Of a DNA stretch of 64,000 nt, positions 1 to 64,000 are shown one piece after another (the first letter of the stretch is position 1; each line of letters opens with the position of its first letter). Under the pieces are notes generated by a model. It saw nothing but the letters and a program-made list of their open reading frames with translations, made no database searches and was not told the origin of the DNA. Position numbers and translations under genes: made by a program. This DNA comes from an uncultured Opitutia bacterium (GTDB lineage Bacteria; Verrucomicrobiota; Verrucomicrobiia; Opitutales; UBA953): positions 124,001 to 188,000 of the forward strand of contig CAMFKE010000001.1 of NCBI GenBank assembly GCA_945957395.1, in the 5' to 3' direction.

Positions 1-428
1 GGGTTCACGATGCCGAAGTAGCGCGATATCGTCGCGTCATCGAGCGTGCGGAAGGTGACGCCGCAGGTGACGACATGCGTCTCCTCGAAGCCCTCCGCGG
101 CGATTTTGAGGCAAACCCCGGTGTACACGGTGTGCGTGCGGCCGGACAGGCGCTTCAGCATCGCACGCGCCTCGTCCAGGTCGGCCGGCTTGTTCAGCAC
201 GATCTCTTCGAGCGCCACGGTGGTGTCGGCGGCGAGCACCAGGTCGTTCGGGAAATCCTTCGCCACGGCGCGCGCCTTCAGCAGCGCGTTGTGCGACACC
301 ATGTGCCTCGGGCAGGAATCCGGGTCCTCGTGTTCGGTGACATCCGCCGGCGCCACGGTGTGCGCGAGCCCGACGCGGTCGAGCAGTTCCCGGCGACGGG
401 GCGAGGCGGAGGCGAGGACGAGTTTCAT
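1..428 (-). CDS. maf: Maf-family nucleoside triphosphate pyrophosphatase (C-terminus cut by window edge)
   Basis: Translating the minus strand from the ATG at 428-426 gives MKLVLASASPRRRELL, the classic Maf N-terminus with its SxSPRR phosphate-binding motif. Further in are AADTTVAL (the conserved ADT) and LNKPADLDEA (KP). About 142 residues are visible out of roughly 190-200 expected, so the C-terminus lies left of the window. Maf proteins hydrolyse non-canonical or modified NTPs to the monophosphate in the cytoplasm, and some restrain septation. The gene follows hemH on the same strand after a 95-nt gap, so co-transcription is possible. The dTTP/UTP versus m7GTP subclass cannot be settled from this fragment. 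Confidence 0.93.
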   Translation of the reverse strand, partial: MKLVLASASPRRRELLDRVGLAHTVAPADVTEHEDPDSCPRHMVSHNALLKARAVAKDFPNDLVLAADTTVALEEIVLNKPADLDEARAMLKRLSGRTHTVYTGVCLKIAAEGFEETHVVTCGVTFRTLDDATISRYFGIVN

Positions 429-523
429 GGTGTTGCGGGCCGCCTCGGTCGGGCTGGTGTCGAGGCGCGCGCAAGATGGGCGCTCCCCGGGGCCTGCCAA
501 ACCGAAAACGCTCCGGCGGCGCG

Positions 524-1546
524 TCATCGTCCGGCGCGCCAGCGCGCGATGCGCTCGGCGGTCCAGTCGACGAAAGACGGGTGGTCGTTCAGGCACGGGA
601 TGACTGTGTACGACTCGCCTCCGGCGTGCAGGAAGGTCTCGCGACCCTCCTCCGCTATCTCCTCCAGCGTCTCCAGGCAATCGGCCGTGAAGGCCGGGCA
701 GATGACGAGCAGGCGCTTCGCGCCCTCGGCGGGCAACTCGGTGAGCCGGTCGGCGGTGTACGGGCGCAGCCACTCCTCGCGACCCAGGCGCGACTGGAAC
801 ATGAGCTCGAACCGGCCGGCGGGCACGCCGAGCCGTTGCGCGAGCAGCTCCATGGTGCGCACGCACTGGTGCCGGTAGCAGGTGGCGTGGCAGGGGTGCG
901 CCGTGTGGCAGCAGTCGGGCTGGGTCAGGCAGTGCGCGTGCGAGGGGTCGCCTTTCACGATGTGCCGGCGCGGCACGCCGTGGAAGGAGAACAGCAGCCG
1001 GTCGTAGGGCTTTTCCAGATACGGACGGGCGACCTGCGCCAGCGCGTCGATGTAGCCGGGGTCGTCGTAGAAAGGCTGCACGAGCGTGAGCTTCACGCCG
1101 GGCGCGTGTTCGCGCAGGGCCTCGCGCAGGCGCACCTCGGCCGTCTCGTAGCTGGACATCGCGTACTGAGGGTACTGGGGGATGATGAGCAGCTCGCTCA
1201 CCCCGTCGGCCGCGATTTTTTTGGCCACGGCGTCGCACGAGGGCTCCGCGTAGCGCATGGCCGTGTACACCGGCAGCCCCGCCTTCTCCTCGACCGCCTT
1301 GCGCAGCCTCTCGGTGATGACGAGCAACGGCGCCCCTTCGGGCGTCCATACCGACCGGTACGCCGCGGCGGAGCGCTTCGGGCGCACGCGCAGGATCACG
1401 CCTTCCAGCAGCAGCTTTCGCGCCACCGGGTTGAGGTCCAGCACGCGCTCGTCGCCCAGGAATTCGCGCAGGTATTCGCGCACATCCCCGACCTCGGGGG
1501 ATTTCGGGGAACCGAGGTTCAGGATGACGGCGGCGGCTTTTCCCAT
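524..1546 (-). CDS. hemH: Ferrochelatase with Cys-rich insertion
   Basis: A 340-residue protein that inserts Fe2+ into a porphyrin as the last step of haem synthesis. The N-terminus AAAVILNLGSPKSPEV, the catalytic SFHG (His189) and the FQSRLG segment are family hallmarks. The start is the ATG at 1546; an in-frame upstream Met at 1657 would add 37 unconserved residues. Just after SFHG there is an extra segment of about 22 residues carrying Cys206, 212, 213, 219, 223 and 228, absent from the E. coli enzyme. Some bacterial ferrochelatases hold a [2Fe-2S] cluster, and this insert is a plausible ligand set, which is inference. The gene is divergent from the GNAT gene at 1650 and lies upstream of maf. 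Confidence 0.95.
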   Translation of the reverse strand: MGKAAAVILNLGSPKSPEVGDVREYLREFLGDERVLDLNPVARKLLLEGVILRVRPKRSAAAYRSVWTPEGAPLLVITERLRKAVEEKAGLPVYTAMRYAEPSCDAVAKKIAADGVSELLIIPQYPQYAMSSYETAEVRLREALREHAPGVKLTLVQPFYDDPGYIDALAQVARPYLEKPYDRLLFSFHGVPRRHIVKGDPSHAHCLTQPDCCHTAHPCHATCYRHQCVRTMELLAQRLGVPAGRFELMFQSRLGREEWLRPYTADRLTELPAEGAKRLLVICPAFTADCLETLEEIAEEGRETFLHAGGESYTVIPCLNDHPSFVDWTAERIARWRAGR

Positions 1547-1649
1547 GGTGCGCCCAAGGGGGGCCGATGCCCGCTCGCTTGTCAAACCCGGCGGGGCCGC
1601 CTGCGGCGAACCGGTTTGCCATGCCCGCGCAATCCGCTTGGTCACCCTC

Positions 1650-1919
1650 ATGCACAATCCATCCGCCGGCCGCTTTGAGTATCGCGAGGGCGACGCCCTC
1701 GCCGTCTGCGAATACCACCGCGCGGGCGATGTCCTGGACCTGCATCACACCTTTGTGCCCGACAGCATGAGGGGCAAGGGTGTCGCGGCGTTGCTGGCCG
1801 AGGAGGCGCTGCGGTACGCGCGGGACAACGCGCTGAAGGTCGAGCCCACCTGCAGCTACATCGCGGTCTACATCCGCAGGCACCCCGAGTACGCGCCCCT
1901 GCTCGCACCGGGCCATTGA
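1650..1919 (+). CDS. Small GNAT-family N-acetyltransferase (YjdJ/NATD1-like)
   Basis: An 89-residue protein with the compact GNAT fold of the YjdJ/NATD1 group. The acetyl-CoA-binding loop reads SMRGKGVAALLAEEAL, preceded by the strand VLDLHHTFV and followed by PTCSYIAVYIRRHPEY, matching the family's conserved C-S-Y signature. The ATG at 1650 is preferred because the reading frame upstream is unconserved and overlaps the divergent hemH leader. The substrate is unknown for this group. It is a single gene, followed by a different transcription unit. Confidence 0.82.
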   Translation: MHNPSAGRFEYREGDALAVCEYHRAGDVLDLHHTFVPDSMRGKGVAALLAEEALRYARDNALKVEPTCSYIAVYIRRHPEYAPLLAPGH

Positions 1920-2019
1920 GCCCGGCCGTCGCGCCTCCCTTTGTTAACTTCCGGCAACGGCGCGCCCCGTCCCGGCTTTGCGCTTGGCGTGAAACGCCCG
2001 CCCGGGTTGTGTGACGCTC

Positions 2020-2703
2020 ATGGAACGAACCTTCGTCATCGGCGATGTGCACGGGTGCGCCGCCGAACTTGAAGACTTGCTCGCCGTGCTCAATCCCGGG
2101 CGCGACGACCGCGTGATATTCGTGGGCGACCTGGTGAACCGCGGCCCCAATACCTCCGGCGTGCTGCGCATCGCCCGCTCCATCCCCGGCGCCCGCGCCG
2201 TGCTCGGCAATCATGAGCTGCGCCTGCTCGAGTACCGCCGCACCAAGGACGAGTCCCGCCTGAAACCCTACGACCGCGAGACGCTCTCGGTGCTGACCGA
2301 GGAGGATTGGAAGTATCTGCACACGATGGAGGAGCGCATCGAGCTTCCCGAGCACCGCGCCCTCGTCGTGCACGCCGGCCTCCTGCCCGACCGCCCCTGG
2401 CGCACCCAGCCGCTGCGCGTCATCTCCCGTATTCAGGTCGTGGATTCCAACGGCGAGGCCTGGAAACGCTCCGAATGCAGGGACGGCACCTTCTGGGCCG
2501 ACCTGTGGGAGGGCCCCCCCTTCGTCGTCTACGGGCACACGCCCACGCGTTTCCCTCGCCACAGCCGATGGGCCGTGGGCATCGACACCGGCGTCGCCTA
2601 CGGCGGCGAACTCACCGCCTTCGTCTTCCCCGAGCGCAAGCTGGTGTCCGTGCCCGCGCGTCGCGCCTATGTGAAGAAGAACGGGTGGAGCACCGCCGGC
2701 TGA
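2020..2703 (+). CDS. PPP-type metallophosphoesterase (ApaH/PrpA-like)
   Basis: A 227-residue calcineurin-like phosphatase. All metal-binding motifs are present in order: GDVHG near residue 9, GDLVNRGP near 43, GNHE near 67 and HAGLLPD near 123, with a C-terminal GHTPT. This is the arrangement of ApaH (diadenosine tetraphosphatase) and the PrpA/PrpE serine/threonine phosphatases; sequence alone does not separate them. The start is the ATG at 2020; a GTG at 2011 adds three residues. No Shine-Dalgarno is visible. The gene precedes tRNA-Pro on the same strand by about 90 nt. Confidence 0.88.
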   Translation: MERTFVIGDVHGCAAELEDLLAVLNPGRDDRVIFVGDLVNRGPNTSGVLRIARSIPGARAVLGNHELRLLEYRRTKDESRLKPYDRETLSVLTEEDWKYLHTMEERIELPEHRALVVHAGLLPDRPWRTQPLRVISRIQVVDSNGEAWKRSECRDGTFWADLWEGPPFVVYGHTPTRFPRHSRWAVGIDTGVAYGGELTAFVFPERKLVSVPARRAYVKKNGWSTAG

Positions 2704-2796
2704 CCTCTCGCCCGAATCCGCGTTTTTAAAAATCCGCTATTTTGTCTTGCGCCGGGCGCGCGGCGCGTCATTCACAGCCGCCTTCCCTTTAAGTGT

Positions 2797-2874
2797 CGGG
2801 TCGTAGCGCAGTCTGGCTAGCGCGCTTCGTTCGGGACGAAGAGGTCGGAGGTTCGAATCCTCTCGGCCCGACCA
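2797..2874 (+). tRNA. tRNA-Pro (anticodon CGG)
   Basis: A 78-nt cloverleaf with encoded CCA. The acceptor stem CGGGTCG pairs with CGGCCCG (one G-U), the anticodon stem is CTTCG/CGAAG with loop TTCGGGA, giving anticodon CGG, and the T-arm contains GGTTCGAATCC. The discriminator base is A. It is read by codon CCG, expected to be frequent in a GC-rich genome. A strong terminator follows six bases after the CCA. Confidence 0.97.
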
Positions 2875-2880
2875 TATCTT

Positions 2881-2912
2881 AAGCCCCGCGAGCGATCGCG
2901 GGGCTTTTTTGT
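2881..2912 (+). terminator. Rho-independent terminator of tRNA-Pro
   Basis: The 10-bp arm AAGCCCCGCG pairs across a 6-nt loop with CGCGGGGCTT and runs directly into a T tract, immediately after the tRNA CCA. Confidence 0.88.
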
Positions 2913-2937
2913 TTGGGATTTCCTGGGCGTTCGCCAC

Positions 2938-3600
2938 TCAGCGCGCGGGCGGCGCCTCGATCTCGATTTCCACGAGTCCCCGCGTGTCACGCGCCAGGTG
3001 CGGCGCGGCGGCCTTCAGCATGCCGGGCAGCAGGGCGCGCACATCCCCGCGCGTGTCGCGCGTGCGCACGATGGTCTTCCAGACCTGCGGCGGCACGCCC
3101 CCTTCGTCGGGGCGGGTGAGGTCGTAGGCTTCGAGCACTAGGACCGTGCCGTAGGATACGCGCGCGTCGGTGTGCCGCGTGTATCCGGTGCGACCGTAGG
3201 CCGGGGTCATCTGCGCTCGCGTCACGGTCTTGCCGGAGGCATCGGTCTCGCGCGTCTGCGTGAGGTGGTAGCCGGTTATTCCGAATTCGGGCGTGTCGAA
3301 CTCGCGAATCTCGGTGAGCGGGTCGGTCACGCCCCAGCGGAATCGGATCAGCGTGGCGGCGGGCCCGGCGTCGGCTACGCGCGTCCAGCCGGCTTCGGCA
3401 AGGGCTTTGGCGAGGGTCTCGGCGTGGCTTTGGTACTGCAGGTCGCGTTCCGACACGCGCTCGCTCCCAGAGGCGAGGCGGTAGGTGCCGGGCTTGCCGG
3501 CCGCGGAGGCGTCGGCGTAGCCGTCGACCGTCACGGTGAGCGTCGGTGTGCAGCCGGCGAGGGCGAGGGCCGCCAGGAGGGGCAGGGCGAGACGGAGCAT
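2938..3600 (-). CDS. Putative outer-membrane lipoprotein (DUF4136-like)
   Basis: A 220-residue secreted lipoprotein. The N-terminus MLRLALPLLAALALAGC is a signal peptide ending in a lipobox (ALAGC) with lipidated Cys at residue 17. The mature part begins TPTLTVTVDGYADAS and includes a region (AETLAKALAEAGW) resembling DUF4136 lipoproteins, in which a strand-rich domain follows a short helix. No catalytic residues are evident. The start at 3600 is fixed by the signal peptide. It is convergent with tRNA-Pro and downstream of the helicase terminator. The function is unknown and the DUF4136 link is tentative. Confidence 0.75.
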   Translation of the reverse strand: MLRLALPLLAALALAGCTPTLTVTVDGYADASAAGKPGTYRLASGSERVSERDLQYQSHAETLAKALAEAGWTRVADAGPAATLIRFRWGVTDPLTEIREFDTPEFGITGYHLTQTRETDASGKTVTRAQMTPAYGRTGYTRHTDARVSYGTVLVLEAYDLTRPDEGGVPPQVWKTIVRTRDTRGDVRALLPGMLKAAAPHLARDTRGLVEIEIEAPPAR

Positions 3601-3634
3601 GGCGCCCAGCGTATCGGGGGCACCGGGGATGACA

Positions 3635-3673
3635 CGAAAAAACACGAACCCCGGGGCTCCGAGTGTTCGTGTC
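3635..3673 (-). terminator. Terminator after the DEAD-box helicase gene
   Basis: On the minus strand an 8-bp perfect stem (GTTCGTGT with ACACGAAC, 3665-3672 and 3642-3649), extended by further pairs, is followed by TTTTTT. It lies 28 nt past the helicase stop codon. Confidence 0.8.
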
Positions 3674-3700
3674 GTATCGGGCGGGACGCCGAATGTGCGC

Positions 3701-4891
3701 TCAGCGGTTGCGACGGCGCGCGGCGGGCGCGGCGGACTTGGTGGCGCCCATGTCGGGCTCGAAGCGGTACTTGAAGGTGTCGAGCTTGCGCCGCTCGATG
3801 GTCTTGCCCAGCAGCTGTTCGATGGCCTTGAGCGAGTGCAGCTCGTCGGGCGAGTAGAGCGTGACCGCCTCGCCCTCGGTGTTGGCGCGGCCGGTGCGGC
3901 CGATGCGGTGCACATAGTCCTCGGCGTGCTCGGGCACGTTGTAGTTGATCACATGCGTGACGCCGCGCACATCCAGGCCGCGCGCCGCCACATCGGTGGC
4001 CACGAGCACCGGGTACTTGCCGGACTTGAAGCCCTGCAGCGCCTCGAAACGCTCCGACTGCGAGCGGTCGGCGTGCATGGTGGCCACCGCGTGGCCGCCG
4101 GACTGCACCCATTCCGTGATGCGGTCGGCGTCGCGCTTGGTGCGCGTGAACACGATGACGCTCTTGAAATCGAGCTTCTGCAGGAGGGCCATCAGCAGGT
4201 CGTACTTCTGGTAGGAGTCGACCGGGTACAGGCAGTGGTCCACCGTGTCGGCGGCGGTGCGGCCGGTGCGCACATCCACGCGCACCGGGTCGGTGAGCGC
4301 CCACTTCGCGATGCGCGCGATGGATTCGTCGGCGGTGGCGGAGAAGAGCAGGGTCTGGCGCTTTTTCGGGCAGATGTTGATGATGCGCGAGACATCCTCG
4401 ATGAAGCCCATGTCCAGCATGCGGTCCACTTCGTCCAGGATGAGGTGGCGGACCTGGTCGAGCTTCAGGAAGCCCTTTTCCCACAGGTCGAGCAGGCGGC
4501 CCGGCGTGGCCACCACGACATCCACGCCCTTTCTGAGCTGTTCGGTCTGGGCGCCGTATCCGACGCCGCCATACAGCAGGCAGATGCGAAGGCCGGCGTG
4601 CGTGCCGTACTTCTTGAAGTTTTCCTCCACCTGCATGGCGAGCTCGCGCGTGGGCGTGAGCACGAGGCAGCGCGGCAGCGTGCCCTCGGCGGTCACCAGG
4701 TGAGCCAGCGTGGGCAGGGCGAACGCGGCGGTCTTGCCGGTGCCGGTCTGGGCGGCGCCGATGAGGTCGCGTCCGGCGAGCAGCTCGGGGATGGCCTGCT
4801 CCTGAATCGGGGTCGGCGTGGTGTATCCGCAGGCCGCGAGGGCTTGGAGAATGGGCTCGGGCAATCCGAGTTCGGCGAAGGTCTTGCTCAT
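3701..4891 (-). CDS. rhlE: DEAD-box ATP-dependent RNA helicase (RhlE type)
   Basis: A 396-residue SF2 RNA helicase. In order: the Q motif (FAELGLPEP...TPTPIQ), Walker A AQTGTGKT, PTRELA, the motif II variant DEVD instead of DEAD, SAT, the FTRTK region, ARGLD and HRIGRTGR. The C-terminal tail is short and basic (AARRRNR), much shorter than the Gly/Arg-rich tail of E. coli RhlE. It unwinds short RNA duplexes in ribosome assembly or RNA decay. The ATG at 4891 starts the conserved MSKTFAELGL; upstream in-frame sequence is unconserved. RhlE assignment over other DEAD-box subfamilies is moderate. Confidence 0.92.
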   Translation of the reverse strand: MSKTFAELGLPEPILQALAACGYTTPTPIQEQAIPELLAGRDLIGAAQTGTGKTAAFALPTLAHLVTAEGTLPRCLVLTPTRELAMQVEENFKKYGTHAGLRICLLYGGVGYGAQTEQLRKGVDVVVATPGRLLDLWEKGFLKLDQVRHLILDEVDRMLDMGFIEDVSRIINICPKKRQTLLFSATADESIARIAKWALTDPVRVDVRTGRTAADTVDHCLYPVDSYQKYDLLMALLQKLDFKSVIVFTRTKRDADRITEWVQSGGHAVATMHADRSQSERFEALQGFKSGKYPVLVATDVAARGLDVRGVTHVINYNVPEHAEDYVHRIGRTGRANTEGEAVTLYSPDELHSLKAIEQLLGKTIERRKLDTFKYRFEPDMGATKSAAPAARRRNR

Positions 4892-4991
4892 CTGTCTTTG
4901 TTTTTCGTGCGGTTGTTTCTGCCCGGGGCGGGGCGATGGCAAGGGTTTAACCCGGAGAGTGTCGCCGGCGACGCCCGCAGGCCAAAGCGAA

Positions 4992-5024
4992 AGGCGCGCC
5001 TCCCTCGGTGGGAGAGCGCGCCTC
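4992..5024 (-). terminator. Terminator after the small membrane-protein gene
   Basis: The inverted repeat AGGCGCGCCTCCC...TGGGAGAGCGCGCCT with a TCGG loop is followed on the minus strand by TTTCGCTTT, 36 nt beyond the stop of the gene ending at 5060. Confidence 0.65.
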
Positions 5025-5059
5025 GGGGCCGGGGGCGAATCGGCGGGCGGGGCCGTCGC

Positions 5060-5503
5060 TTAGCGGCGGTTCAGCGTGCTGCGCAGGCCGGCGATCTCGG
5101 CGCGCAGCTTGGAAATCTCTTCGCTCAGCAGCTCCGCGTCGGGCGACACGGCCGTGGCCTTGGCGGCGTCGAGCGACTTCTTCAGGTCCGCGATGCGCGC
5201 GCCGGTCTCCTTGCGGTTTTCCTCCAGCATGCGCAGGATGTCGGCCTTGGCGTCGCCGCCCACGGGCGCCTCGGCCTCGGCGGCGTTGCCGGAGAAGAGG
5301 AAGACGACGCCGAAAGCGGCGGCGATGACGGCCAGCGCGATGGCGGCGGCGAACGGCGTGACGAGGCCCGGAGTCTTGTCCGCGGGCAGGAAGCAGGCGA
5401 TGAGCACGGCGGCCGCCACGGCAATGCCGGCGACAATCATGCGCGTGTTGTCCTCGGCTGCGGGGCGGGCGGCGGAGGCGGGAAGGGGGGCTTTGTTAAT
5501 CAT
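5060..5503 (-). CDS. Small two-TM membrane protein with C-terminal coiled coil
   Basis: A 147-residue protein of no recognised family. Two hydrophobic segments (about residues 22-41 and 48-73) are followed by a charged C-terminal half with heptad character (ADILRMLEENRKETGARIADL, then LLSEEISKLRAEIAGLRSTL). This predicts an inner-membrane hairpin with a cytoplasmic or periplasmic coiled coil. The start at 5503 is the Met nearest the first membrane segment. It is monocistronic, with its own terminator. The role is unknown. Confidence 0.72.
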   Translation of the reverse strand: MINKAPLPASAARPAAEDNTRMIVAGIAVAAAVLIACFLPADKTPGLVTPFAAAIALAVIAAAFGVVFLFSGNAAEAEAPVGGDAKADILRMLEENRKETGARIADLKKSLDAAKATAVSPDAELLSEEISKLRAEIAGLRSTLNRR

Positions 5504-5699
5504 GGGGGCTTCGGTGGGCGTGGTGCCGTTGATAGGCGCGTGATAAGCGCCCGCGCGCCCGCCGACAAGCCGAAGTTCCGGTCCGGCGCGGGAAAGAATG
5601 GCAGTTCTCGGGTTCGTTTGTGCGCCTTGGCTAACCGTTGCCGATGCGGGTGTTGTTTTTATCCGAGCGCTGCGTGTTTCCCAAATGCAGCCTGGAAAC

Positions 5700-5736
5700 A
5701 AAAAGGCCGCCGGGGGCGTCCCGGCGGCCTTTTTCG
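5700..5736 (-). terminator. Bidirectional-looking terminator downstream of leuD
   Basis: A perfect 11-bp stem (AGGCCGCCGGG with CCCGGCGGCCT) has T runs on both outgoing strands. It lies about 30 nt after the leuD stop. Confidence 0.85.
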
Positions 5737-5766
5737 CAATGCGTGATTGCGGCGCTTGTCGTCGCG

Positions 5767-6378
5767 TCAGGCCTTGGCGCCGACGTAGGGGAGGCGGGTG
5801 GCGGTGTCGTCGATGGACTTGCCGCTGTCGAGCAGTTCGGCGATGGCGTCCCACTTGCCGTTGATGAGGGCTTCGCGGGCGGAGGGGGCGAGGGTGCAGG
5901 GCCAGCTCTTGTCGCCGTCGACGACCCGGAGGTTAACGAGGTCCACGGTGATCTCGCGGGAGGCGTTGGTGGAGGCGATGCGGGAGGCGAGCTCGGCGAG
6001 GTGTTCGCGGGTGAGGGCGACGCAGGGCAGGCCGATGCCGGTGGAGTTGCCGAAGAAGATTTCGGCGAAGCTGCCGGCGATGACGGCCTTGAAACCGGCG
6101 CGCAGGATGGACTGCGGGGCGTGCTCGCGGGAGGAGCCGCAGCCGAAGTTGAAGCCGCCCACGAGGATGCCGCAGCCCTTGGCCTCGGGCTTGTTCAGCG
6201 GGTGGTCCTTGAGCGAGCCGTCCGGGTTCTTGCGCTCGTCGGCGAAGGCGAATTCGCCGAGGCCGTCGAAGGTGATGCACTTCAAAAAGCGAGCCGGGAT
6301 GATGCGGTCGGTGTCCATGTCGTCGCCGGGGACGACGACGGGGCGGGCGGTGACGGTGGTGATCTTGGCGAGAGGCAT
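5767..6378 (-). CDS. leuD: 3-isopropylmalate dehydratase small subunit
   Basis: A 203-residue protein, the usual LeuD length. It pairs with LeuC to isomerise 2- and 3-isopropylmalate in leucine synthesis. Diagnostic segments are DMDTDRIIPARFLK near the N-terminus and NFGCGSSREHAPQ, the conserved swivel-domain loop. The ATG at 6378 gives MPLAKITTVTARPVVVPG; upstream in-frame Mets run into heptamer repeats. leuC is not adjacent in this window. A 22-bp inverted repeat separates the gene from the hypothetical gene upstream, with the leuD-proximal arm ending about 15 nt before the start codon. Confidence 0.95.
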   Translation of the reverse strand: MPLAKITTVTARPVVVPGDDMDTDRIIPARFLKCITFDGLGEFAFADERKNPDGSLKDHPLNKPEAKGCGILVGGFNFGCGSSREHAPQSILRAGFKAVIAGSFAEIFFGNSTGIGLPCVALTREHLAELASRIASTNASREITVDLVNLRVVDGDKSWPCTLAPSAREALINGKWDAIAELLDSGKSIDDTATRLPYVGAKA

Positions 6379-6396
6379 GGGAGGGAAAGACGAAGT

Positions 6397-6424
6397 GTGA
6401 AGGGTGAAGGGTGAAATGTGAACG
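6397..6424 (+). repeat. Heptamer array, leuD side
   Basis: Four consecutive 7-bp units GTGAAGG, GTGAAGG, GTGAAAT, GTGAACG lie in the leuD leader. Positions 6393-6414 form a perfect 22-bp inverted repeat with 6492-6513. Confidence 0.85.
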
Positions 6425-6474
6425 GGTGGCGTGGATGTGGGGGGAGCCGGAATCAGGCGCGGGCGACTGACTTC

Positions 6475-6509
6475 ATCTCTCAATTCACCCTTCACCCTTC
6501 ACCCTTCAC
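6475..6509 (-). repeat. Heptamer array, inverted copy
   Basis: On the minus strand, three GTGAAGG units are followed by GTGAATT and a degenerate GAGAGAT. The array contains the stop codon and last codons of the hypothetical gene at 6492-6851 and pairs with the array at 6397-6424. Confidence 0.85.
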
Positions 6510-6851
6510 ACTTTGGTGCGCCAGCACCATCGGTTCGGAGGCCGGTTCGATGGAGACGACGGCGGCCAGGCCGGTGGCGGCGAGCCACTGCGCGAGGCGT
6601 TCGCGACGCAGGGTTTCGGGCGTGGCGTTTTCGGAAAAGAGCACGGCGGTGTCGCCGCCGACGAGCAGGTCGGCCGTGGCGTGCGCGACGAGGAGGCCGT
6701 CGTGGTGCGAGGGCAGGCGGACCTTGTGGCGCACGCCGTAACCGCGCTGTTCGAGCGCCAGGCCCACGCCGCGCAGCAGCGGCGCGCCGAGCAGGCCGTC
6801 GGCGAAGAGCTCGACGGCTACGGACTCGATGTGTGTGACGCAGGGATTCAT
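6492..6851 (-). CDS. Hypothetical protein
   Basis: A 119-residue protein of no family I recognise. It has a plausible soluble composition with a segment rich in GLLGAPLLRGVGLALEQRG and no signal peptide or membrane helix. The last six codons (SVKGEG) and the stop fall inside a GTGAAGG heptamer array, so the natural C-terminus may have been replaced or extended by repeat expansion. It lies between gyrA and leuD on the same strand. Codon usage is like the neighbours. It may be a real gene or a fortuitous frame; its colinearity with the flanking genes favours real. Confidence 0.5.
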   Translation of the reverse strand: MNPCVTHIESVAVELFADGLLGAPLLRGVGLALEQRGYGVRHKVRLPSHHDGLLVAHATADLLVGGDTAVLFSENATPETLRRERLAQWLAATGLAAVVSIEPASEPMVLAHQSVKGEG

Positions 6852-6926
6852 GCGGGGGGCCGAAGGAAACGGCCGGGCCGGGGCCGTGCCAGCTTTTTTA
6901 CGGGGTGTCGCGCGGGTGCATACGGC

Positions 6927-6960
6927 AAGGCCGCCGTCGCGCGGAGGCGAGGGCGGCCTT
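6927..6960 (-). terminator. Weak hairpin downstream of gyrA
   Basis: AAGGCCGCC pairs with GGGCGGCCTT about 45 nt after the gyrA stop. There is no T run on the minus strand, so termination here is uncertain. Confidence 0.35.
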
Positions 6961-7004
6961 GGTGGGGCTGTCCCGGCGTGCGTGAGCGCACGCCTTGCGA
7001 GGCC

Positions 7005-9578
7005 TTACTCGGCGGCGGGAGCGGGGGCGTCCTCGGTGTCCTCGTCGGCCTTCACGACCTTGCAGACGCCGATGATGGTGTCGCCTTCGGGGATGTTCAT
7101 GACCTTGACGCCCTGGGCGACGCGGCCGGTCATGCGGACTTCCTTCACGCGGGTGCGGATGGACTGGCCGCCCTTGGTGAGGACCATGATCTCGTCGGTA
7201 TCGAGGACGGAGAGGGCGCCGGCGACGCCGGCCTTGGTCTTGATGGCGATGAGGCCCTTGCCGCCGCGGGACTGGATGCGGTACACGGGGCCCTCGTCGT
7301 CGTCGAACTTGGTGCGCTTGCCCTGGCCGTTGCCGCCGACGATGAGGAGGGTGCACTCGGGGTCCACGATCTCCATGGACTTCACGGAGTCCTTGGGGGC
7401 GAGCTTCATGCCGCGTACGCCGGCGGCGGCGCGACCGACGAGGCGGATGCCCTTGGGCGCGCGCTCGGCGTCGGCGTCGCCGTCGAGTTCGACCTCGGCG
7501 GTGGTCTCGCCGTCATCGGCGTCGGCGCCGGAATCGCCCTCGTGCTTGGCGTCGAAGACGGGGAAGCGGATGCTCATGCCCTGGGCGGTGATCATCATGA
7601 CCTCGCCCTTGTCCTCGGTGAGTTTGACGGCGATGAGCTGGTCGCCGTCCTTGATGTTGATGCCGATGAGGCCGGACTTGCGGCAGTTGGAGTAGTCGGC
7701 GAGGCAGGTCTTCTTGACCATGCCGTTCTTGGTGCCGAACACGAGGAACTTGTCCTCGGAGAACTCCTTGATGCAGACCATGGCGGCGAGCTTCTCGCCC
7801 TCCTGCATCTGGATGACATTGGCGATGTTGCGGCCCTTGGAGGCGCGGGCGCCCTCGGGGATCTCGTATACCTTTTCCACATACACGCGACCGTTGTTCA
7901 TGAAGAACATGATGGTGTCGTGGGTGGAGGCGGTGAAGAGGTGCTCGATGAAGTCGGCCTCGTGGGTCTCGGAGCCGATGGTGCCCTTGCCGCCGCGTTT
8001 CTGGGAGCGGTAGGCGGCGACGGGGGTGCGCTTGATGAAGCCCTCGTGGGAGATGGTGATGATGCAGCCCTCGTTGGCGATGACGTCCTCCATGCGCAGT
8101 TCGCCCTCGGCGGCCTGGATCTGGGTCTTGCGGGGCGTGATGTGCTTCTTCGCCGTGTCGCGAAGCTCGTCCTTCACGATGGCGAGGAGGCGGTGCTCGT
8201 TGGCGAGGATGGTCTTGTATTCCTCGATTTCGGCGAGAAGGGCGGCGTACTCGGCCTCGATCTTGTCGCGCTCCAGGCCGGTGAGCTGGTAGAGGCGCAG
8301 GTCGAGGATGGCGGCGGCCTGGCGGTCGGAGAGGCCGTACTTGGCGATGAGTTTTTCGCGGGCCTCGTCGCGGTTCTGCGAGGCGCGGATGATCTTCACG
8401 AAGTCGTCGAGGTTGCGCAGGGCGATGCGGAAGCCCTCGAGGATGTGGGCGCGGTCCTCGGCCTTGCGCAGGCGGAACTTGGTGCGGCGGGTGATGACGT
8501 CGCGGCGGTGCTCGATGTAGCACTCGAGCATCTCCTTGATGTTCATCTGCTTGGGCCGGCGCTTGTCGAGGGCGAGCAGGATGACGCCAAAGGAGCTCTC
8601 GAAGGCGGTGTGCTTGTAGAGCTTGTTGAGCACGACGCGGGGCGATTCGCCGCGCTTGAGCTCGAGGACGATGCGGGTGTTCTCGTCGGATTCGTCGCGC
8701 AGGTCGGAGACCTCGTCGATGACCTTCTCGCGGATGAGGTCGGCGATGGCGATGACGAGGTTGGCGCGGTTCACATTGTAGGGGATCTCGGTGAGGATGA
8801 GGGATTCCTTGCCGCCCTTGAGCTCCTCGGTGTGCGCGACGCCGCGGGTGCGCACGATGCCGCGGCCGGTGCGCAGGTACTGGTCGATGCCGTCGCGTCC
8901 GTTGATGATGCCGCCGGTGGGGAAGTCGGGGCCCTTGACGATGCCGCAGAGTTCGTCGACGGAGAGGGTGGGCGTGTCGATGAGGCGCACGGTGGCGTCC
9001 ACGAGTTCGCCGAGGTTGTGCGGGGGGATGTTGGTGGTCATGCCGACCGCGATGCCGGTGGAACCGTTCATCAGCAGGTGGGGCAGGGCGCACGGGAGCA
9101 CGGAGGGCTCGGTGGTGGACTCCTTGTAATTGGGGACGAAGTCGACGGTGTCCTCGTCGAGGCCGGCGAGGAGGTCTTCGGCGACCTCGTCGAGCTTGCA
9201 CTCGGTGTAGCGGTAGGCGGCGGCGGGGTCGCCGTCGACGGAGCCGAAGTTGCCCTGGGGCATGACGAGCGGGTAGCGCATGACCCAGCTCTGGGCGAGG
9301 CGAACGAGGGTGTCGTACACGGAGGAGTCGCCGTGCGGGTGGTAGTTCTTGAGCACTTCACCGACGACACCGGCGCACTTGTCGAAGGGGCGGTTGTGAA
9401 GGAGGCCTTCACGCAGCATGGCGTAGAGGACGCGGCGCTGGACGGGCTTGAGGCCGTCGCGGGCGTCGGGGAGGGCGCGGGAGACGATGACGGACATCGA
9501 GTAGTCGATGTACGCGGTGGACATGATGTCCGTGATGTTGGTCGTGGCGAGGCGTCCGGTGGTGATTTCCGAGGACAT
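7005..9578 (-). CDS. gyrA: DNA gyrase subunit A
   Basis: An 857-residue type IIA topoisomerase subunit that cleaves and rejoins DNA during negative supercoiling. It opens with AYIDYSMSVIVSRALPDARD, and the catalytic Tyr is Tyr124 in AYRYTECKL. The quinolone-determining loop HPHGDSSVYD keeps the Ser and Asp equivalent to E. coli Ser83 and Asp87. The GyrA-box equivalent reads QKRGGKG. The C-terminal pinwheel contains an acidic insert near ELDGDADAE, and the protein ends in an acidic tail. The ATG at 9578 is chosen because sequence upstream of it is heptamer repeat. It follows gyrB by 117 nt, so a gyrBA operon is likely. Confidence 0.97.
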   Translation of the reverse strand: MSSEITTGRLATTNITDIMSTAYIDYSMSVIVSRALPDARDGLKPVQRRVLYAMLREGLLHNRPFDKCAGVVGEVLKNYHPHGDSSVYDTLVRLAQSWVMRYPLVMPQGNFGSVDGDPAAAYRYTECKLDEVAEDLLAGLDEDTVDFVPNYKESTTEPSVLPCALPHLLMNGSTGIAVGMTTNIPPHNLGELVDATVRLIDTPTLSVDELCGIVKGPDFPTGGIINGRDGIDQYLRTGRGIVRTRGVAHTEELKGGKESLILTEIPYNVNRANLVIAIADLIREKVIDEVSDLRDESDENTRIVLELKRGESPRVVLNKLYKHTAFESSFGVILLALDKRRPKQMNIKEMLECYIEHRRDVITRRTKFRLRKAEDRAHILEGFRIALRNLDDFVKIIRASQNRDEAREKLIAKYGLSDRQAAAILDLRLYQLTGLERDKIEAEYAALLAEIEEYKTILANEHRLLAIVKDELRDTAKKHITPRKTQIQAAEGELRMEDVIANEGCIITISHEGFIKRTPVAAYRSQKRGGKGTIGSETHEADFIEHLFTASTHDTIMFFMNNGRVYVEKVYEIPEGARASKGRNIANVIQMQEGEKLAAMVCIKEFSEDKFLVFGTKNGMVKKTCLADYSNCRKSGLIGINIKDGDQLIAVKLTEDKGEVMMITAQGMSIRFPVFDAKHEGDSGADADDGETTAEVELDGDADAERAPKGIRLVGRAAAGVRGMKLAPKDSVKSMEIVDPECTLLIVGGNGQGKRTKFDDDEGPVYRIQSRGGKGLIAIKTKAGVAGALSVLDTDEIMVLTKGGQSIRTRVKEVRMTGRVAQGVKVMNIPEGDTIIGVCKVVKADEDTEDAPAPAAE

Positions 9579-9596
9579 GGAAGGGGGTGGGCCGAA

Positions 9597-9624
9597 GTTG
9601 ATAGTTGATAGGTGTTGGTTGATA
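9597..9624 (+). repeat. Heptamer array in gyrA leader
   Basis: Exact 7-bp phasing: GTTGATA, GTTGATA, GGTGTTG, GTTGATA, lying 19 nt before the gyrA start codon. Confidence 0.85.
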
Positions 9625-9659
9625 GGGGGCGGGAGTGTCGGGCGGGGGATGTATCCGTC

Positions 9660-9687
9660 TGACAACTCTCAACTGTCACCTATCAAC
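9660..9687 (-). repeat. Heptamer array after gyrB stop, inverted
   Basis: On the minus strand four 7-bp units GTTGATA, GGTGACA, GTTGAGA, GTTGTCA begin 8 nt after the gyrB stop. They face the array at 9597-9624. Confidence 0.85.
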
Positions 9688-9695
9688 CGATGCCG

Positions 9696-13056
<3,361 letters not shown>

Positions 13057-13175
13057 GCGTCGCTTATGCCCGTCCGGCCTCGCTCGGGAAATCCTGAAGT
13101 GGGAATGGCGCGCGGGCGCGGAACTCGGCGCATTTCGCACTTCCCCCGCCGGGCTTGGGCCGTCTTTCTCCGCGC

Positions 13176-14171
13176 ATGGCTCGAAAAACCGCCTCCGCCT
13201 CCACCACCCGCGCCGTGCGCGCGCTGCCCGCCGACACCACGGCGCTGCTCACCGTGCGCGACTGGCTCCGCTACGCCGTGTCGCTCTTCACCGCCGAGAA
13301 GCTTTTCTTCGGGCAGGGTTGCTCGCGCGCCTTCGACGAGGCGGCCTTCCTGGTGCGGCATACGCTGCACCTGCCGCACGAGGGGCTGGAGACTTTCTAC
13401 GACGCGCGCGTCACGGCCTCCGAGGCGGCCGCCTTGCGCGGCGTTCTGGAGCGTCGCGCGTACGGGCGCGAGCCGGCCGCCTACATCACGGGAGAGGCCT
13501 GGCTCGGCGAATATTCCTTCCGCGTCGACCGCCGCGTGATCGTGCCGCGCTCGTACTTCCTGGAGCTCATCCCGGAGGAGCTTAACAAGTGGCTTCCCGA
13601 CCCCGACGGGGTCTCTTCGGTCGCCGATGTGTGCACGGGCTCGGGCTGCCTGGCCATCCTGCTGGCGCTGGCCTATCCGAACGCCGCCGTGGACGCCGTG
13701 GACATCTCGCAGGACGCGCTGGATGTGGCCGCGCTGAATGTGGAGGACTACCACTTCGGGGACCGCATCGCCCTGCACAAGGCCGATGTGCTCGACGGCG
13801 TCACGCCGGCCGAGCCCTACGACCTCATCGTGTGCAACCCGCCCTACGAGCCGGAGTCGGTGCTGGAGACGCTGCCTGACGAGTTCCGACACGAGCCGGA
13901 AAACGCGCTGGTGTCGGGCGTGGACGGTCTGGATGTGATCCGGCGTCTGCTGCCTCAGGCCGCCGAGCGGCTCAAGCCCAACGGCATCCTGCTCATCGAG
14001 GTCGGCGGGCTGCACGACGCGATGCACGCCGAGTGGCCGGAAATGGATATCCACTGGCTGCATACGGCCGACGAGTCGGACTGCGTCTGCCTCATCCACG
14101 CCTCCGAACTGCGCCGCCTCTTCGCCGCCCCGACGCCGAAGGGCCGCAAGGCTTCGGCTCGCAAGGCGTGA
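13176..14171 (+). CDS. prmB: Ribosomal protein uL3 N5-glutamine methyltransferase (PrmB family)
   Basis: A 331-residue class I SAM methyltransferase. The PrmB-type N-terminal domain (TVRDWLRYAVSLF, LVRHTLHLPHEG) precedes the SAM motif VCTGSGCLAI and the catalytic NPPYEPESV, then the PrmB-type FRHEPENALVSGVDGLD. It is much closer to PrmB than PrmC. PrmB methylates a Gln of ribosomal protein L3. The ATG at 13176 (MARKTASAS) is preferred over the upstream TTG at 13155. It is convergent with speA, with 49 nt between stops. Confidence 0.9.
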   Translation: MARKTASASTTRAVRALPADTTALLTVRDWLRYAVSLFTAEKLFFGQGCSRAFDEAAFLVRHTLHLPHEGLETFYDARVTASEAAALRGVLERRAYGREPAAYITGEAWLGEYSFRVDRRVIVPRSYFLELIPEELNKWLPDPDGVSSVADVCTGSGCLAILLALAYPNAAVDAVDISQDALDVAALNVEDYHFGDRIALHKADVLDGVTPAEPYDLIVCNPPYEPESVLETLPDEFRHEPENALVSGVDGLDVIRRLLPQAAERLKPNGILLIEVGGLHDAMHAEWPEMDIHWLHTADESDCVCLIHASELRRLFAAPTPKGRKASARKA

Positions 14172-14187
14172 CCGAATCCCCTCGCCG

Positions 14188-14208
14188 GGCCGCCCCCGCT
14201 GGGCGGCC
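14188..14208. terminator. Hairpin between convergent prmB and speA
   Basis: A perfect 8-bp GC stem (GGCCGCCC/GGGCGGCC) with loop CCGCT lies in the 49-nt convergent gap. No T tract follows, so it may be weak or Rho-assisted. Confidence 0.4.
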
Positions 14209-14220
14209 ACGGGCGGGTGT

Positions 14221-16197
14221 TCAGCGCGCCTTCTTGGCGCGCATCTTGGAGCTCTTGCGCGCGGGGACCAGGTAGGTGCGTCCGCGGATGAGCTTCTCGT
14301 ACAGATCGAGCATGGCGACGCCCTCGCGGGGCTTCACCTCGTCGGCCTTGGTCGCGCGGTCCACCGCCTTCTTCATGGCGCGGCAGAGGTCGTCGGCGTC
14401 GTACTGGATCATGTCGAGCACGCGCTCGACGGTCTGTCCGGCGATCGTCTCCTCCATGTACCAGCCGGCCTCCTCGTCGTCCTCGAGGAACACATGCGCC
14501 TCGTTGACGCGGCCGAAGAGGTTGTGCAGGTCGCCCATGATGTCCTGATAGGCGCCGACCATGAAGGCGCCGATGTAGTAGGGCTGGCCGGCCTTGAGCG
14601 GGTGCAGGTTGATGGTGGCGCGCTTGTCCTCGAAGTCGATGAAGTCGCAGACCTTGCCGTCGGAGTCGCAGGTGATGTCCACGAGGGTGGCGGGCACGGT
14701 GGGCTTCTCGTCGAGCCTGTGGATGGGGGCGATGGGGAAGAGCTGGTCGAGCGCCCAGTGGTCCATCAGCGACTGGAACACGGAGAAGTTGCACACATAC
14801 TGCTCGGCGAGCAGGGCGTCCAGGTCGGTGAGGTCGTCGGGGATGTCGCCGCCGGCGGGAAGCGTGTTGCGGATGTCGCGGCAGATTTCCCAGTAGAGGC
14901 GGTCGGCCTCGGCGCGCTGGTCGAGGGCCAGGTGGCCGAGGGTGAAGAGCTGGTGGGCCTCCTCCTTCTTCTGCTTGGCGTCGTGGAAGCGCTCCAGCGG
15001 GTCGAGCCCGTGCTTGTTGCGCAGGATGTCGTCGAGCTCCTTGACGGGCTTGGAGCGGCGGCCCTTGACCGGGATGGGCTCGTCGCCGTCGCGCACGATG
15101 CGGTCGATGGCCTCGAAGATGAGGATGGAGTGGGGGGCGACGAGGGCGCGGCCGGACTCGGAGGTGATGTCGGGGACCTCCACGCCGGTCTCCTCGCAGA
15201 CGGCCTTGATGTTGAAGACCACGTCGCGGGCGTAGACCTCCATGCTGTAGTTCATGGAGCTCTCGTAGTTGGAGCGGGAGCCGTCGTAGTCGATGCCCAG
15301 GCCGCCGCCGACGTCGAGAATGCCCATGGGGAAGCCCATGCGGACGAGTTCGCAGTAGTAGCGTGCCGCCTCGCTCACCGCCTTCTTGATGGTGGCGATG
15401 TTGGGGACCTGGGAGCCGATGTGGAAATGCAGGAGGCGGAGGGACTCCGTCATGCGGGCGCGGCGCAGCTTGGCGGCGATCTGCATGATCTCGCAGGGCG
15501 TGAGGCCGAACTTGGCGTTCTCGCCGGTGGATTCGGCCCACTTGCCCTCGCCGGAGGTGGAGAGCTTGACGCGAAGGCCGATGAAGGGCTCCACGCCGAT
15601 CTCCTTGGCGATGCGGATGATGGGGTCCAGTTCGGAGACCTGCTCGACGACGATGACGGTCTGCTTGCCGAGGCGGCGGCCGATGAGGGCGAGTCGGATG
15701 TACTCCTCGTCCTTGTATCCGTTGCACACCAACAGCGAGTTGCTGTTTTCGAGCATGGCCAGGGCGATGAGCAGCTCGGGCTTGGAGCCGGCCTCGAGGC
15801 CGAAATCGTATTTGTCGCCGGCGTCGACGATCTCCTCCACCACCTCGCGCAGCTGGTTGACCTTCACCGGGAAGACGCCGCGGTAGACGCCCTGGTAGCC
15901 CTCCTGTCGGATGGCGGAGCGGAAGGCCTCGTTGATGCGGATGACGCGCTGGCGGAGCAGGTCCTGGACGCGGATGGTGAGCGGGGGCTTGAGGCCCATG
16001 CTCTCGGCTTCCTTGACCACATCGAGGATGCGGATCTTGCGGCCGTCGGCCATCGGGTGCACGCACAGCGCGCCGGTGTCGTCCACCGAGAAGTGATCGC
16101 CACCCCAGCGTTTGAAGCCGTAGTGGTCCTGCGCCTCCTTGGCGGTCCAGGGTTCGGAGGCGGCGGCGGCTTTGGCGGAGGTCTTGGGTTTGCTCAC
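14221..16197 (-). CDS. speA: Biosynthetic arginine decarboxylase
   Basis: A 658-residue fold-III PLP enzyme, the same length as E. coli SpeA. It makes agmatine from arginine, the first step of one putrescine route. The PLP lysine is Lys112 in FPVKVNQLREV. LHFHIGSQVPN and DVGGGLGIDYDGS follow, and the catalytic Cys is in DITCDSDGKVCDF. A GTG at 16197 gives VSKPKTSAKAAAA; an ATG at 16257 would add 20 Pro/Arg-rich residues and cannot be excluded. It is divergent from the lysine 2,3-aminomutase gene with 157 nt between. No speB is present here. Confidence 0.95.
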   Translation of the reverse strand: MSKPKTSAKAAAASEPWTAKEAQDHYGFKRWGGDHFSVDDTGALCVHPMADGRKIRILDVVKEAESMGLKPPLTIRVQDLLRQRVIRINEAFRSAIRQEGYQGVYRGVFPVKVNQLREVVEEIVDAGDKYDFGLEAGSKPELLIALAMLENSNSLLVCNGYKDEEYIRLALIGRRLGKQTVIVVEQVSELDPIIRIAKEIGVEPFIGLRVKLSTSGEGKWAESTGENAKFGLTPCEIMQIAAKLRRARMTESLRLLHFHIGSQVPNIATIKKAVSEAARYYCELVRMGFPMGILDVGGGLGIDYDGSRSNYESSMNYSMEVYARDVVFNIKAVCEETGVEVPDITSESGRALVAPHSILIFEAIDRIVRDGDEPIPVKGRRSKPVKELDDILRNKHGLDPLERFHDAKQKKEEAHQLFTLGHLALDQRAEADRLYWEICRDIRNTLPAGGDIPDDLTDLDALLAEQYVCNFSVFQSLMDHWALDQLFPIAPIHRLDEKPTVPATLVDITCDSDGKVCDFIDFEDKRATINLHPLKAGQPYYIGAFMVGAYQDIMGDLHNLFGRVNEAHVFLEDDEEAGWYMEETIAGQTVERVLDMIQYDADDLCRAMKKAVDRATKADEVKPREGVAMLDLYEKLIRGRTYLVPARKSSKMRAKKAR

Positions 16198-16354
16198 TGG
16201 TGTGCGAGTAAAAGTGTCCCGCCTGTCTGGCCGGGGTCGGGGGGGCGTAAAGTCCATTTTACGACGGGGGGCTGGAAAATGGGTGGGCGGCGCGGCGTGA
16301 AAGCGGCTGCGTTCCGTTGACAGGGGCGCCGCTGTCGGGAATCTCAGCGGCACG

Positions 16355-17491
16355 ATGCATCCGCGAGAACACAGTGATTTGCGCCGTCGGGGCCGGGGCC
16401 TGTGGGCCGACACCGCCGAGTCCGATTGGGACGATTGGAACTGGCAGTTGAGAAACCGCATCACGACCCTGGCGGAACTGGAGTCGCGCATGTCGCTCAC
16501 GCGCGAGGAGCGCGAGGGGTGCCTGTTCGCCAAGGACCGTCTGGCGCTGGCGATAACGCCGTATTTCTTCAACCTCATCGACCGCGAGAACCCCGATTGT
16601 CCGATCCGCCGGCAGGTCATCCCGCGGGTGGAGGAGTCGTATGTGAACGCGGGAGAATCGACCGACCCGGTGGGCGAGGAGCACACCATGCCGGTGCCCG
16701 GGCTGGTGCATCGCTACCCGGACCGGGTGCTGTTTCTGGCGACCGACCGTTGCGCCGCCTATTGCCGTTACTGCACGCGCAGCCGGCTGGTCTCCAACGC
16801 GCGCCATTACGATTTCCATCCCGACTACGAGCGGGCGCTGCGCTACATCGGCGAGCACCCGGAGGTGCGCGATGTGCTGATCTCCGGCGGCGATCCGCTG
16901 CTGCTCTCGGACGCCAAGCTGGACCACCTGCTGGGGCGGCTGAGGGCCATCCCGCATGTGGAGTTCATCCGCATCGGTACGCGCATGCCCGTGTTCGCTC
17001 CGCAGCGCGTGACGCCCGGCCTGTGCGAGGTCTTGAAAAAGCACGGGCCGGTGTGGATGAGCCTGCATGTGAACCACCCCGACGAGTGTACGGGCGAGCT
17101 TTTCGAGGCCTGCGAGCGCCTGGCGTTCTCGGGCACCCCGCTGGGCAACCAGTCGGTCCTGCTCAAGGGCGTCAACGACGACGCGGCGGTGATGAAGCGC
17201 CTCGTGCAGCGGCTGCTCATGATGCGCGTGCGCCCCTATTACCTTTACGCCTGCGACCTAATCAGCGGCTCGGCGCACCTGCGCGCGCCGGTGGAGAAGG
17301 GGGTCGAGATCATCCGGGCCCTGCGCGGGCACACCTCGGGCTACGCCGTGCCGCAGTTCGTCATCGACGCGCCCGGCGGCGGCGGGAAGGTGCCGGTCAA
17401 TCCGGAGTATGTGGACATGGCGTCGCTCGACGCGGACCTCGTGCGGATGACCAATTTCGAGGGTCGCGAGTTCGTGTATCCGGCCAGGTAG
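16355..17491 (+). CDS. Lysine 2,3-aminomutase family radical SAM enzyme (KamA/AblA/EpmB)
   Basis: A 378-residue radical SAM and PLP enzyme that interconverts alpha- and beta-lysine. The iron-sulfur motif CAAYCRYC sets Cys133, 137 and 140. SGGDPLLLSD, the lysine-binding Asp in YACDLISGSAHLR and the second Asp with the PLP/substrate loop in FVIDAPGGGGK match true lysine aminomutases. No ablB acetyltransferase is adjacent, so the N-acetyl-beta-lysine osmolyte route is not supported locally; EF-P beta-lysylation (EpmB role) is an alternative. The ATG at 16355 is preferred. It is divergent from speA, and its stop is 15 nt from the convergent rny stop. Confidence 0.88.
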   Translation: MHPREHSDLRRRGRGLWADTAESDWDDWNWQLRNRITTLAELESRMSLTREEREGCLFAKDRLALAITPYFFNLIDRENPDCPIRRQVIPRVEESYVNAGESTDPVGEEHTMPVPGLVHRYPDRVLFLATDRCAAYCRYCTRSRLVSNARHYDFHPDYERALRYIGEHPEVRDVLISGGDPLLLSDAKLDHLLGRLRAIPHVEFIRIGTRMPVFAPQRVTPGLCEVLKKHGPVWMSLHVNHPDECTGELFEACERLAFSGTPLGNQSVLLKGVNDDAAVMKRLVQRLLMMRVRPYYLYACDLISGSAHLRAPVEKGVEIIRALRGHTSGYAVPQFVIDAPGGGGKVPVNPEYVDMASLDADLVRMTNFEGREFVYPAR

Positions 17492-17506
17492 GGGCCGCGG
17501 GGCGCG

Positions 17507-18979
17507 TCAGCGGGCTTCCTCGTGGAAGCGCTGTTCGCGGATGAGCACGATGCGCACGCTGCCCGGGTAGTGCATCTCCTCCTCGATGCGCACGCGGATT
17601 TTGCGCGCCAGCGACTGCGCCTCGTCCTCGGAGACCTTGGCGGGCTCGACGATGACGCGCACCTCGCGGCCGGCCTGGATGGCGTGCGCCTCGACCACGC
17701 CCGGGAAGGATTTCGCGAGGGTTTCGAGCCCTCGCACGCGCTCCACATAGCCTTCGAGCGTGGAGGAGCGGGCGCCGGGGCGGGTGGCGGAGATGCCGTC
17801 GGCGAGCTTGAGGATGGCGGCGTAAAGGCTCTCGGGTTCGACCTCGCCGTGGTGCGCGGCCACCGCGTTGACCACGCGAGAGTCCTCGCCGAGTCGGCGC
17901 AGCACGGCGGCGCCGGCGCCGGCGTGGCCGAGGTCGGTGTCCTCCGTCATGGCCTTGCCGATGTCGTGCAGCAGTCCGGATCGGCGGGCGGGAGCCGGGT
18001 CGATGCCGAGTTCCGCGGCGAGCAGGGCGCACAGGTGAGCCGTCTCGACGGAGTGATCGAGGGTGTTCTGGTTGGCGGAGAGTCGGAAGTGAAGGCGGCC
18101 GAGGAGTTCGAGCACCTCGTGGTCGCTCACGCTCACGCCGGCCTTTTCCGCGGCTTCGCGGCCGAGCTCGTGGGCGGAGGCGAGCACCTGCTCGCGGGCG
18201 CTCTCGACGAAGGCCTCGATGCTGGAGGGGTGGATGCGCCCGTCGCGCACGAGGGCTTCGAGCGCCACGCGGGCGATCTCGCGGCGGACCGGGTCGAAGG
18301 AGGAGACGAGGACGCTGTCGGGCGTCTCATCGATCATGAGCGTGGTGCCGGTGAGCGTTTCGAAGGCCTTGATGTTGCGCCCTTCGCGACCGATCAGGCG
18401 CCCCTTCATGCTTTCGTCCGGGATGGGGACGATGGCCGCGCCGGCCTCGTGCACGACGGAGGGGGCGAGGCGCTGCATGGTGTCGACGAGGATGCGGCGC
18501 GCCTCGTCGCGCAGGTCGTCGGCGCGCTTGCCGAGGATTTCCGCGCGAAGGCGGGAAAGGTCGTCCTCGCACTCCGCGCGCACGGCTTCCATGGCGGTCT
18601 TGCGGGCCTCCGAGGCGGTGAGCCCGGCGATGCGCATCGCTTCGCGCGCCAGGTTCTTCTTTTCACGGGCGAGCTCCTGGGCCGTGCGCTCGGCTTCGGC
18701 GCGGGCGTCGTCGGCGTCCTTCGCCGCGGCGTCGGCGGCGACTCGCACGGCCTCGGCGCGGGCGAGCTCGGCGTCGGTGCGGGCCGACTTGGCGCGCAGC
18801 TCCTCCTCGTCCTTGGCGCGCAGTTCGCGCACCCGTAGTTCCGCCTCGCGCGCGGCCATCTCGATGTCCTTGCGGTGCGCGGCGACCGAGGCGCGGTGCC
18901 GCAAGACGGCGGCGGCGGCCGTGCCGGCGACGCCTGTGGCGAGGCCGAGGAGAGCGGCGGAGGTGGAGTCGAGCGGCAT
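17507..18979 (-). CDS. rny: Ribonuclease Y
   Basis: A 490-residue membrane-anchored endoribonuclease that initiates mRNA decay. The N-terminal hydrophobic anchor (about residues 8-26) is followed by a long charged coiled coil (to about residue 190), then a KH domain with GREG in MKGRLIGREGRNIKAFE, and an HD domain with HSVETAHL and LLHDIGKAM. The layout is that of RNase Y, slightly shorter than the 520-residue Bacillus protein because of the coiled coil. The ATG at 18979 opens the anchor. It is convergent with the aminomutase gene. Confidence 0.94.
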   Translation of the reverse strand: MPLDSTSAALLGLATGVAGTAAAAVLRHRASVAAHRKDIEMAAREAELRVRELRAKDEEELRAKSARTDAELARAEAVRVAADAAAKDADDARAEAERTAQELAREKKNLAREAMRIAGLTASEARKTAMEAVRAECEDDLSRLRAEILGKRADDLRDEARRILVDTMQRLAPSVVHEAGAAIVPIPDESMKGRLIGREGRNIKAFETLTGTTLMIDETPDSVLVSSFDPVRREIARVALEALVRDGRIHPSSIEAFVESAREQVLASAHELGREAAEKAGVSVSDHEVLELLGRLHFRLSANQNTLDHSVETAHLCALLAAELGIDPAPARRSGLLHDIGKAMTEDTDLGHAGAGAAVLRRLGEDSRVVNAVAAHHGEVEPESLYAAILKLADGISATRPGARSSTLEGYVERVRGLETLAKSFPGVVEAHAIQAGREVRVIVEPAKVSEDEAQSLARKIRVRIEEEMHYPGSVRIVLIREQRFHEEAR

Positions 18980-19105
18980 GCGTACCGTTTAGAAAACTTT
19001 AAGGATAAGGACCGGAATCCCGAAAAGATGTTTCACTCAAATGCCGGGGTTGAATCCTGCGGCAATTGCGGGTGAAAGGCCCCGGTTGTCCGAGTGCGGG
19101 TGATC

Positions 19106-19921
19106 TCACTCGGTCGGCGCGGGCTGGTTCTCCTTGAGGTGCTGTTTGAGTCGGGCGGTGATGCGCGATGTCAGCTCGGCCAGCCTGGGGTCGTTGATGT
19201 CGCGAGGGCGTGGCAGGTCGACCGTGAAGACCTCGCGGATGCGTCCGGGGTGAGGGGAGAGCAGGACGACGCGGTCGCCGAGGCAGACCGCCTCGCGGAT
19301 GTTGTGGGTGACGAAGAGGATGGTTTTGCGCCGCTGTGTGAAGATGCGCTGGAGGTCTCCGTAGAGCTGCTCGCGCGTGAGGGCGTCGAGGGCGGAGAAC
19401 GGCTCGTCCATGAGGAGGATCTTCGGGTTGGGGGCGAGGGAGCGCGCGAGTGCGACGCGCTGGCGCATGCCGCCGGAGAGCTCGTGAATGTGGGCGCGGG
19501 TGAACTTGGAGAGCCCGACGAGGTCGAGGTAGAAGCCGGCGATCTGTCGGCGCTCCTCGTCGTTGAGTCCGGGTTTGAGGCGAAGGCCGAAGAGCACATT
19601 GCCGAGCGCATCCAGCCACGGGAAGAGGGCCGCCTCCTGGAACATGACCATGCGGTCGCGCCCGGGGCCCTTGATGCGGCGGCCGTCGAGCGTGAGCTTG
19701 CCGGTGGTCGCGTTGTCCAGTCCGGCGACGAGGTTGAGGATGGTCGATTTGCCGCAGCCGGAGGGGCCCACGAGACAGACGAACTCGCCCTCGTTCAGCG
19801 TGAGGCTGATGTCGTCGAGCGCGAGGACCTCGCCGTGGCGTCCGTTGAAGGTCTTGCCCACATGTTCCAGTGTGAGCTTGGAGGGCTCGGTGTTGGCGAG
19901 CTCACGGGCGATTTTCGTCAT
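19106..19921 (-). CDS. ABC transporter ATPase (nitrate/sulfonate/taurine type)
   Basis: A 271-residue ABC ATPase with Walker A GPSGCGKST, Q-loop FQEAALFPWL, signature ELSGGMRQR, Walker B ILLMDEPFSALD and H-loop VTHNIREA. The Q-loop context and the HNIREAVCLGDRVVLLSPHPGR segment are typical of the SsuB/TauB/NrtD group. Its start codon overlaps the last 20 nt of the upstream substrate-binding-protein gene, indicating translational coupling. No permease gene exists on either side. The gene lies upstream of rny with 126 nt between. Confidence 0.9.
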   Translation of the reverse strand: MTKIARELANTEPSKLTLEHVGKTFNGRHGEVLALDDISLTLNEGEFVCLVGPSGCGKSTILNLVAGLDNATTGKLTLDGRRIKGPGRDRMVMFQEAALFPWLDALGNVLFGLRLKPGLNDEERRQIAGFYLDLVGLSKFTRAHIHELSGGMRQRVALARSLAPNPKILLMDEPFSALDALTREQLYGDLQRIFTQRRKTILFVTHNIREAVCLGDRVVLLSPHPGRIREVFTVDLPRPRDINDPRLAELTSRITARLKQHLKENQPAPTE

Positions 19922-20918
19922 GGTAGAATTCGCGAAGCGGGGCGAGGTCGGAGGTTTCGCGCAGGAGACCGGCCTTATGCGCGTCTTTCATGGCCTTGTC
20001 GAGGTCGGCCGGATTCGCGTCGACGGTGAAGCGCACGCGGGAAAAGGCGCGTTCGACGACCTCGCGAGGCAGGTCCTTGGCGCGCTGCTCATAGGCGAGG
20101 CCCTTGTGCAGCAGGTCCACGGCCTCGGCGGGGTGCGCCTTGATCCACGCGGTGAGTTCGCGGTGGGCGGACAGGAAGGCGGCGGCGGCGTCCTTCTTGG
20201 GCCCGGTGAGCACGCGGCGGTCGGCGGCGAGCACGGTGGTCGTCTCGTCGGGGCGCTCCAGGATGACCTTGGCGCCCGTGCGTTTTTCGATGCGGGTGAC
20301 CCAGGGCTCTACGGTCCACACGGCGTCGGTGTCGCCGCGCGCGAGCATGTCGGCCAACTCGGCGTTGGCGGTGGGGATGACCTTGGCGTCGCCGCCGCTG
20401 ATATGGATGCGAAGGCCGCCTTCGGCGAGCCAGGCGCGGCAGGCGACATCCTGGGTGTTGCCGAGCTGGGGCGTGGCGATGCGCTTGCCGCGGAAATCGG
20501 CCGGGGTTTTCAGCGTGGAGTCGGCGGGGACGAGGAGGGCCGAGCCGCCGACGGCGGCGCCGGAGATGAGGCGCACATGCGTGCCGCGGGTCTTCACATG
20601 CGCGTTGATCACGGGGCCCGGTCCGACGTAGGTGAGGTCGACGGAGCCGGTGATCAGCGACTCCATCGCGGAGGGGCCCGCGTTGAACCCCTGCCATTCC
20701 AGCTTCCAGCCCTGCGGCAGGCGCGTTTCGAACCAGGGGCTTCCCTGCCGCTGCATTTGCCGGGCGATGATGGCCTGGGCGTGCGTGACATTGGGGAAGA
20801 ATCCGGCGCGCAGCACATTCTCCTCCGGCTTCGCGGACTTGTCGCAGCCGCCGAGGCCGAGCGCGGCCAGCCCGGCGAGCATCGCCAGGGCGAGGGTTTT
20901 TAGGGGGAGGAGTCGCAT
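19902..20918 (-). CDS. ABC transporter substrate-binding lipoprotein (SsuA/TauA/NMT1-like)
   Basis: A 338-residue periplasmic binding protein anchored by lipid. The signal MRLLPLKTLALAMLAGLAAL ends in the lipobox GLGGC. The mature part has VLRAGFFPNVTHAQAI, GSVDLTYVGPGPVINAH and the two-lobed layout of the sulfonate/nitrate/thiamine-precursor (NMT1/THI5-like) family. The ligand is not predictable. The start at 20918 is set by the signal peptide; Mets at 20933 and 20948 would lengthen it unnaturally. It overlaps the ATPase gene, and no permease follows. Confidence 0.87.
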   Translation of the reverse strand: MRLLPLKTLALAMLAGLAALGLGGCDKSAKPEENVLRAGFFPNVTHAQAIIARQMQRQGSPWFETRLPQGWKLEWQGFNAGPSAMESLITGSVDLTYVGPGPVINAHVKTRGTHVRLISGAAVGGSALLVPADSTLKTPADFRGKRIATPQLGNTQDVACRAWLAEGGLRIHISGGDAKVIPTANAELADMLARGDTDAVWTVEPWVTRIEKRTGAKVILERPDETTTVLAADRRVLTGPKKDAAAAFLSAHRELTAWIKAHPAEAVDLLHKGLAYEQRAKDLPREVVERAFSRVRFTVDANPADLDKAMKDAHKAGLLRETSDLAPLREFYHDENRP

Positions 20919-20979
20919 GGAGGGAATCGTCATTGGAATAGGAAACATGCGCCGGGCTTCGGCGGCGGTGAGGTTTTTT

Positions 20980-22365
20980 TTAAGCGCCTTCGATCTGTCG
21001 CGAGATGCGCAGGGCGTAGCTGTCGGTCATGCCGGAGACGAAGTCCATGACGCGGGCCAGCCACCAGGCGTAGGGCTGGCGTTCGTTCTTCTTGGCGTAC
21101 TCGCGGCCCCAGGCGAGCTCAAGGCAGCGTCGGTAGATGTACCCGAGCTGCTCGAAGTCGCGCACGCGGGCCATCTCGCTCACGGCGCGGGCATAGAAGG
21201 TGATGACGCGGCCGAGCGTGTTGTAGGCGCCGATCTCGGTGGCCAGCTTGGTCTTGTGGCCGAAGATGTCCTCGTAGCGGTTCTTGATGTCCAGCAGGGC
21301 GATCTTGATGGGCTCGGGGAAGTCGCTCTTCAGGTCGCTTTCGCGCTCGCCCGCGAGGATGGCGTCGTAGTTCTGAATGAAGGCGCTGACGGCGGCCTTG
21401 GTCAGCGCGCCCAGCGCGAGCGAACGCAGGTGGGGCAGGTTGCGCCCGTTCACGCGGCCCTCTTCGCCGGCGATGCGGGCGAAGATTTCGCGCACCTCGG
21501 CGTCGGGCAGGATGCCCATCTCCACGGCGTCCTCGAAGTCGGCGATGCGGTAGCAGATGTCGTCGGCGGCTTCGGAAAGGAAGGAAAGGGGGTGGCGTGC
21601 CACCGTGCCGTCGGCCCGGCGAAGGCCGGTCGACTCCACGAGCGAGTCGAAGAGGTCGAGCTCGGACGAGAAGACATTGTATTTGCTTTTTGATGACGCC
21701 CTGGGGTCCGAGGAGTCCCAGGGGTATTTGACCATGGCGCCGAGGGTGGCGTGGGTGAGGCGGAAGTAGACGCCCGTGTCGTTGTCGCCGCGGGTCATCA
21801 TGCGGAAGGCCTGGGCGTTGCCCTCGAACCTGGACCAGTCGGTGAAAAGGCCGAGGAGTTCCGAAGGGATCGTCTCGCGGGTGTCGCCGCCGAAGATGCC
21901 GGCGGCGTTGACGCGGGTCCACTCGCGTATGGCGTATTCGCCGGCGTGGCCGAAAGGCGGGTTGCCGATGTCGTGGGCGAGGCAGGCGGCCTGGACGATG
22001 TAGGAAAAGTCCTCGGCGGTGCGCGAATCGGGAAGCTCCCCGCGTCGCTTCACGAAGCGTGCGGCGGCGATGGCGAGGGAGCGGCCCACGCTGGCCACCT
22101 CGAAGGAGTGGGTGAGCCGGTTGTGCACATGGTCCACCGCGGCGAACGGGTGGACCTGCGTTTTTCCCGCCAGTCTGCGGAAGGGGGCAGAGAACACCAG
22201 CCGGTCGTAGTCGCGCTCGAACTCGGTGCGCGCGTCGGCGTCAGGCTCCAGGGCGGGCAGGGAGGGCTGCGTGGGCGCGGGCGCCGGCTCGGCGGCGTCG
22301 CGGGAGGAGGCGGTGCGCGGACGGCGGTCGGAGAGGAGCTTGGTCCAGTCGAGTCGGGTGCTCAT
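20980..22365 (-). CDS. dgt: Deoxyguanosinetriphosphate triphosphohydrolase-like protein
   Basis: A 461-residue HD-domain dNTPase that releases triphosphate from dNTPs. Conserved parts are FSAPFRRLAGKTQVHPF near residue 60, HNRLTHSFEVASVGRS supplying the first metal His, and LAHDIGNPPFGHAGE supplying the HD pair. The N-terminal Pro/Ala-rich 40 residues are variable. The length suits the Dgt type-2 subfamily. It may control dGTP pools or defend against phage, as known for family members. The start is the ATG at 22365. Confidence 0.93.
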   Translation of the reverse strand: MSTRLDWTKLLSDRRPRTASSRDAAEPAPAPTQPSLPALEPDADARTEFERDYDRLVFSAPFRRLAGKTQVHPFAAVDHVHNRLTHSFEVASVGRSLAIAAARFVKRRGELPDSRTAEDFSYIVQAACLAHDIGNPPFGHAGEYAIREWTRVNAAGIFGGDTRETIPSELLGLFTDWSRFEGNAQAFRMMTRGDNDTGVYFRLTHATLGAMVKYPWDSSDPRASSKSKYNVFSSELDLFDSLVESTGLRRADGTVARHPLSFLSEAADDICYRIADFEDAVEMGILPDAEVREIFARIAGEEGRVNGRNLPHLRSLALGALTKAAVSAFIQNYDAILAGERESDLKSDFPEPIKIALLDIKNRYEDIFGHKTKLATEIGAYNTLGRVITFYARAVSEMARVRDFEQLGYIYRRCLELAWGREYAKKNERQPYAWWLARVMDFVSGMTDSYALRISRQIEGA

Positions 22366-22452
22366 GGCGGTGCAGTGAGAGGGCCTTCGCCCAAGGATTC
22401 AAGAGCCTACGCGAGGGGCGCGGCGTGTCCGGTGCGCGGGTGGCTGCGAAAT

Positions 22453-23511
22453 TCAGACGAGCCTTGTCGCGTATTCGCGGGCGTAGGCGGGGGTCCAGGT
22501 GCACCCTTTGGCGCCGAAGCCGTTGAACACATGCAGCGCCGGGTGTTCGGGGTGGCGGCCCACGATGGGCTTGGCGCCCTTGGACGCCGGACGGACGCCG
22601 GCGCGGTGGTCGGTGACCGTGGCGCGCACGGGGTGGCGGAACATCTTGGCGAAACCGGCGAGGAGGGATTCGCGCACGGCGGGGGTCGGCTCGGTGTCGA
22701 GTTTCTCCCACTCGTAGTTGGAACCCACGCGCCAGCGCCCGGCGCCGAGGGGGATGGCCATGAGGCCGATCTTGAGCGCGAAGTCCGGGCCGTCGTCCAG
22801 GTCGGTGTCGCAGGTGATGAACTCGCCCTTGGCGGGTTGCCAGGCGAGGTGGCTGAACCACGGGTTGGCGCGCACGCCGGCGCCCTCGCAGAACACGATG
22901 TGGCGCGCGCTCTCGCCGCGCCAGCGCACACCGGCGCCCTTGGGGAGGATTTCCAGTTCGGCGTGCGTGAAGCGCTGCTGCAGCAGGCGCACGGAGGATT
23001 TCGGCTGCGGGCCATCGGTCGGCCGGGCGTCGCAGGGGGAGAAGTGTTCGCGCGCGCCGGCGAGCAGGGCGGGCAGGTCCACCCAGCCGCCTCCCACGAT
23101 CATGAAGCCGCCCAGGGGCGCGTTGAGCGCCGGGTGTACGGCCTGCGGCTCCACCTCGTCGCCGAACCAACGCGCGGCGTCGGGTTCGCCGGCGCGGCGG
23201 GCCTTGAGCGCGCGTTCGCCCTCGTTGGAGTAGGCGCGAAACAGCGGCATTTCGCGGAATATCGTGCGGGCGAACTTTTGCTCAAGGGTGCGGAAGGTGT
23301 CGATGGCCGTCGGGATGAGCATGGACGCACCCGGAGTGGGGGAGAGTCGCATGCCGGTGACGGGGTTGAGCAGGCCCGCCGCTACCGGTGTGGCGGCGTC
23401 GCGCAGGGAGTCGTCCACGAGCAGCGCCCGCCCGCCGAGCTTTTCGATCTCGAGAGCGAGGAGTGTGCCGGCGAGTCCGCCGCCGACGATGATGACATCC
23501 GTGTCCGACAT
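22453..23511 (-). CDS. FAD-dependent oxidoreductase, D-amino-acid/glycine oxidase (DAO) family
   Basis: A 352-residue flavoprotein. The Rossmann motif DVIIVGGGLAGTLLALEIEK sits at the N-terminus; AAGLLNPVTGMRL and a C-terminal GVRPASKGAKPIVGRH...FNGFGAKGC follow the DAO/MnmC pattern. The latter is like the FAD domain of MnmC, but no methyltransferase half is present, so the substrate is unassigned. The ATG at 23511 begins directly at the FAD fold. It is divergent from plsY and upstream of dgt on the same strand. Confidence 0.85.
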   Translation of the reverse strand: MSDTDVIIVGGGLAGTLLALEIEKLGGRALLVDDSLRDAATPVAAGLLNPVTGMRLSPTPGASMLIPTAIDTFRTLEQKFARTIFREMPLFRAYSNEGERALKARRAGEPDAARWFGDEVEPQAVHPALNAPLGGFMIVGGGWVDLPALLAGAREHFSPCDARPTDGPQPKSSVRLLQQRFTHAELEILPKGAGVRWRGESARHIVFCEGAGVRANPWFSHLAWQPAKGEFITCDTDLDDGPDFALKIGLMAIPLGAGRWRVGSNYEWEKLDTEPTPAVRESLLAGFAKMFRHPVRATVTDHRAGVRPASKGAKPIVGRHPEHPALHVFNGFGAKGCTWTPAYAREYATRLV

Positions 23512-23693
23512 GGGGTGCGATGCGAAGGGAGGGGTGTTGCCGCATCGGGGGCGTGCGTCCGCGGCTGCGGCTTGTTTCCCGTTATATCCACAATCTTCAA
23601 CCCTCAAACGGGACGGGGGCGCCCGGTCGCGATGTTCACTTTAACTTTGCCCCGCCGCCTCCGGGGCGTTCTGTCGGCGGCCTTTTCAAAGAC

Positions 23694-24359
23694 ATGCAGC
23701 CTCTCGACTACGCCTGGGTCTCCGCCGCCGCGATCATCGGCTACCTGCTCGGTTCGGTGAACTTCGCCGTGCTTGTGGCGAAGCGCCACGGCGTGGACAT
23801 CCTGAAGGCCGGCAGCGGCAATCCCGGCGCCACGAATGTGAAGCGCGTGATCGGCAAGAAGGCCGGCAACCTCGTGTTCGCTCTCGACGCGCTCAAGGGC
23901 CTCGTCGCCGCCGGCTGGCCGTTCGTGGCCGGGCTCGCCGGCCTTCGCTTCGCCGCCTCCGGCGCCGAGGCGGATGGAGCGCATATCGCTGTGCTCATGC
24001 AGCTGGCCGGCTTCTTCGGCGCACTGGTCGGCCATTGCTTCTCGTGCTTCCTGAAGTTCAAGGGCGGCAAGGGCGTGGCGGTCACCATCGGCGCGCTGCT
24101 GGGCGCCATGCCGCTGAACATGTTCATCGGCGGGCTCCTGTGGGTCGCCCTGTTCTTCTCCACCCGCTATGTGTCGGTGGCGTCCATCGGCATGGCTTTG
24201 GCGCTGCCGGTCATCGCCTATTTCCTGCCCGGTCAGGGCGTCGGCCCTCACTTCTTCTTCAGCCTGTTTGTCGCCGTTTTCATCGTGATCACGCACCGCA
24301 CGAACATCGTGCGTCTCGCGCGAGGCGAGGAGAACCGGTTCGCCAAGAAGCAGCCCTGA
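23694..24359 (+). CDS. plsY: Acyl-phosphate:glycerol-3-phosphate acyltransferase
   Basis: A 221-residue polytopic membrane enzyme making lysophosphatidate from glycerol-3-phosphate and acyl-phosphate. The three PlsY motifs are present: GSVNFAVL with SGNPGATNVKR, KFKGGKGVAV, and THRTNIVRLARGEE near the C-terminus. About five hydrophobic segments fit the family. The ATG at 23694 gives MQPLDYAWVSAAAI; upstream sequence is unconserved. It is followed by hom after 62 nt. Confidence 0.95.
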   Translation: MQPLDYAWVSAAAIIGYLLGSVNFAVLVAKRHGVDILKAGSGNPGATNVKRVIGKKAGNLVFALDALKGLVAAGWPFVAGLAGLRFAASGAEADGAHIAVLMQLAGFFGALVGHCFSCFLKFKGGKGVAVTIGALLGAMPLNMFIGGLLWVALFFSTRYVSVASIGMALALPVIAYFLPGQGVGPHFFFSLFVAVFIVITHRTNIVRLARGEENRFAKKQP

Positions 24360-24421
24360 GTCGCGCCTGACGCCCCGCGCGCCCGTCGTCCTTCGTCTTC
24401 CAACAATTCTTTTTCGCCGTC

Positions 24422-25774
24422 ATGCCTTCCAATACCGGTTCCCTCGTTCCCCGTCGCACCATCGGCATCGGCCTCGTCGGCTTCGGCACCGTCGGCCAGG
24501 GCGTCTGGAAACACCTGGAGGCCCAGCGCGCCGACCTCAACGCGCGCCTGGGCATCGACCTGGACCTCGTGCGGGTCGCCGTGCGCGACGCGCGCAAGCC
24601 GCGTGCGATGAGCGTGGAGGCCGCGCGCATGACGGAGGACCCGTTCTCCGTGGTGGACGACCCGCGCGTGCACATCGTGTGCGAGCTCATGGGCGGCACC
24701 GAGGTGGCGCGCGAGGTCACGCTGCGCGCGCTGCGCGCGGGCAAGGTGGTGGTGTCGGCGAACAAGGCGCTCATCGCCGAGCACGGCGAGGAGATCTTCC
24801 GCCTGGTGCGCGAGCATGGCGGTCGCTTCTTCTTCGAGGCCTCCGTTGCCGGCGGCATCCCCATCATCAAGGCCATCCGCGAGGGGCTCGTGGCCAACCG
24901 GTTCGACCTCATCTGCGGCATCATCAACGGCACGACCAACTACATCCTCTCCCGCATGGAGAAGGAGAAGCTGCCGTATGAGACCATCCTCGCCGACGCC
25001 CGTCGCCTCGGCTATGTCGAGGCCGACGAGTCTCTCGACCTCGACGGCGTGGACGCCTTTCACAAGGCCGGCATCCTCGCCTACCTCGCCCACGGCAAGT
25101 GGGTGGACGCCGAGCACGCGCTCGTCCAAGGCATCCGCAAGGTGACCCTTGAGGACATCGGACGCGCCCGCGATTTCGGCTACCGCATCAAGCTGCTCGC
25201 CGTCATCCGGCGCGACTTCCGCTCGGGCTGGCTCACCGTGGGCGTGTATCCGGCGCTGCTGCCGCTGGACAAGCTGCTCGCCCGCGTGGACGGCGCTTTC
25301 AACGGCATCACGCTCGTCGGCGATGTGGTGGGCGCGCAGACCTTCGTGGGTCGCGGCGCCGGTCAGGACGCCACCGCCTCCGCCGTGATCGGCGACATCG
25401 TGGACGCGCTCATCGCGCTGCGCGACGGCGGCACGAAGGGCCTGAGCGCGGCCGATCTGGACTTCCTCGACCGGCTGGGCGAGGGGGTTCGCATGGCCGA
25501 GATGCACGAGATTATCGGCAAGTTCTACCTGCGACTGACGCTCGCCGACCGCGCCGGTGTGCTTGCGGATGTGTACCGCGTGTTCGCCGAGGAGAGCCTG
25601 TCCATCGCCCGCGTCGTGCAATACGAGCACGAGGGCAAGGGCACCGGCACCGTCACCCTTTCGACCTACGAGACGAGCGAACTGGTCATGGAGCGTGTGC
25701 TCGCCAAGCTTCGCGCGCTCAACACGGTGCTCGAGGAGCCGCTCCTGCTGCGGATTTTCACCCCCGAGACCTGA
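24422..25774 (+). CDS. hom: Homoserine dehydrogenase
   Basis: A 450-residue three-domain enzyme reducing aspartate semialdehyde to homoserine for threonine and methionine. The NAD(P)-binding GLVGFGTVGQGV, VVSANKALIAEHG and the catalytic core GIINGTTNYILSRM with EADESLDLDGVDAFHK are diagnostic. A C-terminal ACT domain (from FYLRLTLADRAGVLADVYR) predicts threonine feedback. It is 156 nt upstream of lysC, so the two probably form one unit controlling entry to the aspartate pathway. Confidence 0.96.
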   Translation: MPSNTGSLVPRRTIGIGLVGFGTVGQGVWKHLEAQRADLNARLGIDLDLVRVAVRDARKPRAMSVEAARMTEDPFSVVDDPRVHIVCELMGGTEVAREVTLRALRAGKVVVSANKALIAEHGEEIFRLVREHGGRFFFEASVAGGIPIIKAIREGLVANRFDLICGIINGTTNYILSRMEKEKLPYETILADARRLGYVEADESLDLDGVDAFHKAGILAYLAHGKWVDAEHALVQGIRKVTLEDIGRARDFGYRIKLLAVIRRDFRSGWLTVGVYPALLPLDKLLARVDGAFNGITLVGDVVGAQTFVGRGAGQDATASAVIGDIVDALIALRDGGTKGLSAADLDFLDRLGEGVRMAEMHEIIGKFYLRLTLADRAGVLADVYRVFAEESLSIARVVQYEHEGKGTGTVTLSTYETSELVMERVLAKLRALNTVLEEPLLLRIFTPET

Positions 25775-25798
25775 ACCGCCCGCAGGACGCGCCGCGGG

Positions 25799-25827
25799 AG
25801 TTTTGAAGTTTTCTGTTTTCAGTTTCA
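25799..25827 (+). repeat. T-rich quasi-heptamer array
   Basis: GTTTT/GTTTC recurs at 25800, 25808, 25815 and 25822 (spacings 8, 7, 7) just after the hom stop. The phasing is looser than in the gyrA and leuD arrays. Confidence 0.5.
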
Positions 25828-25892
25828 GCCGAACCGGCTTTCTCCGCGAAAGCTCGGGGCGGCGCGAGCCGGCTAGACCGCGCACCTTCGGC

Positions 25893-25927
25893 TTCCTTTC
25901 CTTTTCCACCTTTCCTCTTTCCACTCC
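25893..25927 (+). repeat. Pyrimidine-rich quasi-heptamer array in lysC leader
   Basis: TTTCC recurs at 25897, 25903, 25911 and 25918 (spacings 6, 8, 7) and ends 4 nt before the lysC start. The tract replaces a Shine-Dalgarno sequence. Confidence 0.45.
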
Positions 25928-25930
25928 GAA

Positions 25931-27154
25931 ATGGCCCTCATCGTCCAAAAGTACGGCGGCACCTCCGTCGGCAATGTCGACCGCATCAAGAATGTCGCCG
26001 CGCGCGTCAAAGAGTACTGGCAGCAGGGCGACAAAGTCGTCGTCGTCGTGTCGGCGCGCTCCGGCGTGACCAACGAGCTCATCGCGCGGGCCAATGCGCT
26101 GCAGGCGCTGCCCGACGCGCGCGAGATGGACCAGCTGCTGGCCGTGGGCGAGCAGGAGACCATCGCGCTCACCGCCATGGCGCTCCAGTCCATCGGCGTT
26201 CCCGCCGTCTCCCGCACGGGAGCGCAGTCCGGCATCGTCACCGACACCTGCCATACCCGCGCCCGCATCGCCGACATCTCCGGCGGCGACATCCTCGAAC
26301 GGCTCGACGAGGGCAAGGTGGTGATCGTGGCCGGCTTCCAGGGGCGCACCGAGAAGGGCGACACGACCACGCTGGGCCGCGGCGGTTCGGACCTTTCCGC
26401 CATCGCGCTGGCCGCCGCGCTCAAGGCCGACCTGTGCCAGATCTACACCGATGTGGACGGCGTTTACACGGCCGACCCGCGCGTGGTGCTCGCCGCGCAG
26501 AAAATTCCCGAAATCAACTTCGAGGAAATGCTCGAGCTGGCCTCGACGGGCTCGAAAATCATGCAGACGCGCTCCGTCGAGTTCGCCCAGAAATACAATG
26601 TGACCTTCGAGGTCCGCTCCTCCTTCTCCGCCCAACCCGGTACCATCGTGAAAGCCAACGCCAAGATCTCCGAAGGCGCCCTCATCGCGGGCGTCGCACT
26701 CGACCGTTCCCAGACCCGCGTCACCGTGGGCGACCTGCCCGACAACCCGGCCGCCATCTCGGCCGTGTTCGACGCGCTCGGTGACTGCGGGCTGAATGTC
26801 GACATGATCATCAAGAACCTCGGCACCGACGGCCACGCCAACCTCACCTTCTCGGTGGGCAACGACGCCGTGGCGCAGACGGAGAAGGTCATCGGCGACG
26901 CGCTCAAGCGCCTCGGCTCCGGCACCGTGCGCTCCACGCACCAGGTGGCCAAGATTTCCATCGTTGGCGTGGGCATGGTGTCCAACACCGGCGTGGCGGG
27001 CACCCTCTTCGCCGCGCTCGCCAAGGTGGGCGTGAATCCCGACCTCATCACCACCTCCGAGATCAAGATCTCCGTGGCCGTGGAGCCCGACAAGGCGGAC
27101 GCCGCCGTGCGCGCCATCCACACCGCCTTCGGTCTGGACAAGAAGACCGCCTGA
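25931..27154 (+). CDS. lysC: Aspartate kinase
   Basis: A 407-residue aspartokinase phosphorylating aspartate, the first step to lysine, threonine and methionine. IVQKYGGTSVGNVDRIKNVA opens the protein; SARSGVTNELI, GRTEKGDTTTLGRGGSDLSA and VDGVYTADPRVV follow. Two C-terminal ACT domains (about residues 265-400) include VTVGDLPDNPAAISAVF and ISIVGVGMVSNTGVAGTLF. Length and domain order match the lysine/threonine-inhibited type. It is downstream of hom and followed by a strong terminator. Confidence 0.96.
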   Translation: MALIVQKYGGTSVGNVDRIKNVAARVKEYWQQGDKVVVVVSARSGVTNELIARANALQALPDAREMDQLLAVGEQETIALTAMALQSIGVPAVSRTGAQSGIVTDTCHTRARIADISGGDILERLDEGKVVIVAGFQGRTEKGDTTTLGRGGSDLSAIALAAALKADLCQIYTDVDGVYTADPRVVLAAQKIPEINFEEMLELASTGSKIMQTRSVEFAQKYNVTFEVRSSFSAQPGTIVKANAKISEGALIAGVALDRSQTRVTVGDLPDNPAAISAVFDALGDCGLNVDMIIKNLGTDGHANLTFSVGNDAVAQTEKVIGDALKRLGSGTVRSTHQVAKISIVGVGMVSNTGVAGTLFAALAKVGVNPDLITTSEIKISVAVEPDKADAAVRAIHTAFGLDKKTA

Positions 27155-27177
27155 ACCGGGCGACGCTTCCGCGCCTG

Positions 27178-27214
27178 AAAAAGGCCCGCCGCGTACGACG
27201 CGGCGGGCCTTTTC
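27178..27214. terminator. Bidirectional terminator between lysC and lnt
   Basis: A perfect 13-bp stem AAGGCCCGCCGCG/CGCGGCGGGCCTT has loop TACGA and T runs on both sides. It serves the convergent lysC and lnt. Confidence 0.92.
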
Positions 27215-27251
27215 ATTTTGAGGACGCCGGGCTTTCCGTCCGGGGCCCGCG

Positions 27252-28943
27252 TCAGCTGGCCGCCTCTTGCCGCCGGTTTGTCAGGCGGCGGCGAAGCAGG
27301 GCGAAGGCGAAGAGGGCGGCGCCGACGGCGACGAGCCTGTCGCCATAAACCACATACGGGGTGGGCTTGCGCGATTCCGCCGGGGTGCCGCGCACCTCGA
27401 ATCGTCCGGCGCCGCGGAAGTAGATGGAGCCGGCGGCGTTGAGCACGGGCTCGCCGCGCCCGAGCGGCGACATCGCGCCGCTCCATCCGGCGTTGCCGCA
27501 GCGCACCACGGGAAGCCCGGTGGACGCCGCGAGCACGGCGCACGCGGCGGCGTGCTGATAGGCGCCCGCCTCGCGTCCGTACCAGGCGTCGTTGGTCACC
27601 ACCAGCAGGGCGTCCGCGCCGCGCGCGGCCATGTCGCGCGCGAGTTCGGGGAAAATGTCCTCGTAGCACACGAGGCCGCCGAGCCTGAGGGTGCGGCCGT
27701 CGCGCAGGGTGACGGCGAGCGGCTCGTCGTTGGCGCCGCGCAGGCTGTCCTCTTGGATGGGGACGACCTTGCGCAGCGGCAGGATGTCGGCGAACGGCAC
27801 ATATTCGCCGAACGGCACCAGGTGGCGCTTGGCGTAGAACTCGGGCTGCACGCCGGAGTCCGGGGTGACTTGGAAGATGCCGTTGTAGTAGCCTTTGTCG
27901 CCCGCCTTCACCGCGCCCACGAGCAGGGTGGTGTCCACCTCGCCGGCGAGGGTGGCGAGAAACTCGTCGTAATCGGGGCGCCCGAGGCGGAAGGGCAGCG
28001 CCGCCTCCGGCCACACGATGAGGTCGGGTGGCGGCGTGTCGCCCTTGGCGGGAATCGCGGCGCCGTCCTCCCAGACCGGGTTGCGGGGGGTGAGTCGCGC
28101 GGCGGCGCGCGTGGCGTCGCGCACCACGCGGGCGTTTTTCGCGGCGTCGTTCGGGTTCCACTTCGCGTTGGGGTCGAAGTCGGTCTGCACGGCGGCCGCC
28201 GTGAAGAGCACCTCGTCGGTGGCGCGGCGGGAGGTCGCCTCGCGCAGGAAGAGGAATAGGCTGAGCAGGATGGGGGCGAGACCGAGGTAGAACTCGACGC
28301 ACACGCGCATGCCCGACCACGGGGTGATGGGCATGCCTGTGCGCGAGACCGACTCCTCGTTGCGCTCGGTGAGCCGGCGCGCGTAGCGGGCGAGACCGAG
28401 GTTGAACAGCACGATGGCGAAGCCCGGGCCGGCGGGCCCCGCGTAGGCGCACAGCGAGAGCATGGGCGTGACCTGCCACTGGGTGGCGGCCAGCGGCATC
28501 CACGGGCATCCGGTGAACAGTCGGCCCTTCAGCCACTCCAGGGCCACCCAGAGCCCGGCGAGGGCGAGCATGTCGAGCATGCGCGAGGCCGTGCCGCGCG
28601 CGGATTCGCCTGGGAGCAGCCGGCGGGCGGCGAGCGCCCACAGCGTGGGGAACAGCGCGAAATACGCGGTGAGCAGGGTGAGTCCGAGATATCCGAGCGG
28701 AGGATACACATGGCGCAGCCACACCATGGACGCCATCTGCGCCACCCACATGGCGACGAAGGTCGTCCACGCGAAGCGTTTCCAGGACGGTGCGGCGCCG
28801 GCCCACAGGGCGAGGGGCATGAGCCCGACCCAGGCGGCCCAGTAGGCGCCGACGGGCAGGGTCGCCACGACGAGGGCGGCGGTGGTCGGCGCGAGGGCGA
28901 GGAGCGCGGCGCGGCGGCTGTCTGCCGGGGGGAGCGGAAGCAT
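27252..28943 (-). CDS. lnt: Apolipoprotein N-acyltransferase
   Basis: A 563-residue inner-membrane enzyme adding the third acyl chain to lipoproteins. An N-terminal half of about six to seven membrane segments precedes a periplasmic nitrilase-like domain. The catalytic triad is visible as Glu313 (VWPEAALPF), Lys372 (YAKRHLVPFGEYVPF) and Cys426 (LVCYEDIFPEL). A final C-terminal hydrophobic segment closes the protein. The window encodes several lipoproteins with clear lipoboxes that would be substrates. The start is the ATG at 28943. Confidence 0.95.
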   Translation of the reverse strand: MLPLPPADSRRAALLALAPTTAALVVATLPVGAYWAAWVGLMPLALWAGAAPSWKRFAWTTFVAMWVAQMASMVWLRHVYPPLGYLGLTLLTAYFALFPTLWALAARRLLPGESARGTASRMLDMLALAGLWVALEWLKGRLFTGCPWMPLAATQWQVTPMLSLCAYAGPAGPGFAIVLFNLGLARYARRLTERNEESVSRTGMPITPWSGMRVCVEFYLGLAPILLSLFLFLREATSRRATDEVLFTAAAVQTDFDPNAKWNPNDAAKNARVVRDATRAAARLTPRNPVWEDGAAIPAKGDTPPPDLIVWPEAALPFRLGRPDYDEFLATLAGEVDTTLLVGAVKAGDKGYYNGIFQVTPDSGVQPEFYAKRHLVPFGEYVPFADILPLRKVVPIQEDSLRGANDEPLAVTLRDGRTLRLGGLVCYEDIFPELARDMAARGADALLVVTNDAWYGREAGAYQHAAACAVLAASTGLPVVRCGNAGWSGAMSPLGRGEPVLNAAGSIYFRGAGRFEVRGTPAESRKPTPYVVYGDRLVAVGAALFAFALLRRRLTNRRQEAAS

Positions 28944-29009
28944 GGCGGCGGGGTTACGCGCGGCGCGGCAAAAGGCGACAGGGAAGTGGGCGCGGCGCCC
29001 CGCCTCGGC

Positions 29010-30347
29010 TCAGGCGCCGTGGCACTGCTTGAACTTCCTGCCGGAGCCGCACGGGCACGGGTCGTTGCGTCCCGGCGGGCGCGGCGGGATGTCGAGCGAG
29101 GCGGGCGTGACGGGCAGGTTGTCGCGGTAGAGTCGCATGATCTCGGCCGGTGCGCGCTCGCGGCGGAGGAGTTCCGCCATGACTTTCATGGGCTTGTCCA
29201 CATGCGCGAAGAAGTGCTTGTAGGACGGGCACAGGTAGTTGAGGCCCGGCTCGCCGTCGTCGGTGGTCATGAAGCGGTGCTTGGGGCATTCGCCGTGGCA
29301 GGCGAATTCCACCGGGCAGCGCCGGCACTGGGCGGGCAGCGTGGTCTGCTTCTTGGCGCCGAATTCGCGCTGGGCGGGGTCGGCGACCATGTCGCCCAGC
29401 GAGCGGTTCATGATGTTGCCGAGCTTCCAGCGCGGGTAGACATAATGGTCGCACGAGTACAGGTCGCCGTTGAACTCCAGCGCGAGGCCGTCGCCGCAGG
29501 TTTTGCGGAAGACGCACAGCGGGGGCTCCACGCCGACCCAGGAGGCCAGGGCGGTGTCGAACATCTGCACAAACACGCGTCCGACATCGCGGCGCACCCA
29601 TTCGTCGAAGATGACCGAGAGGAATTTGCCGTATTCGGCTGCGGGAACGCTCCACTTCGTCATGCGCACCTCGCCGGCGGCAGCGCCGTGTTCCGGCGGC
29701 GCGGACAGGGGGATGGGCAGCGACGAGTCGGTGTTCGCGCGCTCGACGATGGGGATGAACTGGATGTATCCGGAGCCGATTTCGCGCAGGAACCGGTACA
29801 CGCGCAGCGGCTCTTTTACGGTCAGGTCGTTCACCACGGAGAGCGTGTTGAAATCCACCTTGTGCTTCTTGAGCAGCGCGAGCCCCGCCATGACCTGCTC
29901 GAAGGAGCCGCGTCCGCCCTTGGTGGGCCGGTAGGCGTCGTGGAGATCCCGGGGGCCGTCGATGGAGAGGCCGATGAGGTATTTGTGCTCGGCGAAGAAG
30001 GCGCACCAGGCGTCGTCGAGTCGCGTGCCGTTGGTCTGGAGCGAGTTCTCGATGGTCTTGCCGCAGGCGTATTTGGCCTGGAAGTCGGCGATGCGCCGGA
30101 AGTAGTCGAGGCCGAGGAGAGTGGGTTCGCCGCCGTGCCAGAGGAATTGGACGACGGGGCCGGGCTGGGTTGCGATATAATCGCGGATGAAGCGTTCGAG
30201 CACCTCGTCGCTCATGCGGTGAGGCGTGGCGCCGGGGTAGAGCTTCTCCTTTTCCAGGTAGTAGCAGTAGGTGCAGTCCAGGTTGCAGATGGAGCCGGTG
30301 GGCTTGGCCATCACATGGAATGCCTTGGGCAGGGAGGGAGCGCTCAT
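29010..30347 (-). CDS. Anaerobic sulfatase-maturase-type radical SAM/SPASM enzyme with SEC-C tail
   Basis: A 445-residue radical SAM protein. The SAM cluster motif CNLDCTYCYY (Cys21, 25, 28) and FLWHGGEPTLLG are typical of anSME, and the SPASM Cys set follows in CVFRKTCGDG, SCDHYVYP and CRRCPVEFACHGECPKH. anSMEs convert a Cys or Ser of sulfatases to formylglycine. The last 20 residues (GRNDPCPCGSGRKFKQCHG) are a SEC-C zinc motif, as at the end of SecA. No sulfatase gene is in the window. The start is the ATG at 30347, with an alternative Met at 30365. Confidence 0.88.
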   Translation of the reverse strand: MSAPSLPKAFHVMAKPTGSICNLDCTYCYYLEKEKLYPGATPHRMSDEVLERFIRDYIATQPGPVVQFLWHGGEPTLLGLDYFRRIADFQAKYACGKTIENSLQTNGTRLDDAWCAFFAEHKYLIGLSIDGPRDLHDAYRPTKGGRGSFEQVMAGLALLKKHKVDFNTLSVVNDLTVKEPLRVYRFLREIGSGYIQFIPIVERANTDSSLPIPLSAPPEHGAAAGEVRMTKWSVPAAEYGKFLSVIFDEWVRRDVGRVFVQMFDTALASWVGVEPPLCVFRKTCGDGLALEFNGDLYSCDHYVYPRWKLGNIMNRSLGDMVADPAQREFGAKKQTTLPAQCRRCPVEFACHGECPKHRFMTTDDGEPGLNYLCPSYKHFFAHVDKPMKVMAELLRRERAPAEIMRLYRDNLPVTPASLDIPPRPPGRNDPCPCGSGRKFKQCHGA

Positions 30348-30383
30348 CGGTTCAGGCGGAAACACCTCCGCAGGGGGGAAGTT

Positions 30384-30418
30384 TCAAAAAAAGAGCCTCC
30401 GCGAATACGGAGGCTCGC
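30384..30418 (-). terminator. Terminator of panD
   Basis: On the minus strand the 9-bp stem GAGCCTCCG/CGGAGGCTC is followed by TTTTTTT, about 70 nt past the panD stop. Confidence 0.85.
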
Positions 30419-30488
30419 TCCCGGCGGTGCCGGACGGATCGGAGGGGGCGGTCCGTGGCGTGTAACGCCGGGACTGCCGACGGGCATG

Positions 30489-30920
30489 CTAGCCGCCGGA
30501 GGGCAGGCGTTCGCCGTCGTGCTTGAAGCCCGGGAGCAGCGGGGCGGCTTCCGGCGCCATGTTGTTCAGGCGGATGATGCGGTTGTTGCGCTCGCCGAGC
30601 ACGACCACGCGGGGTTCGGCCTTCATGGCCTCGGCCTCCTCGGCCCAGGTGAAGGACATGATCACCAGCAGGTCGCCGGGGGCGCCCAGGTGGGCCGTGG
30701 CGCCGTTGAGCGAGAAGATGCGCGAGCCGGCGGGAGCCGGGATGGCGTAGGTCTCGAAACGGTGTCCGTTGGAGATGTTGCTCACCAGGATCTTTTCATA
30801 CGGCAGCATGCGCACCAGGCGCATGAGCTCGATGTCGATGGCGAGGCTGCCCTCGTAGTGAAGCTTCGCGTCGGTGACTTCGGCGCGCAGCATTTTGGAG
30901 CGCAATATGTTGACTTGCAT
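30489..30920 (-). CDS. panD: Aspartate 1-decarboxylase precursor
   Basis: A 143-residue pyruvoyl enzyme making beta-alanine for pantothenate. The start [20 protein letters not shown] and the self-cleavage site Gly24-Ser25 in HYEGSLAID are exact family features, with IVERYEV-type [11 protein letters not shown] and the ISLNGAA-equivalent [15 protein letters not shown] following. It is a little longer than the 126-residue E. coli enzyme at the C-terminus. The ATG at 30920 is fixed by the conserved N-terminus. It is divergent from lpxK. Confidence 0.95.
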
Positions 30921-31014
30921 GGGCGCTTGGCGTTTCGGGAAGTCGCCTTTCATGCCCTCGCCGCACGGGGGCGTCAACCCGTTTCACCGGACATTCACAA
31001 AGCCGCCCGAGCGC

Positions 31015-32235
31015 ATGTACGCCCACCTTCTGCACCTCGTGCGCACGCGCGTCGAACGCTTCGCCCAATTCACGGCCGATGTGATTTATGACAGGGCGGA
31101 GGGGCCCGCCGCGGCGGTCTATGGAGCGGTGCTCAAGGCGCTCTCCTACGTTTTCGCGGCCATCGTGAAGCTGCGGTTTTTCCTGTATGACAACCGGCTT
31201 TTCCGCGACACGCCGCTGGGCTGCAAGGTGGTGGTGGTGGGCAATCTGACGGTGGGCGGCACGGGCAAGACCCCCGTGGTGGAGAAAATGGCCCGCAGCC
31301 TGGCGAAGCGCGGGCGCAAGGTCGCCATCCTTTCGCGCGGGTACAAGTCGAAGAGCGATTCGTTGCCGCGCAAGTTCCGCCGGTGGCTCACGCAGGGGGA
31401 CAAGCCCGAGCCCACCGTGGTGTCCGACGGACGCCGCGTGCTCGTGCCGTGCGACATCGCCGGCGACGAGCCGTACATGCTGGCGCGCAATCTGCTGCCG
31501 GAAGGCGTGGTGGTGGTGGTGAACCGCGACCGCGTGGAGGCCGGCGCCTACGCGGTGCGCAAGTTCGGCGTGGACACCATCATCCTCGACGACGGCCTCC
31601 AGTACCTGCCGCTGCGCGGCCAGATCAACCTGCTGCTGGTCGACAAGAACAACCCCTTCGGCAACCGTCGGCTGCTGCCGCGCGGCATCCTGCGCGAGCC
31701 CGTGGAGCACCTGCGCCGCGGCAGCTACATCTTCATCACCAAATCCGACGGCAAGCCCGACCCCGCGCTGCGCGCCGAGATCGAGCGGCACAAGCGCCCG
31801 GAGGCGGGCGTCATCGAGTGCGCGCATCGGCCGAAGTGTCTGCGCTCGACCGACCATGCGAGCGAGTTTCCGCTCGAGCATCTGCGCGGCCGGCGCATCG
31901 CCGCGTTCTCCGGCATCGCCACGCCGGAGCGTTTCGAGGCCTTCCTGCGCGACCACGGGGCGCAGATTGTGTACAACCGGCGCTTCCTCGACCACCACTG
32001 GTTCGATGCGGAGGACATCGACGAGGTGCTCGACGGCGCGGTGGGCGCGGGGGCCGAGCTGGTGCTCACGACGGAGAAGGACGCCGTGCGTCTGCCCGAC
32101 GAACTGAAGACGGCGATTCCGCTGCTCTACCTTCGACTGGAGGTCGAGATTCTCGACGCGCACGACACCTTCGAGGAGGCGGTCGGCCGCATGGTGTTCG
32201 ACTCGGGCGACATCACCGGCACGGTGGTGCGCTGA
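31015..32235 (+). CDS. lpxK: Tetraacyldisaccharide 4'-kinase
   Basis: A 406-residue lipid A kinase adding the 4'-phosphate at the inner membrane. The Walker A loop lies in VVVGNLTVGGTGKTP near residue 81, followed by AILSRGYKSKS, DDGLQYLPL (the Walker B-like catalytic Asp) and GNRRLLPRG. The C-terminal FSGIATPERF and LTTEKDAVR are typical. The N-terminus is about 30 residues longer than usual, with an amphipathic segment. It implies lipid A in the outer membrane. It is convergent with the OlsF-like gene. Confidence 0.94.
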   Translation: MYAHLLHLVRTRVERFAQFTADVIYDRAEGPAAAVYGAVLKALSYVFAAIVKLRFFLYDNRLFRDTPLGCKVVVVGNLTVGGTGKTPVVEKMARSLAKRGRKVAILSRGYKSKSDSLPRKFRRWLTQGDKPEPTVVSDGRRVLVPCDIAGDEPYMLARNLLPEGVVVVVNRDRVEAGAYAVRKFGVDTIILDDGLQYLPLRGQINLLLVDKNNPFGNRRLLPRGILREPVEHLRRGSYIFITKSDGKPDPALRAEIERHKRPEAGVIECAHRPKCLRSTDHASEFPLEHLRGRRIAAFSGIATPERFEAFLRDHGAQIVYNRRFLDHHWFDAEDIDEVLDGAVGAGAELVLTTEKDAVRLPDELKTAIPLLYLRLEVEILDAHDTFEEAVGRMVFDSGDITGTVVR

Positions 32236-32270
32236 GGCTTTTTCAAAGGCCCTCGCGACCGCGGCGCGGA

Positions 32271-34097
32271 TCAGGAGCGCATGTCGGCGGGCAGGGGGAG
32301 CTTGTGGTATTCGCAGAAGGTGCGGTAGCCGTCGTCCCCCATGAGGTTTCGGATGAACTTGGGGTCGGCCTGCGTGAGGTCCACGAGCACGAGACCGTCC
32401 AGGCAGTCGCCGAAGTCCGGGTCGATGTTGAACGAGATCATGCGGCCGTTGAGCTTCAGGTAGTGCTTGAGCAGCACGGGCACCGGCTTGCGGTCATGCT
32501 CCAGTTCGGAGACGAGGGTGGAGACCTGCTCGATGTCGGCCACGGAGCGGATGAGCGCCGCCAGTTCGTCCGACTTGAGCGAGACGCGCCGCGGCGGGTT
32601 CTTGGCGCGAACCAGGCCGGTGAGCTCGCCTGCGACGCGGTGGCTCTTGAGGTAGGCCAGGATGAGGTCGCGTGAGACGCGCGAATACTCCGGGTTGATG
32701 CTCACGGGGCCGTAGAGCGTCTTGTACTGCGGATGAAGGGCGCAGAAGCGCGTGATGGCGCGCCACAGCAGCGGCATGCACTGGGGCTTGCGCTGGTACT
32801 CCTTGCGGATGAAGGAGCGTCCCATCTCCAGCGCCGGGCTGAGCTTGCGGAAGAAGTTTCTGCGGAAGTGGAAAAGGGTGGAGGTGTAGAGCCCCTTGCG
32901 GCCGCGGGCGGCGAGGATGGTGTCGGTGCACCCCATGCGGTAGGCGCCGGCGATGGCGTTCTCCTTGGTGTCCCAGAGCAGCAGGTGCTCGTACCAGGCG
33001 TCATAGTCGTCGAGGTCGCAGGCCTTGCCGGTGCCTTCGGAGACCTCGCGGAAGGTGGTTTCCCGGAGTCTGCCGATCTCGCGCAGGGTGTGAGGGAGTG
33101 CCTCGCCGTGGAAGACATAGGCGCGCATGTTGCCGGACTCGGCCAGCATGGCCTCGGGCGGAAGGCTCTCGAGCTCGGCCTGGAGCAGCTTCGGCGACAC
33201 CGGCGGGACGATGGGCTCGAGCGCGCGATCGGGCTTGGCCGGCTGAGGCTCGCCGCGGGTATCGGATTTCTTCGCGAGCAGGTAGGTGTTGAGTCGAAGG
33301 TATTCGGTGAGGGCCTCGTCGTCCTCGAACTCAGTCAGCTTGCGGAACGGGATGGGGGAGCCGACGCGCAGGCGCACGAAGGATCCGCGCTTGTTCATGA
33401 ATTCGCGGATGAGCAGGGCGGTGCGCGCCTTGGGCGAAATCAGGCCGGCGGCCTGGAACAGGGCGCTGTTGCGGCCTTCGAAGTAGATGGGAAGCACGGT
33501 GGCCTTGCTTTGGCGGACCATGCGGCCGATGTGCGGGCTCCACTTCGGGTCGGACACCTCGCGGCGCGACAGGCTGAGGCTGGAGACCTCGCCGGAGGGG
33601 AAGGTGGCGAGGCATCCGCCGGACTCGAGGTGGCGCACCGCCTCCTTCATGCTGCGCACATTGTCGCGCGCGGCCTGCGTGCCGCCGAAGGGGTTGACCG
33701 GGATGAGCCAGGGGCGGATGCCTTCGAAGTGGCCCAGCAGCGAGTTGGCGAGAAGGCGCATGTCCGGGCGCCGACGCGACAGCAGGTCGCCGAGGATGAC
33801 GCCGTCGAGGCCGCCGAAGGGGTGGTTGGCCACCACGAAAAGCGGGCCGTCGGCCGGGATTTTCGCCAGATCCTCGTCGGCCACGGCGTAGTCCACATCC
33901 ATGATGCGCAGCGTGGTGGCGAAAAAGTCGTCGCGTCGCCGGTCGCCCAGCAGGCGGCGGTAACCGGCGTTGAGAGCCTTGACGCCCATGAACTTCTCCA
34001 GCGGTCCGGCGATGAGCCCGTAGGCGCCGCGCGCGACGGGATTGCCGATCGCCTTGCGAAAATCAACGAGACGGAACTTGGACGGGAGCTGGCTCAT
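32271..34097 (-). CDS. Bifunctional acyltransferase, OlsF-like ornithine lipid synthase
   Basis: A 608-residue fusion. The N-terminal half (about 60-290) is a PlsC-type acyltransferase of the hemolysin group, with NHPFGGLDG at residues 91-99, FPSGEVSS and PIYFEGRNSALF. The C-terminal half (about 340-560) is an OlsB-like GNAT domain (RLRETTFREVSEGTG, then FIRKEYQRKPQCMPLLWRAI). That order is known in OlsF, where the C-terminal part N-acylates ornithine and the N-terminal part O-acylates the product. The start is the ATG at 34097. Ornithine lipids are phosphorus-free membrane lipids; a Pi transporter occurs in the window but not nearby. Confidence 0.85.
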   Translation of the reverse strand: MSQLPSKFRLVDFRKAIGNPVARGAYGLIAGPLEKFMGVKALNAGYRRLLGDRRRDDFFATTLRIMDVDYAVADEDLAKIPADGPLFVVANHPFGGLDGVILGDLLSRRRPDMRLLANSLLGHFEGIRPWLIPVNPFGGTQAARDNVRSMKEAVRHLESGGCLATFPSGEVSSLSLSRREVSDPKWSPHIGRMVRQSKATVLPIYFEGRNSALFQAAGLISPKARTALLIREFMNKRGSFVRLRVGSPIPFRKLTEFEDDEALTEYLRLNTYLLAKKSDTRGEPQPAKPDRALEPIVPPVSPKLLQAELESLPPEAMLAESGNMRAYVFHGEALPHTLREIGRLRETTFREVSEGTGKACDLDDYDAWYEHLLLWDTKENAIAGAYRMGCTDTILAARGRKGLYTSTLFHFRRNFFRKLSPALEMGRSFIRKEYQRKPQCMPLLWRAITRFCALHPQYKTLYGPVSINPEYSRVSRDLILAYLKSHRVAGELTGLVRAKNPPRRVSLKSDELAALIRSVADIEQVSTLVSELEHDRKPVPVLLKHYLKLNGRMISFNIDPDFGDCLDGLVLVDLTQADPKFIRNLMGDDGYRTFCEYHKLPLPADMRS

Positions 34098-34400
34098 GCC
34101 TTCGAAAGTGCCGGGGAAACTTGCGCCGCCGGTTCCTGTCGCAACGGGAAAGTGTCGGCGGAGAACGCATACGCCGGCGGGGCGCTTTCCTGTGCGCGGC
34201 GGGCGGTGTGCGCCGCGTCGGACCGCACGCGCGGCCAGTTTTGTTTGTAATCGCCAGCCCGTGCCGCAAGCGCCACGAGGCGAGCGGGTTGCGTGTTTTC
34301 TGTCCGCGTGAAAAGGCCCGCGTTCGGCGAGTCTTGTCGGGACGCTCCTTGAATGTTTCACCCGGGTCCGTTTTATGGGCCCGTCTGTTTTTTTCATCCC
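34098..34400. other. 303-nt divergent intergenic region
   Basis: It lies between the divergent OlsF-like and coiled-coil genes. It must hold both promoters, but I see no convincing -35/-10 pair. A pyrimidine tract (CTGTTTTTTTCATCCC) precedes the start at 34401 in place of a Shine-Dalgarno. No gene is supported. Confidence 0.4.
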
Positions 34401-35135
34401 ATGAAAATCAACACTGAGCGGACGGTTGTATATTCGGTCGCCTTCGGCCTTCTGGCCGCCGGGGCGTACCTTGCGCAGCGTGAGGTTTCCTCCGCGCGTC
34501 GCATCGCGGAGGAGGCGCGTTCGGCGCTGGAATCCGGCAGGGCCGAATCCGCGGCCAGCGTGGCGAAAGCCGAGGCTCGGGCTCAGGCCGCTCAGACGAA
34601 GCTCGCCGAGGGCCTGGCGTCCGCGTCTCGCCAGGTGGACCTCGCTCAGTCGGAGGGCGCCGAGGCCCGGATGGAGGCGCGTGTGGCGCGTGAGGAACTG
34701 GATTCGTTCAGGCGGGTGGCCGCCGCGCGCGTCGCGGACTTCGAGCGTCGGCTGGAGGCCGCCTCGGCGAAACTGGCCGAGGTGCGCGCCGCTCATGCCG
34801 AGGAGCTTTCCGGCGTGCGCTACCGGGCGTCGCTCGATGTGGCGAGTGCGCGCGACCGCGCGCGCTGGGCCGAGACGCAGCAGGCGGAGGCGACCCGCGC
34901 CGCCGATCTCGCCCGGGAAAGCGCCTCGACGGCGGAGGCCCGCGCGGCGCAAGCGGCGAGCGAAGCGCGGGCCGCCCGGCTCGCGCAGGATGACGCCGCC
35001 GAGCGGTTGCGTCAGGTCGAGTGTCAGCTGAACAGCCGGCCGGTTTGCCCGCCCCCTCCCTGCGTCCCGCCGGTGCGTCCCTTGCCGAACCCTGCGGAGC
35101 CCACGGTGGCGCCGAAGCGGCTCCGCCGCGATTAG
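34401..35135 (+). CDS. Membrane-anchored coiled-coil protein
   Basis: A 244-residue protein with no recognised family. One N-terminal hydrophobic segment (TVVYSVAFGLLAAGAYLA) is followed by about 170 residues of Ala/Glu/Arg-rich heptad sequence predicting a long coiled coil, then a Pro/Cys-rich tail (RPVCPPPPCVPPVRPLP). Single-pass membrane tethering of an extended rod is likely; the role is unknown. The ATG at 34401 is preferred over 34353 because it places the charged MKINTER before the membrane segment. Confidence 0.7.
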   Translation: MKINTERTVVYSVAFGLLAAGAYLAQREVSSARRIAEEARSALESGRAESAASVAKAEARAQAAQTKLAEGLASASRQVDLAQSEGAEARMEARVAREELDSFRRVAAARVADFERRLEAASAKLAEVRAAHAEELSGVRYRASLDVASARDRARWAETQQAEATRAADLARESASTAEARAAQAASEARAARLAQDDAAERLRQVECQLNSRPVCPPPPCVPPVRPLPNPAEPTVAPKRLRRD

Positions 35136-35155
35136 TGGCGCAGCGCCGAAGCCAT

Positions 35156-35192
35156 AAAAAGAGCCGCCGGGGGAACTCGGCGGCTCTTTGTT
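35156..35192. terminator. Bidirectional terminator
   Basis: GAGCCGCCG/CGGCGGCTC forms a 9-bp stem with A/T runs on both sides, between the convergent coiled-coil gene and the GH20 gene. Confidence 0.88.
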
Positions 35193-35243
35193 TTGGGGCG
35201 GCGACGCGTCGATGCGCGGGGCCGTTCCGTGAATTCCCGTACC

Positions 35244-36878
35244 TTACTTTTGAGGGTTTGCCGGGGTGCCGTCGGCCTTGCGGTAGTTCACCTTTTGCGC
35301 GTCCAGTCGGGGCTCGTGGCGCGCGAGTCGGGCGGAAAACTCCGCGAAGTCCTTGCCGGATTTTGGTGACCAGGCGACTTCGGCGAGGGCGATGGCGCGG
35401 GGGAAGGCCATGTATTCCCATTTGGCTTGGTCAAAGAGGTACTCGCTCCACAGGTTGCCCTGCACGCCGATCACCTTGCGCTCCTGCTCCGGGGTGAGGC
35501 CGCCGGGGACGGGCTCCATCGAGTAGACTTTTTCCAACGGGAGGTGGCCGCCGATGGCTTCGTAGAAGGGGGCCTTGGGGTGCGCGCCCTGTCCGTAGTC
35601 GAAGTAGCAATGCGAGGTGGGCGTCATCACCACCTCGTTGCCCTGTTTCACGGCATGGGTCGCCCAGTCCCAGCTGCGCCAGACCATCATGGTGGCGGTG
35701 GGCGAGAGCCCGCCTTCCTGAATCTCGTCCCAGCCAATGAGTTTTTTGCCGTGGGCGTTGATCATCTTCTCCACGCGCCCGATGAACCAGCTCTGCAGCC
35801 TGTGCGCATCGGGCCTGCCCTTGGCGTCGACGAGTCCTTTCTCAAGCATCAGCTTCCGGGCGAAGGGCGACTTGTTCCATTGGTCCTTGGGGCACTCGTC
35901 GCCGCCGATGTGGATGTAGGGGGATTCGGGGAACAGCTCGGCGACCTCGTCGATCACATCCTTGAGGAAATCGAAGGTGCTTTCCTTGGGAGAGAAAACA
36001 TAGTCTTCGACGCCCCAACGCGTGCGCACTCGCGGCTTAAAACCGGGCAGGTCGTCGTTGCCCAGTCCGGGGTAGGCGGCGATCGCCGCCGCGGCGTGGC
36101 CGGGCAGCTCGATTTCCGGGACGACGGTGATGTGCCGGGCCTTCGCGTAGGCGACGACCTCCTTGATTTGGGCCTGCGTGTAGAAATGCGGCCCGTAGGG
36201 CTTGCCGTCGCCCTGGTCGCGGTTGCCAATCACCGGCGACTCGGCGCGCACGGAGCCCACCTCGGTCAGCTTCGGGTATTTGCGGATTTCTATGCGCCAA
36301 CCCTGGTCCTCGGTGAGGTGCCAGTGCAGCGTGTTCAGCTTGTGCTGCGCCATCAGGTCGATGATGCGCTTCATTTCCGGCACGGTGACGAAGTGCCGGC
36401 ACGGGTCCACCATGAGCCCGCGCCATTTGAACCTCGGGGCGTCCTTGGTTTTCAAGGACGGCACCGCGGGTTTTCCCGCCGTGTCCCGCACGACAGACTG
36501 CAGGAGCGTCTGCGCCCCGTAGAAGGCGCCGGCGGCGTCGCCCGCGGCCAGCGTGATGCCCTCCGGCGTGACGGAGAGCGCATACGCCTCGCTGCCGAGC
36601 GACTTGTCGTGCGTGATGACGAGCGCGTCCTGCGGAGAAGATGCCGGCGTGATGCCGGCGGGCAGTCCGGCCTTCAGCGCGAGGAGGGCGGAGTCGAAGG
36701 TGCCGGCGGGGGCGTGTACCTTGAGCGGTGTCGAAAGGTCGAAGCCTTGGGCTCCCTTGATTTCGAGTGTCGCCGGGCGCGGGAGCACGGCGGGTGTTTC
36801 GGTGATGTCGGCGGAGGGGGCGGCCTGGGCGGCGACGGGCGCGAGCGCCAGCGCGGAGAGTAGAAGGGCGGATTTCAT
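35244..36878 (-). CDS. Beta-N-acetylhexosaminidase (GH20), secreted
   Basis: A 544-residue glycoside hydrolase. The signal peptide MKSALLLSALALAPVAAQA is cleaved before APSA. A GH20b-like N-domain precedes the catalytic barrel, with GLMVDPCRHFVTVPEMKR, NTLHWHLTEDQGWRIEI, and the catalytic pair Asp327-Glu328 in HIGGDECPK, then WDEIQEGG. It releases terminal GlcNAc/GalNAc from chitin fragments, peptidoglycan or glycoproteins in the periplasm or outside. The start is the ATG at 36878. It is followed by an mnmM-like gene and malQ on the same strand. Confidence 0.95.
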   Translation of the reverse strand: MKSALLLSALALAPVAAQAAPSADITETPAVLPRPATLEIKGAQGFDLSTPLKVHAPAGTFDSALLALKAGLPAGITPASSPQDALVITHDKSLGSEAYALSVTPEGITLAAGDAAGAFYGAQTLLQSVVRDTAGKPAVPSLKTKDAPRFKWRGLMVDPCRHFVTVPEMKRIIDLMAQHKLNTLHWHLTEDQGWRIEIRKYPKLTEVGSVRAESPVIGNRDQGDGKPYGPHFYTQAQIKEVVAYAKARHITVVPEIELPGHAAAAIAAYPGLGNDDLPGFKPRVRTRWGVEDYVFSPKESTFDFLKDVIDEVAELFPESPYIHIGGDECPKDQWNKSPFARKLMLEKGLVDAKGRPDAHRLQSWFIGRVEKMINAHGKKLIGWDEIQEGGLSPTATMMVWRSWDWATHAVKQGNEVVMTPTSHCYFDYGQGAHPKAPFYEAIGGHLPLEKVYSMEPVPGGLTPEQERKVIGVQGNLWSEYLFDQAKWEYMAFPRAIALAEVAWSPKSGKDFAEFSARLARHEPRLDAQKVNYRKADGTPANPQK

Positions 36879-36956
36879 GGCGGGTTGCGTTCAAGACCCG
36901 CCCGGTCCCCGTCCGGTTCCGCGCTGTATGACGCACAGGTTCCGGCGAGCCGCGCT

Positions 36957-37523
36957 TCACGCGGACTTCACAAGCAGCGCGAGCCAGGGGCGCCGCTCGG
37001 GCGAGGCGGGGTCGCCGTGCACCTCCAGCGCGTTCGCTTTGGCGGCGTAGTCGAGCAGCCGGGCGTGTACGGCGGCCGATTCCGTGTCGCCGCCCGCATG
37101 GCCGGGGTAGGCCAGCACCGAAAGCGTCCCGCCGGGGCGCAGGGAATCGAACGCGGCGTCGAGCATGGCGAGGGTGTCGTCCTGCCGCGTTATCACGGCG
37201 GTGTCACCGCCGGGCAGGTAGCCGAGGTTGGCCATGACGACGGCGACCTTGCCCCTCGCGTCGGGCGGAAGCGCCCGGGCGAGCGAGGCGTTCGAGGCGT
37301 GCACAAGCGTCACGCGGTTTTCGACGCCGTGTTTTGCGAGCCGTTCGCGCGTGGCCTCGATCGCCCGACTCTGTATGTCAAAGGCCCATACGCGGCCGGC
37401 GTCGCCGACGGCGCGGGCGAGGAAGAGTGTGTCGTGCCCGTTGCCCGCCGTGGCGTCCACGGCGAGGTCTCCCGGGCCCATGCGGGGCGCGAGCCGCTCG
37501 TGAGCCAGCGAGGTGAGTCGCAT
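36957..37523 (-). CDS. Class I SAM methyltransferase, MnmM/YtqB-like
   Basis: A 188-residue methyltransferase of the putative rRNA-methylase family. The SAM loop is VDATAGNGHDTLFLARAVG, and the signature NLGYLPGGDTAVITR matches Bacillus YtqB (MnmM), which methylates the wobble 5-aminomethyl-2-thiouridine of tRNA. mnmA, which adds the 2-thio group of the same nucleoside, is also in the window. The C-terminus YPGHAGGDTESAAV is typical. The stop lies 3 nt beyond the malQ stop end, so the two genes are nearly abutting on the same strand with malQ downstream of none; the order is malQ then this gene. Confidence 0.8.
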   Translation of the reverse strand: MRLTSLAHERLAPRMGPGDLAVDATAGNGHDTLFLARAVGDAGRVWAFDIQSRAIEATRERLAKHGVENRVTLVHASNASLARALPPDARGKVAVVMANLGYLPGGDTAVITRQDDTLAMLDAAFDSLRPGGTLSVLAYPGHAGGDTESAAVHARLLDYAAKANALEVHGDPASPERRPWLALLVKSA

Positions 37524-37526
37524 GGG

Positions 37527-39071
37527 TCACTCCGCTTCCGGTGCGGCCTTGGGGGTCGCCCGCCCGGTGGCCTCGGCCAGGGCGCGCAGGTTGGGGGCGA
37601 CGAAGGTGCGCAGTTCGGCGAGGCGAGCGGAGGAGAGCCTCCAGTCCCAGTTCCCAGCCGGTGTTCCCGGTTTGTTGAACCTGGCGGCGGAACCGAGGCC
37701 GAGCAGGTCCTGCGCGGGGATTATGGCCAGCCTGGCGGGCGAGGTGTAGCAGGCGCGCAGGAGCGACCAGGACGGCGAGGCTCCGTCGGTCCCGAAGTAG
37801 ACGCGGAAGTGGTCGCGCGTCTTCTCGTCCGCCTCGGCGTACCAGCCGGTGGCCGTGTCATTGTCGTGGGTACCCGGATACACCGCCGCGTTGGCGGGGT
37901 GGTTGTGGGGCAGGTAGGGGTTGTCGGCGTCCGAGCCGAAGGCGAACTGCAGGATGCGCATGCCGGGCAGCCCGGTGTCCGCCAGCAGTTTGTGCACGCC
38001 CGGCGAGAGGTCGCCGAGGTCCTCGGCGATGAGCTCGGCGTCGGGCAGGGCGCGCGCGACGGCCCTGAAGAACTCGAGACCCGGGCCCTTGGCCCATTTG
38101 CCGGGGCGCGCGTCGGGGGCGTCGGCGGGGACTTTCCAGTAATCGTGGAAGGCGCGGAAGTGGTCGATGCGAAGGGCGTCGGTCAGGGCGAGGTTGGCCT
38201 TCAGTCGGTCGATCCACCAGGCGAAGCCCTCGGCCTTGCAGGCTTTCCAGTCGTAGAGGGGGTTGCCCCAGCGCTGGCCGGTCGCCGAGAAGTAGTCCGG
38301 AGGGACCCCCGCCACGCTCACCGGGCTGAGCGTGGGGTCGAGTTCGAAGAGGTCGGGGCGCGTCCACACGTCGGCGCTGTCCAGCGCCACATAGATGGGC
38401 GCGTCGCCGAGGATTTTGACGCCCGAGCCGGCGGCGTACTCGCGCAGCTCGCGCCATTGTGTGAAGAACAGGAATTGAAGGAACTTGGCCTGCCCGATGT
38501 CGTCGGCCATGTCGGCGTCGGGGCGAAGGAGGCGGGCGCGGGCGTAGTGCCTGTGCTCCGCCGGCCACCGGTGCCAGGGGGCGCCGCCATGGCGGTGTTT
38601 GAGCGCCAGAAACAGGGCGTATCCGTCGAGCCATGACGCCTCGCGTCGCTTGAACTTCTCGAAGTCGCCGAGGGTTTTGAGCGCTTCGGGGTTCGCCTTC
38701 GCGGCGGACCAGGCCTTGGCCATGAGGGGGTGGAAATGTTCCCACAGGTACCCGAATTCCACGCGCTCCTCGGCGAGGGCGCGCAGCGGGGCCAGGTCGG
38801 CGTCGTCGATCAGACCTGCGTCGACGAGCGGGCGCGGGTCGATGAGGTAGGGGTTGCCGGCGAAGGCGGAGAGGCAGGCGTAGGGCGAGTCGCCGAAGCC
38901 GGTCGGTCCCAGCGGGCATACCTGCCACCAGGTCGCGCCGGACTCCGCGAGGAAGTCCACGAAGTCGCGCGCCTCTTTTCCGAGGTTGCCCACGCCGAAA
39001 GGCGAGGGGAGCGAGGTCGGGTGCAGCAACACGCCGGCCGAGCGTTTTTGAAGTCCGGGAAAGAGTGGCAT
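37527..39071 (-). CDS. malQ: 4-alpha-glucanotransferase
   Basis: A 514-residue GH77 disproportionating enzyme acting on malto-oligosaccharides or glycogen breakdown products in the cytoplasm. RSAGVLLHPTSLPSPFGVGN, WWQVCPLGPTGFGDSPY, the nucleophile Asp in DALRIDHFRAF, the acid Glu in LIAEDLG and THDNDTATGW are all present. The ATG at 39071 gives MPLFPGLQKR; upstream in-frame sequence is unconserved. Its stop is 3 nt from the next gene's start codon, so they form one unit. It is divergent from galK. Confidence 0.95.
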   Translation of the reverse strand: MPLFPGLQKRSAGVLLHPTSLPSPFGVGNLGKEARDFVDFLAESGATWWQVCPLGPTGFGDSPYACLSAFAGNPYLIDPRPLVDAGLIDDADLAPLRALAEERVEFGYLWEHFHPLMAKAWSAAKANPEALKTLGDFEKFKRREASWLDGYALFLALKHRHGGAPWHRWPAEHRHYARARLLRPDADMADDIGQAKFLQFLFFTQWRELREYAAGSGVKILGDAPIYVALDSADVWTRPDLFELDPTLSPVSVAGVPPDYFSATGQRWGNPLYDWKACKAEGFAWWIDRLKANLALTDALRIDHFRAFHDYWKVPADAPDARPGKWAKGPGLEFFRAVARALPDAELIAEDLGDLSPGVHKLLADTGLPGMRILQFAFGSDADNPYLPHNHPANAAVYPGTHDNDTATGWYAEADEKTRDHFRVYFGTDGASPSWSLLRACYTSPARLAIIPAQDLLGLGSAARFNKPGTPAGNWDWRLSSARLAELRTFVAPNLRALAEATGRATPKAAPEAE

Positions 39072-39307
39072 GGGTGTCGGAGGGGAGGGAATCGGTTGCC
39101 GCGCAATGTGGCGGGGGCGAGGGAGTGTCGCAATGGTTTCCCGTGGCGGGCGAGAGGCCTTTTTTGCGCGGATGAACCGAGTTTGGCGCCGGCCGCCACG
39201 GTGGCGCTTGGAGGGATGGCGAGGCGGTCTCCCCACTGATAAGATTCCGGGCCGGTTTCGGCTTTCCCGTCGCCGCGAAGTTTCCCATACGGGTGGCCCC
39301 CCCATCC

Positions 39308-40456
39308 ATGAGAAGTTTCTTCACCTCCCGCTTCGGCACCAACCCCACCGTCATCGCCCGCGCCCCCGGTCGTCTCGAGTTCATCGGCAACCATTTGGAC
39401 TACAATGGCGGCCCCGTGCTGGGCGCGGCCATCGACAAGTATGTGACCGTGGCGGTCGCACCGCGCTCGGATCGCAAAATCTCGCTCGTGTCGCAGTCCA
39501 TGAAGGGCGTCGTCGAGCTCAACCTCGACGAAGTCGCCCCCGTGACCGGCGAGAACTCCTGGGTCAACTACCCGCTGGGCATGTTCGCCGTGCTGCGCGA
39601 CGCCGGCATGAAGGTGGCGCACGGCTTCGACCTGGCGGTGACCAACGACCTGCCCATGGGCGCCGGCCTCTCCAGCTCGGCCGCCATCGAGCTGGCCACC
39701 GGCTACGCGCTTTCGACCCTCTTCGGCTTCAAGCTCGATAAGAAGGGCATGGCCGAGGCCGGTCGCAAGGCCGAGAACACCTTCGTGGGCATGCCCTGCG
39801 GCATTCTCGACCAGGGCTGCTCCGCCTTCGGCAAGGCCGAGCACCTCGTGTACATCGACTGCGAGAACAACGCCTTCTCGAACGTCGCCATGCCCGCCGG
39901 CACGCACTTCTGGGTGTTCAACTCGCAGAAGAAGCACGCGCTCATCGACTCCTTCTACTCCACCCGCCACAAGGAGTGCACCGAGGCCGCCGCCATCCTC
40001 AAAAAGCGCAACCCGAAGCTGGCCAACCTCGCCTGCGCCACCGAGGCCGAAGTGGTCGCCGCCCGCGAGGAGCTCGGCGCCGACCGACTGCACCGCGCGT
40101 TGCACGTGGTGCGCGAGACCGCCCGCGTGCACGACTCCGTGGAGGCCCTCAAGGCCGGCGACACCGCGCGTCTGGGCCGCAACCTCACCGCCTCACACGG
40201 CTCCTCTCGCGACTGGTTCGCCAACAGCTGCGCCGAGCTCGACTTCCTGGTCGCCCAGGTGGTGAACATGCCCGGCGTGTACGGCGCGCGCCTCTCCGGC
40301 GGCGGCTTCGGCGGCGCCATCATGGCGCTCACCGACGCCTCCTTCACCGAGGCCTCGGCCGCCAGGCTGGTGAGCGACTACGAGCTGAAGTTCGGTCATA
40401 AGCCCACCATCTTCCACACCAAGACCGGCGACGGCGCCGGCGTGGTCGTCGCCTAG
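39308..40456 (+). CDS. galK: Galactokinase (GHMP family), variant signature
   Basis: A 382-residue GHMP kinase phosphorylating galactose at C1. The galactokinase signature is recognisable but altered: GRLEFIGNHLDYNGG at residues 21-35 has Glu24 and Asn28 where Asn and Glu are usual (GRxNxIGEHxDYN). LPMGAGLSSSAAIELATG and GMPCGILDQGCSAFG, supplying the catalytic Asp, are intact, as is the C-terminal GARLSGGGFGGAIMAL. The substrate could be another hexose. The ATG at 39308 is preferred to the GTG at 39293. No galT or galE is adjacent. Confidence 0.87.
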   Translation: MRSFFTSRFGTNPTVIARAPGRLEFIGNHLDYNGGPVLGAAIDKYVTVAVAPRSDRKISLVSQSMKGVVELNLDEVAPVTGENSWVNYPLGMFAVLRDAGMKVAHGFDLAVTNDLPMGAGLSSSAAIELATGYALSTLFGFKLDKKGMAEAGRKAENTFVGMPCGILDQGCSAFGKAEHLVYIDCENNAFSNVAMPAGTHFWVFNSQKKHALIDSFYSTRHKECTEAAAILKKRNPKLANLACATEAEVVAAREELGADRLHRALHVVRETARVHDSVEALKAGDTARLGRNLTASHGSSRDWFANSCAELDFLVAQVVNMPGVYGARLSGGGFGGAIMALTDASFTEASAARLVSDYELKFGHKPTIFHTKTGDGAGVVVA

Positions 40457-40575
40457 TCGGTTTTCACCCGCCCGGGTTTCGGTCGGAGTAACTTCGGCCG
40501 CGGCGCTTTGCCGTAAAATTTCGAAAAAAGCGCTTGCCTGAGGCGGGCAAAAGTTCATCAACAGAGTTCTTCGCC

Positions 40576-40650
40576 GGTTCCATGGTGAAATGGATATCAT
40601 AACTGACTACGAATCAGTTGTTCGAGGTTCGAATCCTCGTGGGACCACCA
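40576..40650 (+). tRNA. tRNA-Arg (anticodon ACG), copy 1
   Basis: A 75-nt cloverleaf with encoded CCA. The acceptor GGTTCCA pairs with TGGGACC, and the anticodon stem ACTGA/TCAGT carries loop CTACGAA, giving ACG (inosine expected at the wobble position, as known for this species). The T-arm has GGTTCGAATCC. Confidence 0.97.
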
Positions 40651-40706
40651 CTTTCCCCAAGCCGATACCGCATCCGCGGTGAGGGGCGGGAAGGGAGAAG
40701 CAGATC

Positions 40707-40781
40707 GGTTTCATGGTGAAATGGATATCATCACTGACTACGAATCAGTTGTTCGAGGTTCGAATCCTCGTGAGACCACCA
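40707..40781 (+). tRNA. tRNA-Arg (anticodon ACG), copy 2
   Basis: A tandem near-identical copy 131 nt downstream. It differs at position 26 (C for A) and by a compensatory acceptor pair change at positions 5 and 68 (T-A for C-G), so pairing is kept. CCA is encoded. Confidence 0.97.
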
Positions 40782-40785
40782 TTTG

Positions 40786-40819
40786 AAAAAGGCCGTCCGC
40801 TGATGCGGGCGGCCTTTTG
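40786..40819 (+). terminator. Terminator of the tRNA-Arg pair
   Basis: The 10-bp stem GGCCGTCCGC/GCGGGCGGCC (one G-U) with loop TGAT is followed by TTTTGTT. Confidence 0.88.
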
Positions 40820-40935
40820 TTCGTTTCGGGTAAATAGGGCGCGCATGCTGCCGGCCGTTTTGAAAACCCGAAGGCGTGGGCAAATAGAAGAGGTTATTCC
40901 GGCACGCGATTTTCTCCCGCAGGCCGGGCGATACG

Positions 40936-41685
40936 ATGAACAATAACCACCCCATTGACGGAGACTCGAGTGCGTATTCCGAGCTTATCAGAGCGGCCGA
41001 TGCGGGGCTTTCCCTGATGGGAACTCGTCGGCATTTCCGCCGGTTGGCGCAGGAGGCCATGGACGCCTTCGCCGAGGCCGACCGAGCGCTTCGCGAGTCG
41101 GGCTTCGCCCGGGCGAGGCCGGCCGTATATCACGGGCTGGACGCCGCGCATGACGCCTTCGCCCTGTTCATCGCCAACACCGAGGCGGATTGGGATGACG
41201 AGGACGACTACGCCGACCTTTCTCCCGAGGCGCCCCGCAGGCCGGGGGACGGGCACCCGCGCAACAGATTGGAGGATGTGCGCGACGGATATTTGGGCGC
41301 CACCGGGGACGAGGATTTTGTCGAGCGCGTGTTCAACGACTGCGCCCGCCGCGAATTCGCCTGCGATCGGCAGAGCGCGAAGCGTCTGTATTGCGTGGCG
41401 CTCACCTGGGGCGTCGATTTGCGTCACTGTCGCGAGGAGCCCGGGTGGGCCCGCCGTCAGGGCGTCTTTCCGGGGGCCGAGGCCACGCCGTCGCTGGCGA
41501 GCCTGATGTTGCAATTGGCACAACGGCTTGAGTTCGAGTCGCCTCCCCAGGCGCAGGCGCTGCGTCAGGCGGCTCAGGCGACGGTGCGCATCCGCACGGC
41601 GGCAGCCGCTTACGGGCGCGCCTGCTGCGCGGAATACGAGTACGCCACGATTGTGAGCGATGTCGGCGACGGCGCCACCTCGTGA
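40936..41685 (+). CDS. Hypothetical protein
   Basis: A 249-residue soluble protein I cannot assign. An N-terminal helical stretch (RRHFRRLAQEAMDAFAEADRAL) is followed by an acidic segment (TEADWDDEDDYADL) and a helical C-terminal half (LASLMLQLAQRLEF, then PQAQALRQAAQATVRIR). There is no signal peptide, membrane segment or catalytic signature. It stands alone between the tRNA-Arg terminator and a convergent RNase D-like gene. A long antisense frame also exists, but the sense frame has the better start and composition. It may be an accessory insertion next to the tRNAs. Confidence 0.6.
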   Translation: MNNNHPIDGDSSAYSELIRAADAGLSLMGTRRHFRRLAQEAMDAFAEADRALRESGFARARPAVYHGLDAAHDAFALFIANTEADWDDEDDYADLSPEAPRRPGDGHPRNRLEDVRDGYLGATGDEDFVERVFNDCARREFACDRQSAKRLYCVALTWGVDLRHCREEPGWARRQGVFPGAEATPSLASLMLQLAQRLEFESPPQAQALRQAAQATVRIRTAAAAYGRACCAEYEYATIVSDVGDGATS

Positions 41686-41723
41686 CCGCGGCGGAGAAAC
41701 CTTTGGAACGGGTTGATGTGGTA

Positions 41724-41757
41724 TGAAAAAACCTGCGGTTCGCGCCGCAGGTTTTCT
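41724..41757. terminator. Bidirectional terminator
   Basis: AACCTGCGG/CCGCAGGTT forms a 9-bp stem with loop TTCGCG and A/T runs on both sides, between convergent genes. Confidence 0.87.
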
Positions 41758-41768
41758 TCATGTCGCAC

Positions 41769-42395
41769 TCAGTGCTTCCTGTGCGGGATGACGCCGAGCT
41801 CCTCCAGCTTCAGGTAGAGTTCGCGGCTCACCCACGCGTCGGTCGCGGCATAGGTGACCTGCTGCGGCGAGAGGTGCTTGGCCGCCCAGTTCGTCACCTG
41901 GGCGCTCTTGGAGATGCGCATGCCCAGGTAGTGCGCGACGAGCGCGCGCAGTCCCGTGTTCTCGATGCCCGCCTTGCGCGTGAAATCGCTGATTTCCACG
42001 AATCCGGCGTCGCGGAAGGGCGCGCGGTCCTTGAGGTTCTTCACATCGTCCTTCACGGCCACGCCGACTTTGAGGGACTTGGCGTCGCGGAAAATCGGGA
42101 AGAGGCAGGGGATGCCGCCGCAGTCGTCGAGGCGGAACAGGTACACGACATCCTTGCCGGCGAGCTGGACGAGGGAGGGCAGGTTGTTGCCGCCCCGTTT
42201 GAAATTCGGTTTCGTCTCGGTGTCGAAGCCCAGCACGCGCTCGCCGCGCAGCGCCTCCACGGCCTTGGCCGCCGACGCCGGATCCTCGACGATGACGATC
42301 TTGCCGTCCCACTGCCCGAGCGGAAGCGCGGCTATGGCATCCTTTTCGATGCGAATGGGCGCCTCGGGGCCGGGCTGTTGTTCGGGCTGGGACAT
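41769..42395 (-). CDS. 3'-5' exonuclease of the RNase D / DEDDy family
   Basis: A 208-residue single-domain exonuclease. ExoI is GFDTETKPNF (Asp and Glu), ExoII lies around VGVAVKDDVKNLK, and ExoIII is YAATDAWVSRELY with the Tyr and Asp of DEDDy enzymes. The HRDC domains of full RNase D are absent, so it resembles the short WRN-exo/KapD-like proteins that trim tRNA or other RNA 3' ends. The ATG at 42395 gives MSQPEQQPGPEAPI. Its substrate is unknown. Confidence 0.88.
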   Translation of the reverse strand: MSQPEQQPGPEAPIRIEKDAIAALPLGQWDGKIVIVEDPASAAKAVEALRGERVLGFDTETKPNFKRGGNNLPSLVQLAGKDVVYLFRLDDCGGIPCLFPIFRDAKSLKVGVAVKDDVKNLKDRAPFRDAGFVEISDFTRKAGIENTGLRALVAHYLGMRISKSAQVTNWAAKHLSPQQVTYAATDAWVSRELYLKLEELGVIPHRKH

Positions 42396-42550
42396 GGCCG
42401 GGCAGGGAAGGGACCGGAGGCGGAAGGGCAAGCCCCGGTTGGGCCGGCGTGTAAAAACGCGCTTGCGGCTGCCTCCGCCGAGCCGAAATCACCGCTCCGG
42501 GGGCGACCCGGGCGGGAAATCCGCCGCGACGGCTTCCATCGCGGGGCAAA

Positions 42551-42559
42551 TGTGATATT
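42551..42559 (+). promoter_or_regulatory. Possible extended -10 for peroxiredoxin gene
   Basis: TGTGATATT resembles an extended -10 (TGn followed by GATATT), 35 nt before the start codon. No clear -35 is visible. Confidence 0.3.
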
Positions 42560-42593
42560 CTCCGTGCCTTCACCAACCCAGACCGCCAACACC

Positions 42594-43196
42594 ATGTCCG
42601 TTCTCGTAGGAAAACCCGCACCCGACTTCACCGCCGCCGCCGTTATGGGCGACAACACCATCGTCGAAGAATTCAACCTGCGCACGCAGACGCAGGGCAA
42701 GTATGCGGTGATCTTCTTCTGGCCCCTCGACTTCACCTTCGTCTGCCCGTCCGAAATCGTGGCCTTCGAGAACCGTCGCGCCGAATTCCTCAAGCGCAAC
42801 TGCGAGCTCATCGGCGTGAGCGTCGACTCGCACTTCACCCATCTGGCCTGGAAGAACACCCCGCGCGAGCAGGGCGGCCTCGGCCCCGTGTCCTTCCCCA
42901 TGGTCGCCGACCTCACCAAGTCCATCGCGCGCGACTACGATGTGCTCTCCGGCGACGCCGTCGCCCTGCGCGGCACCTTCATCATCGACCGCTCCGGCAC
43001 CGTGCGTCACCAGCTGGTGAACGACCTGCCCCTGGGACGCAATGTCGACGAGACGCTGCGCACGCTCGACGCCCTTCAGTTTGTCGAGACCCACGGCGAG
43101 GTCTGCCCCGCCGGTTGGCAGAAGGGCAAGGCGGGCATGAAGCCCGACGCCGCCGGCGTCGCGCGCTACATGGCCGGCCACCACAAGGACCTCTGA
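42594..43196 (+). CDS. 2-Cys peroxiredoxin (AhpC/TSA family)
   Basis: A 200-residue typical 2-Cys peroxiredoxin reducing hydrogen peroxide and organic peroxides. The peroxidatic Cys51 is in DFTFVCPSEIVAFE, and the resolving Cys171 in GEVCPAGWQKG near the C-terminus. GLGPVSFPMVADLTKSIA supplies the GGLG loop in the form QGGLG, a feature of overoxidation-sensitive members; no YF tail follows, so robustness is uncertain. The ATG at 42594 begins MSVLVGKPAPDFTA. It is single, with a strong terminator. Confidence 0.95.
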   Translation: MSVLVGKPAPDFTAAAVMGDNTIVEEFNLRTQTQGKYAVIFFWPLDFTFVCPSEIVAFENRRAEFLKRNCELIGVSVDSHFTHLAWKNTPREQGGLGPVSFPMVADLTKSIARDYDVLSGDAVALRGTFIIDRSGTVRHQLVNDLPLGRNVDETLRTLDALQFVETHGEVCPAGWQKGKAGMKPDAAGVARYMAGHHKDL

Positions 43197-43232
43197 GTCC
43201 CCCCCCGTCCGGCGCAGCCCGGGCGGACGAAA

Positions 43233-43269
43233 CGAAAAAAGGCCCGCCGGAAACGGCGGGCCTTTTTTC
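43233..43269. terminator. Bidirectional terminator between peroxiredoxin gene and ispA
   Basis: GGCCCGCCG/CGGCGGGCC forms a 9-bp stem with short loop GAAA and A6/T6 on either side. Confidence 0.92.
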
Positions 43270-43283
43270 ATGAATCGCACCGG

Positions 43284-44177
43284 TCAGTTGATGCGGTGTT
43301 CCATGCTGCGGATGAGCGCCACGAGGAACGAGGCGTCGCCGCCCAGTTCGTTCGCCAGCGTCACGGCGCGCTCGCTCAGCTCGTGGGCGCGCTTGCGCGA
43401 GGCCTCCAGCCCGTGAAGGCGCGGGTAGGTCACCTTCTTGTTGTCCGCGTCGGCTCCCACGGGCTTGCCCATGGTCGCGGCGTCCGAGGTGACATCGAGG
43501 ATGTCGTCGATGATCTGGAAGGCCAGGCCCACGTTGCGGCCGATTTCCACGGCCTTGTCCAGCGCGCCGGCGGGGGCGTTGGAGAGGCGCACGCCCATGG
43601 TGATGGCGGCGGTGAGCAGCGCGGCGGTCTTGTTGTGGTGGATGAAGTCGAGCCGGTCGGCGTCGATCACGCCGCGTTCGCCGATGATGTCCTCCATCTG
43701 GCCGCCGATGAGCTTCTGCGAGCCGGAGGCGTCGCCGAGGTCGCGCACGAGGCCCACGGCGACCGCCGCGTTGTCGCGGTAGGCGTCGGCGAGAAGCCAG
43801 AGGGCGTAGGTGAGGAGGGCGTCGCCGGCGAGCAGGGCGGTGGGCTCGTCGAACTTCTTGTGGCAGGTCGGGTTGCCGCGGCGCAGGTCGGAATTGTCCA
43901 TGCACGGCAGGTCGTCATGGATGAGCGAGTAGGTGTGCAGGCACTCGATGGCCACGGCCGCCGGGATGGGGTCGAGCTTCGAGGGGAACATTTGGTAAGC
44001 CGCCATGAGCAGCACGGGGCGCAGGCGCTTGCCGCCGGCCTTGAGGCTGTAGAGCATGGCCTCGTGGAGCACGGCGGGGCGCGTGGTGGCGGCGGGCATC
44101 CAGCGGTCGATGCCGGTTTCGGTCTGCGCGATGAGGTCCTTCATGCGCGCTTTGAATTCGGGGCTGTCGTGAAGCAT
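43284..44177 (-). CDS. ispA: Farnesyl diphosphate synthase (polyprenyl synthetase)
   Basis: A 297-residue trans-prenyltransferase condensing IPP with DMAPP/GPP. The first Asp-rich motif is in HDDLPCMDNSDLRRG and the second in FQIIDDILDVTSD; GGKRLRPVLLMAAY and LIGGQMEDI are further family blocks. The residues before the first Asp-rich motif and the length suggest C15 product. FPP would feed HpnC and cell-wall undecaprenyl synthesis. The ATG at 44177 is followed closely upstream by the YhbY gene on the same strand (44-nt gap), so co-transcription is likely. Confidence 0.95.
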   Translation of the reverse strand: MLHDSPEFKARMKDLIAQTETGIDRWMPAATTRPAVLHEAMLYSLKAGGKRLRPVLLMAAYQMFPSKLDPIPAAVAIECLHTYSLIHDDLPCMDNSDLRRGNPTCHKKFDEPTALLAGDALLTYALWLLADAYRDNAAVAVGLVRDLGDASGSQKLIGGQMEDIIGERGVIDADRLDFIHHNKTAALLTAAITMGVRLSNAPAGALDKAVEIGRNVGLAFQIIDDILDVTSDAATMGKPVGADADNKKVTYPRLHGLEASRKRAHELSERAVTLANELGGDASFLVALIRSMEHRIN

Positions 44178-44221
44178 GTGGGCTTACTTTCTTAAAAAAG
44201 TCGGTTCCGGGGCGGGGCGTG

Positions 44222-44548
44222 TCATTCGTCGCCGGCGTCGAGGTCGACGGCGGGCGCCGGGCGGTAGAAGCCGGCGGTCTTGCCCACCGAGCCCACGACC
44301 GTGGCGCGGGCGGCCTGCGAGATGGTCTCGATTTCGGCGGCCACCGTCACGCGGTCGCCGGAGAACTTGATCTTGATGAGGTCCTCGTGCTTGAAGGCCG
44401 CTTCGACCTCCTTGAGCACGGTGGGCGTGACGCCGTTTTTGCCCACGAAGACTTTCGGCGGCAGCGTCTGCAGGAGGCTGCGCATCTTGCTTTTTTCCGC
44501 GCCGGTGAGGTGCGGGATCTCGGGAAGGTCTTGGGTGTCGTCGGCCAT
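44222..44548 (-). CDS. YhbY-family CRM-domain RNA-binding protein
   Basis: A 108-residue CRM-domain protein associated with pre-50S ribosomes in bacteria. LTGAEKSKMRSLLQTLPPKV and the GxxG-type loop VGKNGVTPTVLKEVEAAF are diagnostic, followed by HEDLIKIKF and ATVVGSVGKTAGFYRP. The acidic C-terminal tail (VDLDAGDE) is an extension beyond the 97-residue E. coli YhbY. The start is the ATG at 44548. It is divergent from nadB. Confidence 0.92.
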   Translation of the reverse strand: MADDTQDLPEIPHLTGAEKSKMRSLLQTLPPKVFVGKNGVTPTVLKEVEAAFKHEDLIKIKFSGDRVTVAAEIETISQAARATVVGSVGKTAGFYRPAPAVDLDAGDE

Positions 44549-44787
44549 TGTCGGGCGAACCGTGGGAAGCGCCCGAGGCGAGTCAATGGGGAAGGGGGCT
44601 CGCCGGTTTCACCCCGTGGGGGCTGTTGTGCCCGGCCGAGACGCGCAGGTTTCGCACTTCGCCTTCGGGCGGGCGGGAGGCGGGCGCATCCCTTCCTGCT
44701 CTTTTTGGCCCGCGCCGTTTTGGGCTTCCAAGCGTGAGTCAGCCCCGCACCGTCCGCGCTGCACCCCAGCCCCCCCTTTTCAACAGA

Positions 44788-46425
44788 ATGACACGCCACT
44801 ATGATGTGATTGTCGTCGGCAGCGGCATTGCCGGACTCAGCTTTGCCTTGAAGGTCGCCTCGTCGGGGCGGCGAGTGGCTCTCATCACCAAGAAGACCAG
44901 CGCCGATTCCAACACCAACTACGCGCAGGGGGGCATCTGCTGCGTGACCGGCAAGGACGACGACTTCGAGTCGCATGTGCGCGACACGCTCGCCGCCGGC
45001 GACGGGCTGTGCGACGAGGCGGTGACGCGCGCCATCGTGTCGGCCGCGCCGGAGCGCATCGCCGAACTGGTGGCGTGGGGCGTGGAGTTTTCCCGCAAGG
45101 GCGACGGCTCGTGGGACCTGGGCATGGAGGGCGGCCATACCCGCCGGCGCATCCTACACGCCAAGGACATGACGGGCAAAGTCATCGAATCCGCCCTGGT
45201 CGCCTCCGTGGCGGCCTCTGCGAACATCGAGGTGTTCGAGCACGAGGTGGCCATCGATGTGATCACGCGCTCGCGCCTGCCCGGCTCGACACTGGGCCCG
45301 GACGACGCCGACAACGCCGTGCTCGGTCTTTACGCGCTGGATACGCGCACCGGCCGGGTGGAGACCTTCCGTTCGCCGGTCGTCCTGCTGGCCACGGGAG
45401 GGGTCGGTCAGGTCTATCGTTTCACGACCAATCCCGACATCGCCACCGGCGACGGCATCGCCATGGCGTACCGCGCGGGCGCCACCATCTCCAACCTGGA
45501 GTTCGTGCAGTTTCACCCGACCGCCCTGTACACGCTCGACGGCGAGCGCGCCCTCATCTCCGAGGCCGTGCGCGGCGAGGGGGCGGTCCTTCGTGACCTT
45601 TCGGGACGGGCCTTCATGGCCGATTACCACCCGCAGGCCGACCTCGCCCCGCGCGATGTCGTGGCCCGCGCCATCGACTCGGAGATGAAGAAATCGGGCG
45701 CTCCGCATGTGTGGCTGGATATCACGGGCCGTCCGGAGGAGGAGTTGAGCAAGCGCTTCCCGCATATTTTCGAGACCTGCCTTCGCCGTGGCGTTAACAT
45801 GGCGCACGACATGATTCCCGTGGTGCCGGCCGCCCACTACCTGTGCGGCGGCGTGCGCACCTCGCTCGCCGGCGAGACCGGCATTCCCGGGCTTTACGCC
45901 TGCGGCGAGGTCGCCTGCACCGGCCTGCACGGCGCCAATCGCCTCGCGTCCAACTCGCTGCTGGAGGCCGTGGTCGTCTCGCACAACGCGTCCCTTTCGG
46001 TCGGCGAGTACCTGGCGTCGCGTACCGAGCCTTTGGACGATGTGCCCGACTGGGTGGACGGCGATGTGAGCGACTCCGACGAGCGTGTGATCCTAAGCCA
46101 CAATCGCGACGAGCTGCGCAGCACGATGTGGGACTATGTGGGCATCGTGCGCACCGCGCGCCGTTTGCGCCGGGCCAAGACGCGCATCGGCACCATCTCC
46201 AGGGAAATCGACGAGTACTACTGGAACTTCAAGGTGGAGCCCGCCCTGCTGGAGTTGCGCAACCTGGCGCAGGTGGCCGACCTGATCGTGGAATGCGCGA
46301 TGCAGCGCCGAGAGAGCCGCGGGCTGCACTGCCTTCTCGACCACCCCGGCCACGGCGAAACTAAGTATTCCACGCTGGTTCGCCGCACCTTCCAGCCGGG
46401 CGCCAAGGGCGGCAACTCGCTTTGA
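44788..46425 (+). CDS. nadB: L-aspartate oxidase
   Basis: A 545-residue FAD enzyme oxidising aspartate to iminoaspartate for NAD synthesis. The FAD motif YDVIVVGSGIAGLSFALKV and TNYAQGGICCVTG, then FVQFHPTAL, LISEAVRGEGAVL, HYLCGGV and GEVACTGLHGANRLASNSLLEA, are all NadB blocks of the fumarate reductase family. The ATG at 44788 starts the flavin fold; the upstream frame is unconserved. nadA and nadC are not in the window. It is divergent from the YhbY gene with 239 nt between. Confidence 0.96.
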   Translation: MTRHYDVIVVGSGIAGLSFALKVASSGRRVALITKKTSADSNTNYAQGGICCVTGKDDDFESHVRDTLAAGDGLCDEAVTRAIVSAAPERIAELVAWGVEFSRKGDGSWDLGMEGGHTRRRILHAKDMTGKVIESALVASVAASANIEVFEHEVAIDVITRSRLPGSTLGPDDADNAVLGLYALDTRTGRVETFRSPVVLLATGGVGQVYRFTTNPDIATGDGIAMAYRAGATISNLEFVQFHPTALYTLDGERALISEAVRGEGAVLRDLSGRAFMADYHPQADLAPRDVVARAIDSEMKKSGAPHVWLDITGRPEEELSKRFPHIFETCLRRGVNMAHDMIPVVPAAHYLCGGVRTSLAGETGIPGLYACGEVACTGLHGANRLASNSLLEAVVVSHNASLSVGEYLASRTEPLDDVPDWVDGDVSDSDERVILSHNRDELRSTMWDYVGIVRTARRLRRAKTRIGTISREIDEYYWNFKVEPALLELRNLAQVADLIVECAMQRRESRGLHCLLDHPGHGETKYSTLVRRTFQPGAKGGNSL

Positions 46426-46518
46426 CCGGTTCGCCGGCCGGGCGTGGGGGCGGGTTAGTAAACCGTTGACGAGGGGTAAATTCCCTGCGAAGGCACCGGG
46501 CTTCAAAAACGGTACCTC

Positions 46519-47106
46519 ATGCGTCCTTTCGTCCTCATCCCCGCTGCCGCTCTCCTCTGCCTTCGCGCCGGGGTAGCCTTCGGTGATTCCTCTCCGCCCG
46601 TTCCGCCGGAGCCCGCCGAGGTTCGACCCGTCGAGATTTCCGCGCAGCCGGCGGAAGCGCCCGCTCCCGTTCCGGCCCCTGCGCCCGAGTCGCGCCGAGC
46701 CAAGGCGACGCCCATCGAGGCTGTCGTGGTCTCCGCCCCGGCCGCCTCCGCCGAACCCGCCCGCCGCAGTGCTTTCGCAGGTCGCAACGGATCGGAACTC
46801 GCGCTGAACAACAAGGCCGTCCCCGTCAAAATCGCGCGTCAGTACCACTCCTCCTACTATGTCAACCGGGTGAAGCTGAAGCTGCCCGCCGGCATCCGAG
46901 TGACCGTGCGCAAGGACTGGTACACCGACGAGGTCATCCTGGTGTATGCGGCCAATCCCTACACCAACTGGCGTGGCGTCACCCCCGACGCCTTTGTTTT
47001 CCGTCATCCCGGAACCAGCCTGGAGGTCCTCGCCTCCGGCACCAAGTACATGCCGACCGAGTTGACGGTCTATGTGCCCAGCGCCATCCAGGTGGAAGTG
47101 AACTGA
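46519..47106 (+). CDS. Secreted protein of unknown function
   Basis: A 195-residue exported protein. A signal peptide (MRPFVLIPAAALLCLRAGVAF) is followed by a Pro/Ala-rich linker to about residue 90 and a strand-rich C-terminal domain (YVNRVKLKLPAGIRVTVRKDW, VILVYAANPYTNWRG, PTELTVYVPSAIQVEVN). No family is recognised. The N-linked Pro/Ala region suggests spanning of periplasm or cell wall. It has its own terminator. The start at 46519 is fixed by the signal peptide. Confidence 0.75.
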   Translation: MRPFVLIPAAALLCLRAGVAFGDSSPPVPPEPAEVRPVEISAQPAEAPAPVPAPAPESRRAKATPIEAVVVSAPAASAEPARRSAFAGRNGSELALNNKAVPVKIARQYHSSYYVNRVKLKLPAGIRVTVRKDWYTDEVILVYAANPYTNWRGVTPDAFVFRHPGTSLEVLASGTKYMPTELTVYVPSAIQVEVN

Positions 47107-47130
47107 TCCGTTTCGCCGCAGGTTTTCTCG

Positions 47131-47162
47131 AAAAGGCCCGGAGTCGTCTCCGGGCCTTTTCG
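47131..47162 (+). terminator. Terminator after the secreted-protein gene
   Basis: AAAAGGCCCGGAG/CTCCGGGCCTTTT forms a long perfect stem with loop TCGT, followed by C and G; the A/T arms act on both strands. Confidence 0.88.
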
Positions 47163-47223
47163 CGTCCCTGCCTTTTCCGATTTGCCCGGGAAGGGGCGCC
47201 CCGTACGGTGCGCCCCACTTTCC

Positions 47224-48474
<1,251 letters not shown>

Positions 48475-48525
48475 GCGCTTCCCGACGCGAGGCGTCCGAT
48501 TGGCCGCCGCATTCCCGATTCACCC

Positions 48526-49188
48526 ATGATTCGAAACTCCGTTCTCCTGTCGGGCGTGCTGCTCGCTCTCGTCGGATGCTCCTCCGACGAGGCTGTTCCC
48601 GCATCCCCCGCCGCACAGGCGGCGACACCGGCGAAACCGGTTCCTGCGCCCCGAGCCTCGCTGCCCGCCGACGCCTCGCGACGCTACAGGCTTTCGGTTT
48701 CTCATGTGACGGCCTCCGGGCTCACCCGCGAACAGGCCGTCGCCCTCTTGGAAGCAGCCGGCGTGTCCGGCGACAAGAGCTTCATGGATGGGGTCGGCCT
48801 TATCGCCGACTCCGGAGGTTCCGCAAAAATCCGGGTTGTCGGCGTGCCGACAATCGCTCTCGGCGAGGGCCGTGAAGGCGTGATTCGTTGCGGACAAACG
48901 GCCAACCCGGACTCCGCGCTCTCGCTGCGAGCAACCGCCTCGGCCCCTTATGCGGACGGCGAGGTGCCCGTGGCCCTCCGGGTCGAGGATGCCGGCTCGA
49001 AGTACGACTTGGCGGTCTCGCTCACGCCCGGCCGCCCGCTGCTCGTCTCGGAATCCGGAGTCCCCGTGGACGCGGCGCTGCGTCCGCACAGCCCGCTCAT
49101 CATGCATATCGTCGCCGAGCTCGATTGCCGCGCCGATTTCCTGCGCGTCGAACTTGCGCCTGAGCCGGTCGTTCCCAAGGTCAAGTGA
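48526..49188 (+). CDS. Lipoprotein of unknown function
   Basis: A 220-residue predicted lipoprotein. The signal MIRNSVLLSGVLLALVGC ends in the lipobox ALVGC. A Pro/Ala-rich linker (to about residue 50) is followed by a strand-rich domain with no family I can name. The visible strands include IRVVGVPTIALGEG and YDLAVSLTPGRPLLVSESG. It is followed by a terminator and ispD. The start at 48526 is fixed by the signal peptide. Confidence 0.75.
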   Translation: MIRNSVLLSGVLLALVGCSSDEAVPASPAAQAATPAKPVPAPRASLPADASRRYRLSVSHVTASGLTREQAVALLEAAGVSGDKSFMDGVGLIADSGGSAKIRVVGVPTIALGEGREGVIRCGQTANPDSALSLRATASAPYADGEVPVALRVEDAGSKYDLAVSLTPGRPLLVSESGVPVDAALRPHSPLIMHIVAELDCRADFLRVELAPEPVVPKVK

Positions 49189-49231
49189 GCCGGCGGGGCG
49201 CATTCCCCCGAAAGTCCGCATTGCCTGATGA

Positions 49232-49266
49232 CGCCGCACCGCCAAGGTGCGGCGTTTTCCGTTTTC
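49232..49266 (+). terminator. Terminator between the lipoprotein gene and ispD
   Basis: CGCCGCACC/GGTGCGGCG forms a 9-bp stem with loop GCCAA followed by TTTTCCGTTTT. The T-rich end also forms the ispD leader. Confidence 0.85.
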
Positions 49267-49268
49267 CC

Positions 49269-49973
49269 ATGAGCTCAGTCGCCATCCTGCTCGCCGGCGG
49301 TTCCGGCACCCGCATGCGCGGGGTCGTCCAAGACAAGATCCTGGAGCCCATCCTGGGCCTGCCCGGCCTCGTCTACTCCGTGCGCGCCTTCCTCGAATCC
49401 GGCGTCGCGAAGCGGTTCGTCATCGTGCGCCGCGACGACGCGCAGCGCGACGCCATCCTGGCCGCGCTCGCCGCGCACGGCCACGGCGACCTCGACATCG
49501 TGTGGGCCTTCGGCGGCGCCGAGCGGCGCGACTCCGTGCTCAGCGGACTGGAGGCCTGTCCGGTCGGCACCGCGCTCGCCTTCATCCACGACAGCGCGCG
49601 CCCGCTCGTGCGCCCTGAGTCGCTCCGGGCGCTCGCCGAGGCCGCCTCGCGCGACGGAGCCGCGGTGCTCGCGCACAAGGTGAAGGACACCATCAAGCAG
49701 GTGCCCAAGGGCGCCGTCGCCGGCGTGCCGGTGGACCAGCGCGACCTCGACCGCTCAACGCTGTGGGCGATGGAGACGCCGCAGGTGTTTTCGCACCGGC
49801 TCATCCTGGACGCCTACCGCCGCGTGGTCGCCGAGAATGCGGTCATCACCGACGATGTGGCGGCCGCCACGCACGCCGGGCACAAGGTGACGCTCGTGGA
49901 AAACCTTTTCCCGAACCCGAAAATCACCGAGCCCTCCGACCTCGCCTGGGTCGAGTTCCTCCTGCGCCGCTGA
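49269..49973 (+). CDS. ispD: 2-C-methyl-D-erythritol 4-phosphate cytidylyltransferase
   Basis: A 234-residue nucleotidyltransferase making CDP-methylerythritol in the MEP isoprenoid pathway. AILLAGGSGTRM supplies the CTP loop; FGGAERRDSVLSGL, HDSARPLVRPESL, METPQVFSH and ITDDVAAATHAG with NPKITEPSDL are the IspD blocks. The residue set after the Gly-rich loop (QDKILEPI) departs from the usual KQ but keeps the Lys. The start is the ATG at 49269. It is separated from hpnC only by the GxxExxY cassette. Confidence 0.92.
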   Translation: MSSVAILLAGGSGTRMRGVVQDKILEPILGLPGLVYSVRAFLESGVAKRFVIVRRDDAQRDAILAALAAHGHGDLDIVWAFGGAERRDSVLSGLEACPVGTALAFIHDSARPLVRPESLRALAEAASRDGAAVLAHKVKDTIKQVPKGAVAGVPVDQRDLDRSTLWAMETPQVFSHRLILDAYRRVVAENAVITDDVAAATHAGHKVTLVENLFPNPKITEPSDLAWVEFLLRR

Positions 49974-49983
49974 GGCGGTTTTA

Positions 49984-50451
49984 TCCGCCGAGGGCCGCCG
50001 ATGACCGCCGATAAGGGAGACCGCGCCATGAGCGACGAACATGATCCGCAGACCTACGCCATCATCGGCGCGGCGATCGAGGTGCATCGCGTCCTCGGCC
50101 ACGGTTTCCTGGAGGTGGTTTATCAGGATGCGTTGGCCGAGGAGCTGACGGCTCGCGGGATTCCTTTTGTCCGGGAGCAGCCGCTTCAAATCGCCTACAA
50201 GGGCAAGGTGCTGCCTTCCTCCTATCGGGCCGACTTCGTCGTTTACGGCGATATCATCGTGGAAACGAAGGCGCTTTCGACCTCCCTCGGCGGCCATGAG
50301 GACGCCCAAATCCTCAATTATCTTCGCGCCACCGGATACGGGCGCGGCCTGCTGTTGAACTTCGGCGGCCTGCGTCTTGAAAGCAAACGGCGCGTTTTCA
50401 CCCGGACTCATGCCTGACCCGTATCGGTGGCCATCGGCGGCCATCGGCGGA
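49984..50451 (+). mobile_element. Candidate mobile cassette: GxxExxY gene bounded by 30-bp inverted repeats
   Basis: The arms 49984-50013 and 50422-50451 are inverted and match at 27 of 30 positions. Each is built of about three 10-bp units CCGCCGATGG. They enclose one gene (50001-50417), whose first codons lie inside the left arm. No transposase is encoded, so any movement would need help in trans. No clear target-site duplication is visible. Mobility is inference. Confidence 0.55.
50001..50417 (+). CDS. GxxExxY-family protein
   Basis: A 138-residue protein (129 from the second ATG at 50028, which lies outside the arm). The signature GHGFLEVVY is the GxxExxY motif; [34 protein letters not shown] and [21 protein letters not shown] follow the family pattern and the PD-(D/E)xK-like fold noted for it, with the DxnExK-type segment DFVV...IVETKA. 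The biochemical role is unknown. It is bracketed by inverted repeats between ispD and hpnC. Confidence 0.88.
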
Positions 50452-50475
50452 CGAACCTTTTTTCTCTTTTCCCCT

Positions 50476-51348
50476 GTGACCCTCGACGAATCCTATGACC
50501 GGAGCGTGGCGCTGGCGCGCTCCCACTATGAGAACTTTCCGGTCGCCCGGCTCATCCCGAAGCACCTGCGCCGCCATGTCGCCGCCGTTTACGCGTTCGC
50601 CCGCACCGCCGACGACATCGCCGACGAGGGCTACGGCCTCGCCGAGAACACCGTGGAGAGCCGGCTCGCCGCGCTGCGCCGCATGGACGAGCAGGTTCTC
50701 GCCGCCCACGCGGGGCGTCCTTTGAATCCGGATACCGAGTGGATCTTTCTCGCTCTGGGCGACACCCTGCGCCGGTTCGACATCCCGCCGCAGCTGTGCC
50801 TGGACCTCACCAGCGCCTTCGCGCAGGATGTGACCAAGCGCCGCTACGAGACCTTCGCCGAGGTGCTTGATTACTGCCGCCGCAGCGCCAACCCCGTGGG
50901 ACGCCTGGTGTTGCTGCTCCACGGCTTCAAGGACGACGAGCGCTTCCGTCTCTCCGACGCCATCTGCACCGGGCTGCAGCTCGCCAATTTCTGGCAGGAT
51001 GTCTCGGTGGACCGCAAGAAGGACGGCCGCACCTACCTCCCCTTGGAGGATTTGAAAAAGTTCGGTTGCGAACTCGCGGACCTCGACCGCGCCGAGGCCA
51101 CGCCTGCCGTGCGCGAGTGCATCCGGTTCAATGTCGAGCGCGCCCAGGGCATCTTCGACTCCGGCAAGGCGCTCCCCGGCATGCTGCCGTTCCCGCTCTC
51201 GCTGGAGATCCGCGTCACCTGGCTGGGCGGCATCGCCATTCTGGAGAAAATCCGGAGGCAGGGGTACGACTCCGTGCGCGCGCGCCCGAAAATCGGCAAG
51301 GCGGACAAGGTGAAGCTGCTGCTTGCCGCGATTTTCGGGCGCTCGTGA
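50476..51348 (+). CDS. hpnC: Squalene synthase HpnC-type
   Basis: A 290-residue squalene/phytoene synthase family protein. YENFPVARLIPKHLRRHVAA at the N-terminus is the HpnC signature. The two Asp motifs are FARTADDIADEG and LQLANFWQDVSVDRKKDGR. In the HpnCDE route, HpnC turns hydroxysqualene-type intermediates derived from presqualene diphosphate into products leading to squalene for hopanoids. hpnD and hpnE are not in the window. GTG at 50476 is chosen; the in-frame extension upstream runs through the inverted repeat. It is preceded by a pyrimidine tract, not a Shine-Dalgarno. Confidence 0.88.
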   Translation: MTLDESYDRSVALARSHYENFPVARLIPKHLRRHVAAVYAFARTADDIADEGYGLAENTVESRLAALRRMDEQVLAAHAGRPLNPDTEWIFLALGDTLRRFDIPPQLCLDLTSAFAQDVTKRRYETFAEVLDYCRRSANPVGRLVLLLHGFKDDERFRLSDAICTGLQLANFWQDVSVDRKKDGRTYLPLEDLKKFGCELADLDRAEATPAVRECIRFNVERAQGIFDSGKALPGMLPFPLSLEIRVTWLGGIAILEKIRRQGYDSVRARPKIGKADKVKLLLAAIFGRS

Positions 51349-51366
51349 GGCGCGGTGTCAGGCCGG

Positions 51367-53889
51367 CTAGATGAACAGGTTGGTGCCGGCTTCCTCGGCC
51401 GCCCCGAGGTAGTCGGCGACGCCGCCGATCTCCACGCCGTCGAGGAGCTCCTCCTTCTTGATGCCCATGGCCTCCATGGCCATGGAGCAGGCCACGATGC
51501 GGATGCCGGCCTTGTTCGCCGCATCCATGAGGCTGTGCGGGTTGGGCAGGTTGAGCTGCTTCATGCGCCAGGTGAACATCGGGTTGCCGATGCCGCCCAT
51601 GTTCATCTTGGAGAGTCCGAGCTTGGAGATGCCGCGCGGCATCATCATGCCGAACATCTTGTCCAGCAGGGTCTTGCCGGGGGCGTTAACGGACTGCTCC
51701 TTGCGCAGGGCGTTGATGCCCCAGAAGGTGAAGAACATTGTGACGGGACCGCCCATGGCGGCGGCTCCGTTGCCGATGACGAGCGAGGCCATCACCTTGT
51801 CCCAGTCCCCGGAGAACACCACGATGGTCGCCCCCTTGCGGCGTCCGGCGCCGGTGGCGGCGGGGAGCGCGGCGCCCGAGGCGGGCTTGCGCAGGCGCGC
51901 GGTGATCACGCCTTTGTCGGTGGTGCAGGATTCGAGCGAGAAACCGGTCGACTTGGCGAAGGCCTCGATGTCGCGGGCGAATCCGGAGTCGGAGGCCTTC
52001 ACGACGAGCAGCTGGCCGGGGGCGAGCTTGGTGGAGGCTTCGCGCACCTTCAGAAGCGGGCCGGGGCAGGCGAGGCCGCAGGCGTCCACGGAAAGCGCTT
52101 CGGGAGCGGGCATGCCGCAGCAGGCGGTGGCGGGTTGAGCGGAGACGGCAGGGGCGGACATGGCGGAAGTGGGAGCGGTTTGGGTGGTGCAGGCGGCGGT
52201 GTGGCAGGTGCCGGGGGCGGGCGAGGCGGTCGTCTTGGCGGCGTTGCCGGCGTTGAGGACCTTGGTGCCTCCGGCGAGGCTGGCGACGGACTCGAATCCG
52301 CGCTGGGCGAGGATGCGCGCGGCGAAGTAGCTGGTCTTGCCCATGGCGCACGCGGTCACGACAGGCTTGGCGCGGTCGAGCTCGCCGGCGCGCTTGCGCA
52401 GTTGCGGCAGCGGGATGTTCACGGCGCCGGCGATGGGCGAGAGCGAGGCCACTTCGGCGGGGCGCACATCGACAACCGTGGCGGCTCCGGTTTCGGGCAG
52501 CTCGTTCACCACGGAGACCAGACCGCGCCGGGCGTTTTGCGCGGCGAAACCGGCGGTGTTCACCACATCGCGCGCGGATCCGAACGGCGGCGCGTAGCAC
52601 AGTTCGAGGTCGGCGAGGTCGTCGACGGTTAGCTTTCCTGCGATGGTCGTGGCGATGACATCGATGCGCTTGTCCACGCCATCGGCGCCTATGGCCTGGG
52701 CTCCGAGCACGCGGCCGTCGGCCGGGCTCCAGAGAAGCTTGAGCGTGATGGGCGTGGCGCCCGGGTAGTAAGAGGCGTGGTTGTAGTCGGTGACGAAGGT
52801 CTTGCGGTAGTCGGTGCCGGCGGCCTTCAGGCGCTTTTCCGAAAGGCCGGTGGTGGCGGCGACGATGCCGAACACGCGGGCGATGGCGGTGCCGACATGG
52901 CCGGGGTAGGGGCGCGCGGTTTGCGGCGCGGCGATGGCGTCGGCGATGGCGCGACCCTGGCGGTTGGCGGGGCCGCCCATGGGCAGCGCGCTGCGCTCGC
53001 CGGTCAGGCGGTCGAAAAGCTCCACCGCGTCGCCGGCGGCATAGATGTCGGCGTCGGAGGTCTGCATCCACTCGTTGACTACGATATGGCCACGCTTCGC
53101 CAGCGTCAGTCCGGCGTCGCCGGCGAGCTTGGTGTCGGGCCGCACTCCGGCGGCCAGGATGACAAGGTCGGCGTCGAGCGTCCTGCCCGAGCGCAGTTTC
53201 ACGGTGAGCGATTCGCCGGCGGATTCGAAGGCGGTGACGGCGTCTTCCAGGAAGGTGGTCACTCCGGCGTCCTCGAGCGCGACGCGCACGGGGGCGGCCA
53301 TGTCGGGGTCCAGCGGCGGAAGCACCTGCGGGGCGAGCTCGACGACGGTGACCTCGCGGCCGCCGTGGCGAAGCTGCTCAGCCATCTCCAGCCCGATGAA
53401 ACCGGCGCCGACCACGACGACGCGCTTGGCGTCGGCGGCGGCCTGGCGGATGCCATCCATGTCAGCCAGGGTGCGCAGCACGCGCACGCGCTCGTCGTGC
53501 ACGCCCGGGAGATCGGGGCGGATGGGTGCGGCGCCGGTGGCGAGCACGAGCTTGTCGTAGCCGAATTCCTTTTCCGTGCCGGAGGCGGCGTGTCGGGCGC
53601 GCACGACCTTGCGGGCGCGGTCGATGGCGACGGCCTCGGTGTCGGAGACGACGGTCAGGTTGAGCAGGGAACCGAGCGAGGCGGGGGTGTGCAGCGCCAT
53701 GCGCGTGCGGTCGGTGATTTCCCCGCCCACGAAGTAGGGCATGCCGCAGGTCGCCACCGAGACATCGGGCGACTTGTCCAGCACGGTGATGTCGGCGCAT
53801 TCGTCCAGTCGGCGCAGACGGGCGGCCGCCGAGGCGCCGGCAGCGCCGGCTCCGACGATGAGAATTCGCGTGGGGGTGTCGTTGCTCAT
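51367..53889 (-). CDS. Four-domain sulfur protein: CoA-disulfide-reductase-like, rhodanese, TusA, DsrE-like
   Basis: An 840-residue fusion. Residues 1-455 are a pyridine-nucleotide-disulfide oxidoreductase with Cys48 (VATCGMPYFVGG), GAGFIGLEMAEQL and the FAD site YAAGDAVE. Residues 460-545 are a rhodanese with Cys514 in TACAMGKTSY. A Cys-rich linker (Cys562, 567, 590, 591) leads to a TusA domain (about 598-670) with CPGP (Cys608). A DsrE2-like domain (about 685-840) has Cys801 in VACSMAMEAMG. The set predicts reduction and relay of sulfane sulfur along one chain. It is divergent from an ArsR regulator. Start ATG 53889. Confidence 0.92.
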   Translation of the reverse strand: MSNDTPTRILIVGAGAAGASAAARLRRLDECADITVLDKSPDVSVATCGMPYFVGGEITDRTRMALHTPASLGSLLNLTVVSDTEAVAIDRARKVVRARHAASGTEKEFGYDKLVLATGAAPIRPDLPGVHDERVRVLRTLADMDGIRQAAADAKRVVVVGAGFIGLEMAEQLRHGGREVTVVELAPQVLPPLDPDMAAPVRVALEDAGVTTFLEDAVTAFESAGESLTVKLRSGRTLDADLVILAAGVRPDTKLAGDAGLTLAKRGHIVVNEWMQTSDADIYAAGDAVELFDRLTGERSALPMGGPANRQGRAIADAIAAPQTARPYPGHVGTAIARVFGIVAATTGLSEKRLKAAGTDYRKTFVTDYNHASYYPGATPITLKLLWSPADGRVLGAQAIGADGVDKRIDVIATTIAGKLTVDDLADLELCYAPPFGSARDVVNTAGFAAQNARRGLVSVVNELPETGAATVVDVRPAEVASLSPIAGAVNIPLPQLRKRAGELDRAKPVVTACAMGKTSYFAARILAQRGFESVASLAGGTKVLNAGNAAKTTASPAPGTCHTAACTTQTAPTSAMSAPAVSAQPATACCGMPAPEALSVDACGLACPGPLLKVREASTKLAPGQLLVVKASDSGFARDIEAFAKSTGFSLESCTTDKGVITARLRKPASGAALPAATGAGRRKGATIVVFSGDWDKVMASLVIGNGAAAMGGPVTMFFTFWGINALRKEQSVNAPGKTLLDKMFGMMMPRGISKLGLSKMNMGGIGNPMFTWRMKQLNLPNPHSLMDAANKAGIRIVACSMAMEAMGIKKEELLDGVEIGGVADYLGAAEEAGTNLFI

Positions 53890-53949
53890 GGTTTCTTCGT
53901 TTGCCTTGGGAGGTTTTTTGGGGAAATTTGTTTGAGTAACCAGATAACT

Positions 53950-53969
53950 ACATAGGCATATTGATATGT
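53950..53969. promoter_or_regulatory. Candidate ArsR operator between the divergent genes
   Basis: ACATA and TATGT arms enclose ten bases, with a nested GCATAT-TG-ATATGT dyad. It overlaps the arsR start codon in a markedly AT-rich stretch within GC-rich surroundings. Autoregulation and control of the fusion gene are inferred. Confidence 0.45.
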
Positions 53970-54304
53970 CAAGCACCTCCAAACAAAAGCCGCCTGAAGG
54001 CGTGCTGGAACCTGCGGCCAAGCTCTTCGGGACGCTGGCGGAGCGGTCGCGCCTGGCCATCCTTCGAGAGCTCATGGACGGGCCCCTGCCGGTGGGCGAA
54101 ATCGCCGAGGCGACGGGGCTGAGCCAGCCCAACGTGTCCAAGCAGCTCGCCATTTTGCATGACGCGAAGCTGGTCACGCGCGAGCGACAGGGGAACACGG
54201 TCCGCTACACACTGGCGGACCCGTGCGTGCAGCAGCTGTGCGCGCTGGTATGCGCGAAGCTGGCGAGGGACGCCGAGGACCTGAAGGACCGGCTGCGCGG
54301 CTGA
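53966..54304 (+). CDS. ArsR/SmtB-family transcriptional regulator
   Basis: A 112-residue winged helix-turn-helix repressor. The recognition region is EIAEATGLSQPNVSKQLAIL, followed by the wing RERQGNTVRYTLAD. Cys87, Cys92 and Cys96 sit in the C-terminal helix. The first Cys of the sulfide/persulfide sensors BigR and SqrR is missing at the equivalent helix-2 site (RLAILREL), so it is not a straightforward member of that pair type. Divergence from the sulfur fusion gene suggests control by a thiol, sulfane sulfur or metal. Start ATG 53966. Confidence 0.92.
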   Translation: MSSTSKQKPPEGVLEPAAKLFGTLAERSRLAILRELMDGPLPVGEIAEATGLSQPNVSKQLAILHDAKLVTRERQGNTVRYTLADPCVQQLCALVCAKLARDAEDLKDRLRG

Positions 54305-54329
54305 AGCCGCCGCGCAGACCTGTCCTCGA

Positions 54330-54881
54330 TTATCGGGCCTTGGTGACGGGAAGCTCGGTCGGGATTTGCTCGGGGACTACGCCCGGGCGCGTGGGGCGGC
54401 TTTCCGGTTTGATGCGGATGGCGTGGGCGCGCGCGGTGATATCCACCGTGCGCCAGATGAGCGGGACGCCGTTGGCGTTGCGCAGGAAGGACCAGTCGTA
54501 GACGGCGTCGGCATCGGGCGCCTGGCAATAGGCGCGGTACATGGCGCGCGAATGCACGTTGGTGAAATCCGGGTTGGTCAGGTACGGGATGGTCGTGGCG
54601 GATGCGTTCAGCGGATCTGCCGGCCCTGCGAGCGTCATGTACCCGCTGTCATTGAAAATCTGCCAGCCCAGGAGGGTGAACTCGTCGTCCACAATCTGGA
54701 ACAGACCGGCGAGGATGTAGGTGGTCTGCGAGTGGCCCTTGATGCCGCCGATGACCTCGAAATCCTTGCGTTGAAGGTCGGCCTTCATGGGGACGACGGG
54801 GGTCGAGGTCTCAAGCACCGAGCATCCGGCGAGGAGGGCCGATGCTGTGGCGGAAAGGGCGAGGCTTCGGAGTGTGCTCAT
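54330..54881 (-). CDS. Lipoprotein of unknown function
   Basis: A 183-residue predicted lipoprotein. The signal MSTLRSLALSATASALLAGC ends in lipobox LLAGC with a lipidated Cys at residue 20. The mature domain (IGGIKGHSQTTYILAGLFQI, NDSGYMTLAGPADPL, HSRAMYRAYCQAPDADAVYD) is not a family I recognise. The start at 54881 is set by the signal peptide; an upstream in-frame Met at 55025 is unlikely. It is convergent with arsR. Confidence 0.75.
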   Translation of the reverse strand: MSTLRSLALSATASALLAGCSVLETSTPVVPMKADLQRKDFEVIGGIKGHSQTTYILAGLFQIVDDEFTLLGWQIFNDSGYMTLAGPADPLNASATTIPYLTNPDFTNVHSRAMYRAYCQAPDADAVYDWSFLRNANGVPLIWRTVDITARAHAIRIKPESRPTRPGVVPEQIPTELPVTKAR

Positions 54882-54990
54882 GGGGAAATGATAATTATCG
54901 GTGGGGGCGGAGAGGGTTGTCGGGCGGGCCGATGCCGTCGAACGCATACTTGGGAATCGTTGGTAAAGGCCCAGGCGGTGGGAGGCGGTG

Positions 54991-56067
54991 TCAGCGGTAG
55001 ACGCCGCCGCCCAGAAGCGTTTCACCTTCGTGAAGCGCCAGGACCTGGCCCGGTGCGATGCCGCGCTGGGTATGCAGGAACCGGATATGAGCGCCGCCGA
55101 AGGCGTCGGGCGTGAACACGACGGGCGTGAGCTTGTCTCGGTAGCGCACGCGGGCGAGCAGCTCGCGCCGTTCGGTGATAGGCTTGTTCACCCAGGCCAG
55201 CTGTTCGACGAAGCACTCGTCCCGGTAGAGCCCCGGCAGTCCGACTCGCTCGAAGGCGACATGCAGGGTGTTTGTTGAAAAGTCCTTGGAGGTGACGACG
55301 TAGTACTCGTTGTCCTTGTTGGAGGGGACGTCGATGCCCTTGCGCTGGCCGAGGGTGTACCGGTGGAGGCCCTTGTGCGTGCCGACGACGCGGCCCTCGT
55401 GGTTCACGACGGGCCCCGGGGATTCCGGGATGTATTGGGAAAGGAACTCGGAAACATTGATCTTGCCGATGAAGCAGATGCCCTGGCTGTCCTTGCGGGC
55501 GGCGTTGGGAAGTCCGGCTTCGGCGGCGAGGCGGCGCACCTCGGGTTTGAGCAACTCGCCGACGGGAAACCGCGCCTTCAGGAGCTGTGCCTGGCGAACG
55601 AAAGTGAGGAAATAAGACTGGTCCTTGTTCGGGTCGAGTCCGGTGAGGATGTCGGCGGAGCCGTCGGCGTTGACGCGTTTGCGGGCGTAGTGGCCGGTGG
55701 CGATGCCGTCAAACCCGTCCGCGAGGGCCTGGCGGAGGAAGACGCCGAACTTCATCTCGCGGTTGCACATGACGTCCGGGTTGGGCGTGATGCCGGACTT
55801 GTATCCTTCGACCATGTACTCGACGACTCGTTCGCGGTAGTCGCGCATAAGGTCGAGCATGCGGAAGGGAACCCCCAGTTTTTCGGCCACGCCGCGGGCG
55901 TGGACGACATCGGTCTCCCACGGGCACTCGCCGAGGAACTTTCCGCCCTCCTCGTTCATCCAGGTGCGCATGTAGGCGGTGTGCACCTCGTGCCCTTCGC
56001 GTTGAAGCAGAAGGGCTGCGACGGCGCTGTCGACGCCGCCGGAAAGGGCTACCAGGATTTTTGCCAT
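54991..56067 (-). CDS. mnmA: tRNA-specific 2-thiouridylase
   Basis: A 358-residue enzyme adding sulfur to wobble U34 of tRNA-Lys, -Glu and -Gln. The PP-loop SGGVDSAVAALL starts at residue 9; TPNPDVMCNREMKFG holds the first catalytic Cys101, and DSQGICFIGK the second, Cys198. GLHRYTLGQRKG and the C-terminal barrel follow. Sulfur is normally relayed from a cysteine desulfurase, in some bacteria via TusA-type carriers; a sufS and a TusA domain both occur in the window. Start ATG 56067. Confidence 0.96.
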   Translation of the reverse strand: MAKILVALSGGVDSAVAALLLQREGHEVHTAYMRTWMNEEGGKFLGECPWETDVVHARGVAEKLGVPFRMLDLMRDYRERVVEYMVEGYKSGITPNPDVMCNREMKFGVFLRQALADGFDGIATGHYARKRVNADGSADILTGLDPNKDQSYFLTFVRQAQLLKARFPVGELLKPEVRRLAAEAGLPNAARKDSQGICFIGKINVSEFLSQYIPESPGPVVNHEGRVVGTHKGLHRYTLGQRKGIDVPSNKDNEYYVVTSKDFSTNTLHVAFERVGLPGLYRDECFVEQLAWVNKPITERRELLARVRYRDKLTPVVFTPDAFGGAHIRFLHTQRGIAPGQVLALHEGETLLGGGVYR

Positions 56068-56257
56068 GGGGAGTTTGAGTAGTGGCCGGGAGTGCGTGAT
56101 TCCCGCGTGAAGCGATGCATCGCGTGCATGTTGGCGCGAGAGTCAACCGAGATGCCCCCGCCCGCCGGACCGGGCCGTAGTCCGTTCATTCCCTGAGTGA
56201 GGTTGTCGCCTCTTCCATCGAGGCCGCGGACATCGTTCCTCAAGGACCGTTGAGACT

Positions 56258-57097
56258 TCACTCCGCTTCAGGAAGCCTGTGGCCGCAGTGGGAGCAATAC
56301 CCGGCCTCGCGGCTGTGGTCGGCCTTTCCGCAATCGGGGCAGATGCGACGGGGGCCGTGCGGCGAGGTTTTGACGAACTCCGCCGTAAGCACCCCGGTGG
56401 GCACCGCCAGGATGGCGAAGCCGCTCAGCATGACGACCGACGCCATCATTTTACCTGCAATGGTGATGGGGGTGACATCGCCATAGCCGACCGTTGTGAT
56501 GGTCACGATCGCCCAGTAGACGCTTTGCGGGATGCTGTCGAAATCCGGGTTTTTGCCCGTTTCGATGACATACATGGCGGTGCCCTCCACGAAGACGAGG
56601 GCCATGACGCACACGAGGAAGACGAAGATTTTCCGGCGAGCGTGGAAGACTGAGTCCAGAAGCAGTCGGGCGTCAGCGAGGTGGTCCGTCATTTTCAGGA
56701 TGCGGAAAAGTCGCACGAGTCGGACGATGCGCAGGATGCCCAGGAAGTGCGCTCCGGGGATGAGAAGCTCGAGATAGGCGGGGAGTATGGAAATGAGGTC
56801 GATGACGCCGAAGAAACTCGTGGCGTAGCGCAGCGGCCGGCGGCAGACGGTGACGCGCAAGAGGTAGTCGATCGAGAAGACGCCTGTGAGCGCGATTTCC
56901 CCGATATAGAATCCGGCACGATGGGTGTGGGCTAGGTCGGGCACCGATTCCAGGGTGACGAGCGCCACGCTCAGTACGATGAGCGCTAGGAGTATCAGGT
57001 CGTACTGTCGGCCCGCCTTTGTGTCGGACAGGAAGATGATTCTCCAGATACGCTCCTGGAGCGGCGTGATATGCCGGGGGTGTTTGTCGAAAATCAT
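56258..57097 (-). CDS. Voltage-gated potassium channel with C-terminal zinc ribbon
   Basis: A 279-residue six-TM channel. S4 is LRIVRLVRLFRILK with Arg123, 126, 129 and 132 at every third position. The pore helix and filter TVGYGD lie at residues 202-207, within VYWAIVTITTVGYGDVTP. The C-terminus carries a zinc ribbon with Cys253/256 and Cys268/271 (CPDCGKAD, GYCSHCG). It conducts K+ out in response to voltage; the ribbon could gate, tetramerise or sense. Start ATG 57097. Confidence 0.92.
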   Translation of the reverse strand: MIFDKHPRHITPLQERIWRIIFLSDTKAGRQYDLILLALIVLSVALVTLESVPDLAHTHRAGFYIGEIALTGVFSIDYLLRVTVCRRPLRYATSFFGVIDLISILPAYLELLIPGAHFLGILRIVRLVRLFRILKMTDHLADARLLLDSVFHARRKIFVFLVCVMALVFVEGTAMYVIETGKNPDFDSIPQSVYWAIVTITTVGYGDVTPITIAGKMMASVVMLSGFAILAVPTGVLTAEFVKTSPHGPRRICPDCGKADHSREAGYCSHCGHRLPEAE

Positions 57098-57269
57098 GAG
57101 CGTATTTCAAAGGGGCTCCGGGCGCCCGGTGTGCTTCATTTGATTAATGCGCCTGAGCCGGCTTATCACAAGCAGCTCGTTGGCCCCGATTGTGGTTGGG
57201 TTGTGAAAAAGCGAACAGGCTCCGGCACGGTTTGGCTCTGGCGGGCCGGGAGGGTAATTGCCTGCGCGT

Positions 57270-57692
57270 ATGCAGCAAAATACTCCGCTTGAAGAACTTG
57301 CGAGGCGCGTTGTCGAAGCCGCATTCCGCGTGCAAGGCGACCTGGGTCCGGGACTGCTGGAATCAGTATACGAGGCCGCTCTGGCCAAGGTGCTGAGCGA
57401 TTGCGGACTGAAGGTCGAGCGGGGTAAGGCCGTCCCGGTGGAGTATGCGGGAGAGCGCTTTGACGAGGGCCTTTTCATCGACCTGCTCGTTGAGGGCGTT
57501 CTGCCGGTCGAGCTCAAGGCGGTGGACCGCTTTCTTCCCGTGCACGACCGGCAGGTGCTCACCTCGCTGCGACTTTTGAACCTGCCGCTGGGCCTGCTGA
57601 TCAATTTCGATTCCGGACACCCGTCGAAGTGGGTTCGACGCATAGGCAACCCCCTCGCCGCTGAGCCGGTTTGGGGGGCGGAGGTGTCGTGA
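57270..57692 (+). CDS. GxxExxY-family protein, second copy
   Basis: A 140-residue member of the same family as the gene at 50001, with GPGLLESVY as the motif. VVEAAFRVQGDLGPGLLES, GLFIDLLVEGVLPVELKAV and VLTSLRLLNLPLGLLINFD follow the family layout. It lacks the CCGCCGATGG inverted repeats. Instead TGATTAAT flanks it at 57140 and 57713 and CTGAGCCGG recurs at 57152 and 57661, which may be chance. The ATG at 57270 is preferred to a TTG at 57258. It stands between the K+ channel and dapB. Confidence 0.87.
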   Translation: MQQNTPLEELARRVVEAAFRVQGDLGPGLLESVYEAALAKVLSDCGLKVERGKAVPVEYAGERFDEGLFIDLLVEGVLPVELKAVDRFLPVHDRQVLTSLRLLNLPLGLLINFDSGHPSKWVRRIGNPLAAEPVWGAEVS

Positions 57693-57719
57693 CGGGGCGG
57701 CCTTCCTCGGTCTGATTAA

Positions 57720-58499
57720 TCAGCGAGCCGCCTGGGTGGCCGCCGCCAGGATACGGTCGGTCATCATGCGCTCCATCGTATAGTATCCCGGCTCGCGTCC
57801 GCGCATCCACTTCGCCGCGAGTATGGCTCCGCGCCCGAAAACGGCTCGTGAGACGCTTTCATGCGTGAAGCGCAGGGTCTGGTTGGGCATGCCGAAGATG
57901 AGTTCGTGACGGCCCACGATGCCGCCCGCTCGCACGGAGAAGACGCTTTTTGCCGGGTCCGCGCCCATCGCGGCAGCCATGCGCAGCGCGGTTCCGGAGA
58001 CGCCCTTTTTGCCTGCGAAGTGCTCCTCGACGATCTGCACATCGGCGTCCGGCACGAAGGCCTGGAAAATCTTGCCCATGGCCATGATGAAATTGATGCC
58101 CACCGTGATGTTGGGCGACCAGAGCACGGCGGTCCTGTCGCTCATCGCCTTGAGTCTCGCCAGATGCTCATCGTCGTAGTGGGAAACCGCCGACACGACC
58201 GCCACGCCGGCGTCGGCTGCGTGTTCATAGGCCTCAACGCCGGATTTGTCCGAGAAATCGATGATGCAGTCGACGGGGTTGCGGCGGAAGAAATCGGGGG
58301 CGGCGGCGTCCGCGAGGGTGAATGGCGCGGTGTTTCCTGCCGGGAGCCCGAGCATGGGGCCGATGGGCCCGGCGTGACCCTCCCACTCGCGGCGTACCAC
58401 CCAAGTGAGTTCGCATTCGCGGTCTATGAGGACTTCGCGGGCGGCGAGTTTGCCGGTCTGGCCGAATCCGAAAAGGCCGATGCGGAGGGGTGCGGTCAT
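57720..58499 (-). CDS. dapB: 4-hydroxy-tetrahydrodipicolinate reductase (divergent DapB)
   Basis: A 259-residue NAD(P)H-dependent reductase of the diaminopimelate/lysine pathway. The Gly-rich loop is IGLFGFGQTGKLAAREV, and CIIDFSDKSGVE and LWSPNITVGINFIMAM follow the family. The catalytic block reads EEHFAGKKGVSGTALRMA; the general acid His and the Lys are kept but the second His of the usual HH pair is Phe and the DAP before SGTA is altered. The RAGGIVGRHELIFG domain end is typical. Good Shine-Dalgarno AAGGAAA precedes the ATG at 58499, one of few here. Confidence 0.87.
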   Translation of the reverse strand: MTAPLRIGLFGFGQTGKLAAREVLIDRECELTWVVRREWEGHAGPIGPMLGLPAGNTAPFTLADAAAPDFFRRNPVDCIIDFSDKSGVEAYEHAADAGVAVVSAVSHYDDEHLARLKAMSDRTAVLWSPNITVGINFIMAMGKIFQAFVPDADVQIVEEHFAGKKGVSGTALRMAAAMGADPAKSVFSVRAGGIVGRHELIFGMPNQTLRFTHESVSRAVFGRGAILAAKWMRGREPGYYTMERMMTDRILAAATQAAR

Positions 58500-58726
58500 G
58501 AATTTTGTTTCCTTAAGCGGTTTATGCGGAAGCGGCCCGACTCCCGCCAATCCTCCACCGGATACCTTCCCGGTGGACCCTTCTTCTTTTGGCCTGAGCC
58601 AGATGTGGATTATGAAATGTGCGCGCAGGCATCCTTCAAGGGTCTTCTGCCGGTTTTCTTGTTAACGCAAAGTGCCGGATTGGCGCGGGTCTTTTGCCTC
58701 CGTCGGAAAACAGCCATGTCGGGGCG

Positions 58727-58757
58727 GAAAAAAGCCGCCCCGGCGTGGGGCGGCGTC
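58727..58757 (-). terminator. Terminator after the Pi-transporter gene
   Basis: GCCGCCCC/GGGGCGGC forms an 8-bp stem, and the minus strand continues into TTTTTT. It is about 30 nt past the transporter stop. Confidence 0.85.
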
Positions 58758-58783
58758 TTTTCGGCCGAAGGCTTGGTGCCGGA

Positions 58784-59863
58784 TCAGTTGCCGAAGCCCA
58801 CGGCTTGGATCGCCTTGAGCGTCCAGTAGCCGACGAAGGCGGTGGCGGGCAGGGTGAGCACCCAGGCCCACATGATGCGGCCGACCAGGCCCCATTTCAC
58901 GGCGCTCATGCGCTTCATCGCGCCCACGCCCATGATGGAGGTGGAGATCACGTGCGTGGTCGAGAGCGGGATGCCGAAGTGCGAGGTGTAAGCGAGAATC
59001 AGCGCGGCGGTGGATTCGGCGGCGAAGCCGTGAACCGGCTGCAACTTCACCATCTTGTGGCCCATCGTCTTGATGATGCGCCAGCCGCCTCCCGCCGTGC
59101 CGGCGGCGATGGTCAGGGCGCACGCCCACTTCACCCAGGTGGCGATTTCAAACTTCGGGGTGCGCAGGAACTCCAGCCAGGAGGGCACATCGTTGAACGC
59201 GCCCTGCATGGTTCCGGTGAACAGCGCGAGCGCCAGGATACCCATGACCTTCTGCGCGTCGGCCATGCCGTGCGCGACCGCCATGCCGGCGGCCGAGACG
59301 ATCTGAAGCTTGCCGAACCAGCGGTTGAGGATGCTCGGGCGGGCTTTGATGAAGATGATCGAGATGGTTAGCATAACCAACGCGCCGATGATAAATCCGG
59401 CGACGGGGGAGAGCACCATGGGCTTGATCAGCTTGGGCCACAGGCCGATCTGGTCGACCTTGCCGGCCTTTTCGACCGTCTGGTTCCAGATGAGCACCGA
59501 CCACTCCATCTTGGACTGGGCGAGGGCCGCGCCGCAAAGGCCGCCCACAAGCGCGTGGGAGGAACTCGACGGGATGCCGCCCCACCAGGTGATAAGGTTC
59601 CACACGATGCCGCCGATGAGGCCGGCGAGCACCGTGTACATGGTGATCGAACCGGATTCGACAAAGCCGGTGCCCACCGACTTGGCCACGGCCGTGCCGA
59701 GGAATGCGCCGATGAGGTTGCCCGCAGCGGCCAGGATGATGGCCTGGCGGGGCGTGAGCACCTTTGTTGAGACGACCGTGGCGATGGCGTTCGCCGCGTC
59801 GTGGAAGCCGTTGATGTATTCAAAAATCAACGCCACCAGCAGGACTATCAGGAAAATAGTCAT
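58784..59863 (-). CDS. pit: Inorganic phosphate transporter, PiT family
   Basis: A 359-residue polytopic membrane protein of the PiT cation/phosphate symporters. The signature repeats are EYINGFHDAANAIATVVSTK near the N-terminus and FAAESTAALILAYTSHFGIP with STTHVISTSIMGVGAMKR near the C-terminus. About eight to ten membrane segments are seen. It starts 27 nt after the DUF47 gene stop, typical of the DUF47-PiT pair in which the DUF47 protein regulates the transporter. Start ATG 59863. Confidence 0.94.
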   Translation of the reverse strand: MTIFLIVLLVALIFEYINGFHDAANAIATVVSTKVLTPRQAIILAAAGNLIGAFLGTAVAKSVGTGFVESGSITMYTVLAGLIGGIVWNLITWWGGIPSSSSHALVGGLCGAALAQSKMEWSVLIWNQTVEKAGKVDQIGLWPKLIKPMVLSPVAGFIIGALVMLTISIIFIKARPSILNRWFGKLQIVSAAGMAVAHGMADAQKVMGILALALFTGTMQGAFNDVPSWLEFLRTPKFEIATWVKWACALTIAAGTAGGGWRIIKTMGHKMVKLQPVHGFAAESTAALILAYTSHFGIPLSTTHVISTSIMGVGAMKRMSAVKWGLVGRIMWAWVLTLPATAFVGYWTLKAIQAVGFGN

Positions 59864-59890
59864 GACTTGGGGATTCCGTGGCGTCGGGGG

Positions 59891-60532
59891 TTAGGCGTAC
59901 TTGAGCGCGGTCTGGAACACCACCTTGCCGGCGTCGCGGCACAGGTCGATGGCGTCTTCCAGCAGGTCGTAGATACCTTTGAGGATGATGACCTCCTTGG
60001 CGTCGACATTGCCCGAATACAGGTCCTTCAGCAGTCCCACCATGAGCTTGTCGGCGTCGCCTTCGATGGTCTGAAGGCGGTCGTAGAGGTTTTCGATCTT
60101 CTCCACGTCGCCGAGCTTGCGCAGGCATCGCACGATTTCGGCGAGGATTTCAGCCGACTGGTTGAGCATGCGGATCTGCACGGCCACGATGTCGTGGCTG
60201 AACTGCACCGGGCAGATGGAGATGCGTTCGCCGATCTTCTCGACGACCTTGGGGATGCGGTAGAGCTTGTTGGAGAGCGCTTCGATGTCCTCGCGCTCGA
60301 TGGGCGTGATGAAGGTCTGGCAAAGCTCATGCGTGATGCTGTTGCCGATCTTCTTGTCCTTGCGACGGCTCGCCGAGATCGCCTCGAAGGTCTTCTGGAA
60401 ATCCGGCTTGCCGATCTGGGAGTGCAGGTCGGACAGCAGCTTGGTGCTCGTGAGGGCCTCTTCCGCGGAGGCCTCCAGCAGCATGAAGAACTTGTCGTCT
60501 TTACCCATGAGGCGGTTCAGGAGGTTGAGCAT
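59891..60532 (-). CDS. DUF47 (PhoU-like) regulator of the PiT transporter
   Basis: A 213-residue all-helical protein of the DUF47/TIGR00153 family, structurally related to PhoU. The start is LNRLMGKDDKFFMLLEASAEE, then ISASRRKDKKIGNSITHELCQTFITPIEREDIEAL and KVVEKIGERISI, ending GKVVFQTALKYA. E-x-x-D metal sites like PhoU are present. It lies upstream of pit in one operon with 27 nt between. It probably couples phosphate uptake to a metal or Pi signal. Start ATG 60532. Confidence 0.92.
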   Translation of the reverse strand: MLNLLNRLMGKDDKFFMLLEASAEEALTSTKLLSDLHSQIGKPDFQKTFEAISASRRKDKKIGNSITHELCQTFITPIEREDIEALSNKLYRIPKVVEKIGERISICPVQFSHDIVAVQIRMLNQSAEILAEIVRCLRKLGDVEKIENLYDRLQTIEGDADKLMVGLLKDLYSGNVDAKEVIILKGIYDLLEDAIDLCRDAGKVVFQTALKYA

Positions 60533-60961
60533 GGCGGCGGGGGTTGTGTTACGATTGTGGATTCGGTGTTACGGGTCGGAGCCTCGTGAGGCTCCGAGCG
60601 CAGGAGTCAATCCACTGCCGGAGGCGAGGGGCGAGGTCTCTCGCAAACCCTGATGATTATTGGTACATTTGGATTGTTACATTCGCGTGACGGCGCCCTC
60701 GCGGGTGCGGTGGCGGAGGCGGGGCGCCGGTTTCAGCCAGTCCGGCGAGGGAGGCCGGGCGTTTTGAGAGAGAGAAATGAAAACATTCTCGGCGATGACG
60801 ATTTGGGAAGGCGGCTGCCGTATGAAATCCCCCCGTGGTGTGTTTTGTCGCCCGATTCCGGCCCTCGCGGCGGACGCCCCCTGCGTAGGGTTTGTCACCC
60901 CTTTCGAGGTAAGTGTTTTTAGGCTTCCGGGGGAAGGTCCGGTTCTCAACATGCGCCCGCC
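60533..60961. other. 429-nt intergenic region upstream of DUF47-pit and accA
   Basis: A divergent control region. GTTAC-like words recur at 60548 and 60568, and TACATT at about 60664 and 60676, with a small hairpin CGGAGCCTCGTGAGGCTCCG at 60578-60597. No gene in it is convincing, although a short frame exists at 60653. Some words may be regulator sites for phosphate control, but spacing does not match an 11-bp PhoB repeat. Confidence 0.4.
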
Positions 60962-61924
60962 ATGCAAAAGCCCAAGTTCACGCTCGAGTTCGAAAAGCCC
61001 ATTCGCGAACTCGAAGACCGCATCGCCGAACTGCGCGAAACTTCCGAGCGAAACGGCGTCGATGTCGCCAAGGAGGTGAAGTCGCTCGCCGAGAAGCTCG
61101 AGAAGACCCGCCAGGACATCTTCACGCACCTCACCCCCTGGCAGCGCGTGCAACTGGCCCGCCACCCGGAGCGTCCCTATTCCCTCGATTACTTCTCCCT
61201 GCTTTTCGAGGAGTTCCAGGAACTCCATGGCGACCGTCTCTACATGGACGACGAGTCGACGGTCGGCGGCACCGCCTTCTTTGAGGGCAACCCGGTCATG
61301 ATCATCGGCCAGCAGAAGGGCCGAAACCTGAAGGAAAACCTGCGCCGCAACTTCGGCTGCCCCAATCCCGAGGGCTACCGCAAGGCGCTCCGCCTCATGC
61401 GCACCGCCGCCAACTTCGGCGTGCCCATCATCACCTTCGTGGACACTCCCGGCGCCTTCCCCGGCACTGCCGGCGAGGAGCGCCATGTCGCCGAAGCCAT
61501 CGCTGTGAATCTGCGTGAGATGGCCGCTTTCGGCGTGCCCATCATCACCGTGGTCATCGGCGAGGGCGGCTCCGGTGGCGCCCTCGGCATCGCCGTGTCC
61601 GACCGCGTCTACATCCTCGAGAACGCCTACTACTCCGTCATCTCCCCCGAAGGCTGCGCCGCCATTCTTTGGAAGGACCGCGCCCACGCCCCCAAGGCGG
61701 CCGAGGCGCTCAAGGTGGACTCGGAAGGTCTGCTCAAGCTGGGCATCGTCGACGACATCATTCGCGAACCCCTCGGCGGCGCGCAAACCGATGTGCCGCA
61801 GACGGCCGACAGCATCCGCAAGACTCTCCGCAAGGCGCTTGCCGAGCTCTCCAAGAAGAGCCCCGAACAGCTCGTGGAAGGCCGTTACCGCAAGTTCCGC
61901 GTGATGGGCGAGTTCTCCGAGTAA
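60962..61924 (+). CDS. accA: Acetyl-CoA carboxylase carboxyltransferase subunit alpha
   Basis: A 320-residue subunit that, with AccD, transfers CO2 from biotin to acetyl-CoA in fatty-acid synthesis. The N-terminal helical region (FEKPIRELEDRIAELRETSE) precedes the crotonase-fold core with MIIGQQKGRNLKENLRRNFG, FVDTPGAFPGTAGEERHVAEAI and VVIGEGGSGGALGIAVSD, the oxyanion region. Length and blocks match the bacterial AccA. Start ATG 60962. accD is not here. It is followed by a terminator. Confidence 0.96.
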   Translation: MQKPKFTLEFEKPIRELEDRIAELRETSERNGVDVAKEVKSLAEKLEKTRQDIFTHLTPWQRVQLARHPERPYSLDYFSLLFEEFQELHGDRLYMDDESTVGGTAFFEGNPVMIIGQQKGRNLKENLRRNFGCPNPEGYRKALRLMRTAANFGVPIITFVDTPGAFPGTAGEERHVAEAIAVNLREMAAFGVPIITVVIGEGGSGGALGIAVSDRVYILENAYYSVISPEGCAAILWKDRAHAPKAAEALKVDSEGLLKLGIVDDIIREPLGGAQTDVPQTADSIRKTLRKALAELSKKSPEQLVEGRYRKFRVMGEFSE

Positions 61925-61948
61925 GTCTTTCGACGCCTCTCTCTCTCA

Positions 61949-61982
61949 AGGCCCCGGACGCCGGTCGTCCGGGCTTTTTCGT
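61949..61982 (+). terminator. Terminator of accA
   Basis: GCCCCGGACG/CGTCCGGGC stem with a one-base bulge, loop CCGGT, and CTTTTTC after it, 27 nt past the stop. Confidence 0.75.
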
Positions 61983-62019
61983 GTCCTGCACATCCGTTTG
62001 CGGGAAGGTCCCGGCTTGC

Positions 62020-62499
62020 TCACGGCCTTTCGCGCAGATGTGCCAGACATTCGCGCAACGCGGGGCCCAGGATGGCGAGGCACTCGCGCACCGCCTTGGG
62101 GCTGCCCGGCAGATTCACGATAAGCGTGCGGCCCCGTATTCCCGCCGTGGCCCGGGATAGGATGGCGGTGGGGGCGATCTCGAACGACTTCAGCCGCATG
62201 ATTTCGCCGAATCCGGGAAGCTCCTTGCCGATGACCGAGCGTGTGGCTTCGGGCGTGATGTCGCGGTCGGTGGGCCCGGTTCCTCCGGTGGTCACGATGA
62301 GTTCGCATCGTTCGTCATCAGCCAGTTCGATGAGCGCGAGCTCGAGTTGCGCGCGATCGTCGGGCAGCAGCCGTATCGCATACTCGGCGGTCTCGCTCGG
62401 GAAAATTTTCGCGAGCGACTCCTCTATGGCGGGCCCGCTCAGGTCAAGGTACACGCCGGCGCTGGCGCGGTCGCTGGCGGTGATGCGGCCGATTTTCAT
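62020..62499 (-). CDS. mog: Molybdopterin adenylyltransferase (Mog/MoaB)
   Basis: A 159-residue MPT-binding protein adenylating molybdopterin before metal insertion. The catalytic loop is [19 protein letters not shown], with [15 protein letters not shown] at the C-terminal side and the N-terminal [15 protein letters not shown]. Its start overlaps the moaC stop by four bases (ATGA), so it is translationally coupled. Mog versus MoaB is not decided. It is the last gene of moeA-moaC-mog. Confidence 0.93.
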
Positions 62500-62942
62500 G
62501 CCTTCTCCTTTCGGTCCACGCGGATGTCGCCGATGGTCATGCCCTTGTCCACGGCCTTGAGCATGTCATAGAGCGTGAGCGCTGCGACCGACACGGCCGA
62601 GAGCGCCTCCATTTCGACGCCTGTTCTGGCGTCGACCGAGGCTTCGGCACGGATCAAGACGCCCTCCTCGATGTATTCGAAGTCCACCGACACGGCGTTG
62701 AGCGGCAGCCCGTGACAGAGGGGGATGAGTTCTGCGGTGCGTTTCGCCGCCAGGATGCCCGCGATACGCGCAGCCGCGAGGGCGTCTCCCTTGGGCACTC
62801 GGTTGCTGCGAAGGATTTCGAGCGTGTCGGGCGCACAGCGGAGCTTTCCGGTGGCGACGGCACGCCGGCGTTGCACCGGCTTTTCCCCGACATCCACCAT
62901 GCGGGCGGCTCCGTGTTCATCGAGATGGGTGAGCTTGTTCAT
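62496..62942 (-). CDS. moaC: Cyclic pyranopterin monophosphate synthase
   Basis: A 148-residue enzyme of the first molybdenum cofactor step, following MoaA. The conserved start is [36 protein letters not shown] holds the catalytic His, and the C-terminal [21 protein letters not shown] with [15 protein letters not shown] is family-wide. ATG at 62942 is chosen; the moeA stop lies only 2 nt upstream, so translation is coupled. moaA and moaE are not in the window. Confidence 0.95.
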
Positions 62943-62944
62943 GT

Positions 62945-64000
62945 TCAAAGCGGATTGCAGAAGGTCGGAAACACCAGCGCCGTGACGGTGTCGCCGGGGC
63001 GCGGCGCGGGAGAATCGGGGGCGATGCGCACCATCGCGTTGGCTCCGGCCAGCGCGCGCACATTGCCCGAGGCGCTCCACGGATAAAGTTGAACGCGCGG
63101 TTCCCCGTTCTCCCAAAACAGGAGCGCCGGGTGGTTCGTCGGGCGCGCGTCAGCCAGGTCGTCGGGGGCGCCCGCCAGCGTGGCCCGGATTTCGCGCACC
63201 AGTTCGGATTCGCCGCGCAGCCGGGCGATGGCGGGAATCACGAAGGTGTGGAAGGCCGCCCAGTGCGACAGGGGGTTGCCGGGCAAACCGAACGCGACGC
63301 CGCCGTTGCACGAGCCGAAGATGAGCGGTTTTCCCGGGCGCACATTCACGCCGCCGCGAATGGCGATGTCGTAGCCGAGGTCGCGCAGCAGCTTCTCCGT
63401 GAAATCTCCGGCACCGGGGCCGGCGCCGCCGGAGACGAGCAATAGGTCGGGTGTGTGTTTCGCGATATCCGCACGCACCGTCGCGAGCGCGGCATCGTAG
63501 TTTTCGCGCAGGTGAGCCTGGCGTACGGTTTCCCCAAGAGAGCCGAGCAACGCGGCGATGAGAGGTCCGTTGCTGTCGAAAATGAATCCGGCTTTCGCGG
63601 TCTCGCCCGGCGCTAGGATTTCGTCGCCGGTCGTATAATGCAGGATGCTCAGCGGGCGCGTGGTGCGCGCCGAGGCTTTCCCGAGGGAGGCCAGGAGGGC
63701 GACGCCTCCGGGCGAAAGGGGCGGTCCGGGTTCAATGAGCGTCTCGCCCTCGCGGGCGTCCGCACCGCGCGAATGCACATGCCGCAGCTCCGGAATTTTT
63801 CCGCAGGAAAGGGTGTCGCCGTCGCGCCGCACGCACTCGACGGGCAACACGCGCACCGGATGTCGGCAGAGCAGGGCGGTGCCCGTGGACACACGCACCG
63901 CCTCGTCCGGAGCAAGGTCGGTCACACCCGCGTCGTCCGTTTGCGCGGTGCGCGCGACTCGCCAGTCGTGCCGGTCTTCGTCGGCGCGCACGGCGAAACC
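62945..64000 (-). CDS. moeA: Molybdopterin molybdenumtransferase MoeA (N-terminus cut by window edge)
   Basis: About 350 residues of the roughly 400 of MoeA; the first visible codons translate [13 protein letters not shown], the usual DGFAVRA motif of domain III, so about 50-60 residues lie right of the window. [51 protein letters not shown] and the tail with [16 protein letters not shown] are typical. The catalytic loop reads [14 protein letters not shown] where SGGVSVGxxD is usual. MoeA inserts molybdate into adenylated molybdopterin. It is first gene of moeA-moaC-mog. Confidence 0.92.

Follow-up and report, generated by a model that had tools for sequence, protein, structure and literature searches.

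The window analyzed here, a stretch of 64,000 nucleotides, carries the genes gyrB and gyrA, and the junction between them holds two facing arrays of short tandem units (Table 1). In the gyrBA transcript, these read GTTGATA GGTGACA GTTGAGA GTTGTCA, followed by a 35-nt core and the complements of GTTGATA GGTGTTG GTTGATA GTTGATA. All eight units are in exact 7-nt phase and four of them are exactly GTTGATA; one unit, GGTGTTG, is a poor match to this motif. An earlier note on this DNA had claimed phased, inverted 7-bp units of the GTTGATA type around a 35-bp core, and this was confirmed from the letters. The array score, combining arm complementarity with 7-periodicity, was 1.55 for the junction, a value reached by none of 1000 dinucleotide shuffles (maximum 1.17). 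The stem that the note had placed in the transcript just before the gyrA start was borne out as a prediction: the junction RNA has a predicted folding energy of −33.5 kcal/mol, compared with −21.8 ± 3.0 kcal/mol for shuffled sequences (z = −3.95; 0/200 as good). The gyr junction is thus a facing heptamer array, i.e. a pair of 7-mer arrays on opposite strands with complementary arms, beyond what is expected by chance. The sequence GTTGATAGTTGATA has only two exact matches in the 2.79-Mb genome (14 contigs), one in the gyr junction and the other at C2:2441. Rfam gave no match above the gathering score at 9579-9695 and four matches elsewhere in the window. An nhaA-I RNA lies at window positions 58527-58580 on the minus strand (46.5 bits, gathering score 37).

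Table 1. Features of the window discussed in the text (positions are those of the window).
Feature	Position	Strand	Remarks
Second window array, arm 1, GTGAAGG-type heptamers	6391..6425	+	Junction 6379-6491 scores 1.35
Second window array, partner arm, CCTTCAC-type heptamers	6477..6516	+	Extends beyond called gene boundary at 6491
gyrA	7005..9578	-	Downstream gene; ORF and TIGR01063
gyrB-gyrA junction, 117 nt	9579..9695	-	Predicted hairpin, z −3.95
Arm 2 (3′ arm in transcript)	9597..9624	+	Plus-strand units GTTGATA GTTGATA GGTGTTG GTTGATA
Core/loop, 35 bp	9625..9659	.	No S23 similarity found
Arm 1 (5′ arm in gyrBA transcript)	9660..9687	-	GTTGATA GGTGACA GTTGAGA GTTGTCA
gyrB	9696..12359	-	Upstream gene; ORF and TIGR01059, 899.7 bits (cut-off 882.4)
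Left arm of GxxExxY element, about 10-mer units CCGCCGATGA	49983..50016	+	
GxxExxY gene (TIGR04256 / PDDEXK_3) between arms	50028..50417	+	C1:174052-174393, 128.8 bits
Right arm of GxxExxY element, about 10-mer units CATCGGCGGC	50420..50453	+	

To place the array in its phylogenetic context, gyr junctions were compared among relatives. The best-listed gyrB matches were MAGs of Opitutae/Opitutales, with best-segment identities reaching 78%. Of 80 gyr loci taken, gyrA was found in 73 and the junction was scored in 71. Apart from G009 (see below), three members of the window's family (L132, L133, and L143) were excluded because no gyrB end lay within reach of gyrA. As nearer relatives, we defined 38 loci by rank of the gyrB match (L021 to L062 with gyrA found, L072, and L090). 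The distance from the gyrB stop to the gyrA ATG has a median of 36 nt in these loci (range 18-55), compared with 117 nt in the window genome, and no facing array was present in the 37 of the 38 junctions that were long enough to score (highest score 1.18). Scores of at least 1.35, a threshold that is uncalibrated at arm length 18, were found for 14 of the 71 junctions (next score 1.31). All 14 are marine Puniceicoccaceae-type loci (L063-L068, L073-L076, L078, and L080-L082), and their units are lineage-specific, e.g. GAATTAA heptamers or AC-TT octamers. In two lineages, a GxxExxY gene is situated between gyrB and gyrA: (i) in L080, gyrB extends to position 7490, the GxxExxY gene occupies 7538-7954, and gyrA starts at 8001; (ii) in G009, which belongs to the window's own family, the order is gyrB, arm GGAGGACGTGGAGAGCGTGGAG, GxxExxY, arm CTCCACGATCTCCACGTCCTCC, and gyrA. 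The gyr array is thus an addition specific to its lineage, at a site where elements have settled more than once. Since nearer relatives lack the array, units differ elsewhere, and GxxExxY genes reside at the site in L080 and G009, these sequence comparisons point to an inserted, replaceable element and not to a conserved gyr regulator.

The strong stem predicted just upstream of the gyrA start, together with the recurrence of arrays at this junction in the Puniceicoccaceae-type loci, would suit a cis-regulatory hairpin tuning gyrA translation or mRNA stability. Such a function is improbable in view of the array-free junctions of the nearer relatives, the lineage-specific units, and the occurrence of arrays of like build at 53 junctions of the genome, including convergent and divergent ones. 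The effect on the GyrB:GyrA ratio that the note had suggested is likewise unsupported as a specific role, given the short junctions without array in nearer relatives, the different units or the GxxExxY gene inside in other lineages, and the 53 like arrays that half of the genome contains.

The genome-wide survey covered 65 genome stretches (1.364 Mb including the window), in which 1098 genes were called by codon usage (86% coding). Facing arms of period 7 with a score of at least 1.35 were detected in 53 of 764 intergenic regions. For the control periods 5, 6, 8, 9, 10, and 11, the corresponding numbers were 2, 8, 18, 17, 13, and 15 regions, and when each of 767 intergenic regions was dinucleotide-shuffled once, two passed. 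The gyr junction ranked 17th among the scored regions. Facing heptamer arrays are therefore abundant in this genome, which runs counter to the refuting case named in the earlier note, an array unique to this junction. Not every high scorer is a heptamer array, a small number being long palindromes or built of 8- or 9-mers. The 7-nt period was also evident in the self-match of intergenic DNA, which was 0.296 at lag 7, 0.292 at lag 14, and more weakly 0.284 at lag 21 over a base of about 0.2765. Because lags 1-3 and, more weakly, lags 4-6, 8, 9, 11, 15, and 16 were also elevated, lags 7 and 14 were judged against their neighbors. Likewise, when the arms of the best hairpins (found in 246 of 767 regions) were shifted in register by ±7 or ±14, complementarity increased. 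Arrays occur between codirectional, convergent, and divergent genes. A preference for codirectional junctions was considered and dropped, as the difference was too small (49 of 65 arrays with a score of at least 1.3 compared with 503 of 767 intergenic regions).

Array units vary by locus and include AGTTTTC, AAAATGC, GTTTCAG, GAGATGC, GGAATGC, and GTTGATA; with respect to MITEs and insertion sequences, it is to be noted that the unit sequences differ between the array copies of this genome. This variation bears on the idea that the arrays are binding sites for a global regulator acting on DNA or RNA, as proposed for Geobacter and Beggiatoaceae. In Geobacter metallireducens, paired sites on opposite strands have been given an annotation as regulator sites (accessible text of PMC2700814), and TAACTGA repeats are proximal to start codons (accessible text of PMC4679880). 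Units that change from locus to locus within one genome fit poorly with one sequence-specific regulator, and we regard this explanation as highly improbable.

Several arrays deserve mention on their own. Contigs C2, C8, and C11 (L011, L020, and L148) start with seven perfect CCTTCCA/GTGGAAG heptamers, and the assembly was apparently broken at these identical arrays. Arrays of an AAAATGC family (C1:259865, C5:41384, C2:10343, C6:26267, and C2:103899) seem by eye to have a common core with a TTTTCGAAAA-like palindrome, and this family may represent a repeat that is dispersed in the genome and has kept its core. The intergenic regions at C1:302015 and C7:57795 have an identical 21-bp arm pair, AACCACGAAAATCACGAAACA, which resembles the arms of GxxExxY elements; no GxxExxY match was found at either position.

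The genome contains ten genes of the S23 family (TIGR02436, "23S rRNA intervening-sequence protein"), which encode four-helix-bundle proteins; solved structures of relatives are 2gsc (XCC0516) and 2rld. All eight of these genes with both flanks in reach are enclosed by arms with at least 16 of 21 complementary positions. The other two (L229 and L231) are near contig ends and were left unscored, with array-like sequence on the readable side of each. In one of these elements, L226, GTTGATG GTTGATA GTTGTGA GTTGATA faces TATCAAC, which is the unit family of the gyr junction. Other elements have their own units, i.e. GCAAAAG/CTTTTGC in L233, TTTTCGG/CCGAAAA in L232, and GCGGATT/AATCCGC in L235.

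For a broader comparison, we collected 77 S23 loci, consisting of 10 from the window genome, 29 from its family, 27 from the phylum, and 11 from plasmids (of 38 matches). Flanks were long enough in 67, and 55 were retained after removal of near-identical loci. The groups sampled were Verrucomicrobiota, Cyanobacteria, Azospirillum, and Gemmatirosa, and the chromosomal loci are best-listed matches and not a random draw. S23 matches were present in 228 of 288 sampled phylum genomes and in 56 of 79 family genomes. The best flank-to-flank arm pair was complementary at 17 or more of 21 positions in 43 of the 55 loci and at 16 or more in 50. In the control, the left flank of one S23 locus was paired with the right flank of another, and 3.9% and 15.1% of 543 such pairs, respectively, reached these values. 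The mean self-match of the arms was 0.553 at period 7, 0.517 at period 14, and 0.325 at period 8, and 0.25-0.28 at the remaining periods from 4 to 13. By itself, the cut-off of 16 is loose, since 43 of 210 other ORFs of 100-200 aa in the window genome also reach it (9 of 210 reach 17). When a self-match of at least 0.5 at period 7 or 14 was required in addition, 36 of 55 S23 loci passed compared with 2 of the 210 ORFs.

Broken down by group, arms of at least 16 were found for 8 of 8 loci of the window genome, 13 of 13 of the family, 19 of 23 of the phylum, and 10 of 11 on plasmids. The five loci that fall short include one from a plasmid, that of Nostoc HK-01 (L292), and some S23 arms consist of 6- or 8-mer units instead of heptamers. 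Plasmid hosts were Calothrix, Nostoc, Stanieria, Geminocystis, Pseudanabaena, Leptolyngbya, Azospirillum, and Gemmatirosa; on a plasmid of Nostoc edaphicum, for instance, AGGGAGT units face ACTCCCT. The likeness to cyanobacterial heptamer repeats that had been pointed out for the gyr junction is thus apt, because S23 genes of cyanobacterial plasmids sit between such arrays. S23 genes are tightly coupled to facing heptamer arms in several phyla. The candidate rule that S23 is always codirectional with its host operon fails for the plasmid loci of Calothrix and Nostoc, and an inversion between L248 and L260 also speaks against it.

A second gene type was found between facing arms. Facing arms of 8-10-mers (18-20 of 21 positions) enclose five of the seven GxxExxY genes of the window genome, with a different unit in each case; the loci L196 and L197 have no visible facing arms. 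One of the seven is the arm-flanked gene of the window in Table 1. The window also has a second GxxExxY gene at 57297-57626, without visible arms. Among 35 GxxExxY loci taken (26 usable, 24 non-redundant), 14 had arms of at least 17, and the best period was 8, 9, or 10 in 13 of these 14. As the arms of GxxExxY genes are made of 8-10-mers, S23 fits the heptamers better, and GxxExxY was dismissed as the sole array-associated gene.

Comparisons of orthologous junctions in related species revealed presence and absence, internal deletion, exchange, and inversion of elements. These comparisons are between species, as the genus is represented by one genome, and neither a target-site duplication nor an empty/occupied pair within one species was observed in them. 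At a tRNA-adjacent junction of sister species, 30 loci were compared, of which two were without tRNA match and several were ended by contig ends. Among the rest, L323, L324, L327, and L339 have an S23 gene (open frames of 148-152 aa) behind a left arm of GGGGTA-type 6-mers; both arms were read in L323 and L327 only. In L342, S23 has an internal deletion and both arms are kept, the right one being short. The GGGGTA-type left arm is present and S23 absent in L326, which contains unread bases; L330 has a right-arm remnant or scar beside a different facing array; and no array is visible in L351 and L352. L307 and L311 are 98.2% identical over 716 bp (element plus adjacent tRNA region) and 81.4% in the next flank, a contrast that is supportive only, because the tRNA part is conserved anyway.

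In a further pair, L248 and L260, the flanks and heptamer arms are in common, and the S23 interior is inverted (381 bp, 72% identical). L258 and L320 are S23 elements with different arms at one host junction, and their interiors have no DNA match of at least 80% over 300 bp. Separately, L248 contains at about 790-938 a long, near-perfect palindrome of about 148 bp with AAAAGGGGTCAGGCC ends, where L260 has 44 bp; the flanks are otherwise collinear, and the palindrome resembles a hairpin insertion of another kind.

The arm period, the facing layout, the non-randomness, the abundance across the genome, and the fact that nearer relatives lack the gyr array are observed features, and we asked how the arrays without ORF relate to the S23 elements. 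For the gyr junction, the link to L226 consists of unit similarity and three shared 11-mers. In general, S23 flanks had 11-mers in common with ORF-less arrays about as often as with the remaining intergenic regions (for L226, sharing was found in 5 of 53 ORF-less arrays and in 55 of 714 other regions), and common descent of individual units is therefore unsupported. A search with ten S23 proteins against the 1.364 Mb (tblastn) detected no S23 remnant in the gyr core or in any ORF-less array scoring at least 1.3, and the idea that these arrays are decayed S23 genes was abandoned accordingly. The order of units may be mirrored between the arms. In a first permutation test, Z was 4.1 and 5.1; under a null model that repeats the selection, t was 2.2 and 2.7 with 52 of 81 loci positive. 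Since the effect shrank under this null, mirrored order is graded as suggestive only.

These observations have to be weighed against local slippage, according to which the heptamers arose in intergenic DNA by replication slippage, a step of 7 nt being favored by the polymerase, and the facing copies by hairpin-templated mutation, S23 tolerating or entering the arrays and not causing them. There are far more arrays without ORF (53 in half of the genome) than S23 genes (10 in all of it), the array cores yielded no S23 remnants, and the perfect CCTTCCA arrays with which three contigs begin resemble fresh expansions. Moreover, many bacteria have heptamers as their most frequent long repeat unit, and contact with the polymerase was suggested as the cause (Mrazek 2007, as summarised in the accessible text of PMC4679880). 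Slippage alone, however, predicts direct arrays and not opposite-strand pairs with matched units. It also sits uneasily with matched arms around 43 of 55 S23 genes compared with 9 of 210 ordinary ORFs at equal cut-off, and with arms that stay unchanged while the S23 interior is inverted or partly deleted. We consider this explanation rather unlikely.

Instead, the gyr junction probably holds a hairpin element without ORF, belonging to a dispersed class related to S23/IVS elements, and the data suggest that mirrored heptamer arrays are parts of a little-noticed family of DNA elements subject to gain and loss. The ends of such elements would be facing arrays of short tandem units, as a rule heptamers, and a fuller form would carry one gene between the arms, often S23, or GxxExxY/PDDEXK_3 between arms of 8-10-mers. 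Such an element, and not local slippage, may be the origin of the gyr array, whether the array was itself an element from the start or derives from one. Candidates for the activity that moves the elements are S23 itself and a function of the host. By analogy to the stem of the 23S IVS, the arm pair could keep the insertion tolerable by folding, either in RNA or into a cruciform in DNA; between the genes of an operon, facing arrays would fold the insertion out of the transcript. If units slip and one arm is copied from its partner, the arms may stay matched while the unit drifts.

A wider reading is offered tentatively and, taken as a whole, may well prove wrong. Possibly, the heptamer arrays of Cyanobacteria, Xanthomonas, Geobacter, Beggiatoaceae, and others are all arms of one class of selfish hairpin elements, which would carry S23 genes with heptamer arms or GxxExxY nuclease-like genes with 8-10-mer arms. 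Under this joint proposal, the unit length would be set by the protein of the element and the arms would have no fixed sequence. Hairpin-primed (snap-back) synthesis with 7-nt slips would remake the terminal repeats at each locus. The IVSs of 23S rRNA would be the special case in which elements inserted into rRNA; the array between gyrB and gyrA would be an ORF-less copy. Independently of this wider reading, the link between S23 and facing arrays joins two subjects that are treated separately in the papers accessible to us, namely heptamer simple repeats, for which it is a puzzle why they are seven long, intergenic, and unevenly distributed, and S23 genes of unknown function. If S23 genes and facing heptamer arrays belong to a single class of elements, the question of what S23 is for can be tested jointly with that of how bacterial heptamer repeats originate. 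Repeat arrays that were interpreted as regulator sites would then have to be re-examined, and gyrBA, an essential operon, is seen tolerating an inserted hairpin between its genes.

Similar repeats are known from several systems. Cyanobacterial STRR repeats consist of one of three named heptamer units in direct tandem; the gyr array, with a degenerate GTTGATA-type unit in inverted pairs, falls outside this definition. The repeats in the P6b stem of the Nostoc trnL intron are heptamers as well. This stem consists of one of two repeat motifs, which were replaced repeatedly between lineages (accessible text of PMC4476775), and, unlike the intergenic arrays, it has a fixed site within a group I intron. 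TAACTGA arrays of Beggiatoaceae, Cyanobacteria, and Bacteroidetes are intergenic, with indels mostly in steps of seven and suspected horizontal spread; in contrast to facing arrays, they repeat one unit in direct orientation (in the main genome, 169 sets are direct and one is indirect; accessible text of PMC4679880). Closer in layout are the tandem 7/8-mers of Geobacter metallireducens, mostly opposite-strand pairs at variable distance, which differ from the gyr array in that they were interpreted as regulator binding sites, some with insertion sequences at a fixed distance (accessible text of PMC2700814). Facing heptamer arrays were likewise described for the Xanthomonas GGGAATC repeat, with 70 and 75 convergent pairs in two genomes; for the Nostoc GGGGA(C/T)T repeat, convergent pairs were few (accessible text of PMC4692102). 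In that study there is one unit type per genome, read as G-quadruplex, whereas here we find many units and linked S23 genes; the terms S23 and four helix are absent from its main text. Among the matches listed for the open-licence literature, as far as their text was accessible, none links S23 or GxxExxY to facing heptamer arrays as a class, and such a link may be printed elsewhere.

The nearest precedent in the literature accessible to us is the report on the 23S rRNA IVS of Coxiella burnetii, which notes heptamers before the S23 ORF (PMC4990558). According to the accessible text of this report, the IVS is a stem-loop insertion with complementary ends and the S23 ORF in its loop. Tandem GACAGAT heptamers lie just before the ORF and vary in number between strains, the IVS has a 28-bp stem and was cut by RNase III in vitro, the distribution is sporadic, and mobility has been suggested. 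The elements described here resemble the Coxiella IVS in their stem-forming complementary ends and tandem heptamers. They differ from it by their intergenic location in protein operons and by having a tandem array as the arm on either side; in addition, the gyr copy lacks an ORF. As the gyr array has stem-forming complementary terminal arms, is without S23 ORF, and is located outside 23S rRNA, it is IVS-like in this reading and is not classed as an IVS proper. Facing heptamer pairs as such were already known; judged from sequence, what appears to be new are IVS-like hairpin elements outside rRNA whose arms are tandem arrays.
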